A stretch of DNA of 64,000 bases from Pseudomonas grandcourensis (GTDB lineage Bacteria > Pseudomonadota > Gammaproteobacteria > Pseudomonadales > Pseudomonadaceae). The position numbers and the translations under genes were made by a program. Under the pieces are notes generated by a model. That model was not told the DNA's origin. It searched no databases and was given only the letters and a program-made list of their open reading frames with translations. How positions within the stretch are numbered: position 1 is the first letter of the stretch; each line of letters starts with the position of its first letter. The stretch lies in assembly GCF_039909015.1 (NCBI RefSeq), contig NZ_CP150919.1, positions 5,618,501-5,682,500 on the forward strand, in the 5' to 3' direction. This document shows positions 1 through 64,000 of this stretch, piece after piece.

Positions 1-864
1 CTGTGCGTGCTGGCGATTTCGCTCCTGCTCCTTGAGCCGGTCCCCTCTGCCCTGGCTCAACCCTGGGAGACCCTGATCTGGCTCAAGCGCGACCTGCCGC
101 CGCTGACAATCTTCGACGGGCCGAAAAAGGGCCAGGGCGTTATCGATCAACTGCTTCCACTGTTGATTGCCGGCATGCCGCAATACCAGCACAGCGTGAT
201 GAGGGTCAATCGCGCCCGTGGATTGCAAATGCTCCACGAACCTTCCCTCGTCTGCGACGCGGCGCTGAACTGGAGCAAGGAACGGGAACAGTGGATCGCC
301 TTTTCCATCCCGGTCTTCCGCGCCATGAGCAATGGCCTGGCCGTGCGGCGCGTCGATCAGAAAGTGCTGGCCCCCTTTATCAAGGACGGCGAAGTGGATC
401 TGGCAGCGCTGCTTGCCAGCGGCGGCGAAAAACTGGGGATTATTGCCGAGCGCAATTACGGCGAGTTCCTCGACGGACTGCTCAAGCAAGCGCCCGCCGA
501 CGCGCTGACCGCTCATTACGGTAACGACGCCTTGGGCAGCCTGCTGCAAATGCAGCGCCTGGGGCGCTTGCGCCTGCTGTTGGGTTATCGCCCGGAAATT
601 CGCTACCAGGCCTCGCTGCAAGGCATCGCCGAGGATGAGCTGCAGTTCTATCCGATTCGCGGCACGGGCAAATACCTGTCCGGCTACATCGGTTGCACCG
701 ACACACCAAAGGGCCGGCAGGCCATAGTCGAGATCAACCAGGTGCTGCGCACCCTTCCCCGTGAACGCCTTGACGAGGCCTACGCCGCCTGGCTGGATCC
801 GGAGAGTCGCAATGATTACCTGAAAGACACCAAGGCGTTTTTCGACAATCTGGCACAACCCTGA
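1..864 (+). CDS. Periplasmic substrate-binding-like protein, 5' end cut
   Basis: The reading frame is open from the first base, so the true start lies upstream. A GTG at position 7 is only the first in-window candidate. The visible N-terminus is a hydrophobic stretch ending SALAQ, which fits the end of a signal peptide. The remainder (ETLIWLKRDLPPLTIFDG onward) resembles the bacterial extracellular solute-binding fold type 3, in the subgroup of about 280-residue uncharacterised Pseudomonas proteins. No membrane permease or ATPase gene lies beside it, so it may be an orphan sensor or binding protein rather than part of a transporter. The ligand cannot be deduced. The family assignment is by overall pattern, not by a diagnostic motif. 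Confidence 0.6.
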   Translation: MCVLAISLLLLEPVPSALAQPWETLIWLKRDLPPLTIFDGPKKGQGVIDQLLPLLIAGMPQYQHSVMRVNRARGLQMLHEPSLVCDAALNWSKEREQWIAFSIPVFRAMSNGLAVRRVDQKVLAPFIKDGEVDLAALLASGGEKLGIIAERNYGEFLDGLLKQAPADALTAHYGNDALGSLLQMQRLGRLRLLLGYRPEIRYQASLQGIAEDELQFYPIRGTGKYLSGYIGCTDTPKGRQAIVEINQVLRTLPRERLDEAYAAWLDPESRNDYLKDTKAFFDNLAQP

Positions 865-882
865 CAAATCCCGGGCAAAAGA

Positions 883-914
883 AACCCCGAGAAGTGGGGA
901 GACGACTCGGGGTT
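883..914 (-). terminator. Rho-independent terminator for the DUF3509 gene
   Basis: A 9-bp perfect stem (883-891 with 906-914, aaccccgag/ctcggggtt) has a 14-nt loop. Read on the minus strand it is followed by a T-rich run (tttctttt), which fits termination of the minus-strand gene ending at 1034. There is no T-run on the plus side. Confidence 0.65.
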
Positions 915-1033
915 AAACGTGGTCTGTTTGGAGACCAGTAGCAGCAAGCTACAAGCACCGGAGCACAATGCTTGATCCTGCTGTTACAAGGTCTGACTGA
1001 CCTGGGCGCGGGAAGGTTCCCACAAAAATCCGT

Positions 1034-1321
1034 TCAATTGCGGCTGGCCAGCAGCTTGTCCTGCGCCGCATTGCGCAATGCCGCGATGACACAAGGCTCA
1101 AGGCGTCCTTCAGCGATCAGCACGTCGCGATGCAATCCGTCGACCACATCCGTCAGCAGGCGTTTGTCATCCAACTGAGCCTGATTGAACTCGCGCTCGA
1201 CCACAGTCGCGCCGATAGCATTCTTCAGGGTCACCCGGCATTCGCCACGAATGCCTGACGGGGTCAACGTGACCTGATACGGGCTCAGCGCTTCACCGAG
1301 CAACAGACTGATACTTTCCAT
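1034..1321 (-). CDS. DUF3509 family small protein
   Basis: A 95-residue soluble protein starting MESISLLLGEALSPYQ. This start pattern and length fit the DUF3509 proteins that occur in several copies per Pseudomonas genome and have no known function. A GTG four codons upstream (1333) is in frame. The ATG at 1321 is preferred because family members begin MESIS. No signal peptide or membrane segment is visible. It is followed by a terminator and stands alone. Function is unknown. Confidence 0.75.
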   Translation of the reverse strand: MESISLLLGEALSPYQVTLTPSGIRGECRVTLKNAIGATVVEREFNQAQLDDKRLLTDVVDGLHRDVLIAEGRLEPCVIAALRNAAQDKLLASRN

Positions 1322-1482
1322 CCCGATCACCACTCAATAGTCCGAAAACAATGTGCCTGGGGCATGCCTACAACAAATGACCGCTGGCCCGAGAAGAAAG
1401 TTCTGGATACCGACCGCAGGCGAACCTGCAACCCAGTCAAGTGAGCATGCACGGCGAACATGACAGAGAAAAAACGCCACCA

Positions 1483-2838
1483 TCACGTCTGTCGGGTACG
1501 CCGGGCGATGTCGGCCCAGCCTCCCAACAATCCTCGGAGCTGGCCATCGGCCGTGTAAAACGGCACGGTCCACTGGTAGATATCCCTGACACCGTCCTTG
1601 AACATCAATTGACGCTCGAAAAAGCGCGTCCTTCGTGTACTCAATTGCGCCATGTACTCGGCATGCAGCAGTTCCGCGGTTTGTCTGGGCATGGCATCGA
1701 TCTCGATCAACTGCCGCCCCTGCATCCGGTCAAAACGCGTCGACAAGGCGTCCTCATAACTTTTGTTGCACATGATCAAGCGCCCTTGCAGATCACGGAC
1801 AAACATCGGGTCAGGCATTGCATCCATCAGGGCATGCTGGAATGCGAGCTGATCGCGCAGGCTGCTTTGGGCCTCGACCCGTTGCCTGACCACCACCGCC
1901 AACCGCCGATTCCAGAGCAGGGACAACAGCCCGAACAGGCTGACCACCAACACGCCCCAGCAAACCCACTGGTCAATCCGCTGCCAAAAGCCAGGCGCCT
2001 GCGGTACGGTAGCGCCGCCGAACCACTTCCGGCGAAGGTCGCGCAACTCCTGTTCAGGAAACGCCTCAAGCGCCTTGTTGAGGATACTCAGCAGCTGCGG
2101 CTGGCCTTTACGCACCGCCAGATAATCCGCATCCCATTTGCCCGGCACCACGGCACCGATCTGCAGCCGGCCCGACGGAATAAGCTGGGCGCCGATTTCG
2201 CTTTCGATGGTGGCGTAGGCTTCGCCGCTTTCCACCCAGGCACGGGCTTCGGCGTAGGTTTTAACCGAGCGCAACTCGATGGACGGATAATTGCGACGTA
2301 TCATCGCTTCCAGTGCATGCCGGGTCGGCAGCACCAGCACCCGCTTCGTCATATCCTCCAGCGCCTGCACCGGCGGTGCCCCGGCCTGCCCGACAAAGAC
2401 CCATCCTGCACCGCCGTACGCATGGCTGAAATCCAGAAACGCCTTGCGTTCGTCATTCATCGCCAGGGTCGTACTCAAATCCGCGGTGCCGCTTTCCAGA
2501 TGAGCCAGCATCTGATCGGTGGAAAAAGACTCTTGGTAAACGAACTGCAACCCCGTCATGTCACTGATGCGTTTGAGCAGGTCACTGTTCAAGCCCGTCC
2601 ATTGGCCATGTTCATCCTTGAACAGGTACAACGGGTATTCCAGCGCTGTGACCACGACCCGTGGATGGCTGGCCATCCATTGCAACTCCTGGTCATCCAG
2701 CACCACCATTGAACGTGCAACAGACTTACCTCGCTCCTGAATCGATGCAGGGCTCGCCCCTCCCCATTCGGCGATTCCCAGCATGCCGAATAAAAACAGC
2801 CAGCGTGCGACTGGCTTGAACACACTTGTAAACAGCAT
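1483..2838 (-). CDS. BvgS-like periplasmic sensor with PAS domain but no kinase
   Basis: A 451-residue protein. From the ATG at 2838 (AAGGA about 9 bases upstream) it has an N-terminal signal/anchor segment (about 9-26), one type-3 solute-binding (Venus-flytrap) domain (about 45-270), one transmembrane helix (about 291-312, WVCWGVLVVSLFGLL) and a PAS domain (about 330-445, DAMPDPMFVRD through GGWADIARR). In BvgS-type hybrid kinases the PAS is followed by a dimerisation helix with a phospho-accepting histidine, an ATPase domain and receiver domains. Here a TGA stop follows directly, and the in-frame sequence beyond it (1334-1482) has no H-box. BvgS itself has two flytrap domains and this has one. 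It may be a decayed kinase or a stand-alone sensor. An ATG 18 codons upstream (2892) is possible but lacks a good ribosome site. Confidence 0.7.
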   Translation of the reverse strand: MLFTSVFKPVARWLFLFGMLGIAEWGGASPASIQERGKSVARSMVVLDDQELQWMASHPRVVVTALEYPLYLFKDEHGQWTGLNSDLLKRISDMTGLQFVYQESFSTDQMLAHLESGTADLSTTLAMNDERKAFLDFSHAYGGAGWVFVGQAGAPPVQALEDMTKRVLVLPTRHALEAMIRRNYPSIELRSVKTYAEARAWVESGEAYATIESEIGAQLIPSGRLQIGAVVPGKWDADYLAVRKGQPQLLSILNKALEAFPEQELRDLRRKWFGGATVPQAPGFWQRIDQWVCWGVLVVSLFGLLSLLWNRRLAVVVRQRVEAQSSLRDQLAFQHALMDAMPDPMFVRDLQGRLIMCNKSYEDALSTRFDRMQGRQLIEIDAMPRQTAELLHAEYMAQLSTRRTRFFERQLMFKDGVRDIYQWTVPFYTADGQLRGLLGGWADIARRTRQT

Positions 2839-2912
2839 TCCCACGTCCTTGGTGATCCATTCGCCAGTCCTTTCACGGCGATAACACGACAAGTGTGCAT
2901 GCAGAAATGAAA

Positions 2913-2934
2913 AAGCCCGTCAGGAGACGGGCTT
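2913..2934 (-). terminator. Terminator of the hom-thrC unit
   Basis: An 8-bp stem (aagcccgt/acgggctt) has a 6-nt loop and is followed on the minus strand by TTTTTC. It lies just after the thrC stop. Confidence 0.85.
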
Positions 2935-2957
2935 CAAAATGTTACAGCGCTGACCGG

Positions 2958-4367
2958 TTACAGCGGCTTGCCGCGGTTGCCATGCTGGCTGACAAAGGCC
3001 TGCACGGCCTTCAGGTCATTTGGCAATACGGTGCAACGTTCGTCTCGTTCAAACAAATCAGAAAGATGTACCGGCAGTTCGAGCGCTTTTCCTACACCGG
3101 CTTTTTCCACGGCGTCCGGGAATTTGACCGGGTGGGCGGTACCCAGGATCACCATTGGAATGTCCAGGCTGCGACGGCATTCCCGCGCAGCTTTCACGCC
3201 GATGGCCGTGTGTGGATCCAGCACTTCGCCAGTCTGCTCGTAGACTTCGGCAATGGTTTCGCAGGTTTGCGCGTCATCCACGGCCAGCGAATCGAACAAC
3301 TTGCGGGCTTCGGTCCAGCGCTCTTGCTCGACGCTGAAACCGCCACCCTGCTTGAACGAATCCATCAGCCCGGCGATTGCCGCGCCGTTGCGACCGTGCA
3401 GGTCGAACAGCAGGCGCTCGAAGTTCGACGACACCATGATGTCCATGGACGGCGACAGCGTGGCGTGCAGGGTTTCCTTGACGTACTGGTTGCCGCTCAT
3501 GAAGCGGTGCAGGATGTCGTTGCGATTGGTGGCGACGATCAACTGGTTGATCGGCAGGCCCATGTTGCGTGCCAGGTAACCGGCGAAGATGTCGCCGAAG
3601 TTGCCGGTCGGCACCGAGAACGACACCGAACGCGCCGGGCCACCCAGTTGCAGGGCTGCGTGGAAGTAGTAAACGATCTGGGCCATGATCCGCGCCCAGT
3701 TGATCGAGTTCACGGCCACCAGGCGAGTGCCCTTGAGGAAGCCCTGGTCGGCGAAGCTCGCCTTGACCATTTCCTGGCAGTCATCGAAGTTGCCTTCGAT
3801 GGCGATGTTGTGGATGTTCTCACCGAAGATGGTGGTCATCTGCCGACGCTGCACTTCGGACACACGGTTGTGCGGGTGCAGGATGAAGATGTCGACGTTT
3901 TCGCAATGCTTGCAGCCTTCGATGGCGGCCGAACCGGTGTCACCGGAGGTGGCGCCGACAATCACCACGCGCTCGCCGCGCTTTTCCAGCACGTAGTCGA
4001 GCAAACGACCCAGCAGTTGCAGGGCGAAGTCCTTGAACGCCAGGGTCGGGCCGTGGAACAGCTCCAGCACCCATTCGTTGCCGTTCAGCTGACGCAGCGG
4101 CGCAACGGCGCTGTGGGCGAACACACCATAGGTTTCTTCAAGAATCTTTTTGAAATCGGCATCGGGAATGCTGCCGGTGACGAACGGGCGCATGACGCGG
4201 AAAGCCAGCTCGTGATACGGCAGGCCAGCCCAGGAAGCGATTTCTTCCTGGGTGAAACGTGGCAGGTTTTCCGGGACGTACAGACCGCCGTCGGTGGCAA
4301 GGCCTGCCAGCAGGACGTCTTCAAAATTCAGGGCCGGTGCCTGGCCGCGGGTACTGATGTAACGCAT
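2958..4367 (-). CDS. thrC: Threonine synthase
   Basis: A 469-residue PLP enzyme that converts O-phospho-L-homoserine to L-threonine, the last step of threonine synthesis. The N-terminus MRYISTRGQAPALNFEDVLL is typical of proteobacterial ThrC. The lysine that should bind PLP is K112 in HGPTLAFKDFALQ. The glycine-rich phosphate loop GATSGDTGSAA follows. Start at 4367 is chosen because GGAG lies 6 bases upstream and family members begin MRYIST; upstream in-frame codons extend only into the spacer. It lies 66 bp downstream of hom on the same strand and is followed by a terminator, so the two are most likely co-transcribed. Confidence 0.97.
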   Translation of the reverse strand: MRYISTRGQAPALNFEDVLLAGLATDGGLYVPENLPRFTQEEIASWAGLPYHELAFRVMRPFVTGSIPDADFKKILEETYGVFAHSAVAPLRQLNGNEWVLELFHGPTLAFKDFALQLLGRLLDYVLEKRGERVVIVGATSGDTGSAAIEGCKHCENVDIFILHPHNRVSEVQRRQMTTIFGENIHNIAIEGNFDDCQEMVKASFADQGFLKGTRLVAVNSINWARIMAQIVYYFHAALQLGGPARSVSFSVPTGNFGDIFAGYLARNMGLPINQLIVATNRNDILHRFMSGNQYVKETLHATLSPSMDIMVSSNFERLLFDLHGRNGAAIAGLMDSFKQGGGFSVEQERWTEARKLFDSLAVDDAQTCETIAEVYEQTGEVLDPHTAIGVKAARECRRSLDIPMVILGTAHPVKFPDAVEKAGVGKALELPVHLSDLFERDERCTVLPNDLKAVQAFVSQHGNRGKPL

Positions 4368-4433
4368 GACTGACTCCAATGGACAGTGTTCGTAGTGCCG
4401 GGCCCGCAAGCGAGCCCGGTCAACGATATCGGC

Positions 4434-5738
4434 TTAGTTCAGGTGCTCGACACGGATCCGTACAACCGGACCGACCACACCCGCCAAGGCTTCCAAAGCA
4501 GCGATGGCATCGTTGATGTGCTGTTCCAGCACGCGGTGGGTCAGCAGGATCATCGGCACCAGGCCGTCGTGCTCCTCGGCTTCCTTCTGCATGATCGACT
4601 CGATGTTGATGCCGCGCTCCGAGAGGATGCTCGCGACCTGAGCCAATACGCCCGGATGGTCCTTGGCCTGAATACGCAGGTAGTAGGCGCTTTCGCAGGC
4701 TTCGATCGGCAGGATCGGGTGAGCCGACAGCGAATCCGGCTGGAACGCCAGGTGCGGCACGCGGTTTTCCGGGTCGGAAGTCATGGCGCGAACCACGTCC
4801 ACCAGGTCGGCGATCACCGACGACGCGGTCGGCTCCATGCCGGCGCCAGCGCCATAGAACAGGGTCGAACCGGCAGCATCGCCGTTGACCATCACCGCGT
4901 TCATCACGCCGTTGACGTTGGCGATCAGGCGATCGGCCGGGATCAGCGTCGGGTGCACGCGCAGTTCGATACCGGCCGCGGTGCTGCGCGCCACGCCCAG
5001 GTGCTTGATGCGGTAGCCCAGCGCTTCGGCGTAGTTGACGTCGGCGGTGGTCAGCTTGGTGATGCCTTCGGTGTAGGCCTTGTCGAATTGCAACGGGATA
5101 CCGAACGCGATGGACGCCAGGATCGTCAGCTTGTGAGCCGCGTCGATACCCTCGACGTCGAAGGTCGGATCGGCTTCGGCGTAACCCAGTGCCTGGGCTT
5201 CGGCCAATACGTCTTCGAAGGTGCGACCCTTCTCGCGCATTTCCGTCAGGATGAAGTTGCCGGTGCCGTTGATGATGCCGGCTACCCAGTTGATGCGGTT
5301 GGCGGACAGGCCTTCGCGGATCGCCTTGATCACCGGAATACCACCGGCCACCGCCGCTTCGAACGCAACAATCACGCCCTTCTCGCGGGCCTTGGCGAAA
5401 ATTTCATTACCGTGAACGGCGATAAGCGCCTTGTTCGCGGTGACCACATGCTTGCCATTCTCGATGGCCTTGAGTACCAGCTCGCGGGCAACGGTGTAGC
5501 CGCCCATCAGCTCTATAACGATGTCGATCTCAGGGTTCGTGGCCACTTCGAAGACATCGTTGGTAATCGCAATACCGGTCGTTTGGAACTGAGGCTTTGG
5601 CGTGCGCATGGCAATTTGTGCCACTTCGATCCCACGCCCGGCACGACGAGCAATTTCCTCGGCGTTGCGCTGAAGTACGTTGAAGGTACCGCCACCGACG
5701 GTTCCTAACCCACAGATGCCTACTTTGACCGGTTTCAC
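4434..5738 (-). CDS. hom: Homoserine dehydrogenase
   Basis: A 434-residue monofunctional enzyme reducing aspartate semialdehyde to homoserine with NAD(P)H. The Rossmann motif GLGTVGGG is at residues 10-17. The central catalytic domain carries the family signature region near DVEGIDAAHKL. A C-terminal ACT domain (from about residue 349, YYLRIQAKDHPGVLAQVA) fits feedback control by threonine. The start is a GTG at 5738 (V-K-P-V-K-V), with GGGAG 8 bases upstream; longer in-frame extensions lack a ribosome site. It is the first gene of the hom-thrC unit. Confidence 0.97.
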   Translation of the reverse strand: MKPVKVGICGLGTVGGGTFNVLQRNAEEIARRAGRGIEVAQIAMRTPKPQFQTTGIAITNDVFEVATNPEIDIVIELMGGYTVARELVLKAIENGKHVVTANKALIAVHGNEIFAKAREKGVIVAFEAAVAGGIPVIKAIREGLSANRINWVAGIINGTGNFILTEMREKGRTFEDVLAEAQALGYAEADPTFDVEGIDAAHKLTILASIAFGIPLQFDKAYTEGITKLTTADVNYAEALGYRIKHLGVARSTAAGIELRVHPTLIPADRLIANVNGVMNAVMVNGDAAGSTLFYGAGAGMEPTASSVIADLVDVVRAMTSDPENRVPHLAFQPDSLSAHPILPIEACESAYYLRIQAKDHPGVLAQVASILSERGINIESIMQKEAEEHDGLVPMILLTHRVLEQHINDAIAALEALAGVVGPVVRIRVEHLN

Positions 5739-5872
5739 TGTGAACTCCCCATAAAACGGCCGACTCGAGGCCGGCCGTGAAAACAACCGCATACTCGCGG
5801 TTCTCTATTGATGGCCCGGCGAATGTCGCTGCCGGACCATGATCGTCAATGGCTGACCTTGACGATGCGAAT

Positions 5873-6604
5873 TTACTTCGCGCCCAGCGCCAGTTTGGCG
5901 ACTTGTGGCGCAGGCTGGTAGCCCGGAATGACCTGACCGTCGGCCAAAACGATGGCCGGTGTGCCGTTCACGCCAATCGACTGGCCGAGCGCGAACTGTT
6001 TGGAAACCGGGTTATCGCACTTGGCGGCCTTGATTTCCTTGCCGTCGACCATTTTGTCCATGGCCGCTTTCTTGTCTTTCGAGCACCACACCGCTTGCAG
6101 TTGCTCGTCACCCGGCGAGCCCAGGCCCTGGCGCGGGAACGCAACGTAACGCACTTCGATGCCGCGCTTGTTCAGCTCAGGCACTTCGGCGTGCAGCTTG
6201 TGGCAGTACGGACAGGTGGTGTCGGTGAATACGGTGATGTGCGACTTGGTTTCGCCAATGGCCGGGTAGACAACGGTTTCGGCAACCGGGATGTCGTTGA
6301 TCAGCTTGGAGATGCCCAGGCGCTCGGTTTTTTCGGTCAGGTTGACGGGCTTGCCGTCCTTGAGGTCGAACAGGTAGCCCTGGACCACGTACTGGCCGTC
6401 GGCGCTGGCGTACAGCACACGGCTGCCCTTGAGCTTGACTTCGTACAGGCCTGGCAACGGGCTGGCGGTGATGGTCTCTACCGGCACTTCGAGCTGGAGG
6501 CTTTCCAGGCTTTTACGAATGGCTTTGTCGGCCGCGTCATCGGCGACGGCAAAGGTGCTGACCAACGCAATGGCTGCGGCGGCGAAAATCTGGGTCAGAC
6601 GCAT
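5873..6604 (-). CDS. dsbC: Periplasmic disulfide-bond isomerase DsbC
   Basis: 243 residues with a Sec signal peptide (1-20, ending FAVA-DDAAD), an N-terminal dimerisation domain and a thioredoxin-fold catalytic domain. The active site is C131-P-Y-C134 (TDTTCPYCHKLH), the cis-proline is in GTPAIV (residues 214-219), and a second cysteine pair, C174 and C196, probably forms a structural disulfide. It corrects wrong disulfides in exported proteins and is kept reduced by DsbD. Start at 6604 has AGGAG 6 bases upstream. It follows xerD in the same direction, as in other pseudomonads, but a 269-bp spacer with a REP doublet separates them. Confidence 0.96.
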   Translation of the reverse strand: MRLTQIFAAAAIALVSTFAVADDAADKAIRKSLESLQLEVPVETITASPLPGLYEVKLKGSRVLYASADGQYVVQGYLFDLKDGKPVNLTEKTERLGISKLINDIPVAETVVYPAIGETKSHITVFTDTTCPYCHKLHAEVPELNKRGIEVRYVAFPRQGLGSPGDEQLQAVWCSKDKKAAMDKMVDGKEIKAAKCDNPVSKQFALGQSIGVNGTPAIVLADGQVIPGYQPAPQVAKLALGAK

Positions 6605-6759
6605 GAGAACTCCTGAAGGCGAACATATGGGACGATCAGAACGCCCGTGCCGAAACACCGGGTCATAACCGCCCATCGTGCAAACCGGCCCAGCCTATCA
6701 CATAAGGTCCGCAGGGCCGAATGCACCTGATGCAAGACATTTGTGGCGGCACAATACCC

Positions 6760-6865
6760 TGCGGGAGCGAGCTTGCTCGCGATGACGGCACCACATCCAA
6801 AACATGTATCGACTGTCCGGCCGCTATCGTCGGAACGCCGCCCGGACCAAGCTCGCTCCCACAGG
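6760..6865. repeat. REP doublet (REPIN) between xerD and dsbC
   Basis: Two inverted copies of the GAGCGAGC-CTGCTCGC type REP: one near 6760-6788 (gagcgagcttgctcgcgatg) and one ending at 6865 (aagctcgctcccacag), separated by about 50 bases. This is the most frequent REP type in this window. Confidence 0.8.
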
Positions 6866-6873
6866 TTTTTCGG

Positions 6874-7770
6874 TTATCCCCGCGGATGGTGTTTGGCATG
6901 CAGATCCTGCAAGCGCGCCCGGGCAACATGGGTATAGATCTGCGTCGTCGACAAATCGCTGTGCCCCAGCAGCATCTGCACCACCCGCAGGTCTGCGCCG
7001 TGGTTGAGCAGGTGCGTGGCGAAGGCATGGCGCAAGGTGTGGGGCGACAGCGACTTGCCGATCCCTGCCACCTTGGCCTGGTGCTTGATCCGGTGCCAGA
7101 AGGTCTGGCGGGTCATCTGCTCGCCACGCAGACTTGGGAACAACACGTCGCTGGGACGCCCGCCAAGCAGTTCGCTGCGGGCATCACGCATGTAGCGCTC
7201 GACCCAGACAATCGCCTCCTCGCCCATCGGCACCAGCCGCTCCTTGCTGCCCTTGCCCATCACTCGCAACACGCCTTGACGCAAATTGACTTGCTCCAGG
7301 GTGAGGCTGATCAGCTCGGTCACCCGCAAGCCACAGGCGTACAGCACTTCAAGCATGGCCCGGTCGCGCTGACCGATGGCCTCGCTCAAATCGGGCGCCT
7401 TCAACAAGGCTTCCACATCCGCCTCGGACAAGGACTTTGGCAGCGGCCTGCCGAGTTGCGGCATATCAACGCGCAATGTCGGATCGACCGAGATCATCTT
7501 TTCCCGCAGCAGGTAACGATAGAAGCCACGCACACCCGAGAGAAAGCGCGCAGTGGAACGAGGCTTGTAGTTTTGCTCCAGGCGCCAGGCCAGGTGGTCG
7601 AGTATCAACTCGCGCCCGGCATTGACCAGCTCCAGTCCCTTGTCCTGTAACCAGCCGTTGAACAGCGTCAGGTCACTGCGATAGGCATCGCGGGTGTTAT
7701 CGGAAAGGCCTTTCTCCAGCCACAGGGCATCGAGGAATTGGTCTATCAGCGGGTGATCGATGGCAGGCAT
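6874..7770 (-). CDS. xerD: Site-specific tyrosine recombinase XerD
   Basis: 298 residues, exactly the usual XerD length. XerD and XerC resolve chromosome dimers at dif under FtsK control. The N-terminal core-binding domain is about 1-105. The catalytic residues of tyrosine recombinases are all present: R149 (CGLRVTELI), K173 (GKGSKERLVP), H244 and R247 (SPHTLRHAF), H270 (LLGHSDLS) and nucleophile Y279 (TTQIYTHV). Start at the ATG of MPAIDHPLID fits relatives. An ATG five codons upstream (7785) is the alternative; neither has a strong ribosome site. It is divergent from the antiporter gene. Confidence 0.96.
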   Translation of the reverse strand: MPAIDHPLIDQFLDALWLEKGLSDNTRDAYRSDLTLFNGWLQDKGLELVNAGRELILDHLAWRLEQNYKPRSTARFLSGVRGFYRYLLREKMISVDPTLRVDMPQLGRPLPKSLSEADVEALLKAPDLSEAIGQRDRAMLEVLYACGLRVTELISLTLEQVNLRQGVLRVMGKGSKERLVPMGEEAIVWVERYMRDARSELLGGRPSDVLFPSLRGEQMTRQTFWHRIKHQAKVAGIGKSLSPHTLRHAFATHLLNHGADLRVVQMLLGHSDLSTTQIYTHVARARLQDLHAKHHPRG

Positions 7771-7877
7771 GGGTACTCGAATCATGCAGCCTAGAGGCCG
7801 CGTGCAAAATTAAAATTGGACATGGAAACGGCCGCTAGTCTTTCATAGGCCGCCATTTCAAGGAACAGGGAGCAGCA

Positions 7878-9680
7878 ATGAGCGAGCAGCAGATTTTATT
7901 GGCATTTGGCGGGATAGGCGCGGCGGCGCTGCTTTGCCAATGGCTGGCCTGGCGTTTGAAACTGCCGGCGATTCTGTTCCTGCTGCTGACCGGCATCCTG
8001 GCCGGTCCCGTGCTGCACTTGCTCGACCCGCAGGAGATGTTCGGACCACTGTTGATGCCGCTGGTGTCCCTGGCGGTAGCGCTGATCCTGTTCGAAGGCA
8101 GCCTGACCCTGCATTTGTCCGAATGGCGCGAAATCGGCAGCGTCGTCCATCGCTTGGTCACCATTGGCGCCCTCTCCACCTGGGTGGTCATTGCTGTCGC
8201 CACTCACTGGCTGCTGGATTTCGACTGGATGCTGGCCATCCTCTTCGGCAGCCTGACCCTGGTGACCGGGCCGACCGTGATCGTGCCGATGCTGCGCGTC
8301 GTGCGCCCGAAAGCGTCGATTGCCAACATCCTGCGCTGGGAAGGCATTGCCATCGACCCCATCGGTGCCCTGCTGGCGGTGGTCGTCTATAGCTTCATCA
8401 TCGCCAGCTCCAAAGGTAACGGCCTCGAGGAAAGCCTGCTGACCTTCGGTGGCGTGATTCTGTGCGGCAGCCTGTTCGGTGTTTCTGGCGGCTGGTTGCT
8501 CGGTACATTGATTCGCCGCCAGTGGCTGCCGGAATACCTGCACAACCTGGCAGCGCTCGCGGCAGTCCTGGGTATTTTCATTGCCTCCAACGAGGTCACC
8601 AACGAATCCGGGTTGCTGGCCGTGACCTTGATGGGCATGTGGCTGGCCAACATGAAAGGCGTGGACGTGCGGCACATCCTGCACTTCAAGGAGAACCTCA
8701 GCGTGCTGCTGATCTCCGGCCTGTTCATTCTGCTGGCGGCCCGGCTGGACCTGAACGCCATGATCGGCCTCGGGCCTCTGGTGCTGATATTGCTGCTGGT
8801 CATTCAGTTCATCGCCCGCCCCTTGAATGTGCTGCTGAGCACGGTGGGCTCCAGCCTGGGTTGGCGCGAGCGAGCGCTGCTGGCGTGGATTGCGCCAAGG
8901 GGCATCGTGGCAGCGGCGGTGTCGGCCATCTTCGCCATTCGCCTGCATGAGGCCGGTCACCAGGGCGCATTGCTGCTGGTGCCGCTCACCTTTGCGGTGA
9001 TCATCGGCACGGTAGTGTTGCAAAGCGCGACGGCACGACCGCTGGCTCGCCTGCTGAAGGTGGCGGAACCGGCACCGAGCGGCTTCCTGATCATCGGCGC
9101 CAACGGACCTGCGCGCACACTGGGCAAGGCCCTGCAACAACTGGGCAGTCGCGTACTGCTGACGGATTCGAGCTGGGAAAACATTCGCTCAGCGCGGATG
9201 GAAGGCTTGCCGACCTATTTTGGCAACCCGGCGTCGCAACATGCCGATGCGCACCTGGATCTGGTCGGCCTCGGGCATTTGCTGGCGCTGTCACCCTCCG
9301 GCGAAATGAACACCCTGGCGCTGATGCGCTTTCGACATGAACTGGGCCATCAGCGCATGTTCGGCCTGGCCAGCGGCCAGGAAAGCCGCCGCACCGACAA
9401 GCACCGTACCAGCCTGGAACATCGCGGCAATCAACTGGGCAGCGAAGCACTGACCTACGCCAAGCTCGCCAGCCAGCTGAGTCAGGGCTCAGAGCTGTAC
9501 AGCACAACCTTGACGGACGGCTTCAACTGGGACGACTACCGTGCATTGCATGGTGAGCGTGCGACCTTGCTGTTCGTACGCGACGACAGCGATTGGGTAC
9601 ACGTGGTAACGCCGGAAAGCACGATCAAGCCCGCGGCGGGTTGGACGTTGTTGGCGTTGATCCAGCCCGAGACGGTGTAA
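7878..9680 (+). CDS. CPA1-family sodium(cation)/proton antiporter with cytoplasmic nucleotide-binding-like domain
   Basis: A 600-residue inner-membrane protein. Residues 1-400 form about 12-13 hydrophobic helices with the family features EGIAIDPIGALL and APRGIVAAAV. Residues 407-600 are hydrophilic and begin like a TrkA-N/Rossmann fold (SGFLIIGANGPARTLGKALQQLG, then an acidic strand end LLTD), suggesting control by a bound nucleotide. Such proteins exchange Na+ or K+ for H+ for pH and ion homeostasis. The ion is not determined by sequence. A ribosome site (GGGAG) precedes the ATG. It is monocistronic, with a bidirectional terminator after it. Confidence 0.88.
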   Translation: MSEQQILLAFGGIGAAALLCQWLAWRLKLPAILFLLLTGILAGPVLHLLDPQEMFGPLLMPLVSLAVALILFEGSLTLHLSEWREIGSVVHRLVTIGALSTWVVIAVATHWLLDFDWMLAILFGSLTLVTGPTVIVPMLRVVRPKASIANILRWEGIAIDPIGALLAVVVYSFIIASSKGNGLEESLLTFGGVILCGSLFGVSGGWLLGTLIRRQWLPEYLHNLAALAAVLGIFIASNEVTNESGLLAVTLMGMWLANMKGVDVRHILHFKENLSVLLISGLFILLAARLDLNAMIGLGPLVLILLLVIQFIARPLNVLLSTVGSSLGWRERALLAWIAPRGIVAAAVSAIFAIRLHEAGHQGALLLVPLTFAVIIGTVVLQSATARPLARLLKVAEPAPSGFLIIGANGPARTLGKALQQLGSRVLLTDSSWENIRSARMEGLPTYFGNPASQHADAHLDLVGLGHLLALSPSGEMNTLALMRFRHELGHQRMFGLASGQESRRTDKHRTSLEHRGNQLGSEALTYAKLASQLSQGSELYSTTLTDGFNWDDYRALHGERATLLFVRDDSDWVHVVTPESTIKPAAGWTLLALIQPETV

Positions 9681-9710
9681 ATCCAGACGGGCACCAAATC
9701 GCAGGCAACA

Positions 9711-9736
9711 AAAAAGCAGCCCGCAGGCTGCTTTTT
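9711..9736. terminator. Bidirectional terminator between the antiporter gene and rplS
   Basis: A 10-bp stem (9711-9720 with 9727-9736, aaaaagcagc/gctgcttttt) has a 6-nt loop. A and T tracts on both sides let it serve the two convergent genes. Confidence 0.9.
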
Positions 9737-9754
9737 TTGCATCGGAAGCTGGAC

Positions 9755-10105
9755 TTAAGCCAGTTTTTCCTTGATGCGAGCTGCTTTACCCGACAGGTCA
9801 CGCAGGTAGTACAGCTTGGCTTTACGTACGTCACCGCGACGCTTGACAGCCATGCTGTCGATTTGCGGGGAGTAGGTCTGGAAAGTACGCTCTACGCCAA
9901 CACCGTTGGAGATTTTACGAACGGTGAATGCACTGTTTACGCCGCGGTTACGCTTGGCGATAACAACACCTTCGAACGCTTGCAGACGCGAACGGTCGCC
10001 TTCCTTCACTTTCACCTGAACGACAATGGTGTCGCCCGGGGCAAAGGTAGGGATCTCTTTGGTCATCTGCTCTGCTTCGAGTGCAAGGATGATTTTGTTA
10101 GTCAT
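9755..10105 (-). CDS. rplS: 50S ribosomal protein L19
   Basis: 116 residues, the normal length for bL19, with family sequence [30 protein letters not shown]. It lies at the 30S-50S interface. It is the last gene of rpsP-rimM-trmD-rplS, 45 bp after trmD. TAGGAG lies 6-7 bases before the ATG. Confidence 0.98.
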
Positions 10106-10150
10106 GCTGTGCTCCTAAGGTAAATCGTCGGATCTACCATCGATACGTTG

Positions 10151-10903
10151 TTAACTATCGTCCCGCTCGCGGATGTATTCCTCGAGCAGCTTCTTCTCTT
10201 CTCCAGAAAGCGAGCGGCTTTCCAGAAGATCGGCGCGTCGTTCAAAGGTCCGACCAAGGGACTGCTGTAAACGCCAACGCCGGATGTGCGCGTGATTGCC
10301 ACTTAGCAATACGTCGGGAACACGCTGATCCGCATACACCTCCGGTCGGGTGTAGTGCGGGCAATCCAGCAAACCATCCGTAAAGGAATCTTCCTCAGCG
10401 GAGTCCGCATGCCCTAAAGCTCCAGGCAGCAGTCGTGTAACCGCATCGATCAGGACCATCGCCGGCAGCTCGCCGCCAGACAGTACATAGTCGCCAATCG
10501 ACCACTCTTCATCGACATGAGCATCAATAAAACGCTCGTCAATGCCTTCATAGCGGCCGGCAATCAGGATCAATGCATCCAGATTCGCCAACTCGCGTAC
10601 CGCCGACTGAGTCAGTTGACGGCCTTGGGGGGACAGGTAAATTACCTTCGCCGCCTCCCCGGCTGCTGCCTTGGCCTGAACCAGAGCATCTTCCAGGGGC
10701 TTGATCTTCATCACCATGCCCGGACCACCGCCAAACGGGCGATCGTCCACAGTGTGATGTCGATCCGTCGTGTAGTCTCGCGGATTCCAACAGGTGAGCT
10801 GCAAGAGCCCCTGTTTCACCGCACGACTGGTGATGCCGTACTCGCTGATGGCGGAGAACATCTCGGGAAACAAACTGATCACTTCTACGCGCAAGTTAGC
10901 CAC
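10151..10903 (-). CDS. trmD: tRNA (guanine-37-N1)-methyltransferase
   Basis: A 250-residue SPOUT (trefoil-knot) methyltransferase that uses S-adenosylmethionine to make m1G37 in tRNAs, preventing +1 frameshifts. The knot motif is [15 protein letters not shown], followed by [18 protein letters not shown]. The start is a GTG at 10903 (translated [10 protein letters not shown]), two bases after the rimM stop, which fits translational coupling. An ATG at 10924 would overlap rimM and add residues not seen in relatives. Confidence 0.96.
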
Positions 10904-10905
10904 GC

Positions 10906-11442
10906 TTAGAAGTCCGCATCCCAATCCACCTTCATCTCACCTGCCGCCAGGTCGATGGCCAACACGCATTGCTCGGTATAGGGCAACAGGCGTTCGCGAT
11001 CATCCAGGCTGCCAGCGCAAGGCTTGACCACCATGACATCGTTCGAGCCGGTCTCCAGCAGGTGATCGATTTTCCCGAACAGTTGTCCGAGGGTGTCGAT
11101 GACCTTGAGACCTTCCAGCTGGTACCAGTAGTACTCGCCGTCGGTGAGTTCAGGGAACAGGTTGCGCGGCACGCAGATCTCATAACCGGCCAGAAGACGA
11201 GCTTCTTCGCGATCATCGAGATCCTTGAGCTTTGCGACCAGGAACTTGTCGTTCCCGCGTCCGCTGACCAGCTCTACCTGCTTTACATTGCCGTCACGCT
11301 TGAGCGTCCAGGTTTTGTAATCCAGCAGGTTCTTAATCGGATCAGTAAAGGAGTACACCTTCACTTCGCCGCGAACGCCGTGAACCGAGTAAATCTTGCC
11401 GATAACGATCAAATCATCAGCAATGGCAGGCGTCGCGTTCAT
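10906..11442 (-). CDS. rimM: Ribosome maturation factor RimM
   Basis: 178 residues: an N-terminal beta-barrel domain ([20 protein letters not shown], residues 15-34) and a C-terminal PRC-barrel domain ([15 protein letters not shown], about residues 101-115). It assists late 30S assembly by binding S19. It starts 5 bp after the rpsP stop and is followed 2 bp later by trmD, the classic operon order. Confidence 0.97.
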
Positions 11443-11447
11443 ATTGC

Positions 11448-11699
11448 TCAGGCCGCAGCCTTAGCAGAATCCTTCAACAACTGAGCAACGCGCTCAGAAG
11501 GTTGTGCACCAACGCTCAGCCAGTAGGCTACGCGCTCTTGGTTCACGGACAGACGAACTTCCTGACCACGGGCAACAGGGTTGAAGTAGCCAACCTGTTC
11601 CTTGTGCGAACCGTCGCGCGGGTTGCGGCTGTCGGTTACGGTCAAGTGGTAAAACGGGCGCTTTTTGGAGCCGCCAAGGGCAAGACGGATTGTTAGCAT
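11448..11699 (-). CDS. rpsP: 30S ribosomal protein S16
   Basis: 83 residues ([23 protein letters not shown]...), the usual length for bS16. It is the first gene of the rpsP-rimM-trmD-rplS operon. The operon promoter should lie in the 250-bp spacer upstream, towards ffh, but I could not assign boxes with confidence. Confidence 0.98.
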
Positions 11700-11949
11700 G
11701 TGAACATCGTTCCTGTAGTCGGTGCTGCAAATCTAAAGGCACAGCGGGCATAGGTGCCCGAAAGGCCGCATATTCTAAGGAATATCCGGACTTTTGCAAA
11801 TGACTTTTTCCGGCGGCCTATCGGTCGCCATGCAGATTTGCTATAGAGCCGTCGTTGAAAACGGCCGGTCAGCTCCCGCCAAGTGCGGGTTTGCTGTGTA
11901 TCCCACGTCCGTGTGGGGCAGCGCCGACCCGATGGCCGGCGCGAATTCT

Positions 11950-13326
<1,377 letters not shown>

Positions 13327-13536
13327 TGCGCGATCCTTTCAGGCCCTGTGTAGACCGGGATAATGGCGGCCCGGACCGGACTAAACGTGTGCTCGGCGAG
13401 CCTGCGGCGTGGGCAGGTCGCGGATTATAGCGAAGACTGTGGCCGGCGGACACCTCGCTGTCAGGTTGCGCGGTCTTTCGTGTGGCGGGGGTTCTATGCC
13501 AAACTCAGCGACTTTCGGGCTTGCCTAACAGGATTT

Positions 13537-14349
13537 ATGCTCCCCTTGTCACCCAGCTTGCTAACTACCCTCGCCGCCGCCTGCTTGTATGCCGCTGCGA
13601 CCATTTACCAGGGCACTCGCCTGGCGTCCGGCGCCAAGGTCAACAAACGCCTGCTGGTCATGCTCGGCGTGCTCGCCGTATTGGCCCACAGCGTCAGCCT
13701 GCTCACCCACCTGCTGACCCCGACCGGCCTGGCCCTGGACTTCTTCAGTGCCGCCAGCCTGATTGCCGTGGCGGTCATCGCACTGACCCTGCTGGCCTGC
13801 TCGCGGATTCCGGTGGAGAACCTGCTGGTCCTGCTGTTCCCGCTTGGGGCCCTGACCGTGATGCTGGCGCACTTTGCCCCCACCGGCACGGTACAGGTCA
13901 TCGATGAGGAGCCGGGCATCCTCGCCCACATCCTGCTTTCGATTCTGGCCTACGGCATGTTCACCATCGCGGTGTTCCAGTCCTTGCTACTGCTGGTTCA
14001 AGACCACCAGCTCAAGCACAAGCACCCCTCCGGGCTGATCAAGAACTTCCCGCCGCTGCAAACCATGGAAAGCCTGCTGTTCGGGTTCCTCTGGGCCGGC
14101 TGGACGCTGTTGTCGCTGTCGCTGATTTCCGGCTGGCTGTTCGTCGAGAACCTGTTCGCCCAGCATCTGGTGCACAAAACCCTGCTGGCCTGCCTGGCCT
14201 GGGTCGTTTTCAGCGTGCTGCTGTGGGGACGCAATCGCCTCGGCTGGCGCGGGCACAAAGCCATTCGCTGGACCCTGGCCGGTTTTTGCCTGCTGATGCT
14301 GGCGTATTTCGGCAGCAAGCTGGTTCGTGAATACATCCTGCATATCTGA
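13537..14349 (+). CDS. Cytochrome c assembly (CcsA/YpjD-like) membrane protein
   Basis: A 270-residue protein with about eight hydrophobic helices. It belongs to the CcmC/CcsA superfamily (YpjD branch) next to ffh in many gammaproteobacteria. The family's conserved region is visible in HILLSILAYGMFTIAVFQSLLLLVQDHQL and GFLWAGWTLLSLSLISGW. Family members handle heme, but the YpjD branch has no proven reaction. Start at 13537 has AGGA 6 bases upstream; a longer frame back to 13363 has no ribosome site and adds hydrophilic sequence. It lies 12 bp before the CorC/HlyC-type gene, probably in one transcript. Confidence 0.85.
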   Translation: MLPLSPSLLTTLAAACLYAAATIYQGTRLASGAKVNKRLLVMLGVLAVLAHSVSLLTHLLTPTGLALDFFSAASLIAVAVIALTLLACSRIPVENLLVLLFPLGALTVMLAHFAPTGTVQVIDEEPGILAHILLSILAYGMFTIAVFQSLLLLVQDHQLKHKHPSGLIKNFPPLQTMESLLFGFLWAGWTLLSLSLISGWLFVENLFAQHLVHKTLLACLAWVVFSVLLWGRNRLGWRGHKAIRWTLAGFCLLMLAYFGSKLVREYILHI

Positions 14350-14361
14350 CGGGCGGCATTA

Positions 14362-15594
14362 ATGGACGACTTGCCCATAGGGCCGATGCTCGCGGTAGTG
14401 ACCCTGCTGGTTTTATGGTCGGGGCTGTTTACCGCCATCGAAGCGGCGCACCAGCATTTGCTGGCCCAGCGCACCGCAACGCGTTCCAGCGACAAACCGG
14501 TGGCGAAACTCAGCTTTCCCTTGGCCAGCCTGATTTTTTGCAACACCCTGTGCCGCGCACTGGTGGTGGTCATCAGCACCTTGCTGGCTATTTTCACCTG
14601 GGCCGAGAACGGTCCGTGGGTCGCCTGCCTCGGGGCGGGCGCCATGCTACTAGTGTTTTCCGACTACTTGCCGCGCACCCTCGCCGTTCGCTATCCGGAT
14701 GCGATCCTGGCCCAGGGCAACAACCTGCTGCGGGTGCCGCTGAAAATCATCTATCCTGCGGCATGGTTGCTCAACAGCATCAGTCAGTTGCTGACGCGGC
14801 CGTTCGCCCGTAAAGCCAAAGTGGTGCAACAGAGTGAGGACGAAACGCTGACGGAGCGGCATGCGCCCTCCGAAACCGTAAACCGCCCTCACCCGCTGCC
14901 AGGCATCCACGCGCTGGACAACATCACCGTCAATGACATCCTGGTACCGCGCAGCGACGTGGACGGCATCAATCTCGATGACTCCATCGAGGAAATCATC
15001 GAACAATTGCGCCACAACAGACGTACTCGCCTGCCGGTGTTCCACAGTGATATCAACCAGGTCGAAGCCGTCCTCAACACCCGGCACATCCTTCACTTGC
15101 TGCCCGATGCAAGCCTGACCAGGGAAGCGTTACTGGCTGCCAGCCACGAGCCGTACTTCGTGCCGGAAAGCACCCCGTTGCAGTTGCAACTGCTCAACTT
15201 CCACAAGCAGCAGCGACGCCTGGGCATGGTGGTCGACGAATACGGCGAAGTGCTGGGCATCGTCACCCTGGAAGACATTCTCGAAGAAATCGTCGGCGAG
15301 TTCGAAAGCCAGCAGAGCCTGGACAATCCGCACATTCATCCGCAAGCCGACGGACGCCTGGTGATCGACGGTGCCGCGTCCATTCGCGAGCTGAACAAGA
15401 GCCTCGGCTGGCACCTGCCCAGCGATGGCCCGAAAACCCTGAACGGTCTGGTCACCGAGGCACTGGAAACCATTCCCGAAAGCGCGGTGTGCCTGAAGAT
15501 CGGCCGGTATCGCCTGGAAATTCTCGAGACCGAGGACAACCGCGTCACGCGGGTGCTGATCTGGCAGACCAGCTCGATGCCGGTTGTTATCTAA
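14362..15594 (+). CDS. CNNM/CorC/HlyC-family membrane protein with CBS domains
   Basis: A 410-residue protein with a DUF21 (CNNM) transmembrane domain (1-150), two CBS domains (about 190-310: NDILVPRSDVDGINLDDS, then MVVDEYGEVLGIVTLEDILEEIVGE), and a C-terminal CorC_HlyC domain (about 330-405). Relatives (E. coli YfjD) are linked to Mg2+/Co2+ handling or ion export. The DUF21 domain is shorter than usual but intact. It is probably co-transcribed with the preceding gene (12-bp gap). Confidence 0.87.
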   Translation: MDDLPIGPMLAVVTLLVLWSGLFTAIEAAHQHLLAQRTATRSSDKPVAKLSFPLASLIFCNTLCRALVVVISTLLAIFTWAENGPWVACLGAGAMLLVFSDYLPRTLAVRYPDAILAQGNNLLRVPLKIIYPAAWLLNSISQLLTRPFARKAKVVQQSEDETLTERHAPSETVNRPHPLPGIHALDNITVNDILVPRSDVDGINLDDSIEEIIEQLRHNRRTRLPVFHSDINQVEAVLNTRHILHLLPDASLTREALLAASHEPYFVPESTPLQLQLLNFHKQQRRLGMVVDEYGEVLGIVTLEDILEEIVGEFESQQSLDNPHIHPQADGRLVIDGAASIRELNKSLGWHLPSDGPKTLNGLVTEALETIPESAVCLKIGRYRLEILETEDNRVTRVLIWQTSSMPVVI

Positions 15595-15855
15595 CTGCCA
15601 GGCAAATCTTTTGTGGCAACTCAAGCCACTTGTTCGATCGTTAGCCACCTTCCTATAATCGAAGCGCTTACCCAAGCCTTGCCGGCTCCGTGCTTACCCC
15701 GCACTTCGCAGCTTCCGGCCCGTCCACCCGCAAAGTCCGTAACAAACCGACGACTGTTCCTACCTTGAACAGCGACCGTGCCTCCACCCACATCCCTGGG
15801 TTCTCGACCATAATAATTCGCTCCACCGGAGCACATGACTGTCAGGGATAACCGC

Positions 15856-17172
15856 ATGACGACCAGCACGACTTACAGCGACTCCACACCTGTGCAACCG
15901 ACGAACTCCGCCACCCGCGTGGCCACCGCGAGTTTCATCGGTACTGCCATCGAGTTCTACGACTTCTACGTCTATGCCACCGCCGCCGCACTGGTGATCG
16001 GTCCGGTGTTCTTTCCGCAGACATCCGGCACCGCCCAGATGCTTTCGGCGTTTCTCACGTTCGGCATCGCTTTCCTTGCGCGCCCCTTGGGTTCGGCCCT
16101 TTTCGGTCACTTCGGCGACCGTATCGGCCGCAAGTCGACCCTGGTCGCCTCGCTGCTGCTGATGGGCGTGTGCACCACACTGATCGGCGTGCTGCCGGGT
16201 TACGACAGCATTGGCGCCTGGGCACCGATCCTGCTTTGCGTCTTGCGCTTCGGCCAAGGCCTTGGGTTGGGCGGTGAATGGGGAGGTGCGGCATTGCTGG
16301 CCACGGAGAACGCGCCGAAAGGCAAGCGCGCGTGGTTCGGCATGTTCCCGCAACTGGGCCCATCCATCGGCTTTCTGGCGGCCAACGGCCTGTTCCTGAC
16401 CCTGGCCGTGGTGCTGGACGATGAACAGTTCCGCTCATGGGGCTGGCGTATTCCGTTCCTGCTCAGCGCCGCACTGGTGATGGTCGGCCTGTATGTGCGC
16501 CTCAAGCTGCATGAGACCCCGGTGTTCGCCAACGCCATGGCGCGTCAGGAACGCGTGAAGATCCCCCTGTTCGAGCTGTTCGGCCAATACTGGGCGCCCG
16601 TATTGCTGGGCGCCGGCGCGATGGTCGTGTGCTACGCGCTGTTTTACATCTCCACCGTGTTTTCCCTGAGTTACGGCGTGGCAACGCTCGGCTACAGCCG
16701 CGAAACCTTCCTCGCCCTGCTGTGCTTCGCAGTGCTGTTCATGGCTGCCGCCACCCCGCTGTCGGCCTGGGCCAGCGACCGTTGCGGGCGCAAACCGGTG
16801 CTGATCATCGGCGGTGTGCTGGCAATCCTGTCCGGCTTCCTCATGGAACCCCTGCTGACCCAAGGTTCGACCTGGGGTGTGGCGCTGTTCCTGTGCATCG
16901 AACTGTTTCTGATGGGCGTGACATTTGCGCCGATGGGTGCGCTGCTGCCGGAGCTGTTCCCCACCCACGTGCGCTACACCGGCGCCTCGGCGGCCTACAA
17001 CCTGGGTGGTATCGTCGGTGCTTCCGCGGCGCCGTTCTTCGCCCAGAAACTGGTGGCGATGGGCGGGTTGAGTTACGTCGGCGGTTACGTGTCCGGGGCG
17101 GCGGTGCTGAGTTTGATTGCAGTGCTGTGCCTGAAGGAAACGCGGCATAACGACCTGAATCAGGTTGTCTGA
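15856..17172 (+). CDS. MFS transporter, metabolite:H+ symporter (MHS) type
   Basis: 438 residues, 12 predicted helices. The typical MHS sequence TASFIGTAIEFYDFYVYATAAALV begins helix 1, and the loop 2-3 motif GHFGDRIGRKSTLVASLLLMG is complete. Such proteins carry dicarboxylates, shikimate, proline/betaine or related compounds; the substrate is not clear here. Two starts are possible: ATG 15835 with GGAG 5 bases upstream, or ATG 15856 with AGGG 9 bases upstream. I prefer 15856 because it begins the usual hydrophilic leader. The 240-bp region upstream shows no other gene, and a REP doublet follows. Confidence 0.85.
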   Translation: MTTSTTYSDSTPVQPTNSATRVATASFIGTAIEFYDFYVYATAAALVIGPVFFPQTSGTAQMLSAFLTFGIAFLARPLGSALFGHFGDRIGRKSTLVASLLLMGVCTTLIGVLPGYDSIGAWAPILLCVLRFGQGLGLGGEWGGAALLATENAPKGKRAWFGMFPQLGPSIGFLAANGLFLTLAVVLDDEQFRSWGWRIPFLLSAALVMVGLYVRLKLHETPVFANAMARQERVKIPLFELFGQYWAPVLLGAGAMVVCYALFYISTVFSLSYGVATLGYSRETFLALLCFAVLFMAAATPLSAWASDRCGRKPVLIIGGVLAILSGFLMEPLLTQGSTWGVALFLCIELFLMGVTFAPMGALLPELFPTHVRYTGASAAYNLGGIVGASAAPFFAQKLVAMGGLSYVGGYVSGAAVLSLIAVLCLKETRHNDLNQVV

Positions 17173-17180
17173 CAGATAGT

Positions 17181-17287
17181 CATCGCAAGCAGGCTCGCTC
17201 CCACAGGTTGAGTGTCGTTCACAAAATGCCGGTACGACACATATCCCTGTGGGAGCGGGCTTGGTCCGGGCGGCGTTCCGACGAAGG
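17181..17287. repeat. REP doublet (REPIN) between the MFS gene and valS
   Basis: Inverted REP copies at 17181-17206 (tcgcaagcaggctcgctccc) and 17247-17287 (tgtgggagcgggcttgg plus a cggcgttccgacg tail). The same tail follows the REP at 40030. Confidence 0.8.
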
Positions 17288-17424
17288 GGCCACAACTGAC
17301 GAAATAGCCACCAAACAACCACAACTTTCCCCCACCCATTGTCACCTCGCTCTACGCGCATCGGCTCATCCCCGCTATACTTCCCGGCTTTTCCTGAATA
17401 AATGCCAATAGGGTCCCGCCGCGC

Positions 17425-20271
17425 ATGGATAAGACCTACCAGCCGCACGCCATTGAAACTTCCTGGTACAACACCTGGGAGTCAGAGAATTACTTCGCCC
17501 CGCAAGGCGCGGGCGAGTCCTACACCATCATGATCCCGCCGCCGAACGTCACCGGCAGCCTGCACATGGGTCACGGCTTCAACAACGCGATCATGGACGC
17601 CCTGATCCGTTTCCGCCGCATGCAGGGTCGCAACACCCTGTGGCAGCCGGGTACCGACCACGCCGGTATCGCCACGCAGATGCTGGTAGAGCGTCAGCTC
17701 GAAGCCAAGGGCCAGAGCCGCCATGACCTGGGCCGCGAGAAATTCCTCGAGAAAGTCTGGGAGTGGAAAGATGAGTCCGGTGGCAACATCAGCCGTCAGA
17801 TCCGTCGCCTCGGTTCGTCCGTAGATTGGAGCCGCGAGCGCTTCACCATGGACGACGGTCTCTCGGAAGCCGTTAAAGAAGCTTTCGTACGCCTGCACGA
17901 AGACGGCCTGATCTACCGCGGCAAGCGCCTGGTCAACTGGGACACCAAGCTGCACACGGCGATTTCCGATCTCGAAGTGGAAAACCACGACGAAAAAGGT
18001 TTCCTGTGGAACCTGAAATACCCGCTGGCCGACGGCGCCAAGACCGCTGAAGGCAACGACTTCCTGATCGTCGCGACCACTCGCCCGGAAACCATGCTCG
18101 GCGACTCCGCCGTGGCCGTTAACCCGAACGATGAACGCTACAAAGCCCTGATCGGCAAATTTGTCGAGCTGCCACTGGTTGGCCGCCGCATCCCGATCAT
18201 CGCCGACGATTACTGCGACCCTGAATTCGGCACCGGCTGCGTGAAAATCACCCCGGCCCACGACTTCAACGACTACGAAGTCGGCAAGCGTCACAACCTG
18301 CCGCTGCTGAACATCTTCGACAAAAACGCAGCCGTTCTTCCAGCATGCCAGGTGTTCAACCTCGACGGCACGCTGAACGAAACCATCGACGGCAAGATCC
18401 CTGCCGAATACGCCGGTCTCGACCGCTTCGAAGCGCGCAAGCAGATCGTGGCCGCGTTCGACGCTATCGGCCTGCTGGTCAGCGTTGACGATCACGCCCT
18501 GAAAGTGCCGAAAGGCGACCGCTCCGGCACCGTCATCGAGCCTTGGCTGACCGACCAGTGGTACGTGTCCACCAAGCCTTTGGCCGAGCCTGCGATTGCC
18601 GCCGTTGAAGACGGCCGTATCCAGTTCGTGCCGAAACAGTACGAAAACATGTACTTCTCGTGGATGCGCGACATCCAGGACTGGTGCATCAGCCGTCAGC
18701 TGTGGTGGGGCCACCGGATTCCGGCCTGGTACGACGAATCGGGCAAGGTCTACGTCGGCCGCGACGAAGCCGAAGTGCGGACCAAGCACAATCTCGGCCC
18801 GGACGTTGCGCTGCAACAGGACAACGACGTTCTCGACACCTGGTTCAGCTCGGGCCTGTGGACGTTCTCCACCCTCGGCTGGCCGGAACAAACCGAGTTC
18901 CTGAAGAAATTCCACTCCACCGACGTCCTGGTGACTGGCTTCGACATCATTTTCTTCTGGGTTGCCCGGATGATCATGCTCACCATGCATTTGGTGAAAA
19001 ACGAAGACGGCACGCCGCAGGTTCCGTTCAAGACTGTGTACGTTCACGGTCTGGTGCGTGACGGCCAGGGCCAGAAGATGTCCAAGTCCAAGGGCAACGT
19101 CCTGGACCCGCTGGACATCATCGACGGCATCGAGCTCGAAGCCCTGGTGCAGAAACGCACCTCCGGCATGATGCAGCCGAAACTGGCGAAGAAGATCGAG
19201 AAGCAGACCCGCGACGAGTTCGCCGAAGGCATCGCCAGCTACGGCACCGACGCCCTGCGCTTCACCTTCTGCTCGCTGGCGTCCACCGGTCGCGACATCA
19301 AGTTCGACATGGGCCGCGTCGAAGGCTATCGCAACTTCTGCAACAAGATCTGGAACGCGGCGCGCTACGTGCTGGACAAGGGCGAAGACTGCGGCCAGAA
19401 CGGCGAAGCCTTTGAGCTGTCCCTGGCTGACCGCTGGATCATCTCGCAGCTGCAACGCACCGAAGCCGAAGTGACCCGCCAACTCGACCAGTTCCGTTTC
19501 GACCTGGCCGCACAAGCCTTGTACGAGTTCATCTGGAACCAGTATTGCGACTGGTACCTGGAACTGTCCAAGCCTGTACTGTGGGACGAAAACGCACCGG
19601 TCGAACGCCAGCGCGGCACCCGTCGCACCCTGGTGCGCGTGCTGGAAGTCGCCCTGCGCCTGGCGCATCCGTTCATGCCGTTCATCACCGAAGAAATCTG
19701 GCAGCGCATCGCGCCGCTGGCCGGCATCGAAGGCAAGACGATCATGCTGCAACCTTGGCCGGTGGCCAACGAAACGCGCATCGATCAGGCCGCCGAAGAT
19801 GACATCGAATGGCTCAAGGGCCTGATGCTCGGCACCCGCAACATCCGTGGCGAAATGAACATCGGCCCGGGCAAACCGCTGCCGCTGTTCCTGAAGAACG
19901 TCAGCGCCGAGGATCAGCGTCGCCTGACCGAGAACGAAGCGCTGCTGAAGAAGCTGGCGCGCCTCGAATCGATCACCGTGCTGGCTGCCGGCGAAGAAGC
20001 ACCGCTGTCCGCCACCGCGCTGGTCGGCGAGATGGAAGTGCTGGTGCCAATGGCCGGTTTGATCGACAAAGGTGCGGAACTGGCGCGTCTGGACAAGGAA
20101 ATCCAGCGTCTGCAAGGTGAAGTGCAACGAGTCGGCGGCAAGCTGTCCAACGCTGGTTTCGTTGACAAGGCGCCAGCCGAAGTCATCGAGAAAGAACGCG
20201 CCAAACTGGCCGAGGCCGAACAGGCCCTGGGCAAGCTGGCCGAGCAGCATGCGCGGATTGCCAGCCTGTAA
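17425..20271 (+). CDS. valS: Valyl-tRNA synthetase
   Basis: A 948-residue class I synthetase attaching valine to tRNA-Val. The HIGH motif is H47-M-G-H50 in [15 protein letters not shown]. The editing (CP1) domain follows (about 190-340). KMSKS is exactly K551-M-S-K-S555. The anticodon-binding domain is about 670-820, and a C-terminal coiled coil (about 885-948) is typical of ValRS. The start ATG at 17425 gives the normal N-terminus [12 protein letters not shown] clear terminator follows. A very long antisense open frame across this gene is a codon-bias shadow. Confidence 0.98.
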
Positions 20272-20291
20272 GGGTAAATCGCAATAGATGA

Positions 20292-20318
20292 GGGAGGCCC
20301 ATGCGGCCTCCCTTTTTT
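20292..20318 (+). terminator. valS terminator
   Basis: An 8-bp stem gggaggcc/ggcctccc with a 5-nt loop, followed by six Ts. Confidence 0.93.
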
Positions 20319-20428
20319 ATGCCTGTCACTTTCCTGCATCCAATGCAGATCCCACATTTGATCGGTGTTGCCCCACAGATGTGGGACAATGCCCGCCACT
20401 TTTAGCCATACCCGAATCGACCACCGCC

Positions 20429-21457
20429 ATGACCGCCCCCCGCTCCCCCAAGCCTGCGCGCAAAAAGCCTGCCACGAAGACCCCGGCCACGGCCGTCGCC
20501 CCGAAGGAAAAGGCCAGCCTGCACCCGCGCAATCGCCATCAGGGTCGCTACGACTTTCCGACGCTGATCAAAAGCGCCCCGGAACTGAAGAAGTTCGTGA
20601 TCATCAATCCGTACGGCAAGGAAAGCATCGACTTCGCCAGCCCGGAAGCCGTGCGGGTGTTCAACCGGGCGCTGCTCAAATCGTTCTATGGCATCGCTCA
20701 CTGGGACATTCCGGCCGACTACCTGTGCCCGCCGGTGCCAGGCCGCGCCGATTACGTGCACTTCCTCGCCGACCTGCTGGCCAGTGGCAATGACGGCGTG
20801 ATCCCCCGTGGCGCTGCCGTGAAGGTGCTGGACATCGGCATGGGCGCCAACTGCGTGTATCCGCTGATCGGTTACAGCGACTATCGCTGGCAGTTCCTCG
20901 GTTCCGATATCGATGCGACCGCCATCGCCGCGGCGAAGGCCATCGTTCAATCCAATGGCCTGAACAAAGCGATCCAGGTACGCCTGCAGAGCAACCCCAA
21001 GCAGATCCTCACAGGCCTGCTGGAGAGCACAGAGCGGTTCGACCTGACCATGTGCAACCCGCCATTCCACGCCTCGCTGGACGAGGCCACGCGGGGCAGC
21101 ACGCGCAAATGGCGCGCCCTGGGCAAAGCCGATCCGAAACGCAAGCTGCCGGTGTTGAACTTTGGCGGCCAGTCGGCCGAGTTGTGGTGCGAAGGCGGTG
21201 AAGTACGCTTCGTGACCCAATTGGTCAGCGAAAGCGTGCAGGTCGCTCAGCAAGTGCTGTGGTTCAGTACATTGGTGTCAAAGGCGTCCAACCTGCCGGC
21301 GATCCAGACCGCCCTGAAAAAGGCCGGTGCCCTGGAAAGCCAGGTGGTGGAAATGTCCCAAGGGCAGAAGCAAAGCCGCTTCGTCGCCTGGACCTTCCAG
21401 ACCAAAGCGCAGCAACAGGCCTGGCGCCAGGCACGATGGAGCAACGCTCAAGCATAG
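20429..21457 (+). CDS. rlmF: 23S rRNA (adenine-1618-N6)-methyltransferase
   Basis: 342 residues. A basic, Ala/Pro-rich tail (1-35) precedes the Rossmann methyltransferase domain, which has SAM motif [16 protein letters not shown] and catalytic motif NPPF ([17 protein letters not shown]) typical of N6-adenine methylation. This matches RlmF (YbiN), which modifies A1618 of 23S rRNA. The start ATG ([13 protein letters not shown]) lacks a clear Shine-Dalgarno; an in-frame ATG at 20288 lies inside the valS terminator and is unlikely. An 8-bp dyad lies 43-79 bases upstream of the start. Confidence 0.92.
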
Positions 21458-21480
21458 TGAGCGCTTTATCGCGCCCACAA

Positions 21481-21517
21481 AAAAACCGTGCACGGATCGC
21501 TCCGGTGCACGGTTTTT
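21481..21517. terminator. Bidirectional terminator between rlmF and hupN
   Basis: A 13-bp stem (21481-21493 with 21505-21517, aaaaaccgtgcac/gtgcacggttttt) has A and T tracts on the two sides. It serves both convergent genes. Confidence 0.93.
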
Positions 21518-21528
21518 TTTAACAAGTC

Positions 21529-21810
21529 TTACTTGTTAACAGCGTCGGTCAGGCCTTTGGCCACAACCAGCTTGATCACTTTCTTGGCAGCGATTTCGAT
21601 GGCAGCGCCAGTCGAAGGGTTGCGGCCAGTACGGGCAGGACGCTCAGTCACTTTCAGTTTGCCGATACCTGGCAGAGTGATTTCGCCGCCGTTTTCCAGC
21701 TGATCGGCAACGATTTGGCCCAGTTGGTCCAGAGCGTTACGCGCGGTGGTTTTCGGCGCGTCGATAGCTTCAGCGATGTCGGCGATCAGTTGGTCTTTAG
21801 TAAGAGCCAT
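21529..21810 (-). CDS. hupN: HU-family nucleoid DNA-binding protein
   Basis: 93 residues beginning MALTKDQLIADIAEAIDAPK. The HU/IHF signature region GFGKFxVxxRxARxGRNPxTG is represented by GIGKLKVTERPARTGRNPSTG (split: GIGKLKV, then ERPARTGRNPSTG), and the DNA-intercalating proline is in RNPSTG. It bends DNA non-specifically and compacts the nucleoid. Position beside valS-rlmF and ndpA is that of hupN in other pseudomonads, which is the basis for the symbol. Ribosome site GGAAGGAA precedes the ATG. It has its own promoter candidate and a shared terminator. Confidence 0.9.
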   Translation of the reverse strand: MALTKDQLIADIAEAIDAPKTTARNALDQLGQIVADQLENGGEITLPGIGKLKVTERPARTGRNPSTGAAIEIAAKKVIKLVVAKGLTDAVNK

Positions 21811-22206
21811 TTAGTGTTCCTTCCCTATCAAATTCATATGGATTGCAGAGTGCAATGTCAGCCATCGAGCCCGATCTTTTGGATCTGGCACCCTCGGCCA
21901 AATAACCTCGGGATCGGGGTTATAGATACCGAAATCAGGGTTTGGTTCGACCTGACAAATGCTGACTGCACGCTTAACGCAGTGACTTCGCGCAAGACCG
22001 GGCAAAGCTAGCACACAGACGTGGAAATATCCGCCTCTAGCTACCCATTTGGTCAGCTTTATTGCGCTAAAACAGGAAAAAAACGCATAAGCGCCGTCGG
22101 TCGCCCGCCAATTGCCCTTCGAACCGCGCCAAAACCAGTGGTTGCGGTACACTGGGCGCTTTTTCGGGGGAGCACGCCCTCCTCTCTTCATTCAGCCGAG
22201 AAGCCC
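21811..22206. other. Divergent intergenic region, hupN / ndpA
   Basis: 396 bp without a gene. The hupN side holds a good sigma70-type promoter with an internal dyad (separate entry). I see no convincing promoter for ndpA on the plus strand. Several overlapping short frames here are not supported as genes. Confidence 0.6.
21833..21861 (-). promoter_or_regulatory. Candidate hupN promoter with dyad in the spacer
   Basis: On the minus strand CTGACA (-35; 21856-21861) and TATGAA (-10; 21833-21838) are separated by 17 bases. The spacer contains the dyad TTGCA-CTC-TGCAA (21843-21855), a possible operator. The hupN ATG is 23 bases beyond the -10. No regulator can be named. Confidence 0.5.
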
Positions 22207-23211
22207 ATGCCGATCCGTCATTGCATCGTCCACCTGATCGACAAAAAACCCGACGGCACACCCGCAGTTCTCCACGCCCGTGACTCTGAACTGGCTGAGT
22301 CCGCGGCCATCGAGAACATGCTCGCCGACCTCAACGAAAGCTATAACGCCAAACAGGGTAAAGCCTGGGGCCTGTTCCATCCGGAATCCGGCGCGTTCCC
22401 GTTCAGCGGCTGGCTGAAGGAGTACCTCGAGGGCGGCCAGGATTTCACTGCGTTCAGCCGCGTGGCGGTCGAGCATCTGCAAAAGCTGATGGAAGAATCG
22501 AACCTGTCGGTCGGCGGCCATGTGCTGTTCGCCCACTATCAGCAAGGCATGACCGACTACCTGGCCATCGCCCTGCTGCACCACAGTGAAGGCGTGGCCG
22601 TGACCGACGAACTGGACGTGACCCCGTCCCGTCACCTGGATCTGGGCCAGTTGCACCTGGCGGCGCGGATCAACGTTTCCGAGTGGCAGAACAACAAACA
22701 ATCCAAGCAGTACATTTCGTTCATCAAAGGCAAGAACGGCAAAAAGGTTTCGGAGTATTTCCGCGACTTCATCGGCTGCCAGGAAGGCGTCGACGGTCCG
22801 GGTGAAACCCGTACCCTGCTCAAGGCCTTCAGTGATTTCGTTGAAAGCGAAGACCTGCCGGAAGACGACGCCCGCGAGAAGACCAAGACCCTGGTGGATT
22901 ACGCCAGCAGCCAGGCCAAGCTCGGTGAGCCAATGGGCCTGGAAGAGCTGTCGGGGTTGATCGACGAAGAACGCCCGAAGGCCTTCTACGACCACATCCG
23001 CAACAAGGATTACGGCCTCTCGCCGGAAATCCCGGCCGATAAACGCACCCTGAACCAGTTCCGCCGATTCACCGGCCGCGCCGAAGGCCTGTCGATCAGT
23101 TTCGAAGCGCACCTGCTGGGCTCGAAGATCGAGTACGACGAAGAAGCCGGCACATTGATCATCAAGGGCCTGCCCACTTCGCTCACCGATCAGCTGAAGC
23201 GTCGCAACTGA
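22207..23211 (+). CDS. ndpA: Nucleoid-associated protein YejK/NdpA
   Basis: 334 residues, the normal length of the 37-kDa nucleoid-associated family ([17 protein letters not shown]...). E. coli YejK binds DNA gyrase and topoisomerase IV and is nucleoid-associated. The C-terminus ([18 protein letters not shown]) is well conserved. The ATG at 22207 is chosen; upstream in-frame sequence to 22021 has no family similarity. Its stop codon TGA overlaps the next ATG by one base, so the glutaredoxin gene is translationally coupled. It is divergent from hupN, so two nucleoid proteins share one control region. Confidence 0.92.
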
Positions 23212-23561
23212 TGCTCGGCGGCGTACTGAAGAAATTCCTGCTGATCCTGCTGGTGGTCGTGGCCTATCAGAACTGGGGCAAGATCGAGCGGGTGTTCAAC
23301 CCATCGCAAGTGGTGCCGGAGCAGACCCAGGCCAAGGCCAACGTCGTGCTCTACGCCACCGAGTGGTGTGGTTACTGCAAGCTGACCCGGCGCTTCCTCG
23401 ATCAGAAAGGCATTCCGTACAAGGAGTTCGATATCGAGAAGGACACCGTCGCACGCGAGGACTATCAGGCACTGGGCGGTGGCGGCATTCCGATCATCGA
23501 TGTGAACGGGACGCTGATTCGCGGGTATGACCCGGATGCGATTCTGGCTGCACTGAAATAA
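23211..23561 (+). CDS. Membrane-anchored glutaredoxin
   Basis: 116 residues. One N-terminal hydrophobic helix (about 7-20, KKFLLILLVVVAYQNWG) is followed by a linker and a glutaredoxin fold with active site C53-G-Y-C56 (TEWCGYCKLTRRF), cis-proline in GGGIPIIDVNG and the C-terminal GYDPDAI. It probably sits in the inner membrane; which side the redox domain faces is not certain. The start overlaps the ndpA stop (TGATG). Confidence 0.85.
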   Translation: MLGGVLKKFLLILLVVVAYQNWGKIERVFNPSQVVPEQTQAKANVVLYATEWCGYCKLTRRFLDQKGIPYKEFDIEKDTVAREDYQALGGGGIPIIDVNGTLIRGYDPDAILAALK

Positions 23562-23568
23562 CGCCTCA

Positions 23569-23600
23569 CCTGTAGGAGCTGGCTTGCCAGCTCCTACAGG
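23569..23600. repeat. Perfect 15-bp palindromic REP between convergent genes
   Basis: Arms 23569-23583 and 23586-23600 (cctgtaggagctggc / gccagctcctacagg) are perfect, with 2 bases between. It is a second REP type (GGAGCTGG), also used at 47055. It lies between the glutaredoxin and GST stops and could act as a transcription barrier, though there is no T-run. Confidence 0.85.
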
Positions 23601-23608
23601 GCTTGCAT

Positions 23609-24544
23609 CTACTGCGCTTCGATGCGGAAACCAAACCGCGGGAAGTGCACATGCACCACACCGCCACGCTCGTCCTCTCGCCGTACAATCAGCTCCTCGC
23701 GGCCGGCAAACAACAACTCCCCCGCCACCGGATCCACGCCGTAGTCCGTGGCTGCGATCACTACCTGCTGCCCCGCCGTGAATCCATTTGGATCGACGAA
23801 CTGCTCATCCGGCAAGGCCGCTGGCGTGGACGTGCGCGCCACTGCCAGAGCCTCCTCGGAACTCATCTCGCTGGATGCACCATGACCGAAGCCCAATACC
23901 CGCGCATGCCATGCATTGACTGCCGGATAAGCTTCGACCAGAGGAGCCGTCACCGGCGTGGCCTTGAGGAACCAGAGGCAATGAGCCAGGGCGAAGTCGG
24001 CAATCGACGGCTCGCCAAACAGGTAGTCACCTTCCTCGCGCTGCAACTGTTGCTCCAGACGCGACATGATCGTCGGCCACTGATGTTTCGCCTGTTCGGT
24101 AGACAATTTTGTCGCGCTGCCACCACTGAACAAACCGGCACGGTCGGCCAGAAACGCCTTGATCGCTTCCGGCGACAAATTGCCAAAGCGCACCGCAATC
24201 GATTCCGGCTGGAACACCAGGCTCACCGCGTGCTGGAACACCACCGAATCAGCCCAGGCTGCGAACGATGCGGTGATCATTTCCTGACCTTCCGGGAAGA
24301 ACGCCGGCAAGGCCTTTTCCTGATCAAGTCGCCGGGCAATCAATGCCGTGTCGCAATAGATATCGGCACCGACCTGCAACACCGGGGTCTTGCGGTAGCC
24401 ACCGGTCAACGCCGTGAGATCCGGTTTGGGCATCACTGGCGAGATCTTCACCGAACGCCAGGACAAGCCTTTGAAGCCCAGCAGCAGGCGGGCCTTCTCG
24501 GCAAAGGGGGACGTCGGGTAATGATGCAGAATCAACTCGGACAT
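23609..24544 (-). CDS. Glutathione S-transferase family protein with C-terminal extension
   Basis: 311 residues. The N-terminal thioredoxin-like GST domain (MSELILHHYPTSPFAEKARLLLG, with S12-P13 in the usual place of the catalytic Ser/Cys-Pro) includes GGYRKTPVLQVGADIYCDTALIARRLD, the glutathione-binding region with the Pro and Asp-Thr motif. The all-helical C-terminal GST domain runs to about residue 220. About 80 further residues (FVDPNGFTAGQQVVIAATDY onward) form an extra beta-rich domain not in ordinary GSTs. The substrate is unknown. It is transcribed toward the glutaredoxin gene. Confidence 0.85.
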   Translation of the reverse strand: MSELILHHYPTSPFAEKARLLLGFKGLSWRSVKISPVMPKPDLTALTGGYRKTPVLQVGADIYCDTALIARRLDQEKALPAFFPEGQEMITASFAAWADSVVFQHAVSLVFQPESIAVRFGNLSPEAIKAFLADRAGLFSGGSATKLSTEQAKHQWPTIMSRLEQQLQREEGDYLFGEPSIADFALAHCLWFLKATPVTAPLVEAYPAVNAWHARVLGFGHGASSEMSSEEALAVARTSTPAALPDEQFVDPNGFTAGQQVVIAATDYGVDPVAGELLFAGREELIVRREDERGGVVHVHFPRFGFRIEAQ

Positions 24545-24632
24545 GCTCGGCTCCGCCGCAAGGATCAGGAGTCCGCAGCTTAGCGCGCAATCACCTGGCA
24601 GCCTACAAATCTGCCTGATGGGAACCGATCAG

Positions 24633-24953
24633 TCAGAGTGATAAGCCAGGGGCGGCACTCGCTGCGCTCGCCACCAGGCATTCCTTGGCACTCTTCTTGA
24701 GCTTCTTGATCAGCCGTTCCTGACGCAACGCATCGCTTTTGTCACGGCAGCGTTCGGTGTAGACCAGGGCCATGGCCGGGCTGGAAAGAAAGAATCGCGC
24801 GCCCTTGCCGCTTTGATGCTTGGCGAAGCGACGCACGGGATCATCGCTGATCCCACAATAGAGCGAACCGTTGGCCGCGCGAACGAGGTAGACGAACCAG
24901 CTTTTGCTCGCAGGGGTGTCGGCGTCGACAGGGCTTTCGCTGAGGGTGGTCAC
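24633..24953 (-). CDS. GIY-YIG domain protein (UPF0213/YhbQ type)
   Basis: 106 residues. The stand-alone GIY-YIG nuclease-like domain starts at about residue 19: Y21-L-V in [20 protein letters not shown] supplies the two tyrosine/glycine elements, R41 or R42 follows in [10 protein letters not shown], and E79 ([12 protein letters not shown]) is the metal-binding glutamate. Relatives include E. coli YhbQ, with weak DNA-nicking activity described for some members. It has a short hydrophilic N-terminal tail. No partner is evident. Confidence 0.85.
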
Positions 24954-24993
24954 GTAACGATCAGGGCTTGAAAGGAAACAAGCCGCGATCTTA

Positions 24994-25464
24994 TCAGCGA
25001 CTGGCCTGGAATGCCTTCAGCCCCTTCAAGGCCTGTGAGCGAACGGCGTTCCGAACAAGTGGCGTCCAGCCCAGCAGCAGGCCTTTGAAACCCAGGGCCT
25101 GACGCGACCATGTCCACAGGTCGAAACTGTCGTGATGCTCGCAGATCTTGCCATCGCGAAAGACAAAGCGCGCCTGGATGTCATTGACCACGGTATTGCC
25201 GGTCTGACTGAACAGATAGGTCGCAACCCAATGGGCGCTACCGGTACGATCATCGGCACGGACATGATCGAAAGTCAGGGAGAAATCCTTGGCGCGAGAG
25301 GTGAGCATGCACCACATATCGCCCGCATCACGACCACGAAGTTCGCCGAACGCCGGGTCACTGAATACCACGTCATCGGTGTAGCAGGCAGCCATGGCTT
25401 CGCCATCGAGGCGCTGGAAAGCCTGGTAGAAGCGGGTGATCAAGGCGCTGTGGACTTCACTCAT
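24994..25464 (-). CDS. NTF2-like (SnoaL-type) protein
   Basis: A 156-residue single-domain cone-shaped alpha+beta-barrel protein of the NTF2-like superfamily: [26 protein letters not shown], then [21 protein letters not shown] and a run of beta strands ([28 protein letters not shown]). Members include ketosteroid isomerase-like enzymes and ligand-binding proteins; the function of this one is unknown. Start at 25464 has GGGAG about 9 bases upstream. A longer frame back to 25800 is in the cynX shadow and is rejected. Confidence 0.85.
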
Positions 25465-25547
25465 GGGCAGGCTCCCTGTTGTGTTATGGGTATCGTGTGC
25501 AATGGGTATCGAAAGATTGCCTGCACGATAGTCTGCAAATGGGTCGA

Positions 25548-25584
25548 ACACTATCGGCATTCGCAAAACGAATACCGACAGTGT
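25548..25584. terminator. Imperfect hairpin after cynX
   Basis: A 16-bp stem with two G-T-type mismatches (25548-25563 with 25569-25584) and a 5-nt loop, just downstream of the minus-strand cynX stop. There is no T-run, so it may be a processing or Rho-assisted site rather than a classical terminator. Confidence 0.4.
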
Positions 25585-25591
25585 GCGGGGA

Positions 25592-26896
25592 TCAGACCTT
25601 TTCGCTTTCGACCTGCACGTACAACGCGCGTCCGGCCCCCAGACCGGCGAGGATCGCACCAAGGCCGATGACACCGAAGATCCAGCCCACGGCCGTCCAG
25701 CCGCCGGTCCAGTCATGCACGATGCCGACCGCGAACGGCCCCATGGACGCCAGGGTGTAACCGAAGCCCTGGGCCATGCTCGACAGGTTCGCCGCAACAT
25801 GGGAGTCCCGAGAGCGCAGCACGATCAGGGTCAATGCCAGGCTGAACGTGGCGCCCTGCCCCAGCCCCAGCACAATCGCCCAGCCCCAAAGACCTTCAAT
25901 CGGGGCATACAGGCAACCGAACAGACCGCCGAGGGTCAGGGCCATCACGATCACAATGGCCAGGCGCTGATCCTTGCCGCGCGTCGCCAGCCATGGCGCG
26001 GCGAGGGAGCTGACCAGTTGCACGATCACCGAACCCGACAGCACCAGTCCGGCTTGGGTCGGGGTCAGACCACGGCCGATCAGGATCGACGGCAACCAGC
26101 CGAACACGATGTAGGCCAGGGACGATTGCAAGCCCATGTACAAGGTCACTTGCCAGGCCAGCGGATCGCGCAGCAATCCCCGAACCCGGTAGGCCACGTT
26201 GTGCGCGCCTTGTTTCTGGCCGACTTGCGGCAACCAGAACAGCGCAGCCGCCAATGCCGGAATGACCCAGAAGCCGAGGCCCATCGCCCAGCTCTTGTCG
26301 AAGTGCTCACTCAACGGCACGGTCGCACCCGCCGCCATCGCCGCGCCCAGACACAGGGCCATGGTGTAGACGCCGGTCATGGTCCCGGCCTGTTTCGGGA
26401 AATCGCGCTTGACGATACCCGGCAGCAACACGCCGATCACGCCGATGCTGGCACCGGCCAGCACGCTGCCAGCAAACAGGCCGATTTCACCGAACGAACT
26501 GCGCAGGATGATCCCGCCCGCCAGGGTCAGAAGAATGCCCAGCACCACGCGCTCCGCACCAAATCGCCGCGCCAGCACGGGTGCCAACGGCGCAAACAAG
26601 CCCAGGCAAAGCACCGGCAAGGTGGTCAGCAATCCCGCCGCGGACGCCGACAAGCCAAGGGACTTCGAGACCTCGCTGAGCATCGGCGCCATGCTCGACA
26701 GCGCCGGGCGCAGGTTCAGCGCCACCAGTATCAGGCCCAGCAGCAACAGCCAGGGGCGGCGCAGAACCGGGTGGGTTTGCTGGACCTGTTCGTCATCGGC
26801 CTCGGCATCGATCAGCAACTCTTCCAGCTCGGCCGAACGTTTGGGGGCTGTGGATAACTCACTGCGATGCATGGGCTTCTCGGTTTCAAGGTTCAT
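25592..26896 (-). CDS. CynX/NimT-family MFS transporter
   Basis: 434 residues; a hydrophilic acidic leader (1-48) then 12 helices. The sequence LVALNLRPALSSMAPMLSEV is the hallmark of the cyanate/nitroimidazole transporter (CynX/NimT) family, whose members export or import small nitrogen compounds. The substrate is unknown here; no cyanase gene is nearby. The start at 26896 overlaps the gntR stop by 11 bases; an ATG eight codons in (26872, GAG upstream) is an alternative. It is co-transcribed with, and probably controlled by, the upstream GntR regulator. Confidence 0.88.
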   Translation of the reverse strand: MNLETEKPMHRSELSTAPKRSAELEELLIDAEADDEQVQQTHPVLRRPWLLLLGLILVALNLRPALSSMAPMLSEVSKSLGLSASAAGLLTTLPVLCLGLFAPLAPVLARRFGAERVVLGILLTLAGGIILRSSFGEIGLFAGSVLAGASIGVIGVLLPGIVKRDFPKQAGTMTGVYTMALCLGAAMAAGATVPLSEHFDKSWAMGLGFWVIPALAAALFWLPQVGQKQGAHNVAYRVRGLLRDPLAWQVTLYMGLQSSLAYIVFGWLPSILIGRGLTPTQAGLVLSGSVIVQLVSSLAAPWLATRGKDQRLAIVIVMALTLGGLFGCLYAPIEGLWGWAIVLGLGQGATFSLALTLIVLRSRDSHVAANLSSMAQGFGYTLASMGPFAVGIVHDWTGGWTAVGWIFGVIGLGAILAGLGAGRALYVQVESEKV

Positions 26897-27545
26897 TGAT
26901 CAACTGCCTCGACAGAGCTTTGGCCCGTTCCGGGTCGCGTTGCTCGACGGCATCGAGCAACTCGATGTGCAGGTCGAACACTTCCTGACGGCGCGGGACG
27001 ATGCTCAGGGTCTGGCGCAATTGGGCGCCGACGATGCTGGAGAAATAGCGATACAGCTCGCTGAGGGTCGGGTTGTGCGCGGCGTCCACCAGACGGCGGT
27101 GAAACACCAGATCGCAGGCGATGTAGGTGTCGAGATCGCCGTGATAGTGGCTGCCGCTGACACCCAGGGCCTCGCGCAATGCCACCAGGTCTTCGTCGGT
27201 ACGGCGCACTGCCGCCAGGCCAATGGCCTCGACTTCGAGGATGTGCCGGGTTTCCCGGGCCTGTTCAAGTGAACAACGGGACAGCGCCTTCAAGGTATCG
27301 AGCGGATCGACCACCGCCCGCAGGTAACTGCCGTCGCCCTGGCGGATCTCGATCAACCCGGAAAACGCCAACACGCGCATGGCTTCGCGCACGGTGTTGC
27401 GGCTGATGCCCAGTTCGGCGGACAACTCAGGCTCGGTGGGCAAGCGCTGGCCCACGACCCAGGTGCCTTGATTGATGCGCAGGCGCAGTTGGTCCAGGGC
27501 CTGATCGACCAAGGATCGTTTCATTAATGGAGAAATTTCTGACAT
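26886..27545 (-). CDS. GntR-family (FadR/FCD) transcriptional regulator
   Basis: 219 residues. An N-terminal winged helix (KRSLVDQALDQLRLRI, LPTEPELSAELGISRNTVREAMRVL, GLIEIRQGDGSYL) is typical of GntR. The C-terminal FCD all-helical domain has metal-ligand histidine/aspartate positions (D-x3-H in CDLVFHRRLVDAAHN, later DLHIELLDAVEQRD). Start 27545 has AGGG 9 bases upstream; 27566 and 27524 are in-frame alternatives. It overlaps cynX, so the regulator and transporter form one operon. A dyad upstream is a likely autoregulatory operator. Confidence 0.9.
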   Translation of the reverse strand: MSEISPLMKRSLVDQALDQLRLRINQGTWVVGQRLPTEPELSAELGISRNTVREAMRVLAFSGLIEIRQGDGSYLRAVVDPLDTLKALSRCSLEQARETRHILEVEAIGLAAVRRTDEDLVALREALGVSGSHYHGDLDTYIACDLVFHRRLVDAAHNPTLSELYRYFSSIVGAQLRQTLSIVPRRQEVFDLHIELLDAVEQRDPERAKALSRQLINEP

Positions 27546-27582
27546 GGAATTCGCCCTGTCATCCAATCATAGGATGAATTTT

Positions 27583-27598
27583 CTGACATGGTAGTCAG
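27583..27598. promoter_or_regulatory. Candidate GntR operator upstream of gntR-cynX
   Basis: A dyad CTGAC-ATGGTA-GTCAG lies 38 bases before the gntR start. A 12-bp direct repeat tttctgacatgg occurs at 27536-27547 (over the start codon) and again at 27580-27591 (over the left arm of this dyad). A second dyad CATCC-N7-GGATG (27560-27576) overlaps a possible -10 (TATGAT on the minus strand). Binding by the local regulator is inferred from position only. Confidence 0.45.
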
Positions 27599-27650
27599 CT
27601 TAAGCCGCCCACACAACCCCCTACCTGGCTGGGCACAAAATCGCAGGCAA

Positions 27651-27682
27651 AAATAAACCCGGAACTCGGTCCGGGTTTATTT
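27651..27682 (-). terminator. aapJQMP terminator
   Basis: A perfect 13-bp stem (27651-27663 with 27670-27682) with a 6-nt loop, followed on the minus strand by a T-run. It lies just after the aapP stop. Confidence 0.92.
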
Positions 27683-27698
27683 CAGCGCCTGGGGTCGA

Positions 27699-28463
27699 TC
27701 AATGCAGGATCTGGCTCAGGAACAGCTTGGTGCGCTCATTCTGCGGGTTGTCGAAGAAGTCGTTCGGTGCAGCCTGTTCGACGATTTCACCCTTGTCCAT
27801 GAAGATCACGCGGTTGGCCACGGTGCGGGCGAAGCCCATTTCGTGGGTTACGCAGAGCATGGTCATGCCGTCTTCGGCCAGACCGATCATGGTGTCCAGT
27901 ACCTCTTTCACCATCTCCGGATCGAGTGCCGAGGTCGGTTCGTCGAACAGCATGATCTTCGGCTTCATGCACAGCGCGCGAGCGATCGCCACACGCTGTT
28001 GCTGGCCGCCGGACAGTTGCCCAGGGTACTTGTGCGCCTGCTCTGGAATGCGTACGCGTTCCAGGTAGTGCATGGCGATTTCCTCGGCCTTGCGCTTGGG
28101 CATCTTGCGCACCCACATCGGCGCCAATGTGCAGTTCTGCAAGATGGTCAGGTGCGGGAACAGGTTGAAGTGCTGGAACACCATGCCGACTTCACGGCGG
28201 ATCGCTTCGATCTGCTTGAGATCGTTGGTCAGTTCCACGCCATCGACCACGATGCGGCCTTGCTGGTGCTCTTCCAGACGGTTGAGGCAGCGGATGGTGG
28301 TGGATTTGCCGGAACCCGACGGGCCGCACAGCACGATACGCTCGCCCTGCTTGACGTTGAGGTTGATGTCCTTGAGTACGTGAAACTGACCGTACCACTT
28401 GTTCACGCCCTGCATCTGAATAATGCCTTCAGGGCTCACAGGCTGTTTGATTGCTTCGCTCAT
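27699..28463 (-). CDS. aapP: General L-amino-acid ABC transporter, ATPase AapP
   Basis: A 254-residue polar-amino-acid-type ATP-binding subunit. Walker [11 protein letters not shown]-loop [10 protein letters not shown], signature LSGGQQQR, Walker [15 protein letters not shown] and switch His in VTHEMGF are all intact. Start at 28463 has AGGAAG upstream. It is the last gene of the aapJ-Q-M-P operon, 28 bp after aapM. Confidence 0.97.
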
Positions 28464-28491
28464 CACAAAACTTCCTAAATTAGGTAGCGAC

Positions 28492-29589
28492 TTAGCGCTT
28501 GTGGCCAGTGTCGAGCTTGCGTTCCAGATGCATGGAATAGCGCGACATACCAAAACAGAAAATCCAGAACACCAGGGCGGCGAACACGTAGCCTTCGGTG
28601 GCCATGCCCAGCCATTTCGGGTCGGCGGCGGCTTGCTTGACACTGTTGAGCAAGTCGAACAGGCCGATGATGATCACCAGGCTGGTGTCCTTGAACAGGG
28701 CAATGAAGGTGTTGACGATGCCGGGGATCACCAGCTTCAGGGCTTGCGGCAGAATCACCAGGCCCATGCTGCGCCAGTAACCCAGGCCCATCGCCGCCGC
28801 TGCTTCGTACTGACCTTTTGGAATCGCTTGCAGACCGCCGCGCACCACCTCGGCCACGTAGGCCGACTGGAACAGGATCACGCCGATCAGCGCCCGCAGC
28901 AGCTTGTCGAAGTTCATGCCTTCAGGCAGGAACAACGGCAGCATCACCGAGGACATGAACAGCACCGTGATCAACGGCACGCCGCGCCAGAATTCGATGA
29001 AGGTCACGCAGACCACGCGAATCGCCGGCATGTCCGAACGACGGCCCAGCGCCAGGACGATCCCCAGTGGCAACGCACCGGCGATGCCGACGGTGGCGAT
29101 CACCAGGGTCAGCATCAGGCCGCCCCACTGGCTGGTCGCCACGGCGTCCAGCCCCAATACGCCGCCATGCAGCAGGCACCAGGCAATGATCGGGTAGAGC
29201 ACCAGGAAGCTCAGCCCGTACACCGCCTTATGGTGAAAGCGCGAGATGAACAACGGCGCCACGCCGACAATCGCCAGCCACACCGTCAGGTCCACGCGCC
29301 AGCGCAGTACCGGCGGGAAGTAGCCGTACATGAACTGACCGAAACGCTGTTGGATGAACACCCAGCAGGCGCCCTCCTTCGTGCAGTCGGCGCGGGTCGT
29401 GCCCACCCAGTTGGCGTCGAGGATGGCCCAATGCAGGATCGGCGGTACCACCAGGTAGATGAGGTAAAACGCAAACAGGGTCAGCACGGTGTTTAGCCAG
29501 CTGGAGAACATGTTCGCGCGCATCCACGCCACCACACCGATGCTGCGGTTCGGTGGAGGCATGTCAGGTTTGAAAGTATGAGTACTCAT
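28492..29589 (-). CDS. aapM: General L-amino-acid ABC transporter permease AapM
   Basis: A 365-residue inner-membrane permease. An extended N-terminal part (about 30-190) with extra helices, characteristic of the Aap family, precedes the HisM-type permease domain, whose EAA loop is [23 protein letters not shown] (in two parts: [10 protein letters not shown], then LVILPQAL). It partners AapQ and AapP. Ten bases separate it from aapQ. Confidence 0.95.
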
Positions 29590-29599
29590 GCGCTTTTCC

Positions 29600-30781
29600 T
29601 TACCGCTCGATCAGCGCAATGCGCTTGTTGTACCAGTTCATCAGCAGGGAAATGCTGATACTGATCGCCAGGTACACGCTCATGGTGATGGCAATCACCT
29701 CGATCGCCTGGCCGGTCTGGTTAAGCACGGTCCCGGCGAACAGCGAGACCATTTCCGGATAACCGATACCGGCCGCCAGCGAGGAGTTCTTCGCCAGGTT
29801 CAGGTATTGGCTGGTCAGCGGTGGAATGATCACGCGCAGGGCTTGCGGGATGATCACCTTGCGCAGGGTCGGGCCGTTGCGCAGGCCGAGGGAATGCGCC
29901 GCTTCGGTCTGGCCATGACTGACCGACTTGATGCCCGAACGCACGATCTCGGCGATGAACGCCGCGGTGTACACCGTAAGGGCCAGGGTCAGCGCCAGCA
30001 GTTCCGGGATCAACACCCAGCCACCGACGAAGTTGAAGCCTTGCAGCTTCGGCATTTCCCAATGCAAGGGTGCACCGAAGATCAGTGCGCACAGCGCAGG
30101 GATGACCAGGAACAGCGCCAGGCCGACCCAGAACTTGTGGAACGGCACACCGGTGGCTTCGAAGCGCTTGGTCGCCCAGCGGCTCATCAGCACGATGGCG
30201 ACGATGGCGACTACGACGCTGACCACAAACGGCCAGAAACCATCCGCCATCAGAGCGGCGGGCATGTTCAGGCCACGGCTGCTGACAAAGAAGGTGTCGC
30301 CGAAGTTATGACTGTTGCGCGGCCCCGGCATGGTCAGGAACACCGCGAAGTACCAGAACAGGATTTGCAGCAGTGGCGGAATATTGCGGAAGACTTCCAC
30401 ATACACCGTCGCTACCTTGCTGATGATCCAGTTCTTCGACAGCCGTGACACGCCGACGATGAACCCGAGGATCGTCGCCAGGATCACGCCGATGAAGGTC
30501 ACCAACAGCGTGTTGAGCAGGCCGATGACAAACACTCGGGCATAGGTGTCCGATTCGGTGTAGTCGATCAGGTGTTGAGCGATGCCGAAACCGGCACTGC
30601 GCTCCAGAAAGTCGAAACCGGAGGTAATGCCCCGGTGTTGCAGGTTGGTTTGGGTGTTATCGAACAGATACCAGCCCATCGAGACCACCGCGACAATGGT
30701 GATGATCTGGAATAGCCACGCACGCACTTTCGGATCGCTGAGGCTAAGCCTCTGCTTTGGTGCGCCGATTGAATTTTGCAT
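29600..30781 (-). CDS. aapQ: General L-amino-acid ABC transporter permease AapQ
   Basis: A 393-residue permease with several N-terminal helices and a C-terminal HisM-type domain. The EAA loop TEAAHSLGLRNGPTLRKVII is clear and contacts the ATPase. The large insert between helices (MPAALMADGFW through PELLALTLAL) is normal for AapQ. It is separated from aapJ by 65 bp containing a strong hairpin. Confidence 0.95.
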   Translation of the reverse strand: MQNSIGAPKQRLSLSDPKVRAWLFQIITIVAVVSMGWYLFDNTQTNLQHRGITSGFDFLERSAGFGIAQHLIDYTESDTYARVFVIGLLNTLLVTFIGVILATILGFIVGVSRLSKNWIISKVATVYVEVFRNIPPLLQILFWYFAVFLTMPGPRNSHNFGDTFFVSSRGLNMPAALMADGFWPFVVSVVVAIVAIVLMSRWATKRFEATGVPFHKFWVGLALFLVIPALCALIFGAPLHWEMPKLQGFNFVGGWVLIPELLALTLALTVYTAAFIAEIVRSGIKSVSHGQTEAAHSLGLRNGPTLRKVIIPQALRVIIPPLTSQYLNLAKNSSLAAGIGYPEMVSLFAGTVLNQTGQAIEVIAITMSVYLAISISISLLMNWYNKRIALIER

Positions 30782-30810
30782 GAAGTGCCCCGGAAATAAT
30801 GGAACAGAAC

Positions 30811-30839
30811 ATCACCCGGTGGTTGGCCCACCGGGTGAT
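30811..30839 (-). other. Intercistronic hairpin between aapJ and aapQ
   Basis: A perfect 12-bp stem atcacccggtgg/ccaccgggtgat with a 5-nt loop; there is no T-run. Such structures in binding-protein operons usually stabilise the upstream message or partly stop transcription, giving more AapJ than permease. Confidence 0.75.
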
Positions 30840-30846
30840 AGAACCA

Positions 30847-31878
30847 TCAGCGCACTGGTGGTGCGTATTGAATGCCGCCAGCGTTCCACAGAGCGTTCAG
30901 CCCGCGGTCGATTTCCAGCGGAGTGTTCTTGCCGAGGTTTTTCTCGAACACTTCGCCGTAGTTGCCGACTTGCTTGATGATCTGCACGACCCAGTCTTTC
31001 TTCACTTTCAGGTCTTTGCCGTATTCACCGTCGGTACCCAGCAGACGGGCAACGTCAGGGTTCTTGGTGCCCTTGGCTTCGGCTTCGACGTTCTTCGAAG
31101 TGATGCCGGCTTCTTCAGCGTTGAGCATGGCGTAGCCAGTCCAGCGCACGATGGCCAGCCACTCGTCGTCGCCATTACGCACGACCGGGCCCAGAGGCTC
31201 CTTGGAAATGGTTTCCGGCAGAACCACGTAGTCCTTCGGCGAAGCCAGCTTGCTGCGCTGGGCGAACAGCTGGGATTTGTCCGAGGTCAGTACGTCGCAA
31301 CGACCGGATTCCAGCGACTTGGCGCTTTCGTCGGAGGTGTCGAAGGTGATCGGGGTGTATTTCAGGCCGTTGCCGCGGAAGTAGTCGGAAACGTTCAGTT
31401 CGGTGGTGGTACCGGCCTGGATGCAGATGGTTGCACCGTCCAGTTCCTTGGCGCTTTTCACGCCCAGCTTGTTGTTTACCAGGAAGCCGATGCCGTCGTA
31501 GTAGGTAATGAAGCCCGGGAATTTCAGGCCCATGCCCGCGTCACGGGAGCTGGTCATGGTGGTGTTGCGCGACAGAATGTCGATTTCGCCGGACTGCAGC
31601 GCGGTGAAGCGCTCCTTGGCGTTCAACTGGCTGAACTTGACCTTGGTCGCGTCGCCGAAGACCGCCGCCGCCACTGCACGGCAGTAGTCAGCATCGATAC
31701 CGACGATCTTGCCGGTGGAATCCGGAACCGAGAAGCCTGGCAAGCCATCGCTGACGCCACACTGCACGAAACCTTTCTTCATCACTGCATCCAGGGTTGC
31801 GCCCGCCTGGGCAAACCCGCTGACACCGAGTACTGCGGCTGCAGTCACGATAGCCAGGGTGGATTTCAACATCTTCAT
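30847..31878 (-). CDS. aapJ: General L-amino-acid binding protein AapJ
   Basis: A 343-residue periplasmic binding protein. The signal peptide (1-25, ending GFAQA) is cleaved before GATLDAVMKKGFVQCGVSDG. The type-3 solute-binding signature GKIVGIDADYCRAVAAAV is present, and there are two cysteines (C40 and C65) near the ligand cleft. In Rhizobium and Pseudomonas this system takes up a wide range of L-amino acids. Ribosome site GGAGG lies 6 bases before the ATG. It is the first gene of aapJQMP. Confidence 0.96.
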   Translation of the reverse strand: MKMLKSTLAIVTAAAVLGVSGFAQAGATLDAVMKKGFVQCGVSDGLPGFSVPDSTGKIVGIDADYCRAVAAAVFGDATKVKFSQLNAKERFTALQSGEIDILSRNTTMTSSRDAGMGLKFPGFITYYDGIGFLVNNKLGVKSAKELDGATICIQAGTTTELNVSDYFRGNGLKYTPITFDTSDESAKSLESGRCDVLTSDKSQLFAQRSKLASPKDYVVLPETISKEPLGPVVRNGDDEWLAIVRWTGYAMLNAEEAGITSKNVEAEAKGTKNPDVARLLGTDGEYGKDLKVKKDWVVQIIKQVGNYGEVFEKNLGKNTPLEIDRGLNALWNAGGIQYAPPVR

Positions 31879-33003
<1,125 letters not shown>

Positions 33004-33101
33004 GCATTTTTGTTTAAAAGCGCCCTTTGATCCATCCCACTACGCCGCGCCCGATTCTTGCATTACACTGGCCGGCGTACATTCCTTAATCAATTGATGA
33101 G

Positions 33102-34592
33102 ATGACCGTGCTCAAAGCACTCAAGAAAATGTTCGGTAAAAGCGAGACTGAGCAACTCGCGCCAGTTCCCAGCCCTGCGTCTCACGCTCCCGGCCACCGC
33201 ACCGACGGTATTCAGTCTGAACGAGCCACCGCCACGGCGGCACCCAAGCATGAGCCGATGACCGCAATAGCTGACCAGCCTGCGGCGATGACAGCCCCGG
33301 AGCAGCCGCTCAGCGAAACACCGAAACCCGCCAGACCGCGCCGCGAACCCAAGCCCAAGGCACCGGTCATCCCATGGAAACTCGAAGACTTCGTCGTCGA
33401 GCCCCTGGAAGGCAAGACCCGCTTCCACGATTTCAAACTCGCCCCGGAACTGATGCACGCCATCCAGGACCTGGGCTTCCCGTATTGCACGCCGATCCAG
33501 GCACAGGTGCTGGGTTTCACCCTCGCGGGCAAAGACGCCATCGGCCGCGCCCAGACCGGTACCGGCAAGACCGCTGCGTTCCTGGTCTCGATCATCACCC
33601 AGTTGCTGCAAACCCCGCCGCCGAAAGAGCGCTACATGGGTGAGCCACGGGCACTGATCATCGCGCCGACCCGCGAACTGGTGGTACAGATCGCCAAGGA
33701 CGCCGCCGACCTGACCAAGTACACCGGCCTCAACGTCATGACGTTCGTCGGCGGCATGGACTTCGACAAGCAACTCAAGCACCTCGAAGCCCGCCACTGC
33801 GACATCCTCGTGGCCACGCCGGGCCGCCTGCTGGACTTCAACCAGCGCGGCGACGTGCACCTGGACATGGTCGAAGTGATGGTGCTGGACGAAGCCGACC
33901 GCATGCTCGACATGGGCTTCATCCCGCAAGTGCGCCAGATCATTCGCCAGACGCCGCCGAAGTCCGAGCGTCAGACGCTGCTGTTCTCCGCGACCTTCAC
34001 CGAAGACGTGATGAACCTGGCCAAGCAATGGACCACCGACCCGTCGATCGTCGAGATCGAATCGCAGAACGTGGCCAACGAAAACGTCGAGCAGCACATC
34101 TACGCGGTGGCCGGTGCCGACAAATACAAACTGCTCTACAACCTGGTCAACGACAACGGTTGGGAGCGGGTCATCGTGTTCGCCAACCGCAAGGATGAAG
34201 TGCGGCGCATCGAAGAGCGCCTGGTGCGTGACGGCATCAACGCCGCGCAACTGTCCGGCGACGTGCCGCAGCACAAGCGCATCAAGACCCTCGAAGGCTT
34301 CCGCGAAGGCAAGATCCGCGTACTGGTCGCCACCGACGTGGCCGGTCGTGGTATCCACATCGACGGCATCAGCCACGTGATCAACTTCACCCTGCCGGAA
34401 GTGCCGGACGACTACGTGCACCGCATCGGTCGCACCGGTCGTGCTGGTGCCGACGGTGTGTCCATCAGCTTTGCCGGTGAAGATGACTCCTACCAGCTAC
34501 CGTCCATCGAGGAAAAGCTGGGGCGCAAGATCAGCTGTGAAACGCCACCGACGCATCTGTTGCGGGCCGTTGAGCGCAAGCGTCCACATTAA
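33102..34592 (+). CDS. rhlB: DEAD-box RNA helicase RhlB
   Basis: 496 residues. A low-complexity Ala/Pro-rich N-terminal segment (1-100) is followed by the Q motif ([10 protein letters not shown]), Walker [20 protein letters not shown], the DEAD motif [16 protein letters not shown] (LLFSATF), and the second RecA-like domain ending [10 protein letters not shown]. It unwinds RNA, in E. coli as part of the degradosome. The short basic C-terminus ends RAVERKRPH. The ribosome site is weak (TGATGAG). Confidence 0.93.
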
Positions 34593-34608
34593 GCGACGCT
34601 GAAAAGAC

Positions 34609-34642
34609 AAGCGCAGCCGGCAACGGACTGCGCTTTTTTTTC
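34609..34642 (+). terminator. rhlB terminator
   Basis: An 8-bp stem aagcgcag/ctgcgctt (34609-34616 with 34628-34635) is followed by a run of eight Ts. Confidence 0.88.
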
Positions 34643-34715
34643 GCCTGGATATTGTCTGCGATAACTAAAAGTCCATAATAGACAAATTAGTTTACTTTCA
34701 ATCCCGGAGCCGACC

Positions 34716-35660
34716 ATGTCCAGTACGCCCCAAGTGATCAACCAGAACCAGGCCCGCGAGTTGCTGGCGCAGGTCGACGTACCGCAAATCCTGCGCAACA
34801 TGTTCCGTGACCTGGCGATCGGGCAAGCAGTGCAACCGGCGCAACAACTGGTGGAGTTCCCACAGGGTGCCGGCGACTTCATCAACTACCTGGGCGTGTT
34901 GGCCGAAGACGGCGTGTACGGGATCAAGACTTCGCCATACATCGTCCGTGATCAAGGGCCATTGGTGACCGCGTGGACGCTGCTGATGTCGACGCAGACC
35001 GGTCAGCCGCTGCTGCTGTGCGACGCTGGAGAACTGACCACCGCACGCACCGCTGCGACCACCGCCGTGGCGGTCGACGCCCTCGCGCCACTCACAGCCA
35101 ATCGCCTGGCCATCATCGGCAGCGGCAAAGTGGCCCAGGCGCACCTGCATTACGTGAAAGGCCTGCGCGACTGGCAAAGCATCAGCCTGTACGCGCCGAA
35201 CCTGAGCGACGATCCTGACACCGTCGGCCTGCTGAAAAACATCGAGCCACGCCTGAACATCGTCGACAGTCGCGAAGCCGCCGTTGAGGACGCCGACGTG
35301 ATCATGCTCTGCACTTCGTCCGCCGGACCTGTGATCGACCCGTCAAGCCTGAGCAAACCGGCGCTGATCACCTCCATCAGCACCAACGCCCCGCGTGCCC
35401 ATGAAGTGCCGCCGCAAAGCCTCAACGACATGCAGGTGTTCTGTGACTATCGCCTGACCACCCCAGGCTCGGCCGGTGAAATGCTGATCGCCGCCGAACG
35501 GCACGGTTGGGACAAAAACGCGATTGTCGGCGACCTGCCGGACCTGATCAGTGAAAAAGTACAGCGTCCGGACTATGACCGACACGTGTTCTTCCGCTCC
35601 ATCGGCCTGGGCCTGGAAGACATTGCGCTGGCCAATGCGATCTATCGTCTCTCTCACTAA
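34716..35660 (+). CDS. dauB: NAD(P)H-dependent anabolic L-arginine dehydrogenase (ornithine cyclodeaminase family)
   Basis: A 314-residue protein of the ornithine cyclodeaminase/mu-crystallin fold. The Rossmann motif is in RLAIIGSGKVAQAHLHYV (residues about 129-146), and the substrate-domain lysine is in DGVYGIKTSPYIV. In P. aeruginosa DauB converts 2-ketoarginine plus ammonia to L-arginine, the second half of D- to L-arginine racemisation. The assignment rests on family plus its place before a DauA-type dehydrogenase and a DauR-type regulator. Start at 34716 after GGAG. A short REP separates it from dauA. Confidence 0.85.
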   Translation: MSSTPQVINQNQARELLAQVDVPQILRNMFRDLAIGQAVQPAQQLVEFPQGAGDFINYLGVLAEDGVYGIKTSPYIVRDQGPLVTAWTLLMSTQTGQPLLLCDAGELTTARTAATTAVAVDALAPLTANRLAIIGSGKVAQAHLHYVKGLRDWQSISLYAPNLSDDPDTVGLLKNIEPRLNIVDSREAAVEDADVIMLCTSSAGPVIDPSSLSKPALITSISTNAPRAHEVPPQSLNDMQVFCDYRLTTPGSAGEMLIAAERHGWDKNAIVGDLPDLISEKVQRPDYDRHVFFRSIGLGLEDIALANAIYRLSH

Positions 35661-35667
35661 CACTTAG

Positions 35668-36867
<1,200 letters not shown>

Positions 36868-36910
36868 TCCTGATCCTCAGGTGACGTGCCCACACGATTA
36901 CGGCACACTT

Positions 36911-36936
36911 TCAGCGCCCCTTTGATGGGGCGCTGA
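36911..36936 (+). other. Hairpin between dauA and dauR
   Basis: A perfect 10-bp stem tcagcgcccc/ggggcgctga with a 6-nt loop, 22 bases before the dauR start. There is no T-run, so it is more likely an attenuation or message-stability element than a full terminator. Confidence 0.6.
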
Positions 36937-36957
36937 CGCTGCCTGGAGTTCCACCGT

Positions 36958-37599
36958 ATGAACGCCCCCGAAAAAGACTCGGCCCTGAACGACACATCCC
37001 TGGATAACTTCCACGCGATTGCCGACGCCATCGCCACGTTGTTTTTCCCCCACGCCGAAGTGGTGCTGCACGACCTGCGCACGCAAAAAGTCGACTACAT
37101 CGCCAACAACCTGTCCAAGCGGGAAATCGGCAACGACTCGGCGCTGGAAGACATGCTCAGCGACGATGTCAGCGAACGAAACATCGGGCCGTACGAAAAG
37201 CTCAACTGGGATGGTCAGAAGATTCGCAGCCTCAGCACAGTGCTCCGCGACAGCGAGGGTCATCCGCTGGCGGTGCTGTGCATCAACCTGAATATTTCGT
37301 TGTTCGAAAATGCCAAGGCCGCCCTGGACCTGTTCCTGTCGCCGACCAAGCTGATCCCGCAACCGGATGCGCTGTTCCGCGATGACTGGCAGGAGCGGAT
37401 CAACACCTTCCTCCACGCCTGGCTGCGCGAACGTCAGTTGAGCCTGAATCTGCTGACTCGCGACCACAAGCGGGAACTGGTGCTGGCGTTGCACGCCGAA
37501 GGCGCGTTCAAGGGCAAAAGCGCCTCGAACTACGTGGCCAATGTGCTGAACATGGGCCGGGCGACGGTGTACAAGCATTTGAAGGAATTGAAGGGCTAG
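36958..37599 (+). CDS. dauR: YheO/DauR-type transcriptional regulator
   Basis: 213 residues. The N-terminal YheO-like PAS domain (about 15-120: ATLFFPHAEVVLHDLRTQKVDYIANN) is followed by a C-terminal helix-turn-helix (about 165-210: KRELVLALHAEGAFKGKSASNYVANVLNMGRATVYKHLKEL; helix pair around ASNYVA and RATVYKHL). In P. aeruginosa DauR represses dauBAR and responds to 2-ketoarginine. Same strand and next to dauA. Confidence 0.88.
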   Translation: MNAPEKDSALNDTSLDNFHAIADAIATLFFPHAEVVLHDLRTQKVDYIANNLSKREIGNDSALEDMLSDDVSERNIGPYEKLNWDGQKIRSLSTVLRDSEGHPLAVLCINLNISLFENAKAALDLFLSPTKLIPQPDALFRDDWQERINTFLHAWLRERQLSLNLLTRDHKRELVLALHAEGAFKGKSASNYVANVLNMGRATVYKHLKELKG

Positions 37600-37631
37600 G
37601 CCCGGAGATTTGTATTGCTTGATCTGGCCTC

Positions 37632-37702
37632 TTCGCGAGCAGGCTCGCTCCTACAATGGATCGGTGTACACCGTACCCTGTAGGAGCGAGCCTGCTCGCG
37701 AA
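37632..37702. repeat. REPIN after dauR, perfect 24-bp arms
   Basis: Arms 37632-37655 and 37679-37702 are perfect inverted copies with a 23-base spacer. It lies between convergent dauR and the binding-protein gene, 9 bases from the latter's stop, where it can act as a boundary. Confidence 0.88.
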
Positions 37703-37711
37703 AGCGGTTGA

Positions 37712-38488
37712 TTAGTCGCCGTAGATGTCAGACTTGAAATACTTGTCCGAAATCTTCTGGTACTCACCACTGGCGCGAATGCCATCAATGGCCGTGTTCA
37801 GCTCGCTGACCAACTCGGTGTTGCCCTTGCGCACCGCAATCCCGGCACCCTCGCCCACATATTTCGGATCTTTCAGCTCCGGCCCGACAAAGGCGTAACC
37901 CTTGCCACGCGGCATCGACAGGAAGTCATTGAGCGGAATGGTGTCGGCAAAAATCGCGTCGAGGCGGCCGGCGGCTAGGTCCATGTAGATTTCTTCGTTG
38001 TTGCTGTAGCGCTTGACGTTGATGCCCTTGGGCTCGAACACCTCGCTGGCGTAACGGTCGGTGGTAGTGGCGCGCTGCACACCGACGGTCTTGCCCTTGA
38101 GGCTGGCGTACTGGTCATCCACCACCGCGCCGTCCTTCATCACCAGGCGCGACGAAGTGAAATAGTACTTATGGGTGAAGTCCACCGACTTCTTGCGGTC
38201 TTCATTGATGGTCATGGACGACAGCGCCATGTCGATTTTCTTCACCTTCAGGGAAGGAATCAGACCGTCGAACTCGCCTTCGACCCACACACACTTGGCC
38301 TTCATCTGCGCACACAGGGCATTGCCGATGTCATAGTCGAAACCGACGATTTCGCCTTTGTCGGTTTTCGAGGCGAACGGCGGATACGCCGCTTCAATAC
38401 CGATGCGCAAGGTTTTCTCGGCGGCGAATACAGAGCTGCACGCCAACAGGCTCAGGGCCAGACCGGTGATGAGGGGGAACTTCTTCAT
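37712..38488 (-). CDS. Periplasmic polar-amino-acid binding protein
   Basis: 258 residues. Signal peptide 1-22 (ending SSVFA) then [21 protein letters not shown], the start of a lysine/arginine/ornithine-type binding protein. The signature region [18 protein letters not shown] is present, and ligand residues near [16 protein letters not shown] match basic-amino-acid binders. A homologue lies beside dauBAR in P. aeruginosa (PA3865), so it may bring in arginine. No permease or ATPase genes are adjacent; it must share components encoded elsewhere. Confidence 0.88.
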
Positions 38489-38676
38489 GTTCGTTTTCTC
38501 GCGGTTGTTGTTGGTTTGGCAAGACAGAAGAAAAAGCTGAAACGGGTGGAAACCTTTTTTTGTACTTATAATTCCATACTGGACTTTTATGTATAAATCG
38601 TCAATGAGGCAAATGCAGCCCGTGCCGGCCGATGGTCGGGTGGTGGATCAGCAAGATTTTTAGTGGTGCTGATGAC

Positions 38677-38754
38677 GCCATCGCGAGCAGGCTCACTCCT
38701 ACATTTGAACTGTGAACACAGATCTACTGTAGGAGTGAGCCTGCTCGCGATGGC
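38677..38754. repeat. REPIN between the binding-protein gene and moaE, perfect 27-bp arms
   Basis: Arms 38677-38703 and 38728-38754 are perfect inverted copies, with a 24-base spacer. The arms carry GCTCACTCC instead of the common GCTCGCTCC; the change is present in both arms, so the arms appear to co-vary. Confidence 0.88.
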
Positions 38755-38776
38755 TTAATCAGAGAGGCCGCAGAAA

Positions 38777-39229
38777 CTACTGCTTCCAGCGATCCGCCGC
38801 CGCATGATCACTGTCACGCCCCTCGACCCAACGCGCCCCGTCACTGGTGTTTTCTTTCTTCCAGAACGGCGCACGGGTTTTCAGGTAATCCATGACAAAG
38901 GCACAGGCGTCGAATGCCGCCTGACGATGGGCGCTGGCCGCACCGACGAAGACAATCGGCTCGCCCGGCTCCAGGGCGCCGATGCGGTGCAGCACTTCCA
39001 GCTTGAGCAGCGGCCAGCGCTGCTCGGCCTCGATGGCGATCTTGCCGAGGGCCTTTTCGGTCATGCCGGGATAGTGTTCAAGGAACATCCCGGCCACATC
39101 GAGGCCGTCATTGAAGTCGCGCACGTAGCCGACAAAACTCACCACCGCACCCACGCCGACGTTGGCATCGTGCATGGCATTGACTTCGGCACCCGGGTCG
39201 AACGCGGTGGACTGCACGCGAATCGCCAT
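38777..39229 (-). CDS. moaE: Molybdopterin synthase large subunit MoaE
   Basis: 150 residues, with the family core GAVVSFVGYVRDFNDGL, LEHYPGMTEK, VGAASAHRQAAFDAC and the active-site lysine region LKTRAPFWKKE. With thiocarboxylated MoaD it inserts two sulfurs into cPMP to form molybdopterin. It is three bases after moaD in the moaC-moaD-moaE operon. Confidence 0.96.
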   Translation of the reverse strand: MAIRVQSTAFDPGAEVNAMHDANVGVGAVVSFVGYVRDFNDGLDVAGMFLEHYPGMTEKALGKIAIEAEQRWPLLKLEVLHRIGALEPGEPIVFVGAASAHRQAAFDACAFVMDYLKTRAPFWKKENTSDGARWVEGRDSDHAAADRWKQ

Positions 39230-39232
39230 GGT

Positions 39233-39475
39233 TCAGCCTCCGGTCACAGTCGGAAAGAACGCCACTTCATCGCCCTCGCTGACCGGCTCGTCGAGCTGGC
39301 ACAGGTCTTCATTGCGGGCGCACATCAGGTTTTGCTCGCTCAACACCTCGGCACCGTCACGTTGGGCCAACAGTGCGCGGACGTCGTCGACAGTGGCGAA
39401 GCTGCCTTCCACTTTCACCGAGTCCAGACCCAACGCTTCACGATAACGGGCGAAAAACTTCACGGTAACGTTCAT
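39233..39475 (-). CDS. moaD: Molybdopterin synthase sulfur carrier MoaD
   Basis: An 80-residue ubiquitin-like protein ([18 protein letters not shown]) ending in the required Gly-Gly (FFPTVTGG), the site of thiocarboxylation. Its ATG overlaps the moaC stop (ATGA), indicating coupling. A longer frame reaching 39727 lies inside moaC and is not the gene. Confidence 0.96.
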
Positions 39476-39945
39476 GACTGCTCCGCCTGGAAATGTCCGC
39501 TCTTGCCGCCGACCTTCTCCAGCAGACGCACGCTTTCGATGGTCATGCCACGGTCCACGGCCTTGCACATGTCGTAGATGGTCAGCGCGGCGACACTGGC
39601 AGCCGTCAGGGCTTCCATTTCGACGCCGGTCTGCCCGGACAGCTTGCAGCGCGCCACGATGCGCACCGAATCGTCGCCTTCGGCACTGAGCTCGACCTTG
39701 ACACCGGTCAGCATCAGCGGATGGCACAGGGGAATCAGATCACTGGTTTTCTTCGCCGCCTGAATGCCGGCAATGCGCGCCACGGCAAACACATCACCCT
39801 TGGGGTGGCCGCCGCTGACGATCATCTGCAGGGTTTCGGGCAGCATGCGCACCAGCGCTTGAGCGGTCGCCTCACGGAACGTCACGGCTTTTTCAGTGAC
39901 GTCGACCATGTTGGCGCGACCTTGGGAATCGAGATGAGTCAGCAC
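39472..39945 (-). CDS. moaC: Cyclic pyranopterin monophosphate synthase MoaC
   Basis: 157 residues, MoaC-typical: [32 protein letters not shown] with the catalytic region, and [26 protein letters not shown]. It acts after MoaA to build the pyranopterin ring of the molybdenum cofactor. The first gene of moaCDE on this strand; moaA and moaB are not in the window. Confidence 0.97.
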
Positions 39946-40029
39946 GGGATTACTCCTGATCAGGAGCGTCGATTGTAAACCTGCGGGTCAGATTTCCGCA
40001 CGCACGATTGTCGGCCCACCACAAACCAA

Positions 40030-40134
40030 TGTGGGAGCGAGCTTGCTCCGGGCGGCGTTCCGACGATAGCGGCCTGTCATTAACCCGAGATGTCGACTGA
40101 CACACCGTCATCGCAAGCAAACTCGCTCCCACAG
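40030..40134. repeat. REP doublet (REPIN) upstream of moaC
   Basis: Copies at 40031-40070 (gtgggagcgagcttgctcc plus the cggcgttccgacgatag tail) and 40110-40134 (atcgcaagcaaactcgctcc), inverted. Confidence 0.8.
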
Positions 40135-40460
40135 GTTCTTCATACGCCCGGACTCGGTGGACAGTTCCAAATGCGATTCCTTATTAAATTTTAAAAACAC
40201 AAATTAAAGTCATGCCAAACAACAGAAAGAAATGTAACAAAAGCCTACTGAGCATTCGCTTTTCTGACATCAGCGATCAGCTTTAATTGGTGCACCAGCC
40301 AGTAAGTTACTGATTATTTTATAGCAAATTTCGACGTAAGAATTTTCCGTAAGCACGCGCTCATGGCTCGCCATGAAACTTCCTACAATTGAATGTTAGA
40401 CCGATTTGTTAATTCGAGAAAAACTGACCAACAAAGCTAACGATTCTAAAAATCTCAGTA

Positions 40461-40485
40461 CTGATGTGTCGCATCAGGTTTTTTT
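40461..40485 (+). terminator. Intrinsic terminator in the leader of the HIT gene
   Basis: Stem ctgatg/catcag (40461-40466 with 40472-40477), loop of 5, then G and seven Ts. An outer pairing cagta/tactg (40456-40460 with 40487-40491) brackets it. It lies 74 bases before the HIT start on the same strand, so it is either an attenuator of that gene or the end of a small transcript from the AT-rich region. Confidence 0.6.
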
Positions 40486-40558
40486 CTACTGACCTCCGGC
40501 AGCAGCTCAACGGGGCAGGTCCTACACATCAACCATGGTGGCACACGGGAGGCTAGTC

Positions 40559-41002
40559 ATGTCAGCGCGGACAATTTACTCTGGAAAACACATCGTAATC
40601 TCTCACTGCCGGGACTGTGAAATCCCTGGCTACATGATTATTTCTCTTAAGCGGAACATATCAAGACTCGCAGAACTAAATTCGGCGGAAAGTGCTGAAC
40701 TGATGAAAGGCTTGGCATTTACGGAGCGAGCCATAAACACGCTATTTTCTCCTGAAAAAATATACATAATGCGTATTTCCGAACTCAATCATGAACTGCA
40801 TTTTCATGTTTTCCCCAGGTATGCCTCCGTAACCAAGTTATATTTGGCGGAACACAATGAACGCATTATTGATGGCCCCTTCTTTTTCAGCTGGACGCGA
40901 AAAAAGTTCAGTAGCTCACAGCCTGAGCCGACCCAAGAGGTATTGGACGCGCAATCAATTCTTACGGAAACCATCAAGGGCTATTTTTCGCAATCTCTGT
41001 AA
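40559..41002 (+). CDS. HIT-family (histidine triad) hydrolase-like protein, AT-rich
   Basis: 147 residues. The HIT motif is E-L-H-F-H-V-F-P-R (ISELNHELHFHVFPRY): the middle histidine, the nucleophile in the family, and the last are kept, but the first position is glutamate. HIT proteins cleave nucleotide phosphate bonds such as Ap4A or AMP adducts. Start ATG 40559 has a very strong GGGAGG 6 bases upstream; an ATG at 40535 is weaker. Base composition is clearly lower in GC than all neighbours and it uses codons such as TTA, ATA and AAA often, suggesting recent acquisition. Confidence 0.8.
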   Translation: MSARTIYSGKHIVISHCRDCEIPGYMIISLKRNISRLAELNSAESAELMKGLAFTERAINTLFSPEKIYIMRISELNHELHFHVFPRYASVTKLYLAEHNERIIDGPFFFSWTRKKFSSSQPEPTQEVLDAQSILTETIKGYFSQSL

Positions 41003-41091
41003 ACAAGACTGCTTTCGCCCCAGGCTTTGCAGAAACACATTCATCGGTATTGGGTCTGCCCTGAGGCACGGGCCTTTACGTCGCGTACAAA

Positions 41092-41121
41092 AAACCGGGC
41101 GACCTCGCGGCCGCCCGGTTT
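41092..41121 (-). terminator. phoH terminator
   Basis: A 10-bp stem aaaccgggcg/cgcccggttt; on the minus strand a run of six Ts follows. 11 bases after the phoH stop. Confidence 0.88.
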
Positions 41122-41132
41122 CGATGAAGCGA

Positions 41133-42527
41133 TTACAAATGCGTTTCGGCGTATTCGGCCAGTATCGAACGAGGTACCCCTTGCAGGGTGATGTGCACCC
41201 CGTTCGGGAAGTCCTTGAAGCGTTCAGTGAGGTAGGTCAGCCCGGAACTGGTCGCGGACAGGTAAGGGGTGTCGATCTGTGCCAGGTTGCCCAGGCACAC
41301 CACTTTGGAACCGGCGCCGGCACGGGTGATGATCGTTTTCATCTGGTGCGGCGTGAGGTTCTGGCATTCGTCGATCAAAATCAGGCTCTGCTGGAAGCTG
41401 CGGCCCCGGATGTAGTTGAGGGATTTGAACTGCAACGGCACTTTGCTGAGGATGTAGTCGACGCTGCCATGGGTGCTTTCGTCATCCATGTGCAAGGCTT
41501 CGAGGTTGTCGGTGATGGCGCCTAGCCACGGTTCCATTTTTTCCGCTTCGGTGCCAGGCAGGAAGCCGATTTCCTGGTCCAGGCCTTGCACGCTACGGGT
41601 GGCGATGATGCGCCGATAACGTTTGCTGACCATGGTCTGCTCGATCGCAGCGGCCAGCGCCAGGATGGTTTTACCCGAACCCGCGGCACCCGACAGGTTG
41701 ACCAGGTGGATGTCCGGATCGAGCAAGGCGTACAGCGCCAGGCTCTGATAGATATCACGCGGCTTGAGGCCCCAGGCTTCCTGGTGCAGCAGCGGCTCCT
41801 GGTGCAGGTCGAGGATCAGCAAGCGGTCTTCTTCAATCTCCTTGATCCAGCCGACAAAGCCCTGTTCATCAATGATGAATTCGTTGATGTGCACCGCCGG
41901 CAGGTTGTCGATCAATTGCACCTGATGCCAGGTGCGGCCGTGGTCCTGACGGGTTTCGACCTTGCTCACGCGGTCCCAGAAAGAGCCGGTCATGTTGTGG
42001 TAGCCGTTGGGCAGCAAGGACACGTCATCGACCAGTTGGTCGGTGCTGTAGTCCTCCGCCGCGATCCCGCAGGCGCGCGCCTTGAGGCGCATGTTGATGT
42101 CTTTGGTGACCAGCACCACGGGCTTCTTCGGGTCGCGCGCGTGCAGGTCGATCAGTTGGTTGATGATTTTGTTGTCGTTCAGGTGCTCGGGCAGAATCAG
42201 GTTCGGCTCGGCATGCTTGCTCATCAGAATTGACAGCAAACCCTTGGGTCCGCTTTTGCCACGCTGGATCGGCACACCCTGCTCGACGTCCTCGGGTGAG
42301 GCATCGCCCAAGGTCTTGTCGATCAGGCGGATGGCCTGGCGGCATTCGGCGGCTACGCTGTGATGCCCGCTCTTGAGCTTGTCGAGCTCTTCAAGCACGG
42401 TCATCGGGATCGCGACGTGGTGTTCTTCGAAGTTAAGCAGCGCGTTTGGATCGTGAATCAATACGTTGGTATCGAGTACATAAAGGATTGGCTGGTTGGA
42501 AGAAGAGCTACGTCCGTGATCATCCAT
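41133..42527 (-). CDS. PhoH-family ATPase with N-terminal PIN domain
   Basis: 464 residues. The PIN (RNase-like) domain (about 13-150) shows the acidic residues in YVLDTNVLIHDP (D19), LEELD (E46, E47) and VTKDINMRLKA. The C-terminal PhoH P-loop domain has Walker A GAAGSGKT (about 280-287) and Walker B LILIDECQNLTP. Such PIN-PhoH (PhoH2-type) proteins are described as coupled RNA helicase/RNase enzymes. RBS AAAGGTGA upstream of the ATG. Its function in Pseudomonas is not established. Confidence 0.92.
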   Translation of the reverse strand: MDDHGRSSSSNQPILYVLDTNVLIHDPNALLNFEEHHVAIPMTVLEELDKLKSGHHSVAAECRQAIRLIDKTLGDASPEDVEQGVPIQRGKSGPKGLLSILMSKHAEPNLILPEHLNDNKIINQLIDLHARDPKKPVVLVTKDINMRLKARACGIAAEDYSTDQLVDDVSLLPNGYHNMTGSFWDRVSKVETRQDHGRTWHQVQLIDNLPAVHINEFIIDEQGFVGWIKEIEEDRLLILDLHQEPLLHQEAWGLKPRDIYQSLALYALLDPDIHLVNLSGAAGSGKTILALAAAIEQTMVSKRYRRIIATRSVQGLDQEIGFLPGTEAEKMEPWLGAITDNLEALHMDDESTHGSVDYILSKVPLQFKSLNYIRGRSFQQSLILIDECQNLTPHQMKTIITRAGAGSKVVCLGNLAQIDTPYLSATSSGLTYLTERFKDFPNGVHITLQGVPRSILAEYAETHL

Positions 42528-42862
42528 ACTCGGTCACCTTTGTGGGAGCCATTCGACGCAATACCTTGACAGTGCTGCGCCTCGAAGTGACTGCCGAATA
42601 CACCTGCGGGGACTCAAGTGTTCTGCATACATGCGGGGTCTTGGAAGACGCCACCTGTGTTGCAGGTTTCGGCGGTCTGTCTTCGTAATACTCCAAAACG
42701 TGTGACAAAAAAAATACTTTGACGCTTTTTTGAAATTTATTTTTCAGATTGACCAATAGCACTTGGCGGACTGCCATCACCCGTTTAAAGTCGGAAGTCC
42801 ACCTGCAACGAATCCCCTTCCAAAATCGCCACAAACCCAATGTTTACGGGGTTTTGTCGTTT
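42528..42862. other. Intergenic region upstream of phoH
   Basis: 335 bp. It should hold the phoH promoter and the end of the deacetylase transcript. A weak hairpin (42832-42857) lies just after the deacetylase stop. An A/T tract (about 42707-42745) is notable. No gene is supported. Confidence 0.5.
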
Positions 42863-43987
42863 TCAGCGAAACGCATCCTGGCAATCCTCCCAGCCGATCC
42901 CGACAGGCGCCGTTTGCGTGACCAGCCACGGCAACGCCGTTTTCACTGCGTCCTGTTTCACATTGAAATTGATCACCCCGTGCCGCCACAGCAGCATCAG
43001 GGTCAGCACCCGTTGCGCACTCGGGTTGCCCTTGAGTTTACCGGCACCGTCCTGGGCATCGATGTCCCACAACGCTACCTGCAACCCCTGAGTCTTGAAG
43101 AAGCCTTCGGCATCGGAACGGCGCTGACCATCGGGCGGGCGGAACAGCGGCACGTAGTTCTCCGGCAGCTTGCTCTTGACCAGTTCGGCGCTGCGGCGCA
43201 CCGAGTCCTGCCAGTCCTGCCAGTGACTGTGGGAACGGAACTCCCAGCCTTGTACGCCGATGCACTGGCTCGAGTAGGTCGCTTGCAGGTTACTCACCGA
43301 AGCTTCGGCCAAACGCGCCTGGATGTCCTTGCCGAGGACAAAGAACGTCCCGCTCAGGTTCGACTTGCGCAGGTACTCGCTGACCCAGGCGGTGTTATCC
43401 GGCGCGGCGTTGGCGGCGCTGTCGAAGCTCAGCAGAAACAGCCGGTCATGCATCCCGTCGCCACTGCGCTCATAGTCGCCAAAATGATCGACTTCGCTGC
43501 TGGTTTGCGGGAACAGAGCGGCCTTGCGCAACTGTTCGTCCAGGTACTGGGTGTGGAACACACGGCTCGGCTCGGCCCACTTGATGTAGTAGCTGTCTGC
43601 GCCGACCTGGAACTTGGCGGCCTGTTCGCGCAAGGTGGGCATGTCTTCGACCAGAAAGCAGAAGGAGGCATCCTGGTCGCAGCTCTGTTGGGCGAAATTG
43701 TAGTTGGCCAGCAGCCGTTGCCACATGCGCTGGCGAACCCGGTTGACCGACTCCAGATTGATCGTGCGCAGGCCCAGGCGCTGGGCCAGGGCAGGTTCGT
43801 CCAGCGCCTCGCTGGCCAACAGGACACTGGAAAACATGAGGATCTCGGCCCTCGACGCCACGTCGAACAGCGTCGGGTTACCGAGCTTTTCCGGCCAGGT
43901 GCTGCGATCGAGCGTCGCCACATCGCCCTGTGCCGCGATGGCGCCGAAGCTCAGTAGCCAGATCGAGATGAGTAAAGCGATACGCAA
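42863..43987 (-). CDS. Secreted polysaccharide-deacetylase-like protein
   Basis: 374 residues with a clear signal peptide if started at the TTG of 43987 ([20 protein letters not shown]), which has GGAG 8 bases upstream. The frame is open 37 codons further but that part is hydrophilic and would bury the signal. The C-terminal half has a NodB fold: [44 protein letters not shown] and [11 protein letters not shown]. Motif 1 has D but not the usual DD, and motif 2 is H-S-H rather than H-x3-H, so metal binding is unusual. It lies between phoH and yaaA, 1.7 kb from the alginate operon. The substrate is unknown. Confidence 0.78.
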
Positions 43988-44137
43988 TGGGATGTCTCCA
44001 TAACAAAACCCGCGCGGCACTATATCCCGGGAAAACCAAAAGATCCCACGACACCACCGATCACCTATGGCCTCGATAGCTGGAGTCAACGAGGACAACC
44101 CCCTAGAATCGCCGCCACGATTAAAGGAGACGACTTC

Positions 44138-44917
44138 ATGCTGATGGTGATTTCACCCGCCAAGACCCTCGACTATGAAACACCGCCGGCGACCCAGCGC
44201 TTCACCCAGCCGCAGTACCTCGACCACTCCCAGGAGTTGATCCTGCAATTGCGCGAGCTGACGCCCGCGCAAATCAGCGAGTTGATGCACGTTTCCGACA
44301 AGATCGGTGGGCTCAACGCCGCGCGTTTCGGCAGCTGGACGCCTGCGTTCACACCAGAAAACGCCAAGCAGGCGCTGCTGGCCTTCAAGGGCGATGTGTA
44401 CACCGGCATGAATGCGCAAACCCTCAGCGAAGCCGACTTCGACTACGCCCAAAAACACCTGCGCATGCTCTCGGGCCTCTATGGCATGCTGCGTCCGCTG
44501 GACCTGATGCAGCCCTATCGACTGGAAATGGGTACCAAACTGGCCAACGCCCGGGGCAAGGATCTGTATGCCTTCTGGGGTACACGCATCAGCGAATGGC
44601 TGAACGAAGCCCTGGTCGATCAAGGCGATGACGTGCTGCTCAACCTGGCGTCCAACGAGTACTTTTCGGCGGTCAAGCGCAACGCCTTGAACGCGCGCAT
44701 CATCAATACCGAATTCAAGGATCTGAAGAACGGCCAGTACAAGATCATCAGCTTCTACGCGAAAAAGGCCCGCGGCTTGATGAGCCGCTTCGTCATCGAG
44801 GAACGCATCAACGACCCGGCCGCCCTCAAGCAGTTCGACGTTCAGGGCTATCGATACAGCGTCGAACAGTCCAAGCCGGACAATCTGGTGTTTCTACGCG
44901 ACCACGCACCAGAGTGA
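44138..44917 (+). CDS. yaaA: Peroxide stress protein YaaA (DUF328)
   Basis: 259 residues, the usual length. Begins [19 protein letters not shown], a hallmark of the family, and has [22 protein letters not shown]. coli YaaA lowers free intracellular iron during hydrogen peroxide stress and is OxyR-induced. Start has AAGGAG 9 bases upstream. Confidence 0.94.
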
Positions 44918-44924
44918 TGCATCC

Positions 44925-44963
44925 GGTCGGCGCACGACCTCCTCCCCCCCTGGTGCGCCGACC
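44925..44963 (+). other. Hairpin after yaaA
   Basis: An 11-bp perfect stem ggtcggcgcac/gtgcgccgacc with a 17-nt loop, 8 bases past the yaaA stop; no T-run. Confidence 0.5.
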
Positions 44964-45229
44964 CTTGACTCACTTCAGCCTTCCCCGCCATTTCGCCATT
45001 TTTATGGCGCCAGAAAAATAACGACCAGTTTTCTAACTTTAGTTTCACTCGACTTCAATCATTTTTTTGCGTAGTGGCACTGACTTTTTTTAACAGTAGT
45101 GGCACAAAAATATCCCGCCCAATGATTCGCCTATATATAAAGGGCGAAACGGTAAGTGCTATCAGTTTGAGAGCAGTGCCATCTTTCTCAATATTTCAAA
45201 AAATTTCAGATTTCGCGATGAGCGGACTG

Positions 45230-45256
45230 GAACTATGTCAAAACGCGCCGCTCATA
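45230..45256 (+). promoter_or_regulatory. Candidate AlgU (sigma-22) promoter for algD
   Basis: GAACTA-N16-TCATA, compared with the AlgU consensus GAACTT-N16/17-TCTGA (5 of 6 and 3 of 5). It would give a leader of about 465 nt, similar in style to the long algD leader in P. aeruginosa. Other weaker matches exist closer to algD. Confidence 0.35.
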
Positions 45257-45456
45257 CCACCCGTAACGATTCTCGCCGAGCGTGTACGAGATAACTTACG
45301 CAGATAAGCGATTCTTGTAGCGAAGTTGTAATACTAACTTGCGCTGACTAATCACTGATTTGGACAACAGCAAGCGGACAGGAGATAACGCGGCATGACT
45401 ATCCCCTACAAGGCCACGGCAGCGCCCCTATAAACGTGCTCACCCGAGCCCCCAAG

Positions 45457-45510
45457 CGCTTGATCCACGGGCTTTCGGCCTGAGATCAAGCGTGCAACAC
45501 CTTTTTGCAC
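45457..45510 (+). promoter_or_regulatory. Tandem hairpins in the algD leader
   Basis: Stem cgcttgatc/gatcaagcg (45457-45465 with 45484-45492) has an inner stem ggc/gcc. It abuts and shares the bases at 45492 with gtgcaa/ttgcac (45492-45497 with 45505-45510). Just downstream 45515-45532 can form a small stem around a GGA, and gcact/agtgc pairs at 45650-45663. GGA motifs (aggaga, aaggagga) suggest possible control by RsmA/CsrA-type proteins, an inference. Confidence 0.5.
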
Positions 45511-45729
45511 CTGCATCCCCTGAAAGGAGGATCGGCTGCATAACAGGGCAAATCATAACAACAAGGCCTAGTTGCGCACACCTTGAGTGCATTTATTTAG
45601 ACACTCGTAACTTATATGCCAGCACACGGCATTGTTGCGCCTGAAAGTCGCACTTGCGAGTGCACTAAAACCGCTGAACACCATTAACTCCGGCCATCTA
45701 ATGGCTTGATCAATACAGAGGTAATTGCG

Positions 45730-47046
45730 ATGCGCATCAGCATTTTTGGTTTGGGTTACGTCGGCGCAGTATGTGCCGGTTGCCTGTCTGCACGGGGCCA
45801 TGACGTCGTTGGCGTCGATGTGGCCAAAGACAAGATCGATATGATCAATGCCGGCAAATCGCCGATCGTTGAACCGGGTCTGGGTGAACTTCTGGCCCAG
45901 GGCATCCAGACAGGTCGTCTGCGTGGCACCACCAACTTCGCCGAGGCGATTCGCGACACCGACCTGTCGATGATCTGCGTGGGCACGCCGAGCAAGAAGA
46001 ACGGCGACCTGGAGCTGAACTACATCGAAGCCGTGTGCCGCGAAATCGGTTTTGTCCTGCGTGACAAGACCACCCGCCACACCATCGTCGTACGCAGCAC
46101 CGTGCTGCCAGGCACCGTGGCCAACGTGGTCATCCCGATTCTCGAAGACTGCTCCGGCAAGAAGGCCGGTGTTGATTTCGGCGTGGCCGTGAACCCTGAG
46201 TTCCTGCGCGAAAGCACCGCCATCGCCGACTACGACCAACCGCCAATGACCGTCATCGGCGAATTCGACAAGGCGTCCGGCGACGTTCTGCAATCGCTGT
46301 ACGAAGAGCTCGACGCACCGATCATCCGCAAGGACATCGCGGTCGCCGAGATGATCAAGTACACCTGCAACGTGTGGCACGCCACCAAGGTCACCTTCGC
46401 CAACGAAATCGGCAACATCGCCAAGGCCGTCGGCGTCGACGGTCGCGAAGTGATGGACGTGGTCTGCCAGGACAAGACCCTCAACCTGTCCCAGTACTAC
46501 ATGCGCCCAGGCTTCGCCTTCGGCGGCTCGTGCCTGCCAAAAGACGTGCGTGCCCTGACCTACCGCGCCAGCTCCCTGGACGTGGAAGCCCCGTTGCTCA
46601 ACTCGCTGATGCGCAGCAACGAATCCCAGGTGCAGAACGCTTTCGACATCGTCTCCAGCCACGACAAACGCAAAGTCGCCCTGCTGGGCTTGAGCTTCAA
46701 GGCCGGCACCGACGACCTGCGCGAAAGCCCGCTGGTCGACCTGGCGGAAATGCTGATCGGCAAGGGCTACGACCTGAGCATCTACGACAGCAACGTCGAG
46801 TACGCCCGCGTTCACGGTGCGAACAAGGACTACATCGAGTCGAAGATCCCTCACGTCTCGTCCTTGCTGAACTCCGATTTCGACGCGGTGATCAACAACT
46901 CCGACGTGATCATCCTCGGCAACCGTGACGAGAAATTCCGCGCCCTGGTGCAGGAAGTTCCACACGGCAAGCAGGTGATCGACCTGGTGGGCTTCATGTC
47001 CAAGGCCACCAGCACAACTGCCCGCACTGAAGGCATTTGCTGGTAA
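45730..47046 (+). CDS. algD: GDP-mannose 6-dehydrogenase
   Basis: A 438-residue enzyme that oxidises GDP-mannose twice to GDP-mannuronic acid, the alginate precursor and the committed step. N-terminal NAD motif [15 protein letters not shown]; catalytic C268 in [17 protein letters not shown]-terminal UDP/GDP-sugar-binding domain. Start 45730 has AGAGG 8 bases upstream; a frame back to 45706 has no ribosome site. It is the first gene of the alginate operon. Confidence 0.98.
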
Positions 47047-47054
47047 CCACGGTT

Positions 47055-47141
47055 CCGTAGGAGCTGGCGAAGCCTGCGATCCTTTGGCGCCTTCAGGGGC
47101 GCCAAAGGTTCCTGGATCGCAGCCTGCGGCAGCTCCTACGG
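47055..47141. repeat. Long REP hairpin between algD and alg8
   Basis: Outer arms ccgtaggagctg/cagctcctacgg (47055-47066 with 47130-47141), then gcgatcc/ggatcgc (47076-47082 with 47114-47120) and an 11-bp inner stem cctttggcgcc/ggcgccaaagg (47081-47091 with 47098-47108). It occupies half of the 169-bp gap and can fold the message into one extended hairpin. Confidence 0.85.
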
Positions 47142-47215
47142 GCTGCTTTCTACGCCTGCCAAAACCCCATCGGGCCACCCCAAAGGCTCGCCCGAGATCG
47201 AGACGGATGCAGATT

Positions 47216-48697
47216 ATGCACAGGCTAAAGCACGGCCTACTCCAGGCCGCCGGTTGGCTGTTCTACCTGAGTTTACTGATGGGCCTCGCCATGGCGTTGC
47301 CCGTGTCCACGTTCGACTCCGAGTCGAAGGACTTCATTTTCCTGATTGGCGCCGTAGGTATCTGGCGCTACTCGATGGGTGCCACGCACTTTGTGCGCGG
47401 CATGATTTTTCTGTACATCGTCTACCCGTACCTGCGGCGCAAAGTGCGCAAGCTGGGCAAAGCGGCTGACCCGTCCCACGTGTTCCTGATGGTCACCAGT
47501 TTCCGCATCGATGCCCTGACCACCGCGCAGGTCTACAGCTCGGTGATCCGCGAAGCCATCGACTGCGGCCTGCCGACCACCGTGGTCTGCTCCATCGTGG
47601 AGATGTCCGATGAGCTGCTGGTCAAAAGCCTGTGGAACCGGATGAACCCGCCGTCCCGGGTCAAGCTCGACTTCGTGCGCATTCCGGGCACCGGCAAACG
47701 CGATGGCCTGGCCTACGGCTTCCGCGCCATCTCCCGGCACCTGCCGGATGATCGCGCAGTGGTCGCGGTGATCGATGGCGACACCGTGCTGGCCGAAGGC
47801 GTGGTGCTCAAGACTGTGCCGTGGTTCCAGCTGTTCGGCAACGTCGGTGGCCTGACCACCAACGAATTCTGCGAAGTGCGCGGCGGCTACATCATGAGCG
47901 AATGGCACAAGCTGCGTTTCGCCCAGCGCCACATCAACATGTGCTCGATGGCCTTGTCCAAGCGCGTGCTGACCATGACCGGCCGCATGTCGGTGTTCCG
48001 CGCCACCGTGGTCACCAACCCGGACTTCATCGCCGACGTGGAAAGCGACTCGCTGCAACACTGGCGCCTGGGTCGCTTCAAGTTCCTAACCGGCGATGAC
48101 AAGTCGAGCTGGTTCAGCCTGATGCGCCTGGGCTACGACACGTTCTACGTGCCCGACGCGGCGATCAACACCGTTGAACACCCGCCGGAAAAGAGCTTCA
48201 TCAAGGCCAGCCGCAAACTGATGTTCCGCTGGTACGGCAACAACCTGCGGCAGAACTCCCGAGCCCTGGGCCTGGGGATCAAACGCCTCGGCGTGTTCAC
48301 TTCGGTAGTGCTGTTCGACCAGCGCGTGTCGATGTGGACCTCGCTGCTGGGCCTGACCGTGGCGCTGATCGCCAGCTTCAAGTACGGCACCGCGTTCATC
48401 CTGGTGTACCTGCTGTGGATCGGCATCACCCGGTTCATCCTGACCTTGTTGCTGTCGTGCTCCGGACACCGGATCGGCCCGGCCTACCCGGCGATTCTCT
48501 ATTACAACCAGATCGTCGGCGCGCTGGTGAAGATCTACGTGTTCTTCCGCCTCGACCAACAGTCCTGGACTCGCCAACCCACTTCTCTGACCCGTGATCT
48601 CGCCAGCTTTCAACGTTGGTTCAACACCTGGTCGTCTCGGACCATGACCTTCTCTGCCGGCAGCATTTTTGTCGCCGTGCTGCTGTTGATGGTCTGA
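47216..48697 (+). CDS. alg8: Alginate polymerase catalytic subunit Alg8
   Basis: A 493-residue inner-membrane family 2 glycosyltransferase polymerising mannuronate from GDP-mannuronic acid. Two N-terminal helices, a cytoplasmic GT2 domain with D187-G-D189 (VIDGDT) and D294-D295-K296 (GDDKSSWF), the [11 protein letters not shown] acceptor motif, and C-terminal helices. Start at 47216 ([14 protein letters not shown]) fits homologues; ATG 47207, three codons earlier, has a comparable ribosome site and cannot be excluded. It works with Alg44. Confidence 0.96.
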
Positions 48698-48733
48698 CCG
48701 AACTCGCCTGAATTAACTAGGAAAACGCCCCCT

Positions 48734-49903
48734 ATGAATACCGCCGTCAACGCCAACGTAGTGCACGAATCCGAAGCCCAGCGCCAACATGCCCGAGTGA
48801 AAATCCCGGCCAAGTTGCGTTTCTTCGGCCCAGACCGGACGCCGGTCGAAGCCCGGGTGATCGACCTGTCCGCCGGTGGCCTGGCGTTCAACGCCGGTCA
48901 ATTGCCGCTGAAGATGGGTGACGTGTACAAGGCCCGCCTGCAATTCGTCATCGACAACCTCGGCCTGGCCATGGACGTCGAGTTGCAGGTCCGCTCTTTC
49001 GATCGCGAGACCGGACGCGCCGGCTGCCAGTTCCAGAACCTGGAACCACGGGACATCTCGACCCTGCGCCACCTGATCACTTCGCACCTGGCTGGCGACA
49101 TTGTCAGCGTGGGTGAAATGCTGGCGACCCTGCAGCGCGACAATTTCACCAAGGCGCGCAAGTTGAAGGACGGCGGCCACGGCATGACCGCGTTCGGCCG
49201 CATGAAAGCCGTGACCTTCAGCCTGGGGATCTTCGTTGTCGGCCTGGCTGCATTCGGCTTTGTTTTCAAATCGGTGTACGGCATGTACTTCGTCAGCCAC
49301 GCCCAGGCTGGCCTGGTCAGCGTGCCGGGCGTGAACATCACCATGCCCCGCGACGGCACCGTGCAGAGCCTGGTGAAAGCCGACGGCGTGGCCGCCAAGG
49401 GCGCACCGCTGGCGACCTTCAGCACCAGCATGCTCGACGTGCTCAAGGGCCATCTGGACGAAGACCAACTGCAACCGGCCAAGGTTGAAGAACTGTTCGG
49501 CAAGCAGATGACCGGTACCCTGACCTCGCCTTGCGACTGCACCGTGGCCCAGCAAATGGTCGCCAACGGTCAGTACGCCAGCAAGGGCGACGTGATCTTC
49601 CAACTGGTGCCGCGCAACAGCGAAGCCAATGTTGAAGCGCGCTTCTCCTATCGCCAGTTCGGCGACGTACGCCCGGGTACTTCGGTGCGCTTCCAGATCG
49701 CCGGCGAGGACAAGAGCCGCACCGGCAAGATCGTCAGCAGCACCAGCCTGAAAAGCGCCGACCTGTCCTCGGACATCCGCGTGCTGATCCAGCCGGACGA
49801 AACCCTGGACAGCTCCCTCGCCGGCCGCCCGGTGGAAGTGAACAGCGACCGTGGCCCGAACCTGAACTGGCTGATCGACAAAGCCATGGCTGTCGGTCTT
49901 TAA
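48734..49903 (+). CDS. alg44: Alginate c-di-GMP receptor and co-polymerase Alg44
   Basis: 389 residues: cytoplasmic PilZ domain with R17-x3-R21 and D44-x-S46-x2-G49 (DLSAGG), the c-di-GMP-binding residues, at the same positions as in P. aeruginosa; one transmembrane helix (about 160-178); a periplasmic HlyD-like domain. Binding of c-di-GMP turns on Alg8. Ten bases before algK. Confidence 0.97.
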   Translation: MNTAVNANVVHESEAQRQHARVKIPAKLRFFGPDRTPVEARVIDLSAGGLAFNAGQLPLKMGDVYKARLQFVIDNLGLAMDVELQVRSFDRETGRAGCQFQNLEPRDISTLRHLITSHLAGDIVSVGEMLATLQRDNFTKARKLKDGGHGMTAFGRMKAVTFSLGIFVVGLAAFGFVFKSVYGMYFVSHAQAGLVSVPGVNITMPRDGTVQSLVKADGVAAKGAPLATFSTSMLDVLKGHLDEDQLQPAKVEELFGKQMTGTLTSPCDCTVAQQMVANGQYASKGDVIFQLVPRNSEANVEARFSYRQFGDVRPGTSVRFQIAGEDKSRTGKIVSSTSLKSADLSSDIRVLIQPDETLDSSLAGRPVEVNSDRGPNLNWLIDKAMAVGL

Positions 49904-49912
49904 GTCGAGGAC

Positions 49913-51418
49913 ATGCCTGTGACTACTCCAACCCTCAACACGCCGCCGACCCTGTGGGAGCGAGCCAGCTCGCGATGGGATCGACGCGGTCTGTCTGATG
50001 CACCGAGTCGCCTGCTTCGCGAGCAGGCTCGCTCCCACATGGGGTCTCTGTGTGCCGTTGCATTGGCGGTGAGCCTGGCCGGTTGCGCCGGCCTGCCCGA
50101 CCAGCGCCTGGCCAACGAAGCGCTCAAGCGCGGTGACACCACCACTGCAGCGGCGAACTATCGGCAACTGGCAGACCTGGGCTACAGCGAAGCCCAGGTC
50201 GGCCTGGCCGATATCCAGGTCGACAGCCGTGACCCGGCGCAGATGAAACAGGCCGAGGCGACTTACCGCGCCGCGGCCAGCGTTTCGCCGCGCGCCCAGG
50301 CGCGCCTCGGTCGCCTGCTGGTGGCCAAGCCCGGCTCCACCGAAGCGGAACAACACGAAGCCGAAACCCTGTTGAAAAAAGCCGCTGCCGCAGGCGAAGG
50401 CAACACGCTGATCCCGCTGGCGATGCTGTACCTGCAATACCCGCACAGCTTCCCCAACGTGAATGCGCAGCAGCAGATCAGCCAATGGCGTGCCGAGAAC
50501 AAACCGGAAGCAGGTCTGGCGCAGGTGCTGCTCTATCGCACCCAGGGCACCTATGACCAGCATCTGGATGACGTGGAAAAAATCTGCAAGGCCGCGCTCA
50601 ACACCAGCGACATCTGCTACGTCGAACTGGCCACGGTCTATCAGAAACAGGCCAAGCCAGAGCAACAGGCCGAGCTGATCAAGCAGATGCAAGCGGCTCA
50701 TGCCCAAGGCACCGTTTCGGCGCAGCGCGTCGACAGCGTCGCCCGCGTGCTCGCCGATGCGTCACTGGGCAAGACCGACGAGAAAACCGCGCAGTCGCTG
50801 CTCGAACCGATCGCACCGGGCTACCCGGCGTCGTGGGTCACCCTCGCGCAACTGCTCTACGACTTCCCGGAACTGGGCGACGTCGACCAGATGATGAAGT
50901 ACCTGGACAACGGCCGCGCCGCCGACCAGCCCCGCGCCGAACTGTTGCTGGGCAAGCTTTACTTCGAAGGCAAACTGGTGCCGGCCGACGCCAAGGTCGC
51001 CGAAGCGCATTTCCAGAAAGCCGTTGGCCGAGAAGTCGCTGCCGATTACTACCTCGGCCAGATCTATCGCCGTGGCTACCTGGGCAAGGTCTATCCACAG
51101 AAGGCCCTCGACCATCTGTTGACCGCTGCGCGCAACGGCCAGAACAGCGCCGACTTCGCCATTGCCCAACTGTTTTCCCAAGGCAAGGGCACCAAGCCTG
51201 ATCCGCTGAACGCCTACGTCTTCAGCCAACTGGCCCTGGCCCAGAACACTCCGCAAGCCACCGAGCTTGCGCAAACAATCCAAACGCAATTGCCGCCCGA
51301 CCGGTTGGCCGAAGCCCAACGCCTGTTGAAACAAGAACAGGCCGTGCGCGGTGCCCTGAGCCCGAACACGCCGGAAATGCATGCCCTGCAAGAAGAAGAT
51401 GGCGAGGAATCCCAATGA
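49913..51418 (+). CDS. algK: Alginate export scaffold lipoprotein AlgK with REPIN-derived N-terminus
   Basis: 501 residues. The lipobox is L-A-G-C58, so the mature lipoprotein starts at C58 followed by [13 protein letters not shown] as in other AlgK. The rest is a TPR/Sel1-like repeat solenoid (60-470) that helps place AlgE in the outer membrane. The signal region is abnormally long: residues 14-42 ([20 protein letters not shown] then LLREQARSH) are encoded by a REP doublet (49953-50039). The only start with a Shine-Dalgarno (GAGG, 4 bases) is ATG 49913; an ATG at codon 43 lies at the end of the REP and has no such site. The REP-derived part supplies the positive charges of the signal peptide. 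ATGA overlap with algE. Confidence 0.93.
49953..50039. repeat. REPIN inside the algK coding sequence
   Basis: Arms 49953-49975 and 50017-50039 are inverted copies of the common REP (one mismatch in 23), with a 41-base spacer. The whole element is read through in frame in algK without a stop. Confidence 0.93.
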
Positions 51419-52902
51419 AGTTGAATCCATTCATGAAGGCCGGCATTGGCCTGACATTCGCGCTGATCTGGTCTTGCCCGACGCTTGCTGCGATGACTGA
51501 GACCAAGAACTTTGGCCTCGAGGTGAAGGTTACCGGCCAATCCGAAGACGACAGTGACCTCGGTACCCAGAGCGGTGGCGACGTCAACGGCGTCGGCCTC
51601 GACTTGCGTCCATGGATCTATGGCGAAAGCGGCGCGTGGAGCGCCTATGCCATGGGGCAAGCCGTGACGGCCACCGACATCATCGAGACGGACACCTTGC
51701 AAGGGACCGCCAGCGATGGCACCACGCCCACCGACAACGGTGATCGCAAGACCAAGAAAAACTACCTGGCCATGCGCGAATTCTGGGTCGGTTACAGTGG
51801 ACTCACGCCGTATCCGGGCGAGCAGTTGAAGCTCGGTCGCCAACGCCTGCACAACGCCGACGGCCAATGGCGCGACACCAACATCGAAGCCCTGAACTGG
51901 ACGTTCGACACAACCCTGTTGCGCGCCAACGTCGGGGTCGCCGAACGTTTCAGCGAGTACCGCACCGACCTCACGGAACTCGCCCCGAAAGACAAGGATC
52001 GCCTGCACGCCTACGCCGATGCTTCGTATCAGTGGACACCGGGCAACTGGGTCGGTATTCGCGGTCATCATACCCACGACAACGGCAAGCTCGACTACCC
52101 GGAACCGGGCGTGCCGGCCGATTCGCTGGACAAGAAACAGAACGGTGACATCAGCTGGATCGGCCTGACCGCCGACAGCGACGCCTATAACTGGCGCAAT
52201 ACCAACACGGTCAATTACTGGGGCAGCATCACCGGCATGAGCGGTGACATCGACAAGGTCAACCCGCTGAACGCCGATGGTACGTCGCCGGCCGAAGCCA
52301 AGCGCGGTGAAAACCTCAACGGCTGGGCCACCGATATCGGCGTGCGTCTGCGCCTCGACCCGCAATGGCAAGTCGGTGCCGCCTATGCCCGAGCCAGCGC
52401 CGAGTACGAACAGAACGGCCTGGAAAGCAACCGCTCGAACTACACCGGTACGCGCTCGCGGGTTCATCGTTTCGGCGAAGCCTTCCGTGGCGAAATGCAA
52501 AACATGCAGACCGCGACGTTGTTCGGCTCGTGGATGCTCAACGACGAATACGACGCAAGCCTGATCTACCACAAATTCTGGCGCGTCGACGGCAACAAGC
52601 CGATCGGCAGCAATGGCATCAACGCGGTGGAAAACAACACCGATGACGCCACCGGCGCCATTCTTTCCACCACGTCCCTGCCGCTGAACGATGGCGAGAA
52701 AGACCTCGGTCAGGAGATGGACCTGGTGGTCACCAAGTACTTCAAGCAAGGCCTGTTGCCGGCGGCGTTGAGCCAGTCGATCGACGAGCCTTCGGCCCTG
52801 GTGCGCTTCCGTGGTGGCGTGTTCAAGCCAGGCGATGCGTACGGCAAGGAAGTCGATTCGTACATGCACCGCGCGTTCATCGACGTGATCTGGCGCTTCT
52901 GA
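51415..52902 (+). CDS. algE: Alginate outer-membrane porin AlgE
   Basis: 495 residues. Signal peptide (1-26, ending PTLAA). The mature part is an 18-strand beta-barrel pattern of alternating hydrophobic residues ending in the C-terminal aromatic VIWRF needed for BAM insertion. It carries the polymer across the outer membrane. Start overlaps the algK stop. Confidence 0.96.
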
Positions 52903-52928
52903 TGCACATTGCGAAGGGAGTCTCCCAG

Positions 52929-54503
52929 ATGAATCATCCAGCCCGAAAAGGCTCGATCAGCCTGTTGGCCGGCGCGATGCTGCTGGCCAGCATGACTGCC
53001 TTCGCCAACGTGGAACCGGCGAAGCCGGTAACCACGGCCAAGGAACTGCAACAGGCCAAGACCTACACCGTCAGCAGCGCACCGACCGCGCCGCTGGAAC
53101 TGGCCACGCCAAAACTGCCGGACGTTTCCGGCTACACAGCCGAAGCCATCGCCGCGAAGATCGTGCGCAGCAAACCGGGCAAGATCAGCCTGCGCCGGAT
53201 GATGCAGGAAGACGCCCTCAAGGACTTCATCGGTGGCGACAACAAGATGGCCGAGTGGGTGGTGCGTCAGCACGGCATCCCCCAGGCGATCTTCGTAGAC
53301 GACGGCTACATGAACCTCAAGGACCTGGCGAAAAAGGTCCCCAAACAGTACTTCAGCGAAACCTCGCCGGGTGTGTTCCTGGCGAAGTTGCCGATCGTGG
53401 TCGGTCGTCACGGCATTCTGGAAATCGACAAGCAGACCCAGGAACTGCGCCTGTCCCAGGAGGCCGGTTCGTTCCTGGTCAACGACGGCCAGCTGTTCGT
53501 TCGCGATACCAAAATCACTGGCTGGCGCGAGAAGGACAACGGTCCGGCGACGTTCAACTCGCCCAAGGAATTCCGTCCGTTCCTGCTGTCCTGGGGCGGC
53601 ACCGAGACCTACATCGCCAACAGCAAGATCGCCAGTTTCGGCTACGCCAACAGTAAGTCCTATGGTGTGAGTATTTCCCAGTACACGCCGAACATGGCCA
53701 AGGTGCTCAAGCGCCCTGAGCCGACCGGCTGGATCGTCGGTTCCGAATTCTCGGACATGTGGTACGGCTTCTACTGCTATGAGACCCGCGACTTCGTGGT
53801 CAAGGGCAACACCTACAAAGACAACATCGTCTACGGCATCGACCCGCACGACCGTTCCCACGGTCTGATCATTGCCGACAACACGGTGTACGGCACCAAG
53901 AAGAAGCACGGGATCATTATTTCCCGTGAGGTCAACGACAGCTTCATCTTCAACAACCGCAGCTACGACAACCACCTCTCGGGGCTGGTGATCGACCGTA
54001 ACAGCGTAAACAACCTGATTGCCCACAACGAGATCTACCAGAACCACACCGACGGCATCACCCTCTACGAGAGTGCCGACAACCTGTTGTGGGGCAACCG
54101 CGTGTTGAGCAACAAGCGCCACGGCATCCGCATTCGTAACAGCGTGAACATTCGCCTGTACGAAAACGTCGCCATGGCCAACGGCCTGACCGGTGTCTAC
54201 GGGCACATCAAGGACCTGAGCAACACCGACCGTGACATCAAGCTCGACCCGTTCGACGCCCAGGTGTCGCTGATCGTGGTGGGTGGTGAACTGGCAGCCA
54301 ACGGCAGCGGGCCGCTGTCCATCGACTCGCCGCTGAGTGTCGAGCTGTATCGCGTGTCGATGCTCGCGCCGGCCAAATCCAGCGGCATCAGCTTCACCGG
54401 CATCCTTGGCGAGCGCCAGGATGAAATTCTCGACCTGCTGGTGCGCCAGCAGAAAGCCGTGCTGATCGACCCTGTCGAACGCCAGACCGAAATGCGGGAC
54501 TGA
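52929..54503 (+). CDS. algG: Alginate C5-mannuronan epimerase AlgG
   Basis: 524 residues. Signal peptide (ending MTAFA), then a right-handed parallel beta-helix of CASH repeats. The catalytic motif D305-P-H-D308 (GIDPHDRSHGLI) is present. It converts mannuronate to guluronate residues in the periplasm. Start ATG 52929 has GGGAG 9 bases upstream; an ATG overlapping the algE stop (52902) would only lengthen the signal. It follows algE closely. Confidence 0.95.
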   Translation: MNHPARKGSISLLAGAMLLASMTAFANVEPAKPVTTAKELQQAKTYTVSSAPTAPLELATPKLPDVSGYTAEAIAAKIVRSKPGKISLRRMMQEDALKDFIGGDNKMAEWVVRQHGIPQAIFVDDGYMNLKDLAKKVPKQYFSETSPGVFLAKLPIVVGRHGILEIDKQTQELRLSQEAGSFLVNDGQLFVRDTKITGWREKDNGPATFNSPKEFRPFLLSWGGTETYIANSKIASFGYANSKSYGVSISQYTPNMAKVLKRPEPTGWIVGSEFSDMWYGFYCYETRDFVVKGNTYKDNIVYGIDPHDRSHGLIIADNTVYGTKKKHGIIISREVNDSFIFNNRSYDNHLSGLVIDRNSVNNLIAHNEIYQNHTDGITLYESADNLLWGNRVLSNKRHGIRIRNSVNIRLYENVAMANGLTGVYGHIKDLSNTDRDIKLDPFDAQVSLIVVGGELAANGSGPLSIDSPLSVELYRVSMLAPAKSSGISFTGILGERQDEILDLLVRQQKAVLIDPVERQTEMRD

Positions 54504-54513
54504 GGATAATCTT

Positions 54514-55965
54514 ATGCACCCACACTTGATCAAATTACTCAGCCTGTCGGCCCTGACCGCCGGCATTCTCGCGGCCAGCGGCGGTGTTCGCGCCGATGAA
54601 GTCAAAGCACCCAGCTTCACTGCGGAGCCTTGCTGCAGCCTGTGCCCGGCTGCTCACGATGCGAAGAACTACACCACCCGTTATCAGCAGAACTTCACCA
54701 CGCTGGTACAGGCCCAGGGTGACTGGCTGTTCCGTACGCAAGAAGACTTGCGCACCGAATTCGACACCACGCCCGCCGGCTACAAACGCATGAAACAACT
54801 GCACGATGCGTTCAAGAGCAAAGGTGTGGAACTGGTTGTCGTGTACCAGCCGACCCGTGGCCTGGTGAACCGCAACAAGCTCAACCCGGCTGAGAAGGCC
54901 AGCTTCGACTTCGACAAGGCGCTGAAGAACTACAAGTCCATGCTCGGTCGTTTCGCGCAGATGGGCTACGTGGTTCCGGACCTGTCGCCACTGACCAACG
55001 AGTCGCTGCCCGACACCCTGCCCGCCCACGATTTCTACTTCCGTGGCGACCAGCACTGGACCCCGTACGGTGCTCAGCGCACGGCAAAAATCGTCGCCGA
55101 GAAGGTCAAGCAATTGCCTGAATTCGCCGACATTCCCAAGCGCGAATTCGAGACCAAAAAGTCGGGTCGCATGGGCAAGACCGGAACCTTGCACAACATG
55201 GCCGGTCAACTCTGTGGCACCAGCTACGCGATCCAGTACATGGATCAGTTCACCACCGAGCCGAAGGGCGAAGCGGGCGATGGCGATCTGTTCGGCGATT
55301 CCGGCAACCCGCAAATCACCCTCGTGGGTACCTCCCACAGTGGCAAGAACTACAACTTCGCCGGTTTCCTCGAAGAGGCCATCGGCGCCGACATCCTCAA
55401 CGTGGCGTTCCCAGGCGGCGGCCTGGAAGGTTCGATGCTGCAGTACCTGGGCAGCGACGAGTTCCAGAAGAACCCGCCGAAAATTCTCATTTGGGAATTC
55501 TCGCCGCTGTACCGCCTCGACCAGGAAACCATCTACCGCCAGATGATGGCGCTGCTGGACAACGGTTGCGAAGGCAAGGATGCACAGATGTCCGGCAGCG
55601 CCACGCTCAAGCCGGGCAAAAACGAGTTGATGGTCAACAGCAAGAACATGGACCTGCGCAACGCTAGTCACCAGGTCGACATCCGCTTCGCCGACACCTC
55701 GGTGAAAACCCTGCAAGCCACCCTCTGGTACATGAACGGTCGCCACGAGGACATCAAGATCGAAAAACCGGAAACCTCCGAGACTGACGGGCGTTTCGCT
55801 TTCGAGTTGCGCACGGACGAAGACTGGGCCTCGCAGAACCTGCTGGCCGTTGAAGTCCAGGGCCCGGAACAAGCGGGTGCCGCGCCACAGAAAGTCGAAG
55901 CGAAAATCTGCAAACGCAACGTATTCCCGGGCGCCGAACAGCGTACTGCTTCGGTCGGGCAATGA
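54514..55965 (+). CDS. algX: Alginate O-acetyltransferase and binding protein AlgX
   Basis: 483 residues, signal peptide (ending VRADE). SGNH-like catalytic triad D179 and H181 (GDQHWTPYG) and S274 (GTSHSGK), offset by five from P. aeruginosa. C-terminal carbohydrate-binding module (from about 350). It transfers acetyl groups to mannuronate residues. Ribosome site GAGGA. Overlaps the algL frame. Confidence 0.96.
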
Positions 55966-55973
55966 GGTCTGCT

Positions 55974-57098
55974 ATGCGCTATCCGAAATTTTCAACACTG
56001 TTGGCACCGACGCTTTTGAGCGTGGCGATGTTCGCCGGGGCCACGCAAGCGGCTGCGCCACTGCGTCCACCCCAGGGCTATTTTGCGCCTGTGGATAAAT
56101 TCAAGACGGGCGACAACAGCGAAGGCTGCGATGCGATGCCGACGCCGTACACCGGCTCGTTGCAATTTCGCAGCAAGTACGAAGGTTCGGACAAGGCCCG
56201 CGCGACCCTGAACGTGCAGTCGGAAAAAGCCTTTCGCGAAAGTACCGCCGACATCACCAAGATCGAGCGCGGCACCAGCAAGCGCGTGATGCAGTTCATG
56301 CGTGACGGTCGCCCGGAACAACTGGAATGCACGTTGAGCTGGCTGACGGCCTGGGCCGAGGCCGATGCCTTGATGTCCAAGGACTTCAACCACACCGGCA
56401 AGTCGATGCGCAAATGGGCGCTGGGCAGCATGGCTTCGGCGTATATCCGCCTGAAGTTTTCCGACTCCCACCCGTTGGCCACCCATCAACAGCAAGCGCA
56501 GTTGATCGAAGCCTGGTTCAGCAAGATGGCCGACCAGGTGGTCAGCGACTGGGACAACCTGCCGCTCGAGCAGACCAACAACCACTCGTACTGGGCGGCC
56601 TGGTCGGTGATGGCCACTTCCATCGCCACCAACCGCCGCGACCTGTTCGACTGGGCAGTGAAGGAATACAAGGTCGGCGCCAACCAGATCGACGCAGACG
56701 GCTACCTGCCCAACGAACTCAAGCGCCAGCAACGGGCCCTGGCCTACCACAACTACGCCCTGCCGCCACTGGCGATGATCGCCAGTTTCGCCCAGGTCAA
56801 CGGTGTGGACTTGCGTCAGGAAAACAATGGCGCACTCAAACGCCTGGGTGACCGGGTGCTGGCCGGGGTGAAAGACCCGGGTGAGTTCGAGGAAAAGAAC
56901 GGCAAGGAACAGGACATGACCGACCTGAAAGAGGACATGAAATTCGCCTGGCTCGAACCGTTCTGTTCGCTCTACACCTGCTCGCCCGAGGTGCTGGCGA
57001 AGAAGCACAAGATGCAACCGTTCAAGACCTTCCGCCTCGGCGGTGACCTGACCAAGGTCTACGACCCGGCCAATGAAAAGGGCAGCAAGGGTTCTTGA
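55974..57098 (+). CDS. algL: Alginate lyase AlgL
   Basis: 374 residues. Signal peptide ending TQAAA, then an (alpha/alpha)-toroid lyase (PL5) with catalytic N203-H204 ([11 protein letters not shown]) and R, Y in [14 protein letters not shown]. It degrades alginate misplaced in the periplasm. Start 55974 has GAGG 7 bases upstream; ATG 55962 overlapping the algX stop is in frame and also possible. A 258-bp gap with a REPIN follows. Confidence 0.95.
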
Positions 57099-57115
57099 GG
57101 TTTAACACGATCCAA

Positions 57116-57248
57116 TGTGGCGAGGGGGCTTGCCCCCGTTGGGGTGCGCAGCGCCCCCAGATCCTGACAACGCGGTAATTCAGACAGAGCGCGCGGACAG
57201 GTATTACGACTGCTTCGCAGCCGAACGGGGGCAAGCCCCCTCGCCACA
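57116..57248. repeat. REPIN between algL and algI, perfect 25-bp arms
   Basis: Arms 57116-57140 and 57224-57248 are perfect inverted copies of a third REP type (GCGAGGGGGCTTGCCCCCG), with an 83-base spacer. Confidence 0.9.
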
Positions 57249-57282
57249 GGTTCAGTGTCAGGTGTGAGTTTTTTGTGTGTTA

Positions 57283-57304
57283 CCCCCCAGTTTTTCTTGG
57301 GGGG
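57283..57304 (+). promoter_or_regulatory. GC-rich hairpin in the algI leader
   Basis: A 7-bp stem cccccca/tgggggg with an 8-nt loop, 52 bases before algI, preceded by a T tract and followed by TTT and a G-run. It may be an attenuator within the operon. An internal promoter is known before algI in P. aeruginosa; I cannot assign one here. Confidence 0.4.
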
Positions 57305-57356
57305 TTTGGGGGGGCCGTTGGCCCTTGACTGTTGGTTCAAACAAGGAGAGATCGGG

Positions 57357-58922
57357 ATGGTTTTTTCGTCCAACGTGTTCCTGTTTTTGTTCTTGCCGAT
57401 CTTCCTCGGCTTGTACTACCTGAGCGGGCAACGCTATCGCAATTTGCTGCTGCTGATTGCCAGCTACGTGTTCTACGCCTGGTGGCGTGTGGACTTCCTC
57501 GCGTTGTTCGCCGGCGTCACGCTGTGGAACTACTGGATCGGCCTGAAAGTCGGTGCCGCCGGGGTCAGGACCAAACCGGCACAGCGCTGGCTGCTGCTCG
57601 GCGTGGCTGTCGACCTGTGCATCCTCGGCTACTTCAAGTACGCCAACTTCGGCGTCGACAGCATCAACGCGATGATGACGTCGGTGGGTCTTTCGCCATT
57701 CATCCTGACCCACGTGCTGCTGCCGATCGGGATCTCGTTCTACGTCTTCGAGTCCATCAGCTACATCATCGACGTCTACCGTGGCGATACCCCGGCGACC
57801 CGCAACCTGATCGACTTCGCGGCGTTCGTGGCGATCTTCCCGCACTTGATCGCCGGCCCCGTGTTGCGCTTTCGCGACCTGGCCGACCAGTTCAACAACC
57901 GCACCCACACCCTCGACAAGTTCTCCGAGGGCTGCACGCGGTTCATGCAGGGTTTCATCAAGAAAGTCTTCATCGCCGACACCCTGGCGGTGGTGGCCGA
58001 CCACTGCTTCGCCCTGCAAAACCCGACCACGGGCGATGCATGGCTTGGCGCCCTGGCGTACACCGCGCAGCTGTATTTCGACTTCTCCGGTTACAGCGAC
58101 ATGGCCATCGGCCTGGGCCTGATGATGGGTTTCCGCTTCATGGAAAACTTCAAGCAGCCGTATGTCAGCCAGTCGATCACCGAGTTCTGGCGGCGCTGGC
58201 ACATCAGCCTGTCGACCTGGCTGCGTGACTATCTGTACATCACCCTCGGCGGTAACCGTAAGGGCACGCTGATGACCTATCGCAACCTGTTCCTGACCAT
58301 GCTGCTCGGTGGTCTGTGGCACGGCGCGAACATCACCTACATCGTCTGGGGGGCGTGGCACGGCATGTGGCTGGCGATTGAAAAAGCCATCGGCCTGAAC
58401 ACCTCGCCACGCAGCTTCAACCCGATCCGCTGGGCACTGACCTTCCTGCTGGTGGTGATGGGCTGGGTGATCTTCCGCGCGGAAAACCTGCACGTCGCCG
58501 GGCGCATGTACGGCGCGATGTTCAGCTTCGGCGACTGGTCGCTGTCGGAACTCAACCAGGCCAGCCTCACCGGTCTGCAAGTGGCGACCCTGATCGTGGC
58601 TTACGTGACCCTGGCGTTCTTCGGCCTGCGGGATTTCTACACCAATCAGCCTCCGGTCAAGACCAAGCCTGCCGTGAACGTCGACACCGACGGCCCGGCC
58701 GCTGCGACACCGGGAACGATCAAGGCCGTGCCTGGGGATAACCCGGCGAGCATCCACCAGCCTGGCTACACCGTCGGCGTCGAAGCCCAGGTGCAACCGG
58801 CCTACTGGACCGCTGACTGGTCGCGCTACGTGATGCGTGCGCTGGTGCTGCTGCTGTTCATTGCCTCGATTCTCAAACTCTCGGCGCAAAGCTTCTCGCC
58901 GTTCCTTTACTTCCAGTTCTGA
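57357..58922 (+). CDS. algI: Alginate acetylation MBOAT protein AlgI
   Basis: A 521-residue multi-pass membrane O-acyltransferase. Catalytic H322 is in GGLWHGANITYIVWG, matching P. aeruginosa numbering, with the MBOAT sequence FWRRWHISLSTWLRDYLYI. It passes acetyl groups across the inner membrane to AlgJ/AlgX. Start ATG 57357 has AAGGAG upstream; a frame back to 57255 crosses the leader and is not used. Confidence 0.97.
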   Translation: MVFSSNVFLFLFLPIFLGLYYLSGQRYRNLLLLIASYVFYAWWRVDFLALFAGVTLWNYWIGLKVGAAGVRTKPAQRWLLLGVAVDLCILGYFKYANFGVDSINAMMTSVGLSPFILTHVLLPIGISFYVFESISYIIDVYRGDTPATRNLIDFAAFVAIFPHLIAGPVLRFRDLADQFNNRTHTLDKFSEGCTRFMQGFIKKVFIADTLAVVADHCFALQNPTTGDAWLGALAYTAQLYFDFSGYSDMAIGLGLMMGFRFMENFKQPYVSQSITEFWRRWHISLSTWLRDYLYITLGGNRKGTLMTYRNLFLTMLLGGLWHGANITYIVWGAWHGMWLAIEKAIGLNTSPRSFNPIRWALTFLLVVMGWVIFRAENLHVAGRMYGAMFSFGDWSLSELNQASLTGLQVATLIVAYVTLAFFGLRDFYTNQPPVKTKPAVNVDTDGPAAATPGTIKAVPGDNPASIHQPGYTVGVEAQVQPAYWTADWSRYVMRALVLLLFIASILKLSAQSFSPFLYFQF

Positions 58923-58933
58923 GGGATCTGACC

Positions 58934-60106
58934 ATGACCCGCTCATTACGCATCTTCTACATCGCGCTGTTCCTGGTGACCCTGCTGGTGCTCGGTCTGT
59001 GGTCGGTGCGCAGCTTCTTCGGCTTCAGCACCAACGCCGATGCGACGGTGCTCAACGGTCGCTGGACCAAGGCCGTGGAAACGCACTACGACGACGAGTT
59101 CCCGATCAAGCGCCTGGGCACCAACCTCTGGGCCGCGCTGGATTTCAAACTGTTCAACGAAGGTCGTCCAGGCGTGGTGCTCGGTCGCGACCAGTGGTTG
59201 TACAGCGATGAAGAATTCCACCCGGTGGTCAACGAAGAGCTGAACCTGCAAGGCAACTACGCGCTGGTCGAAGGCGTGCGCCAGACCTTGAAGGAAAAAG
59301 GCGTGCAACTGGTGATGGCAGTGGTGCCGGCCAAGGTGCGCCTGTACCCGGAACACCTCGGTGAAGTGAAACCGGCGAGCATCCACGCCAACCTCTACAA
59401 GGATTTCCACCAGCGCCTGGCCGCCGACCGGATTCCGGCCCCTGACCTGCTCGGCCCGCTGCAACAGGCCAAGCAGGATGGCCAGCAAGTGTTCCTGCGC
59501 ACCGACACTCACTGGACGCCGCAAGGCGCCGAGATCGCCGCCAACCGTCTGGCCAAAACCATCGCCGACAAGTACCCGCTGAGCGGCGAGCCGCAGCGCT
59601 TCGTCACCGAACCTGCGGAGACCATCACGCACAAAGGTGACCTGCAGTTGTTCCTGCCGCTCGACCCGCTGTTCGAAAACCTGATGCCGGCGCAAGAGCC
59701 ACTGCAAAAGCGCAACACCGTGGCAGCGGATGACCAGCCGGCCGGTGACGATGCCCTGTTCGCCAACACCGAAGTGCCGGTGGCCCTGATCGGCACCAGC
59801 TACAGCGCCAACCCCAACTGGAACTTCGTCGGTGCGCTCAAGCAAGCGCTGCACAGCGACGTGGTCAATTACGCCGAAGACGGCCACGGCCCGATTCTGC
59901 CGATGCTCAGCTACCTCAAGAGCGATGCCTTCAAGAACAGCCCGCCACAGGTGCTGATCTGGGAGTTCCCTGAACGATATCTGCCTGTGAACAACGAAAT
60001 CGGCGACGCCGACCCGCAGTGGGTCGCAGAGCTTAAACAAGCCGGCGCCCGCCAACAAAACGTAGCCATCAACAAATCCGAGACGCCCGACCGGGCGCAA
60101 AACTGA
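58934..60106 (+). CDS. algJ: Alginate O-acetyltransferase AlgJ
   Basis: 390 residues. N-terminal signal anchor (5-25) holds it in the inner membrane facing the periplasm. SGNH-like residues D191-x-H193 (RTDTHWTPQG) and S289 (GTSYSANP) are intact. Acts with AlgI and AlgF in acetylation. Confidence 0.96.
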   Translation: MTRSLRIFYIALFLVTLLVLGLWSVRSFFGFSTNADATVLNGRWTKAVETHYDDEFPIKRLGTNLWAALDFKLFNEGRPGVVLGRDQWLYSDEEFHPVVNEELNLQGNYALVEGVRQTLKEKGVQLVMAVVPAKVRLYPEHLGEVKPASIHANLYKDFHQRLAADRIPAPDLLGPLQQAKQDGQQVFLRTDTHWTPQGAEIAANRLAKTIADKYPLSGEPQRFVTEPAETITHKGDLQLFLPLDPLFENLMPAQEPLQKRNTVAADDQPAGDDALFANTEVPVALIGTSYSANPNWNFVGALKQALHSDVVNYAEDGHGPILPMLSYLKSDAFKNSPPQVLIWEFPERYLPVNNEIGDADPQWVAELKQAGARQQNVAINKSETPDRAQN

Positions 60107-60120
60107 AAGAGAGGTACACC

Positions 60121-60777
60121 ATGACTTTCACTACAACTCCGCGTCGTCTCGCCAAACGCATTGCCCTGGTTGCCGGCCTCAGCGTGCTGTCGGTACAAGC
60201 TTTTGCCGGTGGCGACGCCGCCCTGTACGGCCCGACCGCACCGAAAGGCTCGACCTTCGTGCGTATCTACAACGCGAGCAACTCCGAAGTCAGCGCCACC
60301 GTCGGCAGCACCAACCTGAGCGATGTCGCGCCACTGTCGAGCAGTGACTTCAGCTTCATGCCGGGCGGCGACTACAGCGCCAAGGTCGGTAGCCAGAGCC
60401 TGCCGGTGAAACTGGCCGGCGACCACTATTACACCCTGGTCAACAACGCCAGCGGCGTACCGCAACTGATCGAAGAGCCGCCGTTCAAGAACAAGCAGAA
60501 GTCCCTGGTACGCGTGCAGAACCTGAGCGACAAGGCGCTGACCCTGAAGACCGCCGACGGCAAGACCGACGTGGTCCCGAACGTTGCGCCCAAGGGCCGC
60601 GGCGAGCGTGAAATCAACCCGGTGAAGGTCAGCCTGGCCTTGTACGACGGCACCACCAAAGTCGGCGACGTGAAACCGGTCGCCCTGGAGCGCGGTGAAG
60701 CCGCGGTGCTGTACGTCACCGGCAGCGGCAGCAGCCTGTCGCCGGTCTGGGTGAAACGCCCGGTGTCGACGCGCTAA
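60121..60777 (+). CDS. algF: Alginate O-acetylation adaptor AlgF
   Basis: 218 residues. Signal peptide (1-29, ending VQAFA), then a beta-rich periplasmic protein (GGDAALYGPTAPKGSTFVRIYN). It is needed for acetylation and contacts AlgJ/AlgX; it has no known catalytic residue. Ribosome site GAGAGG. A REPIN separates it from algA. Confidence 0.95.
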   Translation: MTFTTTPRRLAKRIALVAGLSVLSVQAFAGGDAALYGPTAPKGSTFVRIYNASNSEVSATVGSTNLSDVAPLSSSDFSFMPGGDYSAKVGSQSLPVKLAGDHYYTLVNNASGVPQLIEEPPFKNKQKSLVRVQNLSDKALTLKTADGKTDVVPNVAPKGRGEREINPVKVSLALYDGTTKVGDVKPVALERGEAAVLYVTGSGSSLSPVWVKRPVSTR

Positions 60778-60802
60778 TCAATTTGCCTGACTGACGCCGC
60801 TC

Positions 60803-60900
60803 CCCTTGTAGGAGCGAGCCTGCTCGCGATAGCGGACTGACATCCAATAATGATGTCGACTGACACACCGTCATCGCGAGCAGGCTCACTCCTACAGGGG
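60803..60900. repeat. REPIN between algF and algA
   Basis: Arms about 28 bp (60803-60830 with 60873-60900), nearly perfect; the right arm has GCTCACTCC where the left has GAGCGAGC, one mismatch. It fills half of the 214-bp gap. Confidence 0.88.
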
Positions 60901-60991
60901 ACCGCAGCGTCAATCCGGACACGAAACAAAAACAAGAGTGAAACGACAGAACGCAGTAGCTCTAACCAATCGATATTCAAGGAGTAACAAC

Positions 60992-62443
60992 ATGATTCCG
61001 GTGATCTTGTCAGGTGGTAGCGGCTCACGTCTTTGGCCGCTTTCCCGCAAACAATTCCCCAAGCAGTTCCTGGCCCTGACCGGCGAACACACCCTGTTCC
61101 AGCAAACCCTGGAACGCCTGGTGTTCGAAGGCATGGACACGCCAATCGTGGTCTGCAACAAGGACCACCGCTTCATCGTCAACGAGCAATTAGCGGCGCG
61201 CAAACTGGAAACCCAACGCATCCTGATGGAACCGTTCGGTCGCAACACCGCGCCGGCCGTGGCCCTGACTGCGATGATGCTGGTCAGTGAAGGTCGCGAC
61301 GAGCTGATGCTGGTACTGCCGGCCGACCACGTGCTGGAAGACCAGAAGGCCCTGCAACGCGCCCTGGCCCTGGCCACCGTCGCCGCCGAAAACGGTGAAA
61401 TGGTGCTGTTCGGCGTGCCGGCCACCAAGCCGGAAACCGGTTATGGCTACATCAAGTCGACCAACGACTCGCTGCTGCCTGAAGGCGTCAGCCGCGTCTC
61501 GCACTTTGTCGAAAAACCCGACGTGAAGCGCGCCACCGAGTTCGTTCAGTCCGGCGGTTACTTCTGGAACAGCGGCATGTTCCTGTTCCGCGCCAGCCGC
61601 TTCCTCGAAGAGCTGAAGAAGCACGATCCGGACATCTACGACACCTGCCTGCTGACCCTGGAACGCAGCCATCAGGATGCCGACACCATCACCTTCGACG
61701 AAGCCACCTTCGCTTGCTGCCCGGACAATTCCATCGACTACTCGGTGATGGAAAAAACCCAACGCGCCTGCGTCGTGCCGCTGACCGCCGGCTGGAGCGA
61801 TGTCGGCTGCTGGTCGTCGCTGTGGGAAGTCAATGAAAAAGACGCCAACGGCAACGTCACCAAAGGCGACGTGGTGATCCAGGACAGCCGCAACTGCATG
61901 ATCCACGGCAACGGCAAACTGGTGTCGGTGATCGGCCTGGAAAACATCGTCGTGGTCGAAACCAAGGACGCCATGATGATCGCCCACAAGGACAAGGTCC
62001 AAGGCGTGAAGCAGATGGTCAACACCCTCAACGAACAGGGCCGCACTGAAACCCAGAACCACTGCGAGGTCTACCGTCCGTGGGGCTCCTACGACTCTGT
62101 GGACATGGGCGGTCGTTTCCAGGTCAAGCACATCTCGGTCAAACCGGGCGCGTGTCTGTCGCTGCAGATGCACCACCACCGCGCCGAACACTGGATCGTC
62201 GTCAGCGGCACCGCTGAGGTGACCTGTGACGAGAACGTGTTCCTGCTGACCGAGAACCAGTCGACCTACATTCCAATCGCTTCGGTGCACCGTTTGCGCA
62301 ACCCGGGCAAGATTCCGTTGGAGATCATCGAGGTTCAATCGGGCAGCTACCTGGGCGAAGACGATATCGAGCGGTTTGAAGATATCTACGGTCGCTCGAC
62401 GCCGGTTGAGCGTGGCGTGGCGGTGAAAACCATCGCGCAGTAA
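60992..62443 (+). CDS. algA: Bifunctional phosphomannose isomerase / GDP-mannose pyrophosphorylase AlgA
   Basis: 483 residues. N-terminal nucleotidyltransferase with GGSGSRLWPLSRKQFPKQFL (residues 8-27) and FVEKPD (192-197); C-terminal cupin isomerase domain with metal-binding QMHHHRAEHWIVVSG. It makes mannose-6-phosphate and GDP-mannose for AlgD. Start 60992 has AAGGAG 9 bases upstream. Last gene of the operon, followed by a strong terminator. Confidence 0.97.
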   Translation: MIPVILSGGSGSRLWPLSRKQFPKQFLALTGEHTLFQQTLERLVFEGMDTPIVVCNKDHRFIVNEQLAARKLETQRILMEPFGRNTAPAVALTAMMLVSEGRDELMLVLPADHVLEDQKALQRALALATVAAENGEMVLFGVPATKPETGYGYIKSTNDSLLPEGVSRVSHFVEKPDVKRATEFVQSGGYFWNSGMFLFRASRFLEELKKHDPDIYDTCLLTLERSHQDADTITFDEATFACCPDNSIDYSVMEKTQRACVVPLTAGWSDVGCWSSLWEVNEKDANGNVTKGDVVIQDSRNCMIHGNGKLVSVIGLENIVVVETKDAMMIAHKDKVQGVKQMVNTLNEQGRTETQNHCEVYRPWGSYDSVDMGGRFQVKHISVKPGACLSLQMHHHRAEHWIVVSGTAEVTCDENVFLLTENQSTYIPIASVHRLRNPGKIPLEIIEVQSGSYLGEDDIERFEDIYGRSTPVERGVAVKTIAQ

Positions 62444-62459
62444 CGCTCAGTAAAACAAG

Positions 62460-62518
62460 AAGCCCTCGTCCAGCCTGCTGCGTCCCTATCCGCAGCAGGC
62501 TGGGCGGGGGCTTTTTTT
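62460..62518 (+). terminator. Terminator of the alginate operon
   Basis: A 23-bp stem (62460-62482 with 62491-62513; only two G-T pairs) with an 8-nt loop, then a T-run. This stem is about twice the usual length. Confidence 0.95.
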
Positions 62519-62550
62519 GCATTGGTTTTTTGCAGTGCCTCGACTGGCCT

Positions 62551-62643
62551 CTTCGCGAGCAGGCTCGCTCCCACAGGGTTTTGGGTTGATCACAGATTTT
62601 GTGCCAGGCTCGGTCCAATGTAGGAGCGAGCCTGCTCGCGATG
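62551..62643. repeat. REPIN after the alginate operon
   Basis: Arms 62551-62575 and 62619-62643, inverted copies of the common REP (GAGCAGGCTCGCTCC type), one with GTGGGAG and one with GTAGGAG. Confidence 0.85.
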
Positions 62644-62731
62644 GGGCCAGTCAGCACACCATGAATCGCCCATCGCCAACCCCACCTGCGCTTAGGTAGG
62701 ATGACCCTCTCTATTCCCGAGATTTCACGTC

Positions 62732-63196
62732 ATGTTCATCGGCGTCCTGCTGGTCATCACCTGGCTGATCCTGTTGCTGCGCTATCCGGCCAAGGCCTTG
62801 CCCGTATCCCTGGCGGCTGCCGTGGGGCTGGGCATCGTCGCGACCTGGGTCATCTGGATGGACCACCGCGAACTCAAGCAACTGCAGCGCCTGGAGTTGC
62901 GCATCAGTTACGCACCGCAGCAGTGTCCCGCCGATCGCCCATTGAAATTGACCCTGAACAACGGCAATGACGTGCCGCTGACTGAGTTGCGCTGGCGGGT
63001 CGCGGCGTATGCACCGGGCGATACGGTGAACCTGGCCGACAATCAATATACCGCCCCGCGTTATCGTGGCCCCGGCGAACTGCAGGCCGGTGGCAACTGG
63101 GAAGACTGTTTGCCGCTGCCGCCACTGCGTCCTGGCTACCGTCCGGAAACCCTGGAGTTTCGCGCCGAGCGATTGCAGGGTAGTTTTTCCGACTGA
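62732..63196 (+). CDS. Small two-helix membrane protein of unknown function
   Basis: 154 residues. Two N-terminal hydrophobic helices (2-17 and 24-42, separated by RYPAKALP) then a short charged linker (DHRELKQLQRLELR) and an extracytoplasmic-like domain with two cysteines (C65 in APQQCPADRP and C122 in WEDCLPLPPL), which could form a disulfide. Relatives in pseudomonads are sometimes labelled multidrug transporter, but it is too small and I see no transport motif. No clear ribosome site. It may be co-transcribed with the next gene (33-bp gap). Confidence 0.7.
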   Translation: MFIGVLLVITWLILLLRYPAKALPVSLAAAVGLGIVATWVIWMDHRELKQLQRLELRISYAPQQCPADRPLKLTLNNGNDVPLTELRWRVAAYAPGDTVNLADNQYTAPRYRGPGELQAGGNWEDCLPLPPLRPGYRPETLEFRAERLQGSFSD

Positions 63197-63229
63197 TCCC
63201 TCCCCCATTTTTTGCACAAGGAATGCGCC

Positions 63230-64000
63230 ATGCCCGTTGCGTTGATTACCGGTTGTTCCAGCGGCATTGGCCGCGCCCTTGCCGATGCGTTCAAGGTCGC
63301 CGGCTATGAAGTCTGGGCCAGTGCGCGCAGGGCCGAAGATGTCGCCATGCTGAGCGCTGCCGGATTTACCGCCGTGCAACTTGACGTCAACGACGGTGTA
63401 GCCCTTGAGCAATTGAGCGAGCGCATCAACCAGGAATGCGGTGGTCTCGACGTGCTGATCAACAACGCGGGTTATGGCGCCATGGGGCCGCTGCTCGATG
63501 GCGGCGTACCGGCCATGCAACGCCAGTTCGAAACCAATGTGTTCGCTGTCGTTGGCGTCACTCGCGCGATGTTTCCCGTGCTGCGCCGGAGCAAAGGATT
63601 GGTGGTGAATATCGGCAGTGTTTCGGGTGTGTTGGTCACGCCATTCGCCGGCGCCTACTGCGCCTCGAAAGCCGCCGTGCATGCCTTGAGCGATGCCTTG
63701 CGCATGGAACTGGCGCCATTCGGCGTGCGGGTCATGGAAGTCCAGCCGGGGGCCATCGCATCCAGCTTCGCCAGGAATGCCGGGCACGAAGCCGAGCAAC
63801 TGATCAGCGAAAAATCGCCATGGTTCCCGCTGCGCGAAGGCATACGCGCCCGGGCTAAAGCCTCTCAGGACAACCCGACCCCGGCCAATGAATTCGCCGC
63901 AGGTTTGCTCAAGGCTGTACAGCAGGACAAGCCGCCGCGACTGATTCGCCTGGGCAATGGCAGCCGCGCGCTGCCGCTGCTGGCCGGGTTGTTACCCAAG
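63230..64000 (+). CDS. Short-chain dehydrogenase/reductase, 3' end cut
   Basis: The frame runs off the window, leaving 257 residues. Classical SDR: cofactor motif TGCSSGIG (7-14), NNAGYG (78-83), catalytic S128 (IGSVSG), Y142-x3-K146 (YCASKAAVH). The arginines ASARR (31-35) after the second strand suggest NADP(H). An N-terminal start at 63230 has AAGGAA 8 bases upstream. The substrate is not evident. Confidence 0.9.
   Translation, partial: MPVALITGCSSGIGRALADAFKVAGYEVWASARRAEDVAMLSAAGFTAVQLDVNDGVALEQLSERINQECGGLDVLINNAGYGAMGPLLDGGVPAMQRQFETNVFAVVGVTRAMFPVLRRSKGLVVNIGSVSGVLVTPFAGAYCASKAAVHALSDALRMELAPFGVRVMEVQPGAIASSFARNAGHEAEQLISEKSPWFPLREGIRARAKASQDNPTPANEFAAGLLKAVQQDKPPRLIRLGNGSRALPLLAGLLPK

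Follow-up and report, generated by a model that had tools for sequence, protein, structure and literature searches.

In the stretch of 64,000 nucleotides of Pseudomonas grandcourensis DNA that we analysed (hereafter the window), alg44 (48734–49903, forward strand), coding for a HlyD-like protein with a PilZ domain, is followed on the same strand by algK, whose longest open reading frame (49913–51418) encodes the alginate export lipoprotein with its Sel1/TPR repeats. Residues 59–500 of the product align with the crystallised AlgK (3e4b), and the N-terminus, judged by eye and by a charge count, has the parts of a lipoprotein signal: a basic n-region, followed by a hydrophobic core and lipobox (50042–50086, forward), which end at the Cys codon 50084–50086. 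Two upstream codons come into question as the start of algK: an ATG at 49913, 9 nt downstream of the alg44 stop, and a GTG at 49919–49921, codon 3 of the longest frame and 15 nt downstream of that stop. The Shine–Dalgarno-like (SD-like) GAGGA at 49907–49911 (forward) stands just 1 nt before the ATG and 7 nt before the GTG. Further, among related alleles, L057 and L058 have the GTG at window position 49919 as their only upstream in-frame start (in L058 it is the sole start codon anywhere, upstream or downstream), L073 has an ATG in its place, and L022–L024 and L027 have an ATG at a similar distance, by eye, from the SD-like motif. Hence, GTG 49919 is likely to be the start rather than ATG 49913. 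The earlier note had taken ATG 49913 as the only good start of algK; a start upstream of the element described below is upheld, and its place moves to the GTG. A candidate internal start, ATG 50039–50041 (forward), has no SD-like motif and is missing from many relatives.

Between the favoured start and the lipobox lies an 87-bp REPIN (49953–50039, forward), i.e., two inverted REPs around a 41-nt loop, positioned in frame within the n-region. The left arm (49953–49975, forward) is of the GAGC core type and is read as LWERASSR; the right arm (50017–50039) is on the reverse strand, and its forward strand is read as LREQARSH. The inverted repeat, 80% complementary, extends over arms at 49950–49990 and 50002–50042, and the algK frame is free of stops across the whole 87 bp. 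The REP core, at no more than 3 mismatches, recurs 512 times forward and 518 times reverse in the organism's own genome; since a reversed control pattern gave 0 matches against these 1030, the assignment to the REPs is not a matter of chance. The ORF, the arms and the inverted repeat thus all bear out the claim of the earlier note that a REPIN lies in frame between the algK start and the lipobox Cys. Of 60 other inverted REPINs in a 24% sample of the own genome, 37 have a length of 90 bp, and the 41-nt loop type of the window is rare, the best other loop scoring 0.32 (122 oriented loops, self copy included). The algK element has the inverted, hairpin-capable REPs and the high-copy family in its own genome by which REPINs are recognised, and departs from them in lying in a gene rather than in extragenic DNA. 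As intragenic REPs are among those recorded in PMC3733652, extragenic location can be taken as customary rather than defining, and the algK element is still a REPIN, in an unusual place.

REP content of the algK signal region across Pseudomonas

For comparison we assembled 224 algK loci from Pseudomonas genomes, which reduce to 199 distinct alleles. These are not an unbiased sample: they comprise the best 30 loci from relatives; loci from named species genomes (L039–L092), collected with patterns that included a REP-encoded peptide; the best 30 loci for each of two queries against 398 genus members; and 80 stretches chosen from the match list. The retrieved loci are thus among the best query matches, with 347 of the 398 genomes matching and part of them retrieved. 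All but one of the 199 alleles (198) combine an in-frame start no more than 25 nt past the alg44 stop with a frame that stays open as far as the lipobox; the exception, L030, has an insert ahead of its start. In that allele (genome G012) the alg44–algK spacer measures 337 nt, and a long repeat-like sequence precedes the start of algK, an arrangement opposite to the usual one. As side observations on the sample, in L025 and in G034:C1:2057211-2058715 algK matches as two overlapping pieces (residues 1–158 and 153–500), which points to a frameshift or assembly error near codon 155; and several genomes (G027, G067, G079, G199, G232, G283, G322, G404 and others) have two algK-like matches at E <= 1e-100, the second perhaps representing another alginate-type locus or a paralogue.

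The n-region contains REPs in 150 of the 199 alleles (hereafter filled alleles), is REP-free or nearly so in 44, and is long without a recognised REP in four, L030 being the remaining one. The filled alleles fall into seven main signatures by the order and frame of their REP motifs, which we split by hand into nine classes. Class A, to which the window belongs, is by far the largest with 108 alleles (LWERACSR...REQARSH); class B has 10 (VGAGLARD...AGKPAPT) and class C, with the motifs in reversed order, five (REQARSY...RRSELARE), one of them L067 of P. protegens 14B2, followed by D (9), E (5), F (2), G (2), H (1) and C2 (1). In seven alleles a second REP unit is nested within class-A arms. Class B, too, looks like a later REPIN set within an older class-A element: in our reading of the letters, it is followed by what resembles a remnant of the outer right arm. 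C and C2 may be related to each other, as may E and H. Given how varied these signatures are, REPs have very likely been acquired repeatedly at the algK site, the number of gains being left unfixed because alleles also recombine. Parsimony on an alg44+algK tree gives 53 changes across all classes, and 28 between filled and REP-free states with the four long REP-less alleles excluded; recombination inflates such figures, and hence we rely on the structurally distinct arrangements rather than taking them as a count of events. The n-regions of the four long REP-less alleles (L216, L220, L221 and L228) extend over about 55–75 codons and possibly contain other or decayed inserts.

Loss and exchange are also apparent. 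The short alleles L144, L084, L132 and L142 retain a stub of the right REP arm ahead of the h-region, a REP scar consistent with an in-frame deletion of the REP. L110, from the window's own species, has a nearly identical REPIN, and its sequence diverges directly past the right arm (window 50036–50083), as though recombination had its border at the edge of the REP. L085 is REP-free, and its mature AlgK and its Alg44 are 97–99% identical to the proteins of the window. Its alg44 has 93–97% identity with the window in four sub-windows, and its h-region 94% with L010 of the REP-free clade, 85% with class-A L110 and 73% with the window. By these identities L085 is a mosaic, its alg44 nearest to the window clade and its h-region nearest to the REP-free clade; signal cassettes are evidently exchanged. 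The earlier note had suggested looking for an empty site in the algK 5' ends of relatives. Such alleles as L085 do supply REP-free counterparts, but a precise empty site of 29–30 codons for the window's element was not found among the 199 alleles, the h-region differing as well in L085 and similar REP-free alleles (of the MPVTSPLRILPVPL... type). Likewise, no target-site duplication could be established for the algK REPIN in the allele comparison.

The algK arms can be set against the REPs of their own genomes. In 29 genomes, hand-picked so that all three main class-A arm types are represented, the type found in algK outnumbers the other two in 22 and ties in one (a case that the permutation script scores as a match, giving 23/29). 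The six misses are G002, G019, G011, G264 and G149, all TGGC, and G224, GGGC. The mean genomic share of the algK arm type is 0.68 against 0.36 under permutation, a value reached in 0 of 100,000 permutations (relatedness ignored). Thus, with the arm type usually the genome's most abundant, the algK element tends to track the current REPs of its host, whether via re-insertion, conversion or recombination.

Reading frame, peptide and RNA

A central issue is whether the REPIN is read as protein at all. The alternative would make it 5' untranslated sequence, with AlgK starting downstream (at ATG 50039 in the window) and the upstream frame open by chance. This has some points in its favour: many class-A alleles, the window's included, show an ATG at the REP border; an in-frame start codon at or behind that border is present in 86 of the 150 filled alleles; where genes of the own genome have a REP in an in-frame 5' extension, their starts mostly lie further downstream; and for P. 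putida ORFs, REPs at the 5' end have mostly been judged probably non-coding (PMC3733652). Since the coding score failed to separate algK from untranslated 5' extensions, we turned to comparative evidence. The 90-bp REPINs elsewhere in the own genome, read in the register of class A, are open in just 8 of 74 orientations; of the algK alleles with the same loop length of 44 nt, all 21 are. Taking all lengths, this register is open in 9/120 cases in the own genome (a null matched to 44-nt loops only) and 6/20 in genome G029, against 108/108 class-A algK alleles, which are related and drawn from a biased sample and hence do not amount to 108 independent trials. For the 41-nt loop type of the window the control is weak: the register is open in 76/76 algK alleles and also in 5/8 other copies, six of the eight having been collected for a similar peptide. 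The classes in the other two registers are less telling, as genomic REPINs are often open in these too (60/120 and 81/120). Further, the length of the class-A REPIN is divisible by 3 in all 103 alleles where it could be measured (5 could not), compared to 43/60 in the genome.

The start codons also speak against the untranslated alternative. As many as 64 of the 150 filled alleles lack any ATG, GTG or TTG in the interval from the REP to the last 12 signal codons, even with the border ATG counted as a possible start, which makes read-through of the REP very likely; a downstream start with an SD-like motif is found in only 13 of the 150, an upstream one, by a lenient pattern, in all 150. Moreover, REP-free alleles have the same upstream SD and start, and L030 is the sole exception to the open frame. 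A protein search with the REP-bearing N-terminus returned 19 matches among 208 candidates, 16 of them named AlgK and three unnamed with the same Pfam pair, a result with little bearing on the other registers. Taken together, we regard a downstream start with an untranslated REPIN as quite improbable; the algK REPIN is very probably read as protein, as part of the export signal.

Translation raises in turn the possibility, put forward in the earlier note, that the peptide has been domesticated as a functional n-region. The REP codons are indeed basic, the median net charge of the n-region being +3 in the 150 filled alleles and +1 in the 44 REP-free ones. However, charges of 0 or below occur in 6/150 filled and 4/44 REP-free alleles, and short REP-free n-regions are present in 44 of the 199. 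In the loops of the 76 class-A alleles with 41 nt (61 distinct), pN is 0.273 and pS 0.247, giving a pN/pS of 1.11, with 0.85 and 1.15 in the two other frames. The corresponding values are 0.104 for the first 60 mature AlgK codons (40 of the 76 sequences sampled) and 0.183 for the last 10 codons of the h-region/lipobox stretch (72 sequences), all pooled over pairs with phylogeny ignored. The mean entropy of the loop is also alike at all three codon positions. With neither measure pointing to the amino acids, constraint seems to act on the openness of the frame only, the residues themselves being free. Moreover, unrelated peptides from different orientations and all three frames occupy the same place, and alleles that have lost most of the REP remain open. 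Domestication is hence very hard to credit, and it is the other option of the earlier note, a new leader that is tolerated, that fits the allele comparison.

The element might instead be kept for its RNA, with the hairpin tuning translation or mRNA stability at the alg44–algK junction, as a speed bump, or as an element for differential expression within a densely packed operon, and the peptide being incidental. The fold is certainly strong: the region of the window has an MFE of -97.3 kcal/mol against a shuffle mean of -76.5 (z -4.5), and over 200 nt from 20 nt before the start the median is -101.1 in the 150 filled alleles against -82.0 in the 44 REP-free ones. REPs recur at this single site, their arms stay complementary across changes of type (with identical 12-nt cores in 60/107 class-A alleles), and the silent sites of the loop vary less than those of mature algK (pS 0.25 against 0.43). 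The last point fits a younger or converted element, but also a DNA- or RNA-level constraint. Against this, strong folding is common to any REPIN, and the complementarity of the arms may merely reflect a recent origin or conversion from the genomic pool. Further, the 44 REP-free alleles, which include the near relative L085 and the REP-scar alleles, argue against the hairpin being necessary. It also stays clear of the initiation site: from the start codon to the first REP motif the median distance is 37 nt, and no genuine value is below 24 nt (three values of -1, in L079, L115 and L123, being spurious motif matches). Structure in the 55 nt around the start is slightly weaker in filled (-7.2) than in REP-free alleles (-10.6). 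Regulation of AlgK/AlgE levels by the hairpin, as raised in the earlier note, is possible, and we hold retention of the element for such a role to be unlikely, if far from negligible. A joint version of these ideas would have the n-region as a permanent docking site for the REPINs of the genome, which are swapped by nested insertion, arm conversion and REP-edge recombination, with translation admitting open frames only and the hairpin, as a replaceable speed bump, setting AlgK output relative to Alg44 and AlgE; we would give this only a small chance of being right.

The algK site among REPs and other in-frame repeats

The explanation that we favour, and consider probable on the strength of the allele comparison, is that the algK n-region is a translated, tolerated, frame-filtered and repeatedly rewritten REP site in the cleaved part of a signal. 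Briefly, a REPIN would have come to sit in frame just past the algK start, in the n-region of the lipoprotein signal, and would be translated as an insert of about 30 residues. In lipoproteins the n-region is removed along with the signal peptide. As this part leaves with the signal peptide, the mature AlgK would be unchanged and many different peptides would be tolerated, making the insert nearly neutral, as long as the frame is open and, in most cases, the n-region remains basic. The n-region of algK would thereby be a coding site where REPs persist, though they are otherwise mostly kept out of coding DNA. It would have been filled repeatedly across Pseudomonas lineages, by transposition, gene conversion or recombination, in varied order, orientation and frame, in some cases within older REPs, with the arms following the REP types of the host genome; some lineages would since have lost their REPs, apparently by in-frame deletions.

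Tolerance alone does not explain how often algK is hit. A survey of 1.62 Mb of the own genome, made up of the window and 78 stretches of 20 kb, gave 264 REP-arm matches at no more than 4 mismatches and 348 incidences of a REP in an ORF, 320 of which are in shadow ORFs. Two of the remaining 28 are the algK arms, and the other 26 are mostly 5' extensions of genes with later starts, REPs at the very first codons and short ORFs without a coding score; one internal match among the 26 was judged to be chance. No gene besides algK with a supported start upstream of a REP was found in this sample, where the starts were judged from this one genome, so that algK is only provisionally the sole such gene. 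In the same genome, L285:14169-14410 has four REP arms in an open 5' extension before a signal-peptide-like start (MKRFWRNSLLALTG) with an SD-like motif.

In-frame palindromic elements are already known. The Rickettsia RPEs, as summarised in PMC10969869 (citing Ogata et al. 2000, 2002), are short palindromic mobile repeats that lie in frame in protein genes and are read through. The algK REPIN resembles them, as far as its sequence allows one to say, in being a palindromic repeat that lies in frame, free of stops and very probably read through, in a conserved gene (the frame being open in 198/199 alleles, with the register and length counts as above). However, the RPEs of that account are in many unrelated genes, whereas the algK REPs are at one site of one gene, varied by lineage, in a genus whose REPs are, according to published descriptions, mostly extragenic. 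Intragenic REPs, too, are known in several species, with GTAG and CGTC REPs inside ORFs and different REPs at about the same recB site in two Xanthomonas species among those given in PMC3733652; both features are shared with algK. For P. putida, the authors of that work consider REPs at ORF 5' ends probably non-coding in most cases, and the words algK, alginate and lipoprotein are absent from its main text. Passages of PMC2759123 describe a mobile repeat in a predicted signal peptide of Yersinia and enterobacterial RU/ERIC elements read as protein; in these passages it is a predicted case in one gene, unlike algK, with frame selection or repeated gain at one site not evident. The SBW25 REPINs of P. 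fluorescens (Bertels and Rainey; PMC3116915), inverted REP doublets with a spacer and predicted hairpins, are alike in architecture, but are, in the parts of that paper that bear on the point, defined, counted and modelled in extragenic space, in contrast to the REPIN of algK in coding DNA. The literature searched, as represented by titles, the beginnings of abstracts and some passages, contains no report of REPs in algK.

REPs are generally treated as extragenic, and here one coding site in Pseudomonas carries them repeatedly in different forms. The filter visible at algK, an open frame and a length divisible by 3, makes the site a natural experiment in the entry of mobile repeats into proteins. 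The results also suggest that part of the AlgK N-terminal sequence stored in databases comes from repeats, that closely related strains can have altogether different n-regions, and that the edges of REPs can mark recombination borders inside genes.
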